Origin: Actinomycetota bacterium
GTDB taxonomy: Bacteria > Actinomycetota > Actinomycetes > Nanopelagicales > Nanopelagicaceae
Assembly (NCBI GenBank): GCA_009702835.1
Contig: WLHF01000002.1
Coordinates: 1-37,455 of the forward strand
Length of the DNA stretch: 37,455 nucleotides
Direction of reading: 5' to 3'
Below, one piece after another: positions 1 through 37,455 of the stretch. Positions within the stretch are counted from its first letter, which is position 1, and every line of letters starts with the position of its first letter. The notes under the pieces are model-generated. The model saw only the letters and a list, made by a program, of their open reading frames with translations. It was not told the DNA's origin and searched no databases. The translations under genes and the position numbers were made by a program.

Positions 1-198
1 AACCAGCCCACCGATTACTCTCTCGCTGTCGCCATCTCCATAAGTATTTGCTGTATCGATGAAATTCCCACCAGCTTCAATATAAGCCCGGCATTGATCT
101 GCAGCTTCATGTTCATCGGTATCGCGACCCCAGGTCATAGTGCCAAGACCCAAACGCGAGAGCATTAATCCACTATTGCCTGCTCTGCGCATTTCCAT
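1..198 (-). CDS. Aldo/keto reductase, N-terminal part (runs off the left edge)
   Basis: Sixty-six codons of an NAD(P)H-dependent aldo/keto reductase are visible; the rest lies outside the window. The translation starts MEMRRAGNSGLMLSRLGLGT and continues with a strand matching the first beta-alpha unit of the family. The D-T-A-x-x-Y-G motif follows (about residues 51-57), giving the catalytic Asp and Tyr; the Lys and His of the tetrad would be beyond the edge. The ATG at 198 is chosen because TAAGGT stands six bases before it, the leaderless pattern seen across this window, and no Shine-Dalgarno sequence is present. A second in-frame ATG lies two codons later. The gene is divergent from the histidine phosphatase gene. 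Substrate unknown. Confidence 0.85.
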   Translation of the reverse strand, partial: MEMRRAGNSGLMLSRLGLGTMTWGRDTDEHEAADQCRAYIEAGGNFIDTANTYGDGDSERVIGGLV

Positions 199-204
199 GG
201 GGCG

Positions 205-210
205 ACCTTA
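205..210 (-). promoter_or_regulatory. Putative -10 element (TAAGGT), leaderless, for the aldo/keto reductase
   Basis: TAAGGT on the minus strand ends six bases before the ATG at 198. Identical TAAGGT hexamers stand 6-8 bases before the starts at 4244, 9565 and 27153. No -35 match is obvious. Confidence 0.5.
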
Positions 211-236
211 GCAAGGCGGTGGCGAAAAACCTGCGA

Positions 237-242
237 TAGCCT
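237..242 (+). promoter_or_regulatory. Putative -10 element (TAGCCT), leaderless, for the histidine phosphatase gene
   Basis: TAGCCT fits TANNNT and is followed by seven bases and then the ATG at 250. No purine-rich ribosome binding site precedes that ATG, so a leaderless transcript is the simplest reading. Confidence 0.45.
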
Positions 243-249
243 TATCTTT

Positions 250-927
250 ATGCAGATAGTTTTGATTCGACATGCCCACTCTGAAGCCAATGCCAGAGGC
301 GTTCTTTCTGGACGTATCTCTGGCGTCCATCTATCTGCAACTGGCGTCTCTCAATCCCAAGAACTTATTACTCGCTTAGGAGCGATAATCGTCAGTGAGC
401 TTCGTATTAGTCCGCTAGAGCGCTGCGCCGAAACCATTAATCCGTGGTGGGAGAGCATAGGCAAGAAAAGTAATCGTGGCTTAGATATTGTAAAAGATGA
501 GAATTTAATTGAAGTGGATTATGGAAAGTGGAGTGGTAAAAAACTAACGATTTTATCGTCGCATAAGCTCTGGAAGACAGTGCAAAACAATCCGAGTGCT
601 ATGTATTTTCCATCAGGAGAGGGCTTGGCGCAGATGCAAGAACGTGCCATGCGCGCAGTTCATTCCGCAATCGGTTCGAAGAAAAAAGGTGCAGCAGTTT
701 TAGTTAGCCATGGCGATGTGATTAAATCAATTGTTGCATCATGCCTAGGAATGCATCTCGATGATTTTCAACGTATTGTTATCGATCCTGCATCAGTGAC
801 AATCATTGATTTCAGTAGCTCCAAACCACGGTTGATATTGCTTAACGACTCAAGAGCAGACTTAGAGGGTTTTATTAATGCGCCATATAGGAAGCGCAAC
901 CTCTTAGGCGGAGGAGCGGGTAAGTGA
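250..927 (+). CDS. Histidine phosphatase (phosphoglycerate mutase-like) family protein
   Basis: A 225-residue member of the histidine phosphatase superfamily. The phosphate pocket is complete: R7-H8 in the N-terminal L-I-R-H-A motif (H8 is the phosphorylated His), R58 in SPLERCAET, E88 in EVDYGKWSG and H154 in VSHGD. It is the first gene of a conserved actinobacterial cluster (this gene, DUF3090, SCO1664-family, mshC; Rv2135c-Rv2130c region in M. tuberculosis) and overlaps the next gene by four bases (GTGA). The physiological substrate is not known for this subgroup. The proximity of mshC suggests, but does not prove, a link to inositol or sugar phosphate chemistry of mycothiol synthesis. Confidence 0.9.
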   Translation: MQIVLIRHAHSEANARGVLSGRISGVHLSATGVSQSQELITRLGAIIVSELRISPLERCAETINPWWESIGKKSNRGLDIVKDENLIEVDYGKWSGKKLTILSSHKLWKTVQNNPSAMYFPSGEGLAQMQERAMRAVHSAIGSKKKGAAVLVSHGDVIKSIVASCLGMHLDDFQRIVIDPASVTIIDFSSSKPRLILLNDSRADLEGFINAPYRKRNLLGGGAGK

Positions 928-1430
928 GCTTTGTCTTTGACTCGGTAAATCGATTTGTAGCCGGCACCGTTGGAGAGCCAGGAGAGCGCGCTTTTTTTAT
1001 TCAAGCACAAAATGGGACACGACTAGTAACCCTCGCCCTAGAAAAAGCGCAAGTGGCAGCCTTGGCCGAACGTCTTGCGATCGTAATGAATGATCTACGC
1101 AGAAATGATTTTTCGCTGAAGATGCTGGATTTGGCCCGAGATGATGCGCCACTCAATACACCTATTGAAGCGGAGTTTGCAGTTGGATCTATTTCAATGT
1201 CTTGGGATGAGATCGAATCTAGAATGAGTATAGAGCTCTTTGAAATTGCCTCCCCCGATGAGGAGTCAGGTAACTCCCTAAAGGTCGCTCTCGATATTTC
1301 GCAGTGCGGTGCATTTGTTAAACGTTCTAAGGCGTTGGTGAGTGCAGGTCGTTTGCCATGTCCATTCTGTGGTTTTCCGATAGATCCGCAGGCTCACTTA
1401 TGCCCGAGGGCCAATGGCTATCGACGATAA
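924..1430 (+). CDS. DUF3090 family protein
   Basis: A 168-residue protein of the actinobacterial DUF3090 family, recognised from its N-terminal beta-rich segment (FDSVNRFVAGTVGEPGERAF) and its C-terminal Cys cluster: CPFCG, a short spacer, then HLCPRANG. The Cys residues look like a small zinc ribbon. Function is unknown. The start is a GTG overlapping the stop of the phosphatase gene, with GGAGGAG about eight bases upstream as ribosome binding site, so the two genes are translationally coupled. Its 3' end overlaps the following gene by 17 bases. Strict co-occurrence with the SCO1664-family gene in Actinobacteria suggests the two products act together (inference). Confidence 0.88.
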   Translation: MSFVFDSVNRFVAGTVGEPGERAFFIQAQNGTRLVTLALEKAQVAALAERLAIVMNDLRRNDFSLKMLDLARDDAPLNTPIEAEFAVGSISMSWDEIESRMSIELFEIASPDEESGNSLKVALDISQCGAFVKRSKALVSAGRLPCPFCGFPIDPQAHLCPRANGYRR

Positions 1431-2118
1431 GTTTGAACTTCTCTCCATTGGTGATTTAAACGTAACGGGCAGATTAGTCGATGCTTCAAATGCAACTTTG
1501 TATGCCACAGCCACACATGGAGATCAATCGATAACTTGTATCTACAAACCCATCGCCGGCGAAAGACCACTTTGGGATTTCCCAGATGGGGCTTTGGCCT
1601 ATCGGGAGTACGCAGCGTTTCTAATCAGTAACACACTTGGTTTTAATCTAGTTCCACTCACAATTTTGCGTGATGGTCCTTATGGTTTTGGAATGGTGCA
1701 AGAGTGGATTGACATTGATGAGAGCATTGATCTCGGCACATTTTTCTCTTCTGATAACCCAATGCTTCGATCAATGGCCTTATTTGATGCGATTATCAAT
1801 AACACAGATAGAAAGATTGGTCATCTTCTACCAACTCCCGCCGGAGAATTATTTGGTTGTGATCACGGGGTCACGTTTCATAGTGAGAATAAACTGCGTA
1901 CCGTACTTTGGCAGTGGGCTGGTGATCCACTGACAAAAGATGAAATTCAAATCCTAGAAAGAGCACGGCAGTCGATTGTGCAGGAGATCGATCTCTCTCC
2001 TTATTTGACAACGACAGAGTTAAACGCCCTTTCTTTGCGCATAGATACATTGATATCTAATGGTGCAATGCCTACACCTAATCCGGATTGGCCGGCTGTG
2101 CCATGGCCGGCCTTTTAG
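1414..2118 (+). CDS. SCO1664 family protein (PI3/4-kinase- or HipA-like fold)
   Basis: A 234-residue protein matching the SCO1664 family of Actinobacteria. The layout is that of an atypical kinase: a possible ATP-binding Lys (K45) in CIYKP, an Arg-Glu pair in YREY (64-65), a catalytic-loop-like N-N-T-D-R-K (129-134) with D132 as likely base, and C-D-H-G (D150) in the place of the metal-binding DFG-type Asp. The arrangement recalls HipA and phosphatidylinositol kinases, but the substrate is unknown. The ATG lies inside the end of the DUF3090 gene. The last codons encode a repeated W-P-A because a GC-rich inverted repeat, a likely terminator, is embedded there. Confidence 0.85.
   Translation: MAIDDKFELLSIGDLNVTGRLVDASNATLYATATHGDQSITCIYKPIAGERPLWDFPDGALAYREYAAFLISNTLGFNLVPLTILRDGPYGFGMVQEWIDIDESIDLGTFFSSDNPMLRSMALFDAIINNTDRKIGHLLPTPAGELFGCDHGVTFHSENKLRTVLWQWAGDPLTKDEIQILERARQSIVQEIDLSPYLTTTELNALSLRIDTLISNGAMPTPNPDWPAVPWPAF
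2090..2116 (+). terminator. Intrinsic terminator embedded in the 3' end of the SCO1664-family gene
   Basis: GGCCGGC (2090-2096) and GCCGGCC (2106-2112) form an all-GC 7-bp stem with a nine-base loop, followed by TTTT (2113-2116). The T-tract contains the last sense codon (TTT) and the first base of the TAG stop. The next gene has its own -10-like hexamer 15 bases downstream. Confidence 0.6.
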
Positions 2119-2130
2119 TCCAGGATTAAC

Positions 2131-2136
2131 TAGGAT
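2131..2136 (+). promoter_or_regulatory. Putative -10 element (TAGGAT), leaderless, for mshC
   Basis: TAGGAT ends six bases before the GTG at 2143. The purine stretch AAGGGA directly abuts the GTG and is too close to serve as a Shine-Dalgarno site, favouring leaderless initiation. Confidence 0.5.
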
Positions 2137-2142
2137 AAGGGA

Positions 2143-3384
2143 GTGAAATCCTGGGACACTGTCGCCATTCCTACCTTAGCTAGTGGTGTAGACGTATTGC
2201 CACTTTATCTAACAAACTCACGTTCAGGCCACAAAGAGTTAGTACCTACAAAACCCAGTTACCGAATGTATGTCTGCGGAATAACACCATACGACGCTAC
2301 CCACCTAGGGCATGCGGCTACATATTTGACCTTCGATTTAATCAATCGATATCTACGAGCGCAGGGTGCAGAGGTCAACTATGTTCAGAATATTACGGAT
2401 ATAGATGACCCACTTCTTGAGCGTGCAAAACGTGATGGCGTTGATTGGACTGATTTAGCACATTCACAGATCAAACTTTTCGCCAATGACATGTTCAATC
2501 TGCGTGTTATTCCACCTGCACATTACATCGGGGCAGTTGATTCGATACCGCTAGTTGTAAAGTCGATAGAAGATTTGGATAAACGAGGTTCTATATATCC
2601 AATAGGAAGTGATTACTACTTCTCTAACTCTGCTGAATCAGATTTTGGTGCACTCTCTCATATGAGTCAATCAGAGATGGAAGCGATTTTTGCCGAGCGT
2701 GGAGGAGATCCAACACTGGCCGGCAAGATTCACTCACTTGACTGTTTAGTTTGGATGTCACAGCGAGAAGGTGAGCCAGGATGGCCTTCACCCTTTGGTG
2801 TTGGGCGCCCTGGCTGGCATATTGAATGTACTGCGATCGCACTTGAATACCTTAATCCAGGTTCTCAGGAGAGTTGTCTCATCGATATTCAAGGTGGTGG
2901 AAGTGATTTGATTTTCCCTCACCATGAAATGTGTAGATCCCAGGCGCGAATCCTTACCGGAAAAGAGTTAGCGGCTAACTACGTACACGCCGGAATGATT
3001 GGTTTAGATGGTGAAAAGATGAGTAAGAGCAAGGGAAATCTTGTTCTTGTCTCTAATTTAGTTGCCAATGGCGTAGATCCTATGGCCATTCGATATGCAT
3101 TGATGGGCCATCATTACCGAAATGATCAGATGTGGAGTACGGAATTACTAGACCGAGCACAATCATCGTTAAAGCGTTTGCGAAAAGCCATAGCAATGAA
3201 TACGGTTTATGAGAGCTCTGGTTTGATTCAGATAATTATTGCCAGCTTAGCCGATGATTTGAATACTCCTACAGTGATTGCCGCCATTGAAGAATGGGTC
3301 GAAAAAACTTTGCAAGGCTCAATCGGGGGGGATGTAACAGCAGTACGGTTTAGCTTAGATGCTTTATTGGGATTGAAGCTTTAA
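2143..3384 (+). CDS. mshC: MshC, cysteine:GlcN-Ins ligase of mycothiol synthesis
   Basis: Ligates L-cysteine to 1D-myo-inositol 2-amino-2-deoxy-alpha-D-glucopyranoside using ATP, the third enzymatic step of mycothiol synthesis in the cytoplasm. It is a 413-residue class I tRNA-synthetase relative of CysS. The MshC-type N-terminus reads YVCGITPYDATHLGHAATY, with zinc ligand C45 and the HIGH-like H-L-G-H at 54-57. Further zinc ligands are expected in GWHIEC and FPHHE, and KMSKS lies at 292-296. T-P-Y-D-A-T-H separates it from ordinary CysS, and the length is that of MshC; the long C-terminal anticodon part of CysS is missing. Its stop overlaps the convergent PAC2 gene stop on TTAA. Confidence 0.95.
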   Translation: MKSWDTVAIPTLASGVDVLPLYLTNSRSGHKELVPTKPSYRMYVCGITPYDATHLGHAATYLTFDLINRYLRAQGAEVNYVQNITDIDDPLLERAKRDGVDWTDLAHSQIKLFANDMFNLRVIPPAHYIGAVDSIPLVVKSIEDLDKRGSIYPIGSDYYFSNSAESDFGALSHMSQSEMEAIFAERGGDPTLAGKIHSLDCLVWMSQREGEPGWPSPFGVGRPGWHIECTAIALEYLNPGSQESCLIDIQGGGSDLIFPHHEMCRSQARILTGKELAANYVHAGMIGLDGEKMSKSKGNLVLVSNLVANGVDPMAIRYALMGHHYRNDQMWSTELLDRAQSSLKRLRKAIAMNTVYESSGLIQIIIASLADDLNTPTVIAAIEEWVEKTLQGSIGGDVTAVRFSLDALLGLKL

Positions 3385-4244
3385 TCTTGAGAACGACGAC
3401 GTAGATAACGCTCAAACTCTTTTGCGATCATGTCACCAGATATCTCAGGGATATCAGCGGCATCTTTGCTCTCTTCTAAATTCTTAATATACTCTGCAAC
3501 ATCGTTATCATCTTTAGCCAATGTATTTATCTCCACCTCCCAAGCATCCGATGCCAATGCAAGTTCATCTTGAGGTATTGCGATAGTGAGAAAATCTTCG
3601 AGAGCATGAATTAAAGCCAATGAGGCCTTGGGTGATGGAGCATTTGAGGCGTAGTGGGGTACGGGCACCCATAATGAAACGGCGTCAATACCGCGACGTT
3701 GGCATCCATCATGAATGACGCCTAAAATTCCAGTTGAACCTTCGTAGGTTGATATCTCCACATCTAAACGTGTTGCGATTTTTGGATTAGCAGCGGTTAT
3801 GTTTACCGTGATTGGTCTGCTGTGTGGAATATCTGCAAGTAGCGAGCCCATCGTGAGAATCATCGAAACCTCACAATCATCGGCTAAATCCAAAAGCTCA
3901 CGCGTAAAACTCTTCCATCGCATAGATGGCTCCACACCCTTTACGATCACGAGATCATGATCGAGATGAGGAAGTACAAGACCATATACCTCGGTAGTTG
4001 GCCAGGTAATTTTTCGCGAATCACTCTCATCTGTAAATACTTGCGGCCGGTTGACTTGAAAATCATAGAAATCTTCAGGATCCACATCTGCGATCAACTG
4101 CGGAAGAATCTCACTTGAATCATCGCGCCACGCTGCAATCAAATGATCGAGGGCACCTGTCGCCGCCTCACCTGCATCGTTCCAACCAGAGAAGGCGATC
4201 ACCATTACTGGATTCCTTAACGTCGGAATCTGATGTATCTCCAC
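3381..4244 (-). CDS. PAC2 family protein (proteasome-assembly-chaperone fold)
   Basis: A 287-residue member of the PAC2 family (Rv2125-like), recognised by the early NPVMVIAFSGWNDAGEAATG motif, the alpha/beta body and a charged C-terminal helix. In eukaryotes PAC2 helps assemble proteasomes; the bacterial role is not established. I place the start at the GTG at 4244 (MEIHQIPTLRNP), because TAAGGT stands eight bases before it and family members begin close to this point. A longer frame begins at TTG 4274, but AGGAGG lies inside that extension. Neighbours are mshC (convergent) and a HAD phosphatase (divergent), as in other Actinobacteria. No proteasome gene lies in the window, so a proteasomal role is doubtful here. 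Confidence 0.82.
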   Translation of the reverse strand: MEIHQIPTLRNPVMVIAFSGWNDAGEAATGALDHLIAAWRDDSSEILPQLIADVDPEDFYDFQVNRPQVFTDESDSRKITWPTTEVYGLVLPHLDHDLVIVKGVEPSMRWKSFTRELLDLADDCEVSMILTMGSLLADIPHSRPITVNITAANPKIATRLDVEISTYEGSTGILGVIHDGCQRRGIDAVSLWVPVPHYASNAPSPKASLALIHALEDFLTIAIPQDELALASDAWEVEINTLAKDDNDVAEYIKNLEESKDAADIPEISGDMIAKEFERYLRRRSQD

Positions 4245-4252
4245 ATTAACAA

Positions 4253-4258
4253 ACCTTA
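4253..4258 (-). promoter_or_regulatory. Putative -10 element (TAAGGT) for the PAC2 gene
   Basis: TAAGGT on the minus strand, eight bases before the GTG at 4244. Only three bases separate it from the oppositely directed -10-like TACCCT of the HAD gene. Confidence 0.45.
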
Positions 4259-4261
4259 CGG

Positions 4262-4267
4262 TACCCT
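4262..4267 (+). promoter_or_regulatory. Putative -10 element (TACCCT), leaderless, for the HAD phosphatase gene
   Basis: TACCCT is followed by seven bases and the GTG at 4275. The expected -35 position falls on the start codon of the divergent PAC2 gene. Confidence 0.42.
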
Positions 4268-4274
4268 CCTGCAA

Positions 4275-4961
4275 GTGACGAACTCAAACGAGCGCCGTTT
4301 TTTTGACGCCATTTTCTTTGATATGGATGGCCTCATGGTCGACTCCGAGCCGCTGTGGCTCGAATCTGAATCAGAGATCACAGCCGCCTATGGATATCAA
4401 TGGCAGGCCCAAGATCAAGTAGCATGCTTAGGCGGTCCACTTTCGCGCGTTGGTGAATATATGTCTGTTCGATGCCTAGGTGTCGAATCACCCGCCTACT
4501 TCACCCAAAAACTTATTGACGTCCAATGTGCGAAGTTGCGGGGAAAAACTCCTTTGATGCCAGGTGCTATCGAACTTGTTCGTGAGCTTGCAGCACATGG
4601 AATAGCAACTGCATTAGTTTCAGCTAGTCCACGTATTATCGTCGATGCAGTCCTAGATAACCTGGGAGGTAGTCCATTTCCCTTCTCTATTAGTTCCGAT
4701 GATGTTATCAACACAAAGCCTCATCCCGATGCGTATCTACTAGCGGCAAAAAAATCCGGTGCAGAGATATCGAATTCGTTGATCTTTGAGGATTCGCTAA
4801 CCGGTGTAGCAGCTGCACAAGCCAGCGGTGCTTGGCTCATAGCGGTGCCTCATCTAGTAACGGTTCTTGAAAGCACGCGTGTTCGGAGTATCAGGAGCTT
4901 GCAGCAACTCTCTTTTGCTAAGTTGGCGGAGTTATTCGAAGATTTTTCAGCCGCGATTTAA
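4275..4961 (+). CDS. HAD-family phosphatase (beta-phosphoglucomutase-like)
   Basis: A 228-residue haloacid dehalogenase-type phosphohydrolase. All four HAD motifs are visible: FFDMDGLMVDSEP (nucleophile D16, acid D18), the Ser of ALVSASPR (motif II), the Lys of NTKPHPDAYL (motif III) and FEDSLTGVAAAQASG (motif IV). A helical cap sits between motifs I and II, as in the beta-phosphoglucomutase/gph subfamily. The likely substrate is a small sugar or nucleotide phosphate, not predictable. The GTG at 4275 is preferred over the ATG at 4233 because it follows a TACCCT hexamer by seven bases and the longer frame would overlap the PAC2 start. The stop overlaps the convergent nuclease gene on TTAA. Confidence 0.85.
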   Translation: MTNSNERRFFDAIFFDMDGLMVDSEPLWLESESEITAAYGYQWQAQDQVACLGGPLSRVGEYMSVRCLGVESPAYFTQKLIDVQCAKLRGKTPLMPGAIELVRELAAHGIATALVSASPRIIVDAVLDNLGGSPFPFSISSDDVINTKPHPDAYLLAAKKSGAEISNSLIFEDSLTGVAAAQASGAWLIAVPHLVTVLESTRVRSIRSLQQLSFAKLAELFEDFSAAI

Positions 4962-5722
4962 CGTACATGTGCTGGACAGATAGTCTTAAAGAAACACCAA
5001 TCACACAACCTGCTGGGCTTGGGTGGCCAGTAATTTTTTTCGATTGAAATAAATATATCTTTTGCGACGCGGTGTAAAAACTTTTCTGCTGATTCAATAT
5101 CGGCCATTGTCGGGTTGTTCTTTATCAACTTGCCGTCGCCTAAGTAGATTAACTGCAACAAACGGGGGAGCACACCGCTAGTTTTCCAGTACAAGAGTGC
5201 ATACACGCGTAGTTGAAAGAGAGCCTTATCCTCCCACCCTGATTTGGGAGCTTTGCCAGTTTTGTAATCCACGATGCGCACCTCACCTGTTGCTGCTATA
5301 TCTAAGCGGTCGACATATCCGTGTAGATAGACATTTTCTTCAAAGTTATTCTCTAAATGCATCTCTCGATGGGTTGCTTCAAAACTTGAGGGTTGTTCGA
5401 GTGTAAAATATGTAGTGAGAAGGGATGATGCGCGATCTAGCCACTCTTTTTCATTTGTGACCAACTCGGTTAGCTCGGGCTTTGCATCAACCTGAGCCCT
5501 CCAACGAGATGGAAGTAGATCGATAGCAGTTTGAGGGGTGCGATCAGTTGGAATACTTTCAAAAAGATCGTGCAAAACAGTGTGGACGAGAGTTCCTCGC
5601 TCAGCATCTAGGCTAGGCGGTTGCGGAAGTCGATCTATCGCACGGTATTTATAGAGTTGCGGGCAATTGGTGTAGTCACTGACACTGCTAGGGGAGAGGC
5701 GTAGACGGGAATCCATATTCAC
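4958..5722 (-). CDS. RecB-family PD-(D/E)XK nuclease with likely Fe-S cluster
   Basis: A 254-residue nuclease of the RecB/Cas4-like PD-(D/E)XK superfamily. Seen in order: SPSSVSDYTNCPQLYKYR near the N-terminus (first cluster Cys), ERGTLVHTVLHDLFE (motif His), GYVDRLDI (metal Asp), IVDYKTGK (catalytic Asp and Lys), QLRVYALLYW (Q-x3-Y motif) and C-terminal C-D-W-C then C-P (three further Cys). The 1+3 Cys layout matches the AddB/Cas4-type 4Fe-4S cluster. It probably acts on DNA ends or flaps in repair (Rv2119-like). The GTG at 5722 is chosen because TATCTT precedes it by seven bases; an ATG two codons later is also possible. Confidence 0.85.
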   Translation of the reverse strand: MNMDSRLRLSPSSVSDYTNCPQLYKYRAIDRLPQPPSLDAERGTLVHTVLHDLFESIPTDRTPQTAIDLLPSRWRAQVDAKPELTELVTNEKEWLDRASSLLTTYFTLEQPSSFEATHREMHLENNFEENVYLHGYVDRLDIAATGEVRIVDYKTGKAPKSGWEDKALFQLRVYALLYWKTSGVLPRLLQLIYLGDGKLIKNNPTMADIESAEKFLHRVAKDIFISIEKNYWPPKPSRLCDWCFFKTICPAHVR

Positions 5723-5729
5723 GTGTTGC

Positions 5730-5735
5730 AAGATA
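5730..5735 (-). promoter_or_regulatory. Putative -10 element (TATCTT), leaderless, for the RecB-type nuclease gene
   Basis: TATCTT on the minus strand is followed by seven bases and the GTG at 5722; there is no Shine-Dalgarno match. Confidence 0.42.
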
Positions 5736-5761
5736 CCCGTACTCGGTCGATTTTTTTCATC

Positions 5762-5767
5762 TAAGAT
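5762..5767 (+). promoter_or_regulatory. Putative -10 element (TAAGAT), leaderless, for trmI
   Basis: TAAGAT is followed by six bases and the GTG at 5774. No ribosome binding site is visible. Confidence 0.5.
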
Positions 5768-5773
5768 ACTCTC

Positions 5774-6625
5774 GTGTCGAATTTGGGGTACTTCGCAGCT
5801 GGTGATCGGATTCAATTAACCGACCCCAAAGGTAAGTTATACAGTTTTACAATCGTGTCTGGAAAAGAGTGGCATACGCACAAGGGTTGGATCACTCATG
5901 ATGAGCTAATTGGAATGCCTGAAGGCTCCGTCGTAATGACAACTGCGGGATTAAAATTTACTGCATTTAAGCCACTTTTGGCAGATTTCGTTTTGACGAT
6001 GCCTCGCGGGGCCACAATCGTCTATCCAAAAGATGCCGCCATGATTGTTGGCTTAGCCGATATTTATCCAGGGGCCCGGGTACTAGAGGCCGGAGTCGGG
6101 AGTGGTGCGCTAACAATCTCACTTCTTCGCGCCTGTGGAGCCAGCGGAAGCCTTCATTCGGTGGAGCGTCGAGCAGATTTTGCGGAGAATGCGCGCTCAA
6201 ATGTTGAAAGCTACTTCGGTGCCTTACCCTCCAACTGGATGCTCACCGTTGGAGATTTACAGGATCAAGATGTAGTTGATAGTTACGACCGAGTTATTTT
6301 AGACATGCTCGCACCGTGGGAGTGTGTTGATTTAGCTGCACGTGCACTTCGACCTGGCGGAGTATTTCTGGCCTACGTCGCAACCACTACTCAGTTATCG
6401 GTGACTGCCGAGGCTATCAAGGCCGATGGCAGATTTACTGAGCCAGAGAGTTCAGAGACCATTGTGCGCGGCTGGCATCACGAGGGTCTTGCTGTGCGTC
6501 CACAGCAGCGCATGATAGGTCACACAGGATTTTTGATTCAAACGAGAAAGATGGCACCAGGAGTCGAAGTTCTTGCTAGACGTCGCAGACCAGCTAAAGG
6601 AGCTTACGGTGTCTCGGAAGATTGA
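5774..6625 (+). CDS. trmI: tRNA (adenine-58-N1)-methyltransferase TrmI
   Basis: Methylates N1 of A58 in the T-loop of tRNA using S-adenosylmethionine. The 283-residue protein has the N-terminal beta domain typical of TrmI (about 1-75, including GKEWHTHKGWITHDELIG), then the class I methyltransferase fold with SAM motif VLEAGVGSGALT (103-114), an acidic SVERR, and VILDMLAPWE, which carries the catalytic-pocket Asp. Length and order match Rv2118c. The GTG start is leaderless-like. The last 17 bases overlap pafB. In mycobacteria the arc/mpa-dop-pup-prcBA-pafA genes come between trmI and pafB; none is present here. Confidence 0.93.
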   Translation: MSNLGYFAAGDRIQLTDPKGKLYSFTIVSGKEWHTHKGWITHDELIGMPEGSVVMTTAGLKFTAFKPLLADFVLTMPRGATIVYPKDAAMIVGLADIYPGARVLEAGVGSGALTISLLRACGASGSLHSVERRADFAENARSNVESYFGALPSNWMLTVGDLQDQDVVDSYDRVILDMLAPWECVDLAARALRPGGVFLAYVATTTQLSVTAEAIKADGRFTEPESSETIVRGWHHEGLAVRPQQRMIGHTGFLIQTRKMAPGVEVLARRRRPAKGAYGVSED

Positions 6626-7550
6626 GCGTTTGATCAATCTCACCATCGCTCTGCTCGCAACAAAAAGATATTTGACCAAAAGTGAAATCTTTAGGTCTGT
6701 AGATGGCTACGAAGGTAGTGCAGAGACTAAAGAGCGTATGTTCGAGCGCGATAAAGATGACCTGCGAAATCTTGGAGTTGTAATTGAAGTGGGAAGCTTT
6801 GATCCAGTATTTGAGGATGAAGCCGGCTATCGCATTAAACCAGAGAGATACGCTTTAGATCTTGGAGAGATTTCTGGAGTTCAAATCGCTCTACTTTCAC
6901 TCGCAGCTGAGGCGTGGCGAGGTGCCGCACTAGATGATGCTGCACACAGCGCTCTGACGAAACTTCGATCAATAGGTGTCGAATCCGATCTCGATGGAGT
7001 TCCTGCGATCGCGCCCAGATTGAACGCTGCTCATGATGATTTCCTCGTGATTACGACGGCGATTGCTAAACGACAAAGGATTTCATTTACTTATCTCTCA
7101 TCGAACCTCGAGCGGCAATCTCGAATAGTCGAACCCTTTGCAATCGCAACAAAGAACTCGCATTGGTATGTTGCAGGCAAGGATACGGAGAAATCGCAGA
7201 TACGTACTTTTAGATTAGATCGCATCGATGGCGAAATAACCTCTATGCAGGTTCCAGGTGGGTATGAGATTCCGGAGGGCTTCGATGTCTTTCAATCCCT
7301 ATCCAATTTGGAAAACGCCACAGTTGCCACTATAGATATTCGCAAGGGCAAGGCGCAACTGCTAAGAAATACTGCATTATCGATTATTGATAAGGGGGAG
7401 TGGGATCAGATAACAGTTGAGTATTTTAATTCGCAAACCTTGATTGACTTGGTTCTGTGGCATGGAGAGGATGCTTTTGTTATAGCACCCATCGAACTTC
7501 GTACAGATGTCATGACTAAACTCCACGAGATTGTTCTCTTGCATGTCTAG
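6609..7550 (+). CDS. pafB: PafB, WYL-domain transcriptional regulator
   Basis: A 313-residue regulator that, with PafC, forms the PafBC activator of the mycobacterial DNA-damage response. It has an N-terminal winged helix (about 1-65), a linker and a WYL domain whose core reads SHWYVAGKDTEKSQIRTFRLDRI; the Arg and Tyr positions of that domain are thought to sense a nucleic-acid ligand. The GTG at 6609 is chosen over an upstream start because AAAGGAG ends six bases before it. It overlaps trmI by 17 bases and pafC by 8, so the three are co-transcribed. The pafA gene after which it is named is not in this window. Confidence 0.9.
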   Translation: MSRKIERLINLTIALLATKRYLTKSEIFRSVDGYEGSAETKERMFERDKDDLRNLGVVIEVGSFDPVFEDEAGYRIKPERYALDLGEISGVQIALLSLAAEAWRGAALDDAAHSALTKLRSIGVESDLDGVPAIAPRLNAAHDDFLVITTAIAKRQRISFTYLSSNLERQSRIVEPFAIATKNSHWYVAGKDTEKSQIRTFRLDRIDGEITSMQVPGGYEIPEGFDVFQSLSNLENATVATIDIRKGKAQLLRNTALSIIDKGEWDQITVEYFNSQTLIDLVLWHGEDAFVIAPIELRTDVMTKLHEIVLLHV

Positions 7551-8460
7551 GGCGCCGCAAACCCCACTGGGCCGTACAGCTAGACTTTTAGATCTTGTGC
7601 CCTACTTAGCCTCACATCAAGGGATAGAACTTCTCTCTCTGGCTCAAGAGTTCGATGTGAGCCAAAGCCAGATGGTTGCAGATTTAACAACTCTCTGGAT
7701 GTGCGGTCTGCCGGGCTACACACCGCTAGAGCTGATGGATCTCTCCTTTGAGTCAGGTTTTGTGACGATTCATAACGCCGAAACTCTCGCACATCCGCGA
7801 ACTCTTAGCGATGAAGAGTCCATCGCGCTCTTATTGGGACTTGATTTAGTTATTGAATCTCTACCCAACGACCGTGAAGATCTGAAAAAGATCGCCCTTG
7901 ATTTAGTAACACGCCTATCAGCCCGAAGTTCGATTCCAGCCAAGTTAAGTGCGTTACCGGTGATGCCAGGGTCAGTCCGCTCCATTGTTGAGAGGGCCGT
8001 GCGAGAAAAAAGTGGAGTTGAAATTGTTTACCACTCCTCTTATTCAGATACGATCACAAAGCGAATAGTTGTACCCATAGAGCTTCGAGTTGAGAATGGC
8101 TCTGAATATTTATGGGGGATATGCCAGAACGCCCGCGCCTTCAGAAGTTTCAGACTCGACCGTATCCAAACGGCGGTACTGACTGCGGTGCAAAAAATAT
8201 CCACCACACCGTCAGAACAAAAACACGAAGTTGCATACACGATCTGTACTCACTCGAGGGAACGCGAGGTGATGGAGAGATTTGGCCTCGATCGAGAATC
8301 TCATCGTGGTGCGATGGAGACCACTTCATTCTCACATGAGTGGATCAGGCGCTCTGTATTGGCATCCTCGGGCAGCGTTGAAGTTCTCAGTCCGGCCGAC
8401 ATTCGCTCTGACGTGCTACGGGCGGCGCAGTCAATACTCAACCGTTATGCATCCACCTAA
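7543..8460 (+). CDS. pafC: PafC, WYL-domain transcriptional regulator
   Basis: A 305-residue partner of PafB with the same architecture: helix-turn-helix region (about 10-60), central all-alpha region and WYL domain with EYLWGICQNARAFRSFRLDRI-like core. PafB and PafC probably form a heterodimer that helps RNA polymerase recognise DNA-repair promoters, as shown in mycobacteria. The ATG at 7543 (MSRAPQTPLGRTARL) lies inside the end of pafB; a TTG four codons upstream is less likely. It is followed by a 79-base gap before tatA. Like PafB it survives here without the adjacent proteasome genes, fitting its proteasome-independent role. Confidence 0.9.
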   Translation: MSRAPQTPLGRTARLLDLVPYLASHQGIELLSLAQEFDVSQSQMVADLTTLWMCGLPGYTPLELMDLSFESGFVTIHNAETLAHPRTLSDEESIALLLGLDLVIESLPNDREDLKKIALDLVTRLSARSSIPAKLSALPVMPGSVRSIVERAVREKSGVEIVYHSSYSDTITKRIVVPIELRVENGSEYLWGICQNARAFRSFRLDRIQTAVLTAVQKISTTPSEQKHEVAYTICTHSREREVMERFGLDRESHRGAMETTSFSHEWIRRSVLASSGSVEVLSPADIRSDVLRAAQSILNRYAST

Positions 8461-8504
8461 AAGACCTATCTATAAAGCCCAGCTCTGCGGTAACCTTGTC
8501 TAAC

Positions 8505-8510
8505 TATATT
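8505..8510 (+). promoter_or_regulatory. Possible -10 element (TATATT) for tatA-tatC
   Basis: TATATT lies 29 bases before the tatA ATG in the pafC-tatA gap, leaving a short leader that carries the AAAAGGGAG ribosome binding site. No convincing -35 box is seen. Confidence 0.3.
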
Positions 8511-8539
8511 TCGTACTCATCTAAAAGGGAGTTTGCCCC

Positions 8540-8725
8540 ATGTTTCTCAAGGAGCCTAGCCATATTCTAATTCTTCTCATCGTGATTCTCGTCCTTTTTG
8601 GTGCCAAGCGCCTTCCAGACTCTGCTCGTTCACTCGGACGCTCTATGCGTATCTTTAAGAGTGAGATGAAGGAGATGGGCACGGAGGAAAAGAAATCTGA
8701 GGGCGACACTACTTCCGAGAAGTAG
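8540..8725 (+). CDS. tatA: TatA, Sec-independent protein translocase subunit
   Basis: A 61-residue subunit of the twin-arginine translocase, which forms the protein-conducting assembly for folded proteins. It has one N-terminal membrane helix (about 7-21, rich in I, L and V), the hallmark F-G-A-K-R-L-P hinge, an amphipathic helix ([17 protein letters not shown]) and a short charged tail. The ribosome binding site AAAAGGGAG lies about eight bases upstream of the ATG. tatC follows after six bases. No tatB-like gene is adjacent; in Actinobacteria tatB is usually elsewhere. The order pafB-pafC-tatA-tatC-helY matches mycobacteria. Confidence 0.93.
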
Positions 8726-8731
8726 ATAGTT

Positions 8732-9544
8732 ATGGCGTCCAATTCAGACGCACGGATGCCACTGCTTGAACATCTTCGCGAATTACGCAAGAGGGGTTTC
8801 CGTGCCTCGATCGTTATCGTGCTTGCATCAATCGTAGGATGGTATTTCTACAACGATATAATTACCCAGTTAGCCTTGCCTGTTTGCGATCTTAAAGCGG
8901 CTCAAAGCTCTGGTGCTACGCACTGCGGTGCTCTATATATCAACGGAGTTCTAGGTCCTTTGAATCTGCAAATCAAAGTCGCTCTTCTTACCGGCATAAT
9001 CCTCTCGGCTCCTTTTTGGCTCTATCAACTATGGGCCTTTATTGCACCTGGTCTGCATCGAAAAGAGAAGCGTAACTCGATACTGTTTCTACTATCGGCG
9101 ACACCATTTTTTGCTTTAGGTGCAACCTTGGGATATGTGATTCTGCCTATTGCAATTAAAGTCCTTTTTGGTTTTACACCAAACGCACTTTCGAATCTTG
9201 TTAGATTTGATGACTATTTAGATTTCGTTATGCGGATCATCTTGCTTTTTGGTTTAGCCTTTGAACTACCCATATTTTTGGTGACGTTTAATTTGATTGG
9301 ATTTTTGCGAGGCACAACAATTCTGCGTCCATGGCGAATCTGGGTCTTTTCAATAGTTCTCTTCACCGCCGCTTTTACTCCAACTGCAGATCCCTTCACA
9401 ATGGCGCTACTAGCGATTCCTCTCTGTGGCCTTTATTTTATGGCCGGTGGAATCGCCCTGTTAGTCGATAGACGGCGCGATAAGCGTTCGGCGCAGATCC
9501 CGACGGGGGTTTCAACAATCGAGGCTGCTACTCCTATCGAGTGA
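8732..9544 (+). CDS. tatC: TatC, twin-arginine translocase receptor subunit
   Basis: A 270-residue polytopic membrane protein that recognises twin-arginine signal peptides. The cytoplasmic N-terminus holds the family motif M-P-L-L-E-H-L-R-E-L-R-K-R, followed by six hydrophobic segments (near 25-43, 80-105, 118-145, 165-188, 200-215 and 222-240). The TM2-TM3 region contains the conserved APFWLYQLWAFIAPGLHRKEK. The last residues form a short polar tail. It lies six bases after tatA and is surely co-transcribed. A small inverted repeat (CCTATC/GATAGG) straddles its stop codon. Confidence 0.93.
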   Translation: MASNSDARMPLLEHLRELRKRGFRASIVIVLASIVGWYFYNDIITQLALPVCDLKAAQSSGATHCGALYINGVLGPLNLQIKVALLTGIILSAPFWLYQLWAFIAPGLHRKEKRNSILFLLSATPFFALGATLGYVILPIAIKVLFGFTPNALSNLVRFDDYLDFVMRIILLFGLAFELPIFLVTFNLIGFLRGTTILRPWRIWVFSIVLFTAAFTPTADPFTMALLAIPLCGLYFMAGGIALLVDRRRDKRSAQIPTGVSTIEAATPIE

Positions 9545-9552
9545 TAGGGCGA

Positions 9553-9558
9553 TAAGGT
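9553..9558 (+). promoter_or_regulatory. Putative -10 element (TAAGGT), leaderless, for the lipid kinase gene
   Basis: TAAGGT is followed by six bases and the ATG at 9565. The AAGG inside it could instead act as a weak Shine-Dalgarno site, so this case is ambiguous. Confidence 0.38.
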
Positions 9559-9564
9559 CGCCTC

Positions 9565-10434
9565 ATGTGGGCCTTGGTTATCAATCCAACTTCTGGATCT
9601 GGCAAAGGCTCCACTACCGGCGGCCGTGTCGCGGCCTTTCTTACATCACGAAATATTGAACACCAGATCATTTCAGGCATTTCGGCCAGTTCGGTTGCTA
9701 CTAACCTTGCCGTATTCATCGATAATTTCCCAGAGTGCAACGGTGTAATCAGCGTTGGGGGAGATGGATTAGCCCACATCGTCCTGCAGAAAACTACTCC
9801 AGCACAGATACCACTAGCGGTTATTCCAGCGGGAACAGGAAATGACTTCGTTCGAAGTTTGGGATGGTCTCTTGAACATATAGATCCCTACCTGGAGGCA
9901 ATCATCTCAACGGCGCCGAAGTCGATTGATCTGGGCTTAGTCGATGGTGAGTGGTTTGGTGCTGTTTTATCAACTGGCTTTGATTCAATGGTAAATGAGA
10001 GGGCGAACACAATGTCATGGCCGAAAGGACCCATGAAATACAATGCAGCTATTGCTATCGAACTACCGCGATTCAAGCCACGACATTACGAGATAACCCT
10101 AGATGATCGCAGTATTTCAACGGAAGCGATGCTAATTGCGGTAGCAAATGGTCGAAGTTACGGTGGAGGGATGTTGGTCTGTCCTGATGCAGATATTGCG
10201 GATGCACTCTTTGATGTCATGGTTCTACATCCAGTGTCAAAAATAGAATTCCTAAAAGTTTTCCCACGTGTCTTCAAGGGAACACATGTGACACACCCAG
10301 CTGTTGAGATTGTACGCAGTTCCAGTGTAAAAATATCAGCCGATGCAGTTGCCTATGCCGATGGAGAGCGTATCGGCCCACTACCTATATCTGCGCAGTG
10401 CATACCAAAGGCGATGTTGACATGGATTCCGTGA
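9565..10434 (+). CDS. Diacylglycerol/lipid kinase family protein (DagK-like)
   Basis: A 289-residue soluble kinase of the DAGK-catalytic family (DgkB/YegS type), which phosphorylates diacylglycerol or a related lipid at the membrane face. It shows the N-terminal N-P-T-S-G-S-G-K (8-15), the nucleotide loop VISVGGDGLAH, and A-V-I-P-A-G-T-G-N-D-F-V-R, all diagnostic. The C-terminal half is the beta-sandwich domain, ending with a DADG/YADGERIGPLP-type segment. The exact lipid is not predictable; recycling diacylglycerol into phosphatidate is the commonest role. Its stop overlaps the start region of the helicase gene. Confidence 0.88.
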   Translation: MWALVINPTSGSGKGSTTGGRVAAFLTSRNIEHQIISGISASSVATNLAVFIDNFPECNGVISVGGDGLAHIVLQKTTPAQIPLAVIPAGTGNDFVRSLGWSLEHIDPYLEAIISTAPKSIDLGLVDGEWFGAVLSTGFDSMVNERANTMSWPKGPMKYNAAIAIELPRFKPRHYEITLDDRSISTEAMLIAVANGRSYGGGMLVCPDADIADALFDVMVLHPVSKIEFLKVFPRVFKGTHVTHPAVEIVRSSSVKISADAVAYADGERIGPLPISAQCIPKAMLTWIP

Positions 10435-12806
10435 CAACACCTGCTGAAAAATTTGCAGCAGCGAAGCTACGCACTGCTCACCCCATAACACAGGAGTTTC
10501 TCGCTACCTTTGATTTTGAATTTGATCCATTCCAAATCGCCGCAGTTCATGCCGTGGAAGAGGGAAATAGTGTTCTTGTAGCAGCACCAACCGGTGCTGG
10601 AAAGACGGTGGTTGGAGAGTTTGCCGCCTATTTTGCTCTGTACTTAGGTAAGAAATGTTTCTATACAACACCGATTAAGGCTCTCTCTAATCAAAAGTAC
10701 TTTGAGTTTGTGGCGAAATTTGGCGAGGATCGAGTTGGTTTGCTAACGGGAGATTCAAGTATTAATAGCGAGGCAGATATCTTGGTCATGACGACCGAAG
10801 TACTGCGAAATATGCTGTATGCCGGTTCTTCTACACTTACCAACTTGGGATATGTTGTGATGGATGAGGTTCATTACTTAGCCGATAAGTTTCGCGGCGC
10901 CGTTTGGGAGGAAGTCCTCATCCATTTGATGGAGAGTGTCCAAGTAATCTCGCTTTCTGCAACGGTTTCCAACGCTGAGGAGTTTGGTGAATGGCTCGGT
11001 GAAGTTCGTGGAAACACAACGGTGATAGTTAGTGAGATCAGACCGATTCCGCTCTACCAGCATGTGCTTATCGGTAATCGTATGATGGATCTCTTTGAAC
11101 GAGAGGGTGTGATAAATCCTGAAATCTTGCGGCGAGAGCGCGAGGCGATGCGCAAATCATCGATGGATAGACACCGTCGCGGACGATACAGTGAACAAAA
11201 AGAGCGTTTATCTCGCGCTGACATCATTGAAAAGCTTGCTGATGAGAATATGCTGCCAGCTATAACCTTCATTTTCTCACGTGTTGGTTGCGACGCCGCT
11301 GTAAAACAATGTCTGGTAGCAGGGATTCGATTAACTTCACCGGATGAGCGCACTGAGATAAAGGCTACAGCCCTTAAATACACGGCCAATATCGTCGCAG
11401 AGGATTTAGAGGTCTTGGGCTTTAGTGATTGGTTGACCGCTCTAGAGCGCGGAATCGCAGCCCATCATGCGGGTTTATTGCCAAGTTTTAAGGGCGCAGT
11501 CGAAGATCTATTTCAGAGGGGTTTAGTCAAGGCTGTGTTTGCGACAGAGACTCTTGCACTAGGAATTAATATGCCGGCACGCACCGTTGTCTTGGAAAAA
11601 CTAGTTAAATTCAACGGTGAGGCACATGTTCCAATTACTCCGGGGGAGTACACACAATTAACAGGTCGTGCCGGTCGCCGGGGTATTGATATTGAGGGTA
11701 ATGCAGTTATTCAATGGTCCCCAACCGTTGATTCTGCGGCTGCCGCCGGTCTGGCATCGACTCGTACATATCCGCTGCACTCATCATTTGCACCCTCATA
11801 TAACATGTCAATTAATCTCATCGCACAATTTGGTCGAGAGCGAGCACGTCGATCCCTTGAATCATCCTTTGCCCAGTTCCAGGCCGATCGCGCGGTGGTG
11901 GGTCTATCGCGACAGATACGAAAGAATGAAGGTGCGATTGAGGAAATATTGCTCAATGCAACCTGTCATCTCGGAGATTTCATCGACTACGCCAGTATTC
12001 GTCGTGAGATCAAAGAGGTTGAAGTACTCCTTAGCCGCCGGGATCAGAAAAAAACCTTTGATAATCGACAACGTTCTCGTTTAGAGAGTGATTTAGGTGA
12101 TCTACGCAAATCTCTTCGTAACCACAGTTGTCATAGTTGCAATGAGCGTGAAGATCATGCCCGCTTTGCCGAGCGAGCTGGCCGCCTCAACCGAGAGAAT
12201 GAAGGTCTTCGTACACGTGTTGAAAGTCGTACGAATGTAATCGCGAAAACATTTGATCAAATCTGTCAGGTCCTTAATCACCTTAATTATATTGAGGGTG
12301 AAAAGCCAACGGAGCAAGGAAAGATTTTAACTAAGATTTACGCCGAATCCGACCTACTTCTTACCGAATCGATACGGTGTGGCCTCTTCGATGAACTGAA
12401 CGCAGTTGAGCTTTTATCCATAGTTTCATGCATGATCTTTGAATCGCGTTCGGCTGAAAATTTAGCGCCTAAGATGCCAAGTCCTAAAGTCTCATCGGCT
12501 CTGACTGAGGTGATCGCAATTTGGGCACAGTTAGAGGAGATCGAAACACAGTACGGAGTGAAAACACAGCGCGAACCAGATGCCGGCTTTTGTTGGATCG
12601 CATATAAGTGGGCCAGCGGAGGATCATTGCAGAGCGTTCTCAAAGGCAGTGATATGTCGGTGGGGGATTTCGTTCGCTCTACCAAACAGTTAATCGATCT
12701 ACTCAATCAGATTGCAGGTGCTAGTCAAAAGCTGCGCCCAGTATGTAAAGATGCCGTTAAGCGGATCGATCGCGGAGTGGTTGCCTATCTCATGGGTGAA
12801 GTATGA
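10422..12806 (+). CDS. helY: HelY, Ski2/Mtr4-like DEAD/DEAH-box RNA helicase
   Basis: A 794-residue superfamily 2 helicase of the Ski2/Mtr4 group (Rv2092c-like). It has Walker A APTGAGKT with K61, TPIKALSNQK (motif Ia), DEVH (148-151, motif II), LSATVSN (motif III), ALGINMPARTVV (motif V) and QLTGRAGRRG (motif VI). A long helical arch-like segment rich in charged residues follows, with a CHSC motif. The C-terminal part (SIRCGLFDELNAVELLSIVS onward) matches the DSHCT domain. Probably unwinds structured RNA in processing or decay. The ATG at 10422 has AAAGG ten bases upstream; a GTG at 10431 overlapping the previous stop is the alternative. ATGA couples it to the next gene. Confidence 0.9.
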   Translation: MDSVTTPAEKFAAAKLRTAHPITQEFLATFDFEFDPFQIAAVHAVEEGNSVLVAAPTGAGKTVVGEFAAYFALYLGKKCFYTTPIKALSNQKYFEFVAKFGEDRVGLLTGDSSINSEADILVMTTEVLRNMLYAGSSTLTNLGYVVMDEVHYLADKFRGAVWEEVLIHLMESVQVISLSATVSNAEEFGEWLGEVRGNTTVIVSEIRPIPLYQHVLIGNRMMDLFEREGVINPEILRREREAMRKSSMDRHRRGRYSEQKERLSRADIIEKLADENMLPAITFIFSRVGCDAAVKQCLVAGIRLTSPDERTEIKATALKYTANIVAEDLEVLGFSDWLTALERGIAAHHAGLLPSFKGAVEDLFQRGLVKAVFATETLALGINMPARTVVLEKLVKFNGEAHVPITPGEYTQLTGRAGRRGIDIEGNAVIQWSPTVDSAAAAGLASTRTYPLHSSFAPSYNMSINLIAQFGRERARRSLESSFAQFQADRAVVGLSRQIRKNEGAIEEILLNATCHLGDFIDYASIRREIKEVEVLLSRRDQKKTFDNRQRSRLESDLGDLRKSLRNHSCHSCNEREDHARFAERAGRLNRENEGLRTRVESRTNVIAKTFDQICQVLNHLNYIEGEKPTEQGKILTKIYAESDLLLTESIRCGLFDELNAVELLSIVSCMIFESRSAENLAPKMPSPKVSSALTEVIAIWAQLEEIETQYGVKTQREPDAGFCWIAYKWASGGSLQSVLKGSDMSVGDFVRSTKQLIDLLNQIAGASQKLRPVCKDAVKRIDRGVVAYLMGEV

Positions 12807-13705
12807 CGCTGATGCTTTTAGATAGCGCATCGCTCTGGTACCGCGCTTACTACGGAATGCCCGACACTTTGCTCGCCCCCGATGGAACTCCTATACATGC
12901 AGTTCGCGGCTTTATCGATATGAGTGCGCGTTTAATCGGCATTTACAAACCTGATCGCATCGTTGCATGTTTAGATGGAGATTGGCGCCCAACGTGGCGC
13001 GTCGAACTCTTTCCCGACTACAAGGCCAATCGCCTGGAGGAGGAGGGTGACGAAGAGGAGGAGCCCGAGACGCTCACCCCGCAGATTCCGATTCTCTTAG
13101 ATCTCCTCGATCTCTTTGGTATTCCAGTTGTTGGTGTTGATGATTTTGAGGCCGATGATGTGATGGCCACGTATGCCGAAGTTGAGAAAGGGCCAATTCG
13201 AATAGTCACCGGAGACCGTGATCTTTTCCAGATGGTTGATGATAAGCGGGATATTAAAGTTGTTTATCTGGCTAAAGGAGTATCGGCCCATGATTTAGTT
13301 GATCTGAAATATGTCTCTGATAAATATCAGATCCCGGGGGAGCGGTATGCCCTCTTTGCAATGTTTCGTGGTGATCCATCTGATGGCTTACCTGGTGTGC
13401 GCGGTATCGGTGAAAAGGGAGCAGCTCTTATCGCTAGCAACTTCGCCAACGTTGATGAGGCTATTGCAGCAGCTCATGCTGGCCATGAATCCCTGAGCGC
13501 TTCTTTAGCTAAAAAAATTATCGCAGGTGTAGATTATTTAAAGATTGCACCTACCGTTGTTCAGGTAGCACGCAACGTTACCCTACCAAAGATTGATTTA
13601 GCAATGCCTAAGGCTCCTGCAGATCTTTCGGCTATATACCAATTTAAGGAGCGCTACGGTCTTGGTGCCAGCGTTGATCGCTTGATCAGTGCGCTCGGTT
13701 GGTAA
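12803..13705 (+). CDS. 5'-3' exonuclease (PolA N-domain/FEN-like)
   Basis: A 300-residue stand-alone 5' nuclease of the PIN/FEN superfamily (Rv2090-like), which removes RNA primers and 5' flaps. Metal-binding acidic positions are visible: D7 in MLLDSAS, the Asp of VACLDGDW, the F-E-A-D-D cluster, T-G-D-R-D, and the helix-hairpin-helix DNA-binding motif G-V-R-G-I-G-E-K-G-A. An acidic insertion (LEEEGDEEEEPE) replaces the usual basic loop between the first two clusters, which is unusual for a DNA-binding surface. It overlaps helY by ATGA and its stop overlaps the TTG start of lnt. Confidence 0.9.
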   Translation: MTLMLLDSASLWYRAYYGMPDTLLAPDGTPIHAVRGFIDMSARLIGIYKPDRIVACLDGDWRPTWRVELFPDYKANRLEEEGDEEEEPETLTPQIPILLDLLDLFGIPVVGVDDFEADDVMATYAEVEKGPIRIVTGDRDLFQMVDDKRDIKVVYLAKGVSAHDLVDLKYVSDKYQIPGERYALFAMFRGDPSDGLPGVRGIGEKGAALIASNFANVDEAIAAAHAGHESLSASLAKKIIAGVDYLKIAPTVVQVARNVTLPKIDLAMPKAPADLSAIYQFKERYGLGASVDRLISALGW

Positions 13706-15072
13706 ATATCCTTCTCGCTATCTTCAGCGGGACGCTCTTAAGCGGTGCCTTCGCTCCGTTATCGGTGTGGTGGCTGGCACCGCTCGCTATAGGAGTTCAC
13801 ATCTTTTGCATCAAGCAATCAACTCGTCCTTTTCTTAACTCATTTCTATTCGCCCTTGTCTTTAACGCGATAGCACTGCACTGGACAAGTACTTTTGTAG
13901 GTGCAATTCCTTGGGCGATTCTTGCGATAGGACAGGCCGTTCTCTTTATGCCCCTTGGCTTTGCGAATAAATATGGAGTAGCCCTATACCCAGTTATCTT
14001 CCTGCTTCTTGAGCAGGTCCGTGGCAACTTTCCATTTAGTGGATTTGGTTGGATGCGTATTGCATATTCGCAGGCCGATGCTCCTTATAGCTCTATAGCA
14101 GCGATTGGGGGAGCCGTTGGATTGAGTGCATTGGTTTTATGTATTTCATTAACGCTTTTTGCGTTACTCAACGCACGATTACATGTGTTTCCGCTACTTC
14201 CACTTATTCTGCTGCTAATTCCAATCCATACCAATAGCATCGGTACAGTTAAAGTACTTATGGTGCAAGGTGATGTACCTGCATTAGGGTTAGATTTTAA
14301 TTCACGGGCAAAGGCCGTGTTTCTCAACCACGTAAATGAGACAAAAAAAGCATTAGCCAAAGATGGGAATGTCGACTTTATTCTCTGGCCGGAGAACGCA
14401 GTTGATGTGGATCCATTTACCAACAATGATGTGAAGGAAACGCTAAATTCTTTTCCTGCGCCTTTGATCATCGGGGCTGTGTCCCGCGAAGGAGAAAATC
14501 TTCAGAATGTGTCGATCATTTGGGAAAAAACATCACAAGAGATCTATGTTAAGCAGCATCTGACACCCTTTGGTGAGTACATTCCATTGCGCTCACTCGC
14601 ATCGAAAATCTCACCTTTAGCTGCCTCTGTTGAGGATTTCACGCCGGGAAGTTCGTCAAAGATATTTGCGATAGGTTCGGCAAAAATCGCACCAATTATC
14701 TGCTTCGAACTTATCGATGATTCGATTTTAAGCACTGCGGCACGAGCATCAAATCTCATAGTTGTTCAGACTAATAGTGCGACATTTGGATTCTCGCCAG
14801 AGAGCGCCCAGCAGTTAGAGATTTCACGGATCAGAGCTATTGAACATGGCAGAAATCTTCTCTCTGTATCCACCACGGGAATCTCTGCAGTTATTGATTC
14901 AACGGGTGAAATTACCTCCAGAACGCAGATTCACGTACCGGCCCACATATTCGCATCGGTGCAGTTACTGGATAGCCAAAGCCCAAGGGACAGAGCCGGT
15001 CATTGGGCCACAGTGGCAGCCTGTATCTGGTTATTAATAGTGGGTAGAGCAGGTCGAAAGGTTGTAACCTAA
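13699..15072 (+). CDS. lnt: Lnt, apolipoprotein N-acyltransferase
   Basis: Transfers an acyl chain to the N-terminal Cys of lipoproteins at the membrane. The 457-residue protein has N-terminal hydrophobic segments to about residue 180, a nitrilase-type domain (about 185-430) and a final membrane helix (WATVAACIWLLIVG). The catalytic triad is complete: E232 in LWPENAV, K285 in KQHLTPFGEYIP and C335 in IICFE. The start is a TTG overlapping the exonuclease stop; no in-frame ATG or GTG is near, and the first membrane helix would be lost by a later start. It is somewhat shorter than enterobacterial Lnt. Unlike mycobacterial Ppm1, no dolichol-phosphate-mannose synthase domain is fused. Confidence 0.9.
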   Translation: MVNILLAIFSGTLLSGAFAPLSVWWLAPLAIGVHIFCIKQSTRPFLNSFLFALVFNAIALHWTSTFVGAIPWAILAIGQAVLFMPLGFANKYGVALYPVIFLLLEQVRGNFPFSGFGWMRIAYSQADAPYSSIAAIGGAVGLSALVLCISLTLFALLNARLHVFPLLPLILLLIPIHTNSIGTVKVLMVQGDVPALGLDFNSRAKAVFLNHVNETKKALAKDGNVDFILWPENAVDVDPFTNNDVKETLNSFPAPLIIGAVSREGENLQNVSIIWEKTSQEIYVKQHLTPFGEYIPLRSLASKISPLAASVEDFTPGSSSKIFAIGSAKIAPIICFELIDDSILSTAARASNLIVVQTNSATFGFSPESAQQLEISRIRAIEHGRNLLSVSTTGISAVIDSTGEITSRTQIHVPAHIFASVQLLDSQSPRDRAGHWATVAACIWLLIVGRAGRKVVT

Positions 15073-15077
15073 CGCCG

Positions 15078-15091
15078 ATAATGTACATTAT
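15078..15091. repeat. Perfect 14-bp palindrome between convergent lnt and gcvP
   Basis: ATAATGTACATTAT is a perfect dyad in the 64-base gap between two convergent genes. It has no GC core and no T-run on either side, so it is a poor intrinsic terminator. It could be a protein-binding operator or simply chance in AT-rich DNA. Nothing else is seen in the gap. Confidence 0.4.
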
Positions 15092-15136
15092 GTAAAGTAA
15101 GACATAAGAGCCACATCCCCGCATCTACTGGCAAAA

Positions 15137-17992
15137 TTATGAGCTGTAGGCCTCTATCGGTGCGCAGGAACAGACTAAGTTGCGGTCTCCAAAAGCGCCA
15201 TCGATACGCCCCACAGTTGGCCAGTATTTGCCTCTGGATCCAATTAATTCCCCGGGAATGAGCCCTGTAATCGTTGCTGGGAAGGCTCCAGCCTCACGGG
15301 AGTAACTCCGATCCCAATTACTTGCAGCGATCGCCCCTATCGTGTGTGGTGCATTGCGTAGCGGTGAGCCATCAATACTCTGCTTGCCATCGATAATCTC
15401 CTGGATCTCAGAGCGGATACCGATCATCGCATCGATAAAACGATTCATCTCAAGAATATCTTCAGATTCAGTTGGTTCAATCATCAAAGTTCCAGCTACC
15501 GGGAAAGACATCGTGGGTGCGTGGAATCCATAGTCCATCAACCTCTTTGCAATGTCATCGACGCTTACACCTGAAATCTTTGTTATCTCACGAATATCGA
15601 GAATGCATTCATGGGCAACTAAACCTTTAGCGCCAGTGTAGAGAATTGGATATGAAGCCTTTAGACGTGCAGCCATGTAGTTTGCATTCAATATTGCAAC
15701 TTCAGTGGCATGAGTTAGCCCTTCTCCCCCCATGAGACGGATGTAGGCCCAGGAAATCGGCAAGATACTTGCAGAGCCAAAGGGCGCAGCCGATATCGGT
15801 CCAGGACCACTGGTTGGTCCTGCGAGTAGATCTAACGGGTGATTCGGAAGAAATGGCGCCAGGTGCGCCTTAGCGATTACTGGTCCCACTCCTGGTCCCC
15901 CACCGCCATGAGGAATACAGAAAGTTTTATGAAGATTGAGGTGCGAAACATCTGCGCCAAATTTTCCAGGCTGAGCAGTACCAACTAGGGCATTTAGATT
16001 TGCACCATCTACATAAACCTGCCCGCCTGCCTCATGAATCATCGCGCAGATTTGCGAGATTGCCGATTCAAATACGCCATGTGTAGATGGATAGGTGACC
16101 ATCAGCGCGGCAAGTGCATCGGCATGTAAGGCGATCTTTCGCTCTAAATCTTCAAGGCTTACGTTTCCCTCGTCATCGCAGTTCACAACAACCACGGACA
16201 TTCCTGCCATCACGGCGCTAGCAGCATTTGTTCCGTGGGCACTGGATGGAATAAGACAGATATTGCGCGAGAAGTCACCCCGCGAATCGTGGTAATTGCG
16301 AATCGCCAATAAACCAGCGAACTCACCTTGGCTGCCGGCATTTGGCTGTAGCGATACTGCGTCGTAGCCAGTTATCTCAATCAACCATTGTGAGAGCTGA
16401 TCAATAAGCAAACGTAAGCCCTTTGACTGATCGGCCGGTGCAAATGGATGCAATGAAGAGAACTCAGGCCAGGTAACCGCCTCCATCTCAGTTGCAGCAT
16501 TTAACTTCATTGTGCATGAGCCAAGAGGAATCATGGTGCGATCAAGGGCCAGATCACGATCGGCTAAGGTGCGTAGATAACGCATCATCGAGGTTTCAGA
16601 TCTATATGTATTGAATACTGGATGGGTCAGATAGCTCGAAGTTCGCGCAAATGACGGTGTGATCGCATCTGCTTTCGTATCAGATAAGCTCAAAATTCTT
16701 AGAACTTCATTGAAGGAATCATCGGTCGTGGTCTCATCGAAAGAAATTCGAATCTGTGTATCTGAGATGCGACCGAAGTTAATTTTTTTGGAGAGTGCAA
16801 GCTTATGAATCGCTTGCGCATCAGCGACATCTATTGTTACCGTATCGAAGATATTTTGATTACGTGAGGCAGAAGCCTTGTGCAGGCGGGATGCATAACC
16901 ATGTACTCGCTCTGCAATTTCACGTAGGCCAACTGGTCCGTGCCACATCGCGTAGAAGGCGCTCATATTTGCAAGCAAAACTTGGGCGGTACAGATATTG
17001 CTGGTCGCTTTATCGCGGCGAATATGTTGTTCGCGAGTTTGCAAAGCCAATCGAAAAGCGGGATTGCCGTGAGAGTCCACACTCTGACCAACCAATCGAC
17101 CTGGCAGCGATCTCTCTAAACCAGCACGCACTGCGATAAATCCAGCGTGCGGTCCACCAAATCCCATCGGCACTCCAAAGCGCTGAGCAGAGCCAACTGC
17201 AATGTCAGCGCCCCACTCCCCTGGTGCTTTAATTAAAGTCAGCGCTAAGAGATCGGTGGCCGCTATTACCAACGCTCCTTTTGAGTGCGCATACTCAGAC
17301 ACATTGGCGTAGTCACAAATCTCCCCAGTTGTATCTGGGTACTGAACCAGTAAACCAAAAAACTCTTGATCGAAACCATCACGCGCTACATGGCCCGCAT
17401 CGACTTCAATAACCTTAATCCCTAGCGGCTTTGCGCGAGTCTGCACCACTGCCTTTGTTTGCGGGTGTAGATGTTCTTCGATGAGAAAGACTGCATCATC
17501 GCCAGCCTTTGAGGTACGTCGCGCTAGAGTCATAGCTTCTGCTGCAGCAGTTCCCTCATCCAGCATTGACGCATTTGATAAAGAGAGCGCCGTCATATCG
17601 CAGATAACAGTTTGGAAGGCGAATATCGCTTCGAGACGACCTTGTGAGATCTCTGGTTGGTATGGCGTGTAGGCCGTGTACCAGGCTGGGTTTTCTAAAA
17701 CATTTCTCTTAATGACAGGTGGTGTAATTGTTCCGTAGTAACCGCCACCAATAAGCGATGTAAAGACTTGATTCTGTGAAGCGATCTCGCGAAGTTCGGC
17801 GATTACAGCTACTTCACTCTTTGCTGAGTCTAAAACCTGTGAAAGTTTCTTAGCGATATGAATATTTGCAGGAATTACATCGCTTATGAAAGCTTCAATA
17901 TCTTGGTAACCCAGCAGCTGCAACATCTCTGAAACGTCAGATGAGGATGGTCCAATATGTCGCTTTGCAAAGCGCTCACCGTTGTACGTCAT
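15137..17992 (-). CDS. gcvP: GcvP, glycine dehydrogenase (decarboxylating), P-protein
   Basis: The P-protein of the glycine cleavage system: decarboxylates glycine with pyridoxal phosphate and passes the aminomethyl group to lipoyl-GcvH. It is 951 residues, the length of the fused (alpha plus beta) form. The N-terminal half begins [16 protein letters not shown]; the C-terminal half carries the PLP Lys (K689) in [19 protein letters not shown]. The ATG at 17992 is chosen because AGGGGAG ends about five bases before it; a longer frame reaching 18088 would run into the merR gene. gcvH lies 2.4 kb upstream in the same transcription direction, separated by garA, ftsR, DUF151 and merR as in Rv1826-Rv1832. 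gcvT is not in the window. Confidence 0.96.
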
Positions 17993-18035
17993 CACCGCTC
18001 CCCTGCTTGGTTTTGGTAGAGGTAGAGTATTAGGT

Positions 18036-18536
18036 TTAAGCGCCTTTACTCTTACGACGTAAGGAGAGCTCATCGTTATCTTGGCCACTTATTAACTGGC
18101 CATTAATCTCGCCCTGAAGTGTCAGTAGTGAACCCTCGACCTCGTGCCAGACCTTACCCACCGCGATACCAAAGACTCCTTGGCCACCAGCTAGTAAATC
18201 GATAATCTCATCAGAGCTCGTGCACTCATAGATAGATGCTCCATCACTCATCAAGGTAATGCGCTCTAGATCTGTGACTCCCCTACCGCGCAGATGATCA
18301 ACGGCGGTACGGATATTTTGTAGTGATACTCCAGCATCCAGTAAGCGTTTGACGATCTTCAAAACTAAAATATCGCGAAAGCCGTAGAGGCGTTGCGTTC
18401 CGGAGCCACTTGCGGTGCGGATACTTGGTTCAACTAACGATGTTCGTGCCCAATAATCCAACTGGCGATAGGTGATTCCAGCGGCCGAACATGCAGTAGC
18501 GCCGCGGTAGCCAATCTCTAAATCATGGGAAGTCAC
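18036..18536 (-). CDS. MerR-family regulator (Rv1830-like)
   Basis: A 166-residue MerR-type regulator. The winged helix-turn-helix covers about residues 8-78, with the highly conserved actinobacterial [20 protein letters not shown] segment and [17 protein letters not shown] coiled dimerisation helix and a C-terminal domain follow, without the Cys residues of metal sensors. The mycobacterial counterpart Rv1830 affects growth and cell division. A GTG at 18536 gives a start just before the conserved region; there is no strong ribosome binding site and no clear leaderless motif, so the start is less certain. It is 43 bases upstream of gcvP and 107 bases downstream of the DUF151 gene. Confidence 0.86.
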
Positions 18537-18643
18537 GTAGTGCTCGATTCTCTTGGGGAGTGCTGATAAATCTAAAGCAGTGGGGCCGCTCTTTCAATAA
18601 CCGACACGGTCCAAACCTCTACTAGAGATTGAGAGTTTTACGC

Positions 18644-19135
18644 CTATCCCGCGAAATCATCAGGGTTAATCTCCTCCAGAAAGGCTCTGAATCGTTCGAC
18701 CTCTTGGTTCTCGCTCCCGCCCTCTTGGGCTGGAATCTCAACCCCTGCATCATCTAGTAGCTCGGAGCTAGCCAAGATATTGCTATGGGTGCGAAGTGCA
18801 AGGGCAATAGCATCGGAGGGTCTAGCAGAAATTGTCGTAGTCGATGATCCCCCAGAACGGATAATGAGGTTGGCATAAAAAACGCCATCTCTCATCTCAG
18901 TCAGATGCACCGCTGTCAGCGTTGCATCAAGGCTCTCAACGATCTCGCGCATTAAATCATGTGTCAGCGGACGGGGAGGTTCAACGCCCTGCTGAGCAAA
19001 GGCGATTGCACTGGCCTCACTTGCACCGACCCAAATCGGTAAAAACCGAGAGCCATCAATCTCTTTCAAGAGAAGAATTGGTTGGTTGGAGGGCATCTCA
19101 ACGCGGACGCCGACTACCTCCATTCCTATAAACAT
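18644..19135 (-). CDS. Bifunctional nuclease family protein (DUF151)
   Basis: A 163-residue protein with a BFN/DUF151 domain (about 4-130). Conserved segments are PILLLKEIDGSRFLPIWVG, QGVEPPRPLTHDL and ISARPSDAIALALR; an acidic tail ends EEINPDDF. The plant member has DNase and RNase activity; the bacterial role is uncharacterised (Rv1829-like). It starts three bases after the ftsR stop. ATG 19135 is taken as start; an ATG four codons later has a closer AGGA and matches family N-termini equally well. It is expected to be co-transcribed with ftsR. Confidence 0.87.
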   Translation of the reverse strand: MFIGMEVVGVRVEMPSNQPILLLKEIDGSRFLPIWVGASEASAIAFAQQGVEPPRPLTHDLMREIVESLDATLTAVHLTEMRDGVFYANLIIRSGGSSTTTISARPSDAIALALRTHSNILASSELLDDAGVEIPAQEGGSENQEVERFRAFLEEINPDDFAG

Positions 19136-19138
19136 GGT

Positions 19139-19858
19139 TTATGGGCGAAGACGATGGAGTCCGCCACGAACAAGAGCGGCGTGTAAACGAATCGAGAGTG
19201 AGGCGATCTCTTTCTGAACCTCTTCTGCGCGAGCTTTAGACTCTGTTGATTTTTGACGAAGCAATGGAGTAATAACCTGTTCGATTAAACCGATCTCGCG
19301 ATCTGCAGCTGATTTAAATGAGCGCAGGTGGCGAGATTGAATTCCAAAACTTGCCATTTCAGTAACGGCCTTTGCAATCGCTAGGGCATCTCCATCGTAA
19401 TGGCGACCACGTGGTGCAATGAGACCATAACTCTCAATCTCAACGAGTTGATCATCACTTAGGCCAGAGTTCTTTAAAAGCTCATCGCGCGATAAGCGCA
19501 TCTCACTGATTTCAGCAAAGGCCCCCGGACTCATCTGACCATCTACGGTTGCAAGTGAGATCGCTGGGTATGCAACTCCCCCAACCGCGGCTGGCTGTAA
19601 ACCTCTATCCATTGCATCGAGATTATCTTTAATAACCTTCAGCGGTAGATATTGATCACGCTGTGCAAGTAGTACATATCGCAGACGCTCTAGATCTGAG
19701 CTTGTGAATTTACGATAGCCCGATGGTGTTCTCTGCGGCTCAATCAATCCCTCTGACTCTAAGAAGCGAATCTTCGAGATCGTGATATCTGAGAAATCGC
19801 CACGTAAACGGTTGAGAACCTCACCGATACTTAAGTAGGCACGCGCTGGAACTGCCAT
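19139..19858 (-). CDS. ftsR: FtsR, MerR-family regulator of cell division (Rv1828-like)
   Basis: A 239-residue MerR-like activator. In Corynebacterium the homologue FtsR activates ftsZ. The winged helix lies near 8-80 with DITISKIRFLESEGLIEPQR and the wing SGYRKFTSSDLERLRY. The centre and C-terminus contain a second helical domain (about 115-200) and a predicted coiled tail (QKSTESKARAEEVQKEIASL). The ribosome binding site AGGGGAG lies five bases before the ATG. The gene sits between garA and the DUF151 gene, as in mycobacteria and streptomycetes. Confidence 0.88.
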   Translation of the reverse strand: MAVPARAYLSIGEVLNRLRGDFSDITISKIRFLESEGLIEPQRTPSGYRKFTSSDLERLRYVLLAQRDQYLPLKVIKDNLDAMDRGLQPAAVGGVAYPAISLATVDGQMSPGAFAEISEMRLSRDELLKNSGLSDDQLVEIESYGLIAPRGRHYDGDALAIAKAVTEMASFGIQSRHLRSFKSAADREIGLIEQVITPLLRQKSTESKARAEEVQKEIASLSIRLHAALVRGGLHRLRP

Positions 19859-19887
19859 TAGAACTCCCCTGTTAGAAATCGCATCGT

Positions 19888-20343
19888 CTATTTACTCTTA
19901 CCGTGATCGCATACAAAAAGCAGATGGAACTTACCGATCTGTATCGCATCACCTGTTTTCAAAACAATTTCACTTATTGATTCATTGTTGACATAGGTTC
20001 CGTTGAGAGATCCAGAGTCACGCAGAACAAAAGCTGTACCTTTTTTTTCAACAACTGCATGAGCTCTAGAGACAGTTACATCATCTAGAAAAACCCCACT
20101 CGATGCAGATCGCCCAACCGTTGCTCCCTCATGAGTGATAAGAAATCTTGCGCCCTTACTCTCTCCTCGGTTGATAAGAAACATCGCCTTCTCGCCGTTA
20201 GATAGCTGAATCTCACTAACAACTGAACGATCTGCCTGCGACAGAGATGCTAGATACTCATCGAGAACTCCAGCAGGGGAAGTGCTGACCTCTCTCGATG
20301 AGAGATGAAGAACGCTAGTGGGTTCACTCTTGGAGTTCTCCAC
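19888..20343 (-). CDS. garA: GarA/OdhI-like FHA-domain protein
   Basis: A 151-residue forkhead-associated protein. GarA (OdhI) binds and inhibits 2-oxoglutarate dehydrogenase and controls glutamate enzymes; phosphorylation of its N-terminal tail makes it fold back on its own FHA domain. The FHA domain spans about 55-146 with G77-R78, the S-R-A-H at 92-95 and G-S-L-N-G-T-Y. The N-terminal motif, ETTSVF in mycobacteria, reads E7-P8-T9-S10-V-L here, so the first of the two Thr residues is Pro. The GTG at 20343 has AGGAGG four bases upstream. Position between gcvH and ftsR is conserved. Confidence 0.9.
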   Translation of the reverse strand: MENSKSEPTSVLHLSSREVSTSPAGVLDEYLASLSQADRSVVSEIQLSNGEKAMFLINRGESKGARFLITHEGATVGRSASSGVFLDDVTVSRAHAVVEKKGTAFVLRDSGSLNGTYVNNESISEIVLKTGDAIQIGKFHLLFVCDHGKSK

Positions 20344-20344
20344 A

Positions 20345-20386
20345 CTGCCTCCTCTACTCTCAACCTTAAGCTGAGATTAAAGGCAG
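20345..20386 (-). promoter_or_regulatory. garA leader: -10-like TAAGGT inside a two-part inverted repeat overlapping the ribosome binding site
   Basis: On the minus strand, CTGCCT (20386-20381) pairs with AGGCAG (20350-20345), and an inner TCTCA/TGAGA stem encloses a nine-base loop holding TAAGGT (20368-20363). The 3' arm covers part of the AGGAGG that serves garA (20353-20348). A transcript from the TAAGGT promoter would lack the 5' arms; one reading through from gcvH would contain both. Confidence 0.38.
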
Positions 20387-20398
20387 CAGAGGTTTTGG

Positions 20399-20773
20399 TC
20401 AAGCCGTCAAAGCAGCGTATTCGCTAGCCGTTAAAAGCTCGGTTGGTGGAGCGGTTATTTCAATTTTCATAAGCCACCCAGCGCCATAGGGATCGGAGTT
20501 GATTAACTCTGGAGCATTCGATAACGGTTCATTTATCGCACTCACTACACCTGTGACCGGTGCAAAGATCTCAGAGACTGATTTTGTTGATTCAACCTCA
20601 CCGCAGACTGTTCCGGCGCTAACACTCTCTCCGATCTTTGGTAGCTGCACGTAAACGATGTCACCAAGGGCCGACTGTGCATAATCAGTTATACCCATTG
20701 TGTAGATACTGGCATCTGCCAATACCCACTCATGCTCTTTTGTGTACTGCAGATTCTCAGGAGCTGATGACAT
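20399..20773 (-). CDS. gcvH: GcvH, glycine cleavage system H-protein
   Basis: The lipoyl carrier of the glycine cleavage system, shuttling the aminomethyl intermediate from GcvP to GcvT and GcvL. A 124-residue protein of normal length. It begins NLQYTKEHEWV, has the ALGDIVYVQLP strand, and carries the lipoylated Lys at K64 in VESTKSVSEI. The C-terminal segment holds NSDPYGAGWLMKIE, diagnostic for GcvH. The ATG has AGAGG a few bases upstream and overlaps pgsA by 17 bases. A 55-base gap with a regulatory-looking inverted repeat separates it from garA. Confidence 0.95.
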   Translation of the reverse strand: MSSAPENLQYTKEHEWVLADASIYTMGITDYAQSALGDIVYVQLPKIGESVSAGTVCGEVESTKSVSEIFAPVTGVVSAINEPLSNAPELINSDPYGAGWLMKIEITAPPTELLTASEYAALTA

Positions 20774-21329
20774 GTCCGCCTCTTATCTGTGAAATAGCTT
20801 CGCGTGAATAACTAAGACCTGTAGAAATGTAGAGGGCAACGCCCCAGATAGCAAAACTCCACCCCAGCACAAATGCAAGGGAGGCAAAGGCGCTATCCAT
20901 TGTCGCAAGTAGTAGAAATGGAAAGGCGTACATCAGGTTAAAGGTCGCAGCCTTGCCCAAGTAGGTGACCTTCAGCGTTCCACGGCCACGACGCTTTAGT
21001 TCAATAGTCAGTAAAGCAAGTACACCATCTCGCAGAAGTATCGCAGCGATTAGCCAGATAGGAACAACGTGACGGATGAGAAAAACGACCAAGATCGCGA
21101 GAATATAGAGGCGATCGATCGCTGGATCAGCGATCTCACCAAAGCGCGAGGTCTGTCCCCAGGCCCGTGCCAACTTTCCATCGAAGTAATCGGTGGCTCC
21201 CCCCACTGCAAGAACAGCGATAGCCCATCCATCGGCATGAAGATTCAAGGTGAGGTATATAAATAGTGGAATTCCGCAGAAACGTAAAAAAGTAAGAGCG
21301 TTAGGGATAGTAAGAATGGAGCTGTTCAT
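20757..21329 (-). CDS. pgsA: CDP-alcohol phosphatidyltransferase (PgsA-like)
   Basis: A 190-residue integral membrane enzyme that exchanges CMP of CDP-diacylglycerol for an alcohol. The metal-binding signature is complete: D47-x2-D50-G51-x2-A54-R55-x8-G64-x3-D68-x3-D72 in TDYFDGKLAR and FGEIADPAID. About five hydrophobic segments follow. The acceptor is likely glycerol 3-phosphate (phosphatidylglycerophosphate synthase); a cardiolipin-synthase role is possible, since the M. tuberculosis gene near gcvH (Rv1822) is annotated pgsA2. It starts four bases after cmk-der and overlaps gcvH. No ribosome binding site is obvious, suggesting coupling to the upstream gene. Confidence 0.85.
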   Translation of the reverse strand: MNSSILTIPNALTFLRFCGIPLFIYLTLNLHADGWAIAVLAVGGATDYFDGKLARAWGQTSRFGEIADPAIDRLYILAILVVFLIRHVVPIWLIAAILLRDGVLALLTIELKRRGRGTLKVTYLGKAATFNLMYAFPFLLLATMDSAFASLAFVLGWSFAIWGVALYISTGLSYSREAISQIRGGHVISS

Positions 21330-21333
21330 AGTT

Positions 21334-23289
21334 TTAGTCGCGCTCTTTTACACGGATCGCGACTTGAACAGGTGTACCAGGAAAGCCAAACTCTTCGCGC
21401 AGACGCCGCTCAATGAAACGACGGTAGGAGGCTTCGATCCAGCCACTTGAAAAGACCACAAACTTGGGAGGGGCGATCCCTGCCTGGGTGGCGTAATAGA
21501 TCTTGGGCTGCTTGCCGCCACGAACTGGTGGTGGGGTCGCACCGATCAGCGCTCCGAGGAATGAGTTGAGTTTGGCAGTCGGGACACGTCGCTCCCAGCT
21601 ATCCAAGGCTGTGCGAATCGCTGGAGCTAAACGATCTCGGTGCCAACCTGTCTTTGCCGCAACATTGACGCGCTGTGCCCATTCAACTTGATCTAAATGT
21701 CTATCTATTTCGCGATCCAGTTGATCACGTCGATCCTCATCAACTAAATCCCATTTGTTCATCACAATGACCATCGCTTTTCCTGCCTCTTCTACCATGG
21801 TTATGACACGAAGATCTTGTTCAGTGATTGGTTCAGATGCATCTAAAACTACAACCGCGACTTCGCAACGCTCAAGTGCGCTTTGAGTACGCAAGGATGC
21901 GTAGTAATCAGTACCCGATGCCTGATTAGCGCGTTTCTTTAGCCCTGCAGTGTCGATAAATCGCCAGGTCGACCCCGCAAACTCTATTAACTCATCAACT
22001 GGATCGCGAGTTGTACCCGCTACATCATCAACGATTGAACGGTTCTCTCCAGCTAGAGCATTGAGGAGAGAAGACTTACCTACATTTGGACGACCGACTA
22101 AAGCAATCTTGCGATATCCATCTTGAGTTTGGGCTCCCCCAACTTCAGGAAGCTCTGTAACTATGTGATCGAGTAGATCACCACTTCCACGCCCGTGTAA
22201 AGCGGAAACAAAATATGGCTCGCCAAGTCCAAGACTCCATAATCCATGAGCTTCAGACTCCTCGCGCTCACCATCAACCTTGTTACCAATTAAAATTAAT
22301 GGCTTCTTTGCTTTGCGCAGTCGTTGAACGAGAATGTCATCCTCATCTAAGGCACCTACTTGGGCATCGACAACAAAGGCTAAAACATCGGCCTCTTCCA
22401 TTGCTATCTCGGCTCCGGCGCTGACTTGAATTGAAATCCCATCGGGTTTTGCTTCCCACCCGCCTGTATCCATAACTATAAAGCGACGACCGCCCCATTC
22501 GCATTCATACTGCACGCGATCGCGAGTTACACCTGGAGTATCTTCAACAATCGCCTCGCGTCGACCGATAAAGCGGTTAATTAACGTTGATTTACCAACA
22601 TTTGGGCGACCCAGTATTGCAACAATGGGCAGACCGAGTAATGAACGCTCGCGTAGTAACTCCCAAATTCGCTCTATTGTTTCATCTAAATCTAAATATG
22701 TTGAGTCCACTTCAACTGCATCGAGAGCCATGGCAAGTGGAGAAACTTCGCGTGAGGAATCAATAGCATCGCGCGTATCCAAAGAGGTACGAACATCAAT
22801 AGTTTTATCTTCGGTTTCATTCTCACGACGCACTGCGCGAGCATCTAAATCCGCTGTCAGATAAATCTTTAAAGCAGCATCTGGTGCTACAACTGTGGAA
22901 ATATCCCGACCCTCGACTACGATACCTTTTTCAGCGCGATCGATAATCGAACGTTGAATACTCAGGAGCTCATGTCGAATCGCAGGCATAGCACTGATGC
23001 GACTGACATTCTCAGTTACTGATGCGCCACGTATTGCATGCGTAATCTGCGTATCTCCTGCAAAAATATTAGGATCATGAGGATCAGAGACAAAACGGAT
23101 GGGCATAGATTTCATCGCAGAGATGATTTCTTGTGCAGTTTCTGCTTTAGTTTCAAGTGCAATCCACGTTACTGCACGATACAAGGCTCCAGTATCTAAA
23201 TAATTCCAACCTGCGCGAATAGCAATTGCTCGCGATGTGCTTGATTTACCTGCACCACTGGGGCCATCTATTGCTACGACTATGCCCAT
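21334..23289 (-). CDS. cmk-der: Fused cytidylate kinase / GTPase Der
   Basis: A 651-residue two-enzyme fusion. Residues 1 to about 215 are cytidylate kinase (CMP/dCMP to CDP/dCDP): P-loop GPSGAGKSS with K15, TGALYRA, and GRDIST. Residues about 220-651 are Der (EngA), a tandem-GTPase ribosome-assembly factor for the 50S subunit: first G1 GRPNVGKST with K233, then [14 protein letters not shown] and NKVD; second G1 GRPNVGKSS with K405, then DTAGLKKR and NKWD. A KH-like C-terminus contains [12 protein letters not shown]. No stop or frameshift lies between the two parts. cmk and der are separate neighbours in M. tuberculosis; fused forms are known in some Actinobacteria. An ATG with TAGGCT six bases before suggests its own promoter. 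Confidence 0.95.
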
Positions 23290-23295
23290 GTGATG

Positions 23296-23301
23296 AGCCT
23301 A
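23296..23301 (-). promoter_or_regulatory. Putative -10 element (TAGGCT), leaderless, for cmk-der
   Basis: TAGGCT on the minus strand is followed by six bases and the ATG at 23289. It fits into the 15-base gap after tyrA, so cmk-der probably has an internal promoter as well as read-through. Confidence 0.45.
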
Positions 23302-23304
23302 CTT

Positions 23305-24357
23305 CTAATTAAGAATCGGATGAACATTCCATCCGATCGCAGATAAATGATCCGACAACAACTGCGCATCCGCTGATGAGAGCGCCAACATTATGAGTGC
23401 GCTTAACTGACCTGGTGAGTGCTCAATAGTTAAGTCTTCAACGTTTACAGAGATAGATTTACACTCATTAAAGATTGCAGCTAGCTGGCCAGGTTTGTCA
23501 TCGATAACAATTGGAAGATAGGCGTAGGCGCGTGCTTTGCCTCCATGTTTACCCGGAATACGCGCTCTACCTATACCTGCGCGATCAATAAACTGCGCAA
23601 TGGCCGATTTGTCATCAAGCTCTGCTATGAGCTCACCTAAGGCCTCATGCATTTTCCTTGCAAGCGGAGCGATTTCGGCTCTATTGGAGTAAATAATCTC
23701 ACTCCAGAGCCCCGGATCAGAGGCGGCAATCCTGGTCGTATCGCGAAGCCCAGTTCCTGCAAGCTCTAGCCAGTTGCTGGGAGTTGAGTTCAGGCTTTGA
23801 GCTAGGAGACTGGCCGTTATCTGCGGAAGATGAGAGATAGCTGCCACGGCGCGATCATGTTCATCGGCTGGCAGTTTAATCACGCTTGCTCCAAGTAGTT
23901 CAATAAGCTCGTTAACAAGGGCGATGCTCTCCTTCGAGCAGGAGGCATCGGGGGTAATCACCCAACTGCGTGTTGCAAAGAGATCGCCCCTAGCAGCGGC
24001 GGCTCCCCCTATCTCACGGCCTGCCATGGGATGAGTGGGAACGAAGCGCTCCAATGGAAGCGATGATGCTTTAACATAAAGTAAAGGTTCATTTTTTACA
24101 CTACCAACATCCATAAACGTCGAGTTTGGGTTTAATGCAAACTCTGCTTCGATGACCTGGGGTATGGCATGTGAGGGCAGTGCAAAGATTACTAACTCGG
24201 GAGAAGCGGTTTTTTCTCGACCAGTCAGATCATTGGCTAAGCGCTCTGCCGCCGGATCACTATCGACCATCTGACAGCGAATGCCATGAGCGCATAGGCC
24301 TAGGGCGATCGATGTTCCTATGAGCCCTGATCCAACGATGCGTACCTGGGTGAGCAT
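23305..24357 (-). CDS. tyrA: Prephenate dehydrogenase TyrA, with C-terminal ACT domain
   Basis: Converts prephenate to 4-hydroxyphenylpyruvate with NAD+, the committed step to tyrosine. The 350-residue protein has the Rossmann motif V-G-S-G-L-I-G-T-S (8-16), VFALPSHA and FVPTHPMAGRE in the dinucleotide domain, then the helical dimerisation domain with the conserved AISHLPQ and GTGLRDTTRIAASDP. An ACT-like regulatory domain follows (about 275-350, IVIDDKPGQLAAIFNE), suggesting feedback by tyrosine. Its ATG shares one base with the stop of aroH (TAATG), so the two are translationally coupled. Confidence 0.93.
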   Translation of the reverse strand: MLTQVRIVGSGLIGTSIALGLCAHGIRCQMVDSDPAAERLANDLTGREKTASPELVIFALPSHAIPQVIEAEFALNPNSTFMDVGSVKNEPLLYVKASSLPLERFVPTHPMAGREIGGAAAARGDLFATRSWVITPDASCSKESIALVNELIELLGASVIKLPADEHDRAVAAISHLPQITASLLAQSLNSTPSNWLELAGTGLRDTTRIAASDPGLWSEIIYSNRAEIAPLARKMHEALGELIAELDDKSAIAQFIDRAGIGRARIPGKHGGKARAYAYLPIVIDDKPGQLAAIFNECKSISVNVEDLTIEHSPGQLSALIMLALSSADAQLLSDHLSAIGWNVHPILN

Positions 24358-24713
24358 TATTGAGCGATATCCCGGCGCAGGGATTGAGCGCCATGGAGAT
24401 AGATATGCGAGGCCTCAACTGCGCTGTTCTGGCAGTGAACCATCACGCGAATCACCTTATCGAGGGCTCCCGGAACATCTACCTCAACAGCCCCAATCAG
24501 TGGCACTGCCTCAAAGCCGATCTCACGAGCGGCAGCTGCTGGGAAAGCGGCCGTTAGATCTGGAGTAGATGTAAAGAAAACGGAGATAACCTGATCGGGC
24601 GTTAAAGAGTTAGAGCTCATAATCGCACTCATGAGCTCTTTGACGCCATCGCCGATAGCCTCTGGCGTATTTGAGCGCACCTGTATCGCTCCGCGTATAG
24701 CTCTAATAACCAT
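24357..24713 (-). CDS. aroH: Chorismate mutase, AroH class
   Basis: Rearranges chorismate to prephenate, feeding TyrA directly downstream. It is 118 residues, the size of the trimeric AroH class (Bacillus type) and not the all-helical AroQ class. Active-site positions align with the B. subtilis enzyme: R7 in IRAIRGAI, E77 in GAVEVDVPG and R89 in IRVMVH, with TSTPDLTAAFPA in the core. The ATG is preceded by TACCCT with six bases between, so it is likely the leaderless first gene of the aroH-tyrA-cmk-der series, downstream of the AT-rich spacer. Confidence 0.93.
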   Translation of the reverse strand: MVIRAIRGAIQVRSNTPEAIGDGVKELMSAIMSSNSLTPDQVISVFFTSTPDLTAAFPAAAAREIGFEAVPLIGAVEVDVPGALDKVIRVMVHCQNSAVEASHIYLHGAQSLRRDIAQ

Positions 24714-24719
24714 GGGATA

Positions 24720-24725
24720 AGGGTA
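24720..24725 (-). promoter_or_regulatory. Putative -10 element (TACCCT), leaderless, for aroH
   Basis: TACCCT on the minus strand is followed by six bases and the ATG at 24713. The upstream DNA is the AT-rich spacer containing repeated ATCGAT sites. Confidence 0.45.
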
Positions 24726-24983
24726 CCTTTCCTACCCATTTTTCGTGGGCAATTGAAACTCTGCTAAGAGTTTTGTTTATATATCGATTAAACCCTTTTA
24801 CTACTTTTCACTCGATCGCTATACAGAAAATACATGCAAGCGCAAAAGAGTACATTATCGATTTATCGGTATTCAGAACGCTATGCAAGCGTAAATTTTA
24901 TCGATAAATTTACTTTTCAAACCTACAATGTCGATAAAACGTTATATTGATAATACGGCTAATATCGATTTAACATAAAACCG
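24726..24983. other. AT-rich non-coding spacer with repeated ATCGAT-type sites
   Basis: The longest non-coding stretch, between the rluB stop and the aroH promoter. No reading frame, tRNA or GC-rich terminator was found. It is much more AT-rich than its surroundings. ATCGAT occurs at 24783, 24857, 24900 and 24964, TCGATAAA at 24901 and 24931, and a related TTGATAAT near 24948. ATGCAAGCG occurs twice (24834-24842 and 24883-24891, 49 bases apart). A near-perfect palindrome with TTTATCGATAAA at its core spans 24892-24912. Two short hairpins lie near aroH (24735-24749 and 24757-24772). It may be an upstream regulatory region of aroH or a protein-binding locus. Confidence 0.6.
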
Positions 24984-25697
24984 TTAAATCCCTAAAACGT
25001 TACGTAGATTTGTTAACTCTCCGCTATTGAGATCTCGCCATCTCCCCTCAGGCGTATCGCCCAGAGAGATAGGTCCAAACTTTGTACGTATCAATCGCAG
25101 GACATCGACCTCAACGGCCTCCATCAAACGACGGATTATGTGATACCTGCCCTCGTGGATCGTAACTTCAATCCACGTAGATGAGAGCTCCTTAAAGCTT
25201 AAAACCCTGCCCATACCATCTTCGAGTTCGACGCCCTTGAGAAGAGCCTTATCAATGCCGGGTGGGAGTTTTCCATCGTATTCAATAATGTATGTCTTTT
25301 CCAGACCAAATGACGGGTGCGTAGCCCTGAAAGTTAAATCACCATCATTTGTCAGAAGAATGAGTCCCTCTGAGTCCTTATCTAGACGTCCGACATGGAA
25401 TAATCTCTCCCTGCGCAGGTCGATAAAATCACTCAATGAGGGGCGGCCATCAGGGTCGTACATGGTAGACAAAACGCCCTTAGGTTTATGAAGTGCAAGA
25501 TAACTCTTAGTCATAGAACGCTTAATTGTCTCACCATCAACTGCTACTTCAGTCTTATCTGGGTCGAATTTTGCCCCCATCTCGCGAATCGCTAGCCCAT
25601 CGACTGTGACTCTTCCAGAGGCTATGAGTTCATCTGCACCGCGACGACTAGTTATACCTGCATCTGCGATGATCTTATTAAGGCGCATATCGCCCAT
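24984..25697 (-). CDS. rluB: RluB, 23S rRNA pseudouridine synthase
   Basis: A 237-residue RsuA-family pseudouridine synthase that modifies 23S rRNA (U2605-type site by family). An S4 RNA-binding domain (about 4-60: RLNKIIADAGITSRRGADEL) is followed by the catalytic domain with the conserved ALHKPKG, the catalytic Asp D106 in HVGRLDKDSEG and LTNDGDL, and the late GRYHIIRRL motif. GGGAG lies seven bases upstream of the first ATG; a second Met is at residue 4. It follows scpB by 39 bases in the order scpA-scpB-rluB, common in Gram-positive bacteria. Confidence 0.92.
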   Translation of the reverse strand: MGDMRLNKIIADAGITSRRGADELIASGRVTVDGLAIREMGAKFDPDKTEVAVDGETIKRSMTKSYLALHKPKGVLSTMYDPDGRPSLSDFIDLRRERLFHVGRLDKDSEGLILLTNDGDLTFRATHPSFGLEKTYIIEYDGKLPPGIDKALLKGVELEDGMGRVLSFKELSSTWIEVTIHEGRYHIIRRLMEAVEVDVLRLIRTKFGPISLGDTPEGRWRDLNSGELTNLRNVLGI

Positions 25698-25736
25698 GGC
25701 TGTCTCCCGACTGTCAGGGAGAGTCTAACTGAAGCT

Positions 25737-26288
25737 TTACTCGGTAAGCGAATCCAAAATATCATCGAGAGCCTCGAGATTGGGTAGATACGGCGCGAGA
25801 GCTGGTAGATCCTCAAGTGAGTTCAGCCCTAACCTCTCTAAAAAATAGCTCGTTGTCATATACAAGATCGCTCCGGTCTCGTGCTCAAGTCCTGACTCCT
25901 CAACCAGGCCACGGGTGATAAGCGTTTTCATTACCGCCTCTACGTTCACCCCACGGATAGCAGAGACCCGTGCCCGGGAAACGGGCTGGCGGTAGGCCAC
26001 TACCGAGAGTGTCTCAAGGGCGGCCTGGGTAAGGCGCGACTGCTGGCCATCGAGGACAAACTTCTCCACAACGCTAGATAGATCGGGGTGGCTATAGAAG
26101 CGCCATCCCCCAGCGATCTTCTTGAGGGCGAAGCCTCGATCCTCATAACTACTGGCTAACCTAGCCAGGGCGGCATCGATCTCATCGACAGTACGCTCTA
26201 AAACCTGGGCCAGGGTTATCTCAGTAACCGGCTCATCCACGACCATTAAAATCGCCTCGATTGAACGCTCAACCTCTACATTAGACAT
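25737..26288 (-). CDS. scpB: ScpB, SMC-ScpAB condensin subunit
   Basis: A 183-residue tandem winged-helix protein that dimerises, binds ScpA and forms the bacterial condensin with SMC. It shows the family's IEAILMVVDEPV start, the SRLTQAALETLSVVAYRQPVSR segment and GLVEESG. Its ATG overlaps the scpA stop by eight bases, so ScpA and ScpB synthesis is coupled. The C-terminus is short and acidic. SMC itself is not encoded in this window. Confidence 0.93.
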   Translation of the reverse strand: MSNVEVERSIEAILMVVDEPVTEITLAQVLERTVDEIDAALARLASSYEDRGFALKKIAGGWRFYSHPDLSSVVEKFVLDGQQSRLTQAALETLSVVAYRQPVSRARVSAIRGVNVEAVMKTLITRGLVEESGLEHETGAILYMTTSYFLERLGLNSLEDLPALAPYLPNLEALDDILDSLTE

Positions 26289-27153
26289 TATCGCTACTTT
26301 CTTCTACCTGGTCTTCAAGGATTACTGGAATATCGAACTCGTCACTGACCTCAACCTCGCCATCGAGTGAGCCTGTCCATGAGATCTGAAGCTCGCCTAG
26401 AGCGATCACCTGATTAAAGCGTAGAACTCCTTGGCGGTAGAGATCGAGCAGAGCTAAAAAACGGGCCACGATTACTAGGGTCGTATCGGCATCGGCTATG
26501 AGGTTTCTAAAGGAGAGTGAGGTCGACCTACGTAAAGCCTCTACTACGCGCTTAGACTCCTCCATAACGCTTACTAGGGGCAGGTGTAGATGCTCGACAC
26601 TGACCACCGGAGAGCTTTTGGGGGTCAAAACACGCTCAGCGATAGCGGCAAAGCGCGCCGGGCCCACACCTATCAAGACCTCAGGGAGTAGAGCACTCAG
26701 CGAGGCCTCTAAGGCGACCACACGGGCAAAGGATTTATCAGATAGTGCGATCCGATCGGCAAAGGTCGCGGCGATCTCCTTGAAGGCGCGATACTGTAAA
26801 AGCCGTGCAAAGAGGATGTCTCTGGCCTCAAGAAGTGCTAGATCCTCCTCATCGTCGACCTCTCCACTGGGAAGAAGGCGCGCCGCCTTCAAATCCAAGA
26901 GGGTAGCCGCTACGACTAAGAACTCGGTAGCTTGATCCAGACGCCATCCCTGCCCGCTCTGTTCTAGGGAGCGGATGAATGAGATGAACTCATCGGTGAC
27001 AAGGCTTAGAGATATCTCAGTGATATCCATCTTGTGGCGAGAGATGAGCTGTAATAGAAGATCAAAGGGGCCATCGAAGTTTTCGAGATGGACTGAGAAG
27101 GCGCCACTACTAGCGGCGTTAACATCCCTAGACTCCTCCATCGATAAATCCAT
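26281..27153 (-). CDS. scpA: ScpA, kleisin subunit of SMC condensin
   Basis: The kleisin that bridges SMC heads and recruits ScpB for chromosome organisation. The 290-residue protein has the N-terminal domain with FSVHLENFDGPFDLLLQLI and MDITEISLSLVTDEF, a long variable middle, and a C-terminal winged helix (about 205-265) that contacts the SMC cap. It ends in an acidic tail. ATG 27153 is chosen because TAAGGT precedes it by six bases; a Met at residue 5 is the alternative. It is divergent from the ParA-like gene. Confidence 0.93.
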   Translation of the reverse strand: MDLSMEESRDVNAASSGAFSVHLENFDGPFDLLLQLISRHKMDITEISLSLVTDEFISFIRSLEQSGQGWRLDQATEFLVVAATLLDLKAARLLPSGEVDDEEDLALLEARDILFARLLQYRAFKEIAATFADRIALSDKSFARVVALEASLSALLPEVLIGVGPARFAAIAERVLTPKSSPVVSVEHLHLPLVSVMEESKRVVEALRRSTSLSFRNLIADADTTLVIVARFLALLDLYRQGVLRFNQVIALGELQISWTGSLDGEVEVSDEFDIPVILEDQVEESSDNV

Positions 27154-27159
27154 CCCCGC

Positions 27160-27165
27160 ACCTTA
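27160..27165 (-). promoter_or_regulatory. Putative -10 element (TAAGGT), leaderless, for scpA-scpB-rluB
   Basis: TAAGGT on the minus strand is followed by six bases and the ATG at 27153. It is the same hexamer as before the aldo/keto reductase and lipid kinase genes. Confidence 0.5.
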
Positions 27166-27196
27166 CTTCACAGTTGCCTGCAATCTGTGTAACGCG

Positions 27197-27202
27197 TAGG
27201 CT
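27197..27202 (+). promoter_or_regulatory. Possible -10 element (TAGGCT) for the parA operon
   Basis: TAGGCT lies 30 bases before the TTG at 27233, leaving a short leader that contains the AAAGAGG ribosome binding site (27218-27224). No -35 match is clear. Confidence 0.33.
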
Positions 27203-27232
27203 CCCACGCATATCTAGAAAGAGGTTTGACGT

Positions 27233-28117
27233 TTGAGCGCTAAATCGACAATTCGGGAAGAGATATCCACCACCTCTACGCTCCTTGGCAAGAAGGCTCA
27301 AAGCTTTCCCATCCCTGCAGCGATTACCGATCACGGCAACGCCAAAGTCGTTGCGATATTTAATCAAAAGGGTGGCGTAGGAAAGACAACTACGACTATC
27401 AACTTAGGTGCCTCCCTTGCCGAACTTGGACGTCGAGTCCTGCTCGTCGACTTTGACCCACAGGGTGGACTCTCTCTTGGCCTTGGAGTTAACGCTCATG
27501 CCCTGCCACTGGAGCAGACCGTGTACTACGCATTGATGACGCCTACTGCATCCGTTGAAACAATTATATTAAAATCTCTTGTTCCGGGTTTAGATTTTCT
27601 TCCCGCTAACCGCGATTTAGGAACTGCGGAAACGACCCTAGGCGCTGAAATCGGTGGTCAACAGTATTTAAAACGTGCACTCACATCACTACGCGATTAC
27701 TACGATGTTATTTTGATCGACTGTCAACCAACTATGGGCCAGTTAACTATTAACGCACTTGTTGCAGCAGATGAGGTTATTGTCCCGTTGCAGTGTGAGT
27801 ACTTCGCTCTGCATGGATTCATTGAGTTAAAAGGCAATCTAGATAAGGTAAAGAATTTTCTGAATCCAAAGCTAAAACTAATCGGAATATTAGCGACTAT
27901 GTACGATAAGAAGACCTCTCACAACCGTCAAGTCCTTGAGCGCATACTTGAACAGTTCCCTGCCGATGTCTTTGAAACAATTATCGCAAAAACTATTCGC
28001 TTTCCTGAAACTACTGTTGTCGGTGAACCGATAACAACCTATGCCTCATCATCTGATGGCGCAGCCTCATACCGGCGTTTAGCCCGTGAACTTATCGCCC
28101 GAGGAGGCGCCCAATGA
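27233..28117 (+). CDS. ParA-family ATPase (Rv1708/PldP-like)
   Basis: A 294-residue Walker-type ATPase of the ParA/MinD family. After a 38-residue variable N-terminus comes the deviant Walker A FNQKGGVGKTTTT with signature Lys K46 and K51; VLLVDFDPQGGLSLGLG, VILIDCQPTMGQLTINAL and VPLQCEYFALHG follow. This orphan ParA, next to scpA and xerD, is distinct from the ParA of the origin-proximal parAB locus; the corynebacterial homologue PldP affects division-site choice. The start is a TTG with AAAGAGG eight bases upstream, and no nearby ATG or GTG fits better. ATGA couples it to the following gene. Confidence 0.9.
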   Translation: MSAKSTIREEISTTSTLLGKKAQSFPIPAAITDHGNAKVVAIFNQKGGVGKTTTTINLGASLAELGRRVLLVDFDPQGGLSLGLGVNAHALPLEQTVYYALMTPTASVETIILKSLVPGLDFLPANRDLGTAETTLGAEIGGQQYLKRALTSLRDYYDVILIDCQPTMGQLTINALVAADEVIVPLQCEYFALHGFIELKGNLDKVKNFLNPKLKLIGILATMYDKKTSHNRQVLERILEQFPADVFETIIAKTIRFPETTVVGEPITTYASSSDGAASYRRLARELIARGGAQ

Positions 28118-28524
28118 CCCGCAGAGCCAATCTTCCAGGTGCCGATGAGCTATTTCGTTCAACTGCCCCAGCACTTTCTTCGGTGCCAGCGGCACAAGAT
28201 GCCATAGCACCTCTTGTGCCTCCTTCGATCGCAACACCTAAAGCACCATCGGTTAAAAAAGGTGTGCGCTCGATTGCACGCCGCCGTGTTAGAACTGTTG
28301 ATCACTCTCCATCGGGTCGCGAACGCCACGATGAAAAAATCACTGTCTACTTATCTCCCGATGAGTTATTTGATTTAGATCAAGCACGTTTGTTGTTGCG
28401 CGGAGATTTGGGATTAGCTGCCGATCGTGGACGTATCGTGCGCGAATCCATTGCTGTCATCATCGCCGACCTTGAAGCAAAGGGTGATCAGAGTATTTTA
28501 GCCCGTCGATTACGTGGACTTTAA
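28114..28524 (+). CDS. Small basic protein with ribbon-helix-helix-like domain, partner of the ParA-like ATPase
   Basis: A 136-residue protein not recognised by name. Residues 1 to about 65 are Pro/Ala-rich and then Arg-rich (GVRSIARRRVRT), probably disordered and DNA-binding. Residues about 72-125 (DEKITVYLSPDELFDLDQAR, then GRIVRESIAVIIADLE) look like a CopG-type ribbon-helix-helix: one strand and two helices. It overlaps the ParA-like gene by ATGA, so it is made with it. Small DNA-binding proteins often act as the adaptor that stimulates a ParA ATPase; a similar gene follows the orphan parA in other Actinobacteria. The role as centromere-like adaptor is inference. Confidence 0.75.
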   Translation: MTRRANLPGADELFRSTAPALSSVPAAQDAIAPLVPPSIATPKAPSVKKGVRSIARRRVRTVDHSPSGRERHDEKITVYLSPDELFDLDQARLLLRGDLGLAADRGRIVRESIAVIIADLEAKGDQSILARRLRGL

Positions 28525-28536
28525 AATAACATTGAT

Positions 28537-29460
28537 TTAAGCCCGTGGATGGGCAGTTGCATAGCTCTCACGCACTTTATCTATCGTAATTAAAGTATAT
28601 ATCTGGGTTGTTGTAACTGATGCATGTCCAAGTAGCTCTTGCACTACACGTATATCTGCCCCTCCATCTAATAAGTGCGTTGCATATGAGTGTCTAAAGA
28701 CATGGGGAGATACTTTTTCGCTGATGCCTGTAGCCTGCGCCGCTTTTAGCACGATATTCCATGCACTTTGCCGGGTAAGACGTCCTCCTCTAGTGTTGAG
28801 AAATAGAGCCACATCCTTTGATGCGTTTTTTGCCGCAAGAGATGGGCGTATCCGAACAACGTAATCATCAATAGCTTTTGTGGCAAAAGAACCTAGAGGC
28901 ACAATTCGCTCCTTTGCTCCTTTGCCGCGTAGTTTTATAGTCGTAATCACGCCATCTTCGCTATCAACCGTTGCTATATCTGCGATGTTGATCCCGATCA
29001 ACTCGCTGACTCGTGCGCCACTACTATAAAGAAGTTCAAGTAAGGCGCGATCACGCAGTGTTATTGGCTCGCCCTCACGAAAGGCGGCATCTATCAAAGC
29101 GATAACCTGTTCTATCTCTAAGGCTTTGGGCAATCGCCGATTAGATTTCCCACTCACTAGCTCAAGCGTTGGATTTGCTAAACCTTTTTCAACCATCACA
29201 TGTCTAAAAAACATTCGTAAGGTGGATTGAACTCTGTTAAGGGAGGCTGGTGAGATCTGCAGCTTTCTTAAGCTCAGTTCAAAATCTGCGATAACTAGCG
29301 AATCAATACTCTCAACTGGCGTATTGGCTACAAATGCCGAGAACTTTGCTAAATCGCGGCGATATGCTGCAACCGTATTTAGCGATAAGCCTCGTTCAAT
29401 CGCACAGTAGTTAAGAAATGATTGTGCGAGAGAGTCAAAGTGCAACGTGCTTATATCCAT
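28537..29460 (-). CDS. xerD: XerD, tyrosine site-specific recombinase
   Basis: Resolves chromosome dimers at dif together with XerC. The 307-residue protein has an N-terminal SAM-like core-binding domain (SFLNYCAIERGLSLNTVAAY) and a catalytic domain with R150 in SSGARVSEL, H253 and R256 in HVFRHSYATHLLDGG, LGHASVTTTQIY and nucleophile Y288. ATG 29460 is preferred over an upstream ATG at 29505 because AGAGG stands just before it and the family starts here. It overlaps ald by 26 bases. Its position beside the ParA/Scp genes is the usual chromosomal one, so it is not a phage or island integrase. Confidence 0.93.
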   Translation of the reverse strand: MDISTLHFDSLAQSFLNYCAIERGLSLNTVAAYRRDLAKFSAFVANTPVESIDSLVIADFELSLRKLQISPASLNRVQSTLRMFFRHVMVEKGLANPTLELVSGKSNRRLPKALEIEQVIALIDAAFREGEPITLRDRALLELLYSSGARVSELIGINIADIATVDSEDGVITTIKLRGKGAKERIVPLGSFATKAIDDYVVRIRPSLAAKNASKDVALFLNTRGGRLTRQSAWNIVLKAAQATGISEKVSPHVFRHSYATHLLDGGADIRVVQELLGHASVTTTQIYTLITIDKVRESYATAHPRA

Positions 29461-30532
29461 GCGCCTCTGCCACGGCTGCGTAATAGATTTCACCGTTATG
29501 AACATTTAATCCCTTGGCAAGGTTCTTGTCCTTATTACAGGCCTCTCTCCAGCCAAAGTGTGCGATGGAAAGTGCATAGGGAAGTGTTGCATTAGTAAGG
29601 GCATATGTAGATGCAACCGGTACTGCACCCGGCATATTTGCCACGCAGTAAAAAACAGAGTTGTGGACCATATAAGTTGGCTCTGCATGTGTCGTTGGAC
29701 GGCTATCTTCAAAACAACCGCCTTGGTCAATTGCAATGTCGACTAGGACCGAGCCACTCTTCATCGATTTGACCAGAGCGTTTGACACTAACTTCGGTGC
29801 CTTCGCTCCGTGCACCAGAACTGCGCCGATTACTAAATCAGCTAAACGAACTTCGCGCTCAATGGCGTGAGCAGATGCAACGAGAGTCTTAATACGTCCA
29901 CCATAAATAGTGTCGATGTAGGCAAGACGATTAATAGATCGATCAATCACCGTAACATCAGCCCCCATTCCAACTGCAATCACCGCGGCATTTAATCCTG
30001 ATACTCCTCCGCCAATTACAACTACACGTCCAGGTGAAACTCCTGGCACTCCGCCAAGCAGAACTCCACGTCCACCATTGGGGCGCTGCAAAGCCGTTGC
30101 GCCAACCTGAGTTGCTAGGCGTCCCGCAACTTCGCTCATTGGAGCTAGCAAGGGAAGCGTTCCATTAACTTCAACCGTCTCATATGCAATCGCTGTTGTT
30201 CCAGATGCAATGAGAGCATCGGTACAAGGCTTAGATGCAGCAAGATGTAGATAGGTAAAAATCGTCTGTTCGCGACGCATCTTTGGATACTCAATTGCGA
30301 TCGGCTCTTTGACTTTAAGAATGAGCTGCGCCGTGCTCCAGACTGCATCGGCATCTGCAACAATTTTTGCTCCAGCTGCAATAAAATCTTCATTGGTCAA
30401 GGATGAGCCAACTCCTGCACCGTCTTCGATTATTACGCTATGTCCTGCGGCGACGAACTCGCTCACGCCTTCGGGTGTGATCGCAACGCGGGATTCGTGC
30501 ACCTTGATCTCTTTAGGAACTCCTACGATCAT
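29435..30532 (-). CDS. ald: Alanine dehydrogenase
   Basis: Interconverts L-alanine and pyruvate plus ammonia with NAD(H), linking nitrogen and carbon metabolism. The 365-residue protein matches the usual length and begins [20 protein letters not shown]. Catalytic K75 (LKVKEP) and H96 (FTYLHLAAS) are present, as is the NAD-binding [21 protein letters not shown] and the late [11 protein letters not shown]. The ATG lies a few bases after pyrG, with GAAAGG eleven bases upstream, and the 3' end overlaps xerD. In mycobacteria a Nudix hydrolase occupies this slot between pyrG and xerD. Confidence 0.94.
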
Positions 30533-30539
30533 GTGAACG

Positions 30540-32171
30540 TTAACCTTTCGCTGCTACCGCCGCTGCGATTAATCCAACAAAGAGTGGATGAGGTCGAGTT
30601 GGACGAGATCGAAGCTCTGGATGAGCTTGCGTACCGATGTAGTAAGGATGCACCTCTTGAGGTAGTTCTACAAACTCAACTAGGTTGCGCTCTTTAAAGA
30701 AACCAGAGAATACAAGGCCTGCCGATGAGATCGCATCACGATAGGCGTTATTAACCTCATATCGATGACGGTGGCGCTCTGATATCTGGAGCGATCCATA
30801 AACCTTCGCAACCATTGAGCCTGAGCTTAAATCGGCCGTGTAGAGACCCAGTCGCATTGTGCCGCCCATATCCTCTTTACCGGCGACGACATCTTTTTGA
30901 TCCTCCATAGTTGCAATAACTGGAGTTCCCGTATCTGAAAACTCCGCTGAAATGGCATCTTTAATGCCGGCTAAGTTTCGCGCAGCTTCTATAACCATGC
31001 ATTGGAGTCCTAAACACAGACCTAAAGTTGGAATCCTATTTTCACGGGCATAGGTAAGTGCACCGACTTTTCCTTCAATGCCACGGATTCCAAATCCACC
31101 AGGAACACAGATTGCATCTACATTCGCCAGATTCTTGGCAGCACCAACAGGTGTTTCACACTCATCACTTGCAATCCAAACGATTTCAATCTTTGCCGCA
31201 TTCGCAAAGCCACCTGCCCGTAAAGCCTCAGAGACTGAGAGATAGGCATCTGGCAAATCAATATATTTACCGACTAAACCGACTCGAACATGATGCTTAG
31301 GGTGATGAACTTTTTCAAGCAAATCATCCCATTCTCCCCATACAACCTCATGGCTCTTAAGCCCCAGGCGTTGGACGACATAGGCATCCAAACCCTCGGC
31401 ATGCAGAACCTTAGGAATGTCGTAGATCGATGGTGCATCGACAGCTGCTACGACGGCCGCTAAATCAACATCGCACATCAATGAAATCTTTTTCTTAACT
31501 GATAATGGAATCTCTCGATCAGAACGTAAAACGATTGCATCGGGTGCAATTCCGATGCTTCGTAGTGCAACTACTGAGTGCTGGGTTGGCTTAGTTTTTA
31601 ACTCACCCGATGGTCCGATATACGGCACTAATGAGACATGAAGATAGAAGACATTATCCCGGCCAACCTCTTGGCGAATCTGCCGGGCCGCCTCTAAAAA
31701 TGGTTGGGATTCAATGTCTCCTACAGTGCCACCGATTTCAGTAATAACGATATCGATATCGGGTGCTGCCATCGCGCGGATACGCTCTTTAATCTCATTT
31801 GTAATATGAGGAATTACCTGAACGGTCTCCCCTAGATACTCACCACGACGCTCACGTGCAATCACACGCGAGTAGACCTGACCCGTAGTGACGTTGGCAG
31901 AGCCATGCAGATTGGTATCTAAGAAGCGCTCGTAATGTCCGATATCTAAATCAGTTTCAGCGCCATCATCGGTAACGAAGACCTCACCGTGTTGAAATGG
32001 ATTCATAGTGCCAGGATCAACGTTTAGATAGGGGTCGAGTTTTTGCATAGTCACTCGAAGTCCCCGGGCCACTAGTAATCTGCCAAGAGATGAGGCGGTG
32101 AGTCCTTTACCAAGAGATGAGGCGACTCCGCCTGTTACAAAGAGATGCTTCGTCACATGTTGCTGGCCCAT
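30540..32171 (-). CDS. pyrG: CTP synthase
   Basis: Amidates UTP to CTP with ATP and glutamine. The 543-residue protein has the N-terminal synthase domain with [13 protein letters not shown] (13-24) and a C-terminal class I glutaminase with nucleophile C386 in LGLCLGLQ and the His-Glu pair in GTQAHPE. The ATG at 32171 is preferred: TAGGTT lies eight bases before it and the extension to a GTG at 32189 is not conserved. It begins 35 bases after recN and runs with ald and xerD. Confidence 0.95.
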
Positions 32172-32179
32172 GGAAGACA

Positions 32180-32185
32180 AACCTA
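32180..32185 (-). promoter_or_regulatory. Putative -10 element (TAGGTT) for pyrG-ald-xerD
   Basis: TAGGTT on the minus strand is followed by eight bases and the ATG at 32171. There is no strong Shine-Dalgarno site, so the transcript may be leaderless or nearly so. Confidence 0.38.
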
Positions 32186-32206
32186 TCACTTTTTATAGCA
32201 GCCCTC

Positions 32207-33925
32207 TTACACCCTCAGAGAGAGTAGCTCTGCGGCGTGTTCGCGCGCACTTGTGGAGCTCTCAAAACCTGCCAACATGCGTGCAATCTCTTCGATTCGT
32301 TCATCGCCCTCAACTTTTCGAACATCGCTTTGAGTGACCGATCCATTGCTGTCCTTTGTTACTACAAAATGTGAATCGGCCCATGCCGCCACCTGTGGCA
32401 GATGTGTAACTACGATTACTTGTGCATGGCGTGAGAGTGCGTGAAGTCTGCGACCAACTTCGATCGCCGCCTTTCCGCCAACTCCAGCATCAACCTCGTC
32501 AAAGACATAAGTACCAACGGGATGCGAAGCTGCAATCACTACCTCTAATGCCAACATCACACGCGACATTTCCCCACCACTTGCACCTTTTGCAAGTGCC
32601 ACAAGCGGTGCATCTTTATGCGATGAGATATACATCGCTACATCATCACAACCAAGTGCGGTGAAATCCGACTCTTTCAGCGACAAGTAGTCAGCGCTCT
32701 CAACGTGGAGAGAGAACTCTGTATGCGGCATCGATAATTGTTGAATCTCGACAGTAACTTCTGCACTCAATCTCTTACCTGCTTCAATGCGCACATGTGT
32801 GAGCTCTTTAGCAGATGCAACCAATGCCTTCTTTATTACAAGAAGATCTGACTCCATCTCTTTGAGGCGATTATCGCCCCCCTCTAAATCTGAGATCGAG
32901 TTTGCCGAAGATGCAAAGCGTTCGACTAGAAGATCTGCCTCAATATCTATCGCAGATGAACCACCGTATCTCTTTATCAAGGATGTGATTTCAGCTTTGC
33001 GTGCGTTCAGATAATCTAGGCGTACTGGATCTGCCTCTAACGAGTGCATATATCCCGCTAATGCGCCACGAGCTTCATCGATTAAAAAAAAGCCCTCGCT
33101 CAACTGTGTGTAGATGGCATCTAAAGCCAAGTCTTTTGAGCGCGCGATCTCCAGAGATTTTCGAGCAATACCGACTGAGGTAAGCGAGCCGCTCTCTTCA
33201 TCCTCGATCGCGTTAGTGGCCTTAGCACCGGCGATTCGAAGCTCTTCAACATTGGATAAACGATCGATATCGGCGTTGATTTGGGTGTATTCGCCAGATT
33301 CCAATTTGAGTTTTGTTAAGGCCGATACAAACTCTCGTAGTTCTCCTAACTCTTGATCGAGCTTGTCAATACTTTTTTTTAACGCAGTGATACGTGATTT
33401 CAACCCATGATATTGGGCTAGGAGATCCGAGTACGAGGCCATGGCAACGTTGAAATCACTTCCCGCATATCTATCTAATAACTCTCGCTGTCTTGCCGAT
33501 TTACTAATATGTATATTTGCTGCTTGTGCATGTACTTCAACTAATAGTTGACTAACTGCGGCCAAGGTGCTTGCCGTTACAGATACTCCGTTACTGGTGG
33601 CCTTGCTCTTGCCATCACTTGTTACTGAACGAGTGATTATCAACTCGCCATCTTCAACTATGACGCCACACTCATCAAAGAATCTGCTGCTAGATAATGG
33701 CACCGTAAAGCGGCCGCTGGCAATCAATCTTTCGCTGCCTTTTCGAACCAAGGCACTATCGCTCTTGCCCCCTAAAATTAAATTCAGAGCAGTTAAAATC
33801 ATGGTCTTTCCTGCTCCAGTCTCACCTGAGAGAACGGTTAATCCCTTTGAAATCTCTAGCGTGGCCTGATCAATGACACCGATAGATCGAATCGTTATCT
33901 CATCGAGAAAAGTGCGCTCACTCAC
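32207..33925 (-). CDS. recN: RecN, SMC-like DNA repair ATPase
   Basis: A 572-residue SMC-related ATPase that acts early in double-strand-break repair. It has the N-terminal FLDEITIRSIGVIDQATLEI and Walker A GETGAGKT with K40, a coiled-coil middle (about 150-350, including LKKSIDKLDQELGELREF), the ABC signature ASGGEMSRVMLALE and Walker B TYVFDEVDAGVGG, ending with VTHLPQVAAWAD. The GTG at 33925 overlaps the end of nadK by eight bases and has AAGG eight bases upstream. Order tlyA-nadK-recN is conserved in Gram-positive bacteria. Confidence 0.94.
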   Translation of the reverse strand: MSERTFLDEITIRSIGVIDQATLEISKGLTVLSGETGAGKTMILTALNLILGGKSDSALVRKGSERLIASGRFTVPLSSSRFFDECGVIVEDGELIITRSVTSDGKSKATSNGVSVTASTLAAVSQLLVEVHAQAANIHISKSARQRELLDRYAGSDFNVAMASYSDLLAQYHGLKSRITALKKSIDKLDQELGELREFVSALTKLKLESGEYTQINADIDRLSNVEELRIAGAKATNAIEDEESGSLTSVGIARKSLEIARSKDLALDAIYTQLSEGFFLIDEARGALAGYMHSLEADPVRLDYLNARKAEITSLIKRYGGSSAIDIEADLLVERFASSANSISDLEGGDNRLKEMESDLLVIKKALVASAKELTHVRIEAGKRLSAEVTVEIQQLSMPHTEFSLHVESADYLSLKESDFTALGCDDVAMYISSHKDAPLVALAKGASGGEMSRVMLALEVVIAASHPVGTYVFDEVDAGVGGKAAIEVGRRLHALSRHAQVIVVTHLPQVAAWADSHFVVTKDSNGSVTQSDVRKVEGDERIEEIARMLAGFESSTSAREHAAELLSLRV

Positions 33926-34769
33926 CGCGCCAGCCTTGGATTGGAAGTTTGAACTTTGCTACCAATCGATCGCTAAAAAGAGTCTTACTTAAGTGGGCAA
34001 GGCGGACAATGCCGGCATCCTTAGTAATGTGTACTCGATCACCCTCGATGAGTTGGAAATTGCGGAGTGAATCGGCCGATAACAAAGCGTGTTGGGATTC
34101 GATTCGGACAACTATCTGCGACTGCGTTGAGATTACTAGAGGGCGCGAGAAGAGAGCATGTGCTGAGATAGGCACAACAACTAAGGCATCAACCTCAGGC
34201 CATACAACAGGGCCCCCGGCAGAGAAGGCATAGGCCGTTGAACCCGTTGGCGTAGAACAGATAAGTCCATCGCAACCCCAACGAGAGATCGGGCGCTCAT
34301 CGATCTCTAAAAATAGTTCTACCATCGTGGCCTGTTCTCGCTCAACCGTTACCTCATTAAGTGCCCATCCATGCGCAACTTCGGCGCCTTTACGAACAAC
34401 TGAATACTTTAAAGTCATACGGGGGTCAATTACATATTTCTTATGAACGACTGAATCAACGACAACCTCTAAACTTACTTTTTCGACTTCTGCTAAGAAG
34501 CCAACATTGCCAAGATTCACCCCTAGCAATGGAATTTGATGTACCCGCGTCACTTCGGCCGCTCGCAATATTGTGCCATCTCCACCGAGTACCAGTGCTA
34601 CCTCTAATTCAGGTAAATCTGCAATCGTGCACTTTGTTATGCCATCAACATCAATCTCTGAAATAGTAAAGAGATTAAATCCAGCTGCTCGTAAATCGGC
34701 AGATAGTTTTATCGTCGCATCAACTGCCTGAGCCCGCGTTGGATTACAAACAATCAATAGATTGCGCAT
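33918..34769 (-). CDS. nadK: NAD kinase
   Basis: Phosphorylates NAD to NADP. The 283-residue protein has the GGDG motif (62-65, D64) followed by TILRAAE, the NAD-binding NEVTVER segment, and CSTPTGSTAYAFSAGGP. It starts with MRNLLIVCNPTRAQAV. The ATG at 34769 shares a base with the tlyA stop (TAATG) and has AGAGGGG about eight bases upstream; a longer frame to 34841 lies inside tlyA. Translational coupling with tlyA and recN is evident. Confidence 0.94.
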   Translation of the reverse strand: MRNLLIVCNPTRAQAVDATIKLSADLRAAGFNLFTISEIDVDGITKCTIADLPELEVALVLGGDGTILRAAEVTRVHQIPLLGVNLGNVGFLAEVEKVSLEVVVDSVVHKKYVIDPRMTLKYSVVRKGAEVAHGWALNEVTVEREQATMVELFLEIDERPISRWGCDGLICSTPTGSTAYAFSAGGPVVWPEVDALVVVPISAHALFSRPLVISTQSQIVVRIESQHALLSADSLRNFQLIEGDRVHITKDAGIVRLAHLSKTLFSDRLVAKFKLPIQGWRGE

Positions 34770-35557
34770 TATGCAGGCCCCTCTGCAATCGCTTGATCTA
34801 AGGCATCGATATCTATCGCTGGTGCTCCACGACGGAGCCACAAAAAGTATTCAACATTTCCGGCCGGGCCTGGTAGAGGACTTGCAGCGATCAACATTGT
34901 TCCAAGCCCTACGTCATATGCAGAATCGGCTACATCAATAACGGCAGATTTACGAAGGGCGGGATCGCGCACAACTCCCCCTGCACCTAATTTCTCCCGG
35001 CCTACCTCAAACTGTGGTTTGACCATCACCACGTAATCGGCCTCGGGCTTTGAAACTGCGGCAAGGGCTGGAAGAACTAAGGTCAATGAGATAAAGGATA
35101 AATCTGCTACGACTAAATCTATCGGCTCTCCAACGACTTCACCCGTTAAATGTCTAATATTGGTGCGATCTAAGATACTAACGCGCTCATCTTGTCGCAG
35201 TGCCCATGCAAGCTGTCCGTAACCCACATCAACTGCAACTACGTGAGCGGCGCCTCTGCGAAGGAGAACATCTGTAAAGCCACCTGTAGATGCACCTGCA
35301 TCTAAGCAGCGCTTGCCTTCAACAATCACGCCCGCGAAGGAATCTAAGGCGCCAGCTAACTTATGCCCGCCTCGAGAGACAAAGTCGTCGCGCTTTCCAG
35401 CCAGTTTTATCGAAGTTTCGGCATCGACCATCGTTGCCGGTTTAGTCGCTGGAATGCCATTGACCAAGACCGAACGCGATTCGATGAGATCAGATGCATT
35501 CTCGCGTGAGCGCGCAAGTTCGCGTCGAACGAGTTCGGCATCTAGTCGTGTCTTCAT
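34769..35557 (-). CDS. tlyA: TlyA, 16S/23S rRNA 2'-O-cytidine methyltransferase
   Basis: Methylates the ribose of 16S C1409 and 23S C1920 in the mycobacterial enzyme. The 262-residue protein has an N-terminal S4 domain (about 2-58, TRLDAELVRRELARSRENA), the linker R-G-G-H-K-L (62-67), and an FtsJ/RrmJ-like methyltransferase fold with CLDAGASTGGFTDVLL (SAM site), VDVGYGQLAW and VVADLSFISL. An upstream AGG is weak, and no leaderless motif fits the ATG at 35557. The 52-residue gene ends 14 bases before it. Confidence 0.93.
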   Translation of the reverse strand: MKTRLDAELVRRELARSRENASDLIESRSVLVNGIPATKPATMVDAETSIKLAGKRDDFVSRGGHKLAGALDSFAGVIVEGKRCLDAGASTGGFTDVLLRRGAAHVVAVDVGYGQLAWALRQDERVSILDRTNIRHLTGEVVGEPIDLVVADLSFISLTLVLPALAAVSKPEADYVVMVKPQFEVGREKLGAGGVVRDPALRKSAVIDVADSAYDVGLGTMLIAASPLPGPAGNVEYFLWLRRGAPAIDIDALDQAIAEGPA

Positions 35558-35571
35558 ATCGTTAAGACCTA

Positions 35572-35730
35572 TTACAGCCCATCGATAGATGAGAGAGCTG
35601 TAGCGAGTTTGGTATGTAACTCCTCGAAGCGTTGGGCGTGGTCGTTGATCTGCAGGGAATCGATCTCGACTAGCTCATTACGTATCTCTTCGACCAGGCC
35701 CTCACCGTCGACTACATCTTCCTGGTTCAT
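35572..35730 (-). CDS. Small acidic protein, 52 residues (Rv1693 position)
   Basis: A short gene read directly from the minus strand: MNQEDVVDGEGLVEEIRNEL, then about 32 more residues ending SSIDGL and TAA. It is acidic and probably all-helical (RFEELHTKLATALSSID). The ATG overlaps the stop of the upstream gene by four bases (ATGA), and the frame is open with no internal stop. Mycobacteria and streptomycetes carry a similarly small gene of unknown function just before tlyA. A real gene is likely from coupling, position and codon use; no function can be proposed. Confidence 0.7.
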   Translation of the reverse strand: MNQEDVVDGEGLVEEIRNELVEIDSLQINDHAQRFEELHTKLATALSSIDGL

Positions 35731-36071
35731 TTACTGGCCACCTTTTTGCGCGTAGTTTTCTTCGAAGTGGTTTTCTTTACAGTAGTTTTTTTAGGGCTCT
35801 TCTTTTTAACAGTTGAGTCTTTGGAAGTGGCTCTCACAGGAGTCGATTTTAACCGAGCAACCTCTTCTTTGAGCGCTTCGAACTCGCCACGCTTAACAAA
35901 TCCCATCTTGGTCACTGAGCGCTCAACCTCATCTTCAATCTTTACCTTCAGCGCCTCACCACCTTCGCGCATCCAAGCATTAACGGCAGCTGCAACCTCG
36001 GTTGCACTCTTTTCGCCATCGCTCACCTTTGTAAGGTAGGTACGAAGCGTTGAAAAAATATCATTAGCCAT
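35727..36071 (-). CDS. Coiled-coil protein with Lys/Thr-rich C-terminal tail
   Basis: A 114-residue protein not recognised by name. Residues 1-50 form a helix-rich region (IFSTLRTYLTKVSDGEKSAT); residues about 52-76 (MGFVKRGEFEALKEEVARLK) form a short coiled coil. The C-terminal third is a basic low-complexity tail with repeated K-K-T-T/S units ending KKVASK, like the tails of actinobacterial HU and histone H1-like proteins. The coiled-coil part resembles UbiK/BMFP or phasin-like accessory proteins. The ATG has TACTCT seven bases before it, giving a likely own promoter. A nucleoid- or membrane-associated role is possible; function unknown. Confidence 0.78.
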   Translation of the reverse strand: MANDIFSTLRTYLTKVSDGEKSATEVAAAVNAWMREGGEALKVKIEDEVERSVTKMGFVKRGEFEALKEEVARLKSTPVRATSKDSTVKKKSPKKTTVKKTTSKKTTRKKVASK

Positions 36072-36078
36072 AGGGCTA

Positions 36079-36084
36079 AGAGTA
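36079..36084 (-). promoter_or_regulatory. Putative -10 element (TACTCT), leaderless, for the coiled-coil protein gene
   Basis: TACTCT on the minus strand is followed by seven bases and the ATG at 36071. It sits directly after the ssb-like stop codon, so it may drive the coiled-coil, 52-residue, tlyA, nadK and recN genes. Confidence 0.45.
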
Positions 36085-36085
36085 C

Positions 36086-36424
36086 CTATATCCGCCTAAT
36101 CTCTATCGCTTCTACTTGCCAGCGGCTAGCGAGACCGCTAGCTGCCTTCCAGAAACGCCTATGAATACTGCCCGATACTTCAATCCATTCATCACTCTTA
36201 AGGCTCAGTGCGCTACGCCGTGATTTCGCACTCCAAGCAGCTATATCCAAGGTGTCGACCCCCTCACCCTTTTCGCGAGAGACGATGAGTCGAAACTCAA
36301 CGATTTTATCTCCGCTGGGTAGCTCTTTTTCGATTGCAGGAGCCGATACCCTGCCGCGCAGTAAGAGATCGTTGAGTGAGTAATCAATCTCTACCTCATC
36401 CTGTGCGATTTTTTTCTTGGCCAT
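36086..36424 (-). CDS. Single-stranded DNA-binding protein-like OB-fold protein
   Basis: A 112-residue protein with one OB fold of the bacterial SSB type: NDLLLRGRVSAPAIEKELPSG, then VEFRLIVSR, a DTLDIAAW strand, and DEWIEVSGSIHRRFWK as the fourth and fifth strands. It lacks the acidic DDDIPF-type C-terminal tip of replicative SSB and ends directly after the fold (IEIRRI). It is probably a paralogue, not the main SSB, which in Actinobacteria lies with rpsF and rpsR. GGAGG seven bases before the ATG is a perfect ribosome binding site, itself part of an inverted repeat. Confidence 0.83.
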   Translation of the reverse strand: MAKKKIAQDEVEIDYSLNDLLLRGRVSAPAIEKELPSGDKIVEFRLIVSREKGEGVDTLDIAAWSAKSRRSALSLKSDEWIEVSGSIHRRFWKAASGLASRWQVEAIEIRRI

Positions 36425-36430
36425 AATTAA

Positions 36431-36455
36431 ACCTCCGAATAAGTTACATGGAGGT
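36431..36455 (-). promoter_or_regulatory. Inverted repeat overlapping the ribosome binding site of the ssb-like gene
   Basis: On the minus strand ACCTCC (36455-36450) is complementary to GGAGGT (36436-36431), the ribosome binding site of the ssb-like gene. The 13-base loop contains TAACTT (36446-36441), which could be a -10 element. A read-through transcript could hide the site; one from TAACTT could not. Confidence 0.35.
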
Positions 36456-36520
36456 GCAGAGTTACTTATCGCTCTGACATAAGAAGCTGCGAACTAGGTC
36501 ATGCTGTGTATATCGTGGCT

Positions 36521-37372
36521 TTAGATACGCTCGCCCGCATCGGTCATCTCATCGACATCAAGGGCGGCGCACTTTGTGAACCACTCTCTAGCTTCCTTGC
36601 CTCGACCTGCAGCATCTAGCGCATCGGCGTATGCATAGCGAAGTCGCACCGCCCAATCTTCACTCTCATTCGACAATTCCTTACACGTCAAGGTAACTAC
36701 GGCTGCATCGAGTTCACCTAAATCACGACGGGCACCTGATGCAACAATGCGCATTTCTATTTCTTCGGGTTTTGCTAATCGTTTTACTTCAGGAGAGCCG
36801 GCAAGTGCTAATGCTTTGAGTGGATTGCCAAGACCGCGTTCGCAATCTGCCATGACGGGCCACATCGTTACATCCCCAGATATTCGATGAGCGGCGCGAA
36901 GCTCTTTTAAAGCAATCTCATAGAAGCCCGCGCGATATGCAGCAAGTCCAGCAGATTCACGAACAACTGCTAACCGTCCGGCGTGATGAGCTGCGGCAAC
37001 TCCATGTTTGTGTGCAAGCAGTGGATCGCTATCTGCATAGAGTGCTAAACACTCTAAATGTCGTGCAACAACTTTTGCATTCTCTGGCGATAGTGAGAGA
37101 AGTTCGGCGCGTAGCGATTTATCGAGCTCCTCCCCCGTAATCTCTTCTGGAATATCGGGTTCGAATATTCGTGGGCGCAGACGCGATTGATCGCGATCTA
37201 TCGGTGCAGACCTGGTGCCGCGAGGATCGCTTCCATCACGTGTTTGACGAGGTGCACCTGCGCGCGTATTAGATCCGCCGCGAGCTGGTAAATCCTCACG
37301 CCGGCGTGAACTATTTGGCCCTGATGGCTTGGATGAAGAGGGGCGTGATGGAGCTCTCTCTTTATTCTCCAT
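36521..37372 (-). CDS. Tetratricopeptide-repeat protein (Rv1691-like)
   Basis: A 283-residue protein with two parts. Residues 1 to about 75 are basic, Pro/Ser/Arg-rich and probably disordered (ENKERAPSRPSSSKPSGPNS). Residues about 85-283 are all-helical with TPR-like pairs, for example HAGRLAVVRESAGLAAYRAG and AVRLRYAYADALDAAGRGKE. No signal peptide or membrane segment is seen. TPR domains usually bind proteins; no partner is known. AAGGGAG lies six bases before the ATG. The gene stands between a strong terminator and the ssb-like gene, as first gene of the leftward series; an equivalent gene precedes the tlyA region in mycobacteria. Confidence 0.82.
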   Translation of the reverse strand: MENKERAPSRPSSSKPSGPNSSRRREDLPARGGSNTRAGAPRQTRDGSDPRGTRSAPIDRDQSRLRPRIFEPDIPEEITGEELDKSLRAELLSLSPENAKVVARHLECLALYADSDPLLAHKHGVAAAHHAGRLAVVRESAGLAAYRAGFYEIALKELRAAHRISGDVTMWPVMADCERGLGNPLKALALAGSPEVKRLAKPEEIEMRIVASGARRDLGELDAAVVTLTCKELSNESEDWAVRLRYAYADALDAAGRGKEAREWFTKCAALDVDEMTDAGERI

Positions 37373-37421
37373 TGTTTACTCCCTTCATCAATAATTATCT
37401 ACAGATTAATTCTAGAGAAAT

Positions 37422-37455
37422 AAAAAAGGGGCGCTGGTTAAAGCGCCCCTTTTTA
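37422..37455. terminator. GC-rich bidirectional intrinsic terminator
   Basis: GGGGCGCT and AGCGCCCC form an 8-bp stem with a GGTTAA loop, flanked by an A-run on the left and a T-run on the right, so it can stop transcription in both directions. It probably ends a leftward gene just beyond the window edge. Confidence 0.8.

What the first reader, a model, noticed from the sequence alone, without database searches (positions are those of the whole stretch)
20311..20322. GarA with E-P-T-S in place of the E-T-T-S phospho-motif
The GarA/OdhI tail carries two adjacent Thr residues in E-T-T-S-V-F: the first is the PknG site, the second the PknB-type site. Here the motif reads E7-P8-T9-S10-V-L, keeping only the second Thr. 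The FHA phosphopeptide pocket (R78, S92, R93, N114) is intact. The switch may depend on one kinase class only, perhaps matching loss of pknG.
Basis: partly seen in the sequence, partly recalled or inferred. Interest (0 to 1): 0.55.

Follow-up and report, generated by a model that had tools for sequence, protein, structure and literature searches.

The report
Single-site GarA switch, ordinary clade trait
A freshwater actinobacterium's protein that brakes the citric-acid cycle has one phosphorylation site where tuberculosis bacteria have two adjacent ones; its whole family shares this and lacks the extra kinase, so it is an ordinary lineage trait and not a local oddity.

Summary
The GarA/OdhI orthologue at 19888-20343 (-) reads E7-P8-T9-S10-V11-L12, with the FHA pocket intact.

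No PknG is detectable in this genome or in any of 251 genomes of its order, and the genus encodes only PASTA (PknB-type) kinases, usually two. But nothing is special to this genome. In 102 of 108 family GarAs the residue before the invariant Thr is L (95), V (5) or P (2). Pro is one base from the family's Leu, and it recurs elsewhere in the phylum.

Across the class the first position is free (T, S, L, I, V, Q, N, A, P, R and others). Canonical ETTS is a minority. T-T survives without PknG, and PknG survives without T-T, so the motif does not track PknG reliably. A raw association exists, but the tree leaves only 3 usable independent pairs.

Most likely this is a working one-site GarA. T9 would be phosphorylated by a PASTA kinase and reset by the PP2C phosphatase encoded beside one of them, controlling the two-in-one OdhA found in this genome. 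Phosphorylation itself is inferred. Interest is low to moderate: it corrects the idea that ETTS is the family signature.

The parts
19888..20343 (-). garA/odhI orthologue, 151 aa, FHA-domain regulator
   Evidence: best solved match GarA 8p5r_G, E=1.2e-24
20308..20325 (-). phospho-motif E7-P8-T9-S10-V11-L12; T9 codon 20317-20319 is the only Thr aligned to the ETTS pair (second, PknB-type site)
   Evidence: direct reading; family alignment
19933..20121 (-). FHA domain (residues 75-137), with R78, S92, R93, N114
   Evidence: Pfam PF00498 E=8e-18; residue mapping
20399..20773 (-). gcvH, glycine cleavage H protein, upstream neighbour
   Evidence: PF01597
19139..19858 (-). MerR-family regulator (FtsR-like), downstream neighbour
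   Evidence: PF13411
18644..19135 (-). bifunctional nuclease domain protein (DUF151 type), syntenic neighbour
   Evidence: PF02577
20757..21329 (-). CDP-alcohol phosphatidyltransferase, syntenic neighbour
   Evidence: PF01066

Best explanation
This is an ordinary Planktophila-type GarA/OdhI with a one-Thr switch. [quoted passage not shown] OdhA is shown to be present). A membrane PASTA Ser/Thr kinase phosphorylates T9. The pThr tail then folds into its own FHA pocket and releases OdhA, and the PP2C phosphatase encoded next to one of the kinases resets it (all inferred from the characterised T15/T22 branch of OdhI/GarA). The PknG branch (GlnH-GlnX-PknG acting on the first Thr) has no detectable PknG throughout this order, and the first position has drifted, to L in nearly all members and to P here.
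For: The motif and FHA pocket are intact, as is the synteny. The Thr before S/T/G/A is invariant in 108 readable family tails, with the first position L 95, V 5, P 2, T 6, and position +3 is L or I in 100 of 108. PknG markers are absent from 251 of 251 genomes, including 108 at least 90% complete. The genus has PASTA kinases only, typically two per genome, with a PP2C phosphatase directly upstream of one. OdhA, a fused E2o-E1o protein of 1249 aa with all domains, is present and matches KGD/OdhA at 1413 bits. Literature: PknA/PknB phosphorylate T15/T22 and pT15 closes the FHA switch (PMC2784874). [quoted passage not shown] PknA-dependent sites favour Pro or acidic at -1, Leu/Val at +3 and basic at +4 (PMC7164672), which E-P-T-S-V-L-H fits.
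Against: No phosphorylation, binding or inhibition is measured. The protein scores 109 bits on NCBIfam OdhI NF041660, below its cut-off of 200. One of the OdhA-contact arginines described for OdhI (R134) is His140 here. In M. tuberculosis the T22 form was too scarce to quantify and the first Thr carried most phosphate (PMC5448819), so the second site alone need not suffice. The own genome is only 82% complete.
Confidence: 0.75

Rival explanations
1. Co-loss: the first Thr was lost because PknG was lost, so the motif is a reliable marker of a PknG-less network.
For: In sampled GarAs outside the window's family, T or S at the first position is in 22 of 25 PknG-positive genomes versus 33 of 71 PknG-negative ones (Fisher p=3e-4).
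Against: On the GarA tree only 3 independent pairs rest on supported branches, so the association cannot be tested free of kinship. T-T persists without PknG (g5 and g13 of this family; f3, f11, f15, f22) and PknG persists with R/K/S/A-T (f41, f15, f22).
Confidence: 0.35
2. The tail is no longer a phospho-switch: GarA is a constitutive OdhA inhibitor, or is controlled otherwise, for example by its level.
For: Streamlined genomes; EATS-type GarA in M. tuberculosis complements only partly (PMC5448819); no phosphodata exist for this lineage.
Against: The Thr and the hydrophobic +3 residue stay invariant while the rest of the tail diverges; kinases and phosphatase are retained.
Confidence: 0.12
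3. The Pro is a sequencing or assembly error at one base (CTC to CCC), and the true residue is the genus Leu.
For: Single metagenome-assembled contig; Leu is one transition away; the nearest relative (74% identical) has Leu.
Against: An independent genome, G022, carries E-P-T-G, and E-P-T-T or D-P-T-T is common in other Actinomycetota.
Confidence: 0.07

Closest known systems
OdhI of Corynebacterium glutamicum / GarA of Mycobacterium (FHA inhibitor of OdhA/KGD)
   Same: FHA domain with the same pocket residues, syntenic position, OdhA target present, Thr with hydrophobic +3 in the N-tail, PknB-type kinases present
   Different: single Thr (E-P-T-S instead of E-T-T-S), about 10 residues more between the Thr and the FHA, no PknG, R134 of OdhI replaced by His, below the NCBIfam OdhI cut-off
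L-T type GarA of other Planktophila/Nanopelagicaceae-like genomes
   Same: same family, same invariant single Thr, same lack of PknG
   Different: Leu (rarely Val) rather than Pro before the Thr
Zinc-ribbon FHA protein of Thermoleophilia/Solirubrobacterales (for example L255, L264)
   Same: E/D-P-T-T tail and FHA domain, followed by the same MerR regulator and preceded by the same CDP-alcohol phosphotransferase
   Different: N-terminal zinc ribbon; different class; targets not examined

Membership tests
GarA/OdhI | FHA domain with phosphothreonine pocket residues (GarA R81, S95, R96, N117) | tested here: met
   PF00498; ungapped match to 2kfu
GarA/OdhI | syntenic place between gcvH and the MerR/ftsR gene | tested here: met
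GarA/OdhI | two adjacent Thr in the ETTS motif (as described in PMC12321487 and PMC8546545) | tested here: not met
   E-P-T-S; but the survey shows exact ETTS in only 17 of 204 orthologues, so it does not define the family
GarA/OdhI | NCBIfam OdhI equivalog cut-off (NF041660, 200 bits) | tested here: not met
   109.4 bits, still the best family hit
GarA/OdhI | target enzyme, fused E2o-E1o OdhA/KGD, in the same genome | tested here: met
GarA/OdhI | phosphorylation-controlled inhibition of OdhA | not testable with these tools
   needs biochemistry
PknG-GarA signalling branch | PknG (PknG_TPR / PknG_rubred) in the genome | tested here: not met
   the PF16918 search rings in the C. glutamicum control and in 148 of 395 class genomes
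PASTA-kinase (PknB-type) branch | PASTA Ser/Thr kinase over the curated cut-off plus PP2C phosphatase | tested here: met
   NF033483 at 634 and 529 bits (cut-off 450); PP2C 214 bits, just under its NCBIfam cut-off of 230, but over the Pfam cut-off

The most novel reading that the evidence does not exclude
In most Actinomycetes the GarA/OdhI switch is a one-Thr device driven only by cell-wall-sensing PASTA kinases. The two-Thr, PknG-driven nutrient input known from Mycobacterium and Corynebacterium would then be a lineage add-on. In PknG-less freshwater lineages, 2-oxoglutarate flux would be tied to cell-wall state rather than amino-acid supply.
Probability: 0.35. Interest if true: 0.45.

Novelty: new member of a known kind. 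Interest (0 to 1): 0.22.

Why it matters
It shows that the ETTS motif, described as conserved in GarA/OdhI, is a minority state, and that the invariant element is a single Thr, usually with a hydrophobic residue at +3. It also shows that PknG, the best-known GarA kinase, is missing from a whole abundant freshwater order that keeps GarA and OdhA. That makes a simple question testable: which signal controls the TCA-cycle brake when PknG is absent?

Tried and rejected
1. Co-evolution of the first Thr with PknG: the raw association is significant, but it could not be tested free of phylogeny (3 independent pairs), with clear exceptions both ways.
2. Weak PknG_TPR hits in 5 genomes of the order (17-19 bits, below the 27-bit cut-off, open frames of 287-307 aa, E>=2e-4): taken as generic TPR proteins, not PknG. 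One weak PknG_rubred hit (20.7 bits, frame of 172 aa) was treated the same way.
3. Alternative alignment of E-L-T-T-T-L with a one-residue insertion, so that T-T is kept: rejected because the second of these Thr varies (T/S/G/A) while the first is invariant with L/I at +3.
4. NAD-dependent GDH (PF05088) as a second GarA target: 0 of 31 in the genus, but only one control genome rings, so this is weak.
5. Structure prediction was not run: the FHA fold is already clear from sequence, and a phosphorylated state cannot be modelled with the tool.
6. No paper on Nanopelagicales kinases was found.

Full report
Observation. The ORF at 19888-20343 (-) encodes 151 aa with E7-P8-T9-S10-V11-L12 near the N-terminus. 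Its best solved relatives are GarA and OdhI (8p5r_G E=1.2e-24; 2kfu Rv1827 pThr22; 2kb3 OdhI). The ungapped 2kfu match gives window residue + 3 = GarA number, so R78, S92, R93 and N114 are GarA R81, S95, R96 and N117. By the same offset and the OdhI contacts listed in PMC10415282, OdhI R53, R72, S86, R87, L107 and K132 correspond to R59, R78, S92, R93, L113 and K138 here, all kept; OdhI R134 is H140. The OdhI-to-GarA offset of 9 is from the literature pairs T14/T21-type numbering and S86/S95 (PMC10415282, PMC2784874), not from an alignment run here. The neighbours gcvH, MerR-type regulator, bifunctional nuclease and CDP-alcohol phosphotransferase are in place. The NCBIfam OdhI model is the best family hit but below its cut-off (109 against 200 bits).

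Genome context. The window lies in a 1.18 Mb, 98-contig, 82% complete genome. The nearest named relative (74% identity) is a Candidatus Planktophila MAG (L232). The genome has two kinase genes, both PASTA kinases over the curated cut-off; a PP2C phosphatase gene precedes one of them and overlaps it by 4 bases. Genus members usually have the same two. PknG is not found: PknG_TPR 0 of 251 and PknG_rubred 0 of 251 genomes of the order over cut-off, of which 108 are at least 90% complete. The PknG_TPR search does find C. glutamicum and 148 of 395 genomes of the class. The GarA target OdhA is present as one 1249-aa protein with E2o and E1o domains. The large NAD-GDH was not found in the genus (weak control).

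Relatives. GarA was found in 227 of 251 genomes of the order and in all 108 good ones. I read 108 tails of the window's family from fetched loci. First position: L 95, V 5, P 2, T 6. The two P cases are the window (EPTSVLH) and G022 (EPTGALH). The six T cases are genera g5 (DTTSIKR) and g13 (DTTAIRR). The Thr that follows is always present, and +3 is L or I in 100 of 108. The motif finder required a Thr, so I also checked the tails by eye. The second Thr of E-L-T-T is not invariant (T, S, G, A), which fixes the alignment: the invariant Thr equals GarA T22/OdhI T15, and T21/T14 is replaced.

Class-wide survey. From 96 further genomes, the first position is T, S, I, V, M, Q, N, E, H, A, P, G, R or K. 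Exact ETTS occurs in 17 of all 204. PknG-positive genomes: T 14, S 8, A 1, R 1, K 1. PknG-negative genomes outside the window's family: T/S 33 of 71. Fisher p=3e-4 for T/S, but genomes are not independent; a GarA tree leaves 3 usable independent pairs, too few to test. Family f41 keeps PknG with E-R-T-S and E-K-T-S. Families f3, f11, f15 and f22 have T-T members without PknG. Some distant tails (f28, f31, f34) are hard to align and their first position is uncertain. Outside the class, the syntenic FHA gene of Solirubrobacterales normally reads E/D-P-T-T (orthology supported by the neighbouring MerR gene at 35% identity and a CDP-alcohol phosphotransferase gene). E-P-T is therefore a recurrent state.

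Mechanism. Known: PknG phosphorylates T14/T21, PknA/PknB phosphorylate T15/T22, and pT15 makes the tail bind its own FHA domain and release OdhA (PMC2784874; PMC9769921). [quoted passage not shown] PknA-dependent sites favour Pro or acid at -1, Leu/Val at +3 and basic at +4 (PMC7164672); E-P-T-S-V-L-H fits. Inference: here T9 is the only switch residue and a PASTA kinase is its writer. This is not shown experimentally.

Verdict. The sequence reading is right, pknG is indeed missing, and only the PknB-type site remains. But the trait belongs to the whole family, Pro is a minor variant of its Leu, and the link to PknG loss is loose. Canonical two-Thr ETTS is the special case, not this. Low to moderate interest.

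Noticed in passing
window 21334-23289 (-): Single 651-aa ORF fusing cytidylate kinase and the double-GTPase Der/EngA (PF02224 + two MMR_HSR1 + KH_dom-like).
   Followed up: partly
L115, L118 (family f41): GarA tails ERTSVFR and EKTSVFR in genomes that do carry PknG: the PknG site is replaced by a basic residue although the kinase is kept.
   Followed up: partly
L249-L280 (Thermoleophilia/Solirubrobacterales): The syntenic FHA gene has an N-terminal zinc ribbon and mostly an E/D-P-T-T tail, so Pro before the Thr is the usual state there.
   Followed up: partly
L036, L179, L180, L181, L209 (g5) and L042 (g13): Two genera of the window's PknG-less family keep D-T-T-S/A with a short tail and K/R at +3, unlike all other genera.
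   Followed up: partly
31 genomes of the genus: No large NAD-dependent glutamate dehydrogenase (PF05088), a second known GarA target in mycobacteria.
   Followed up: partly
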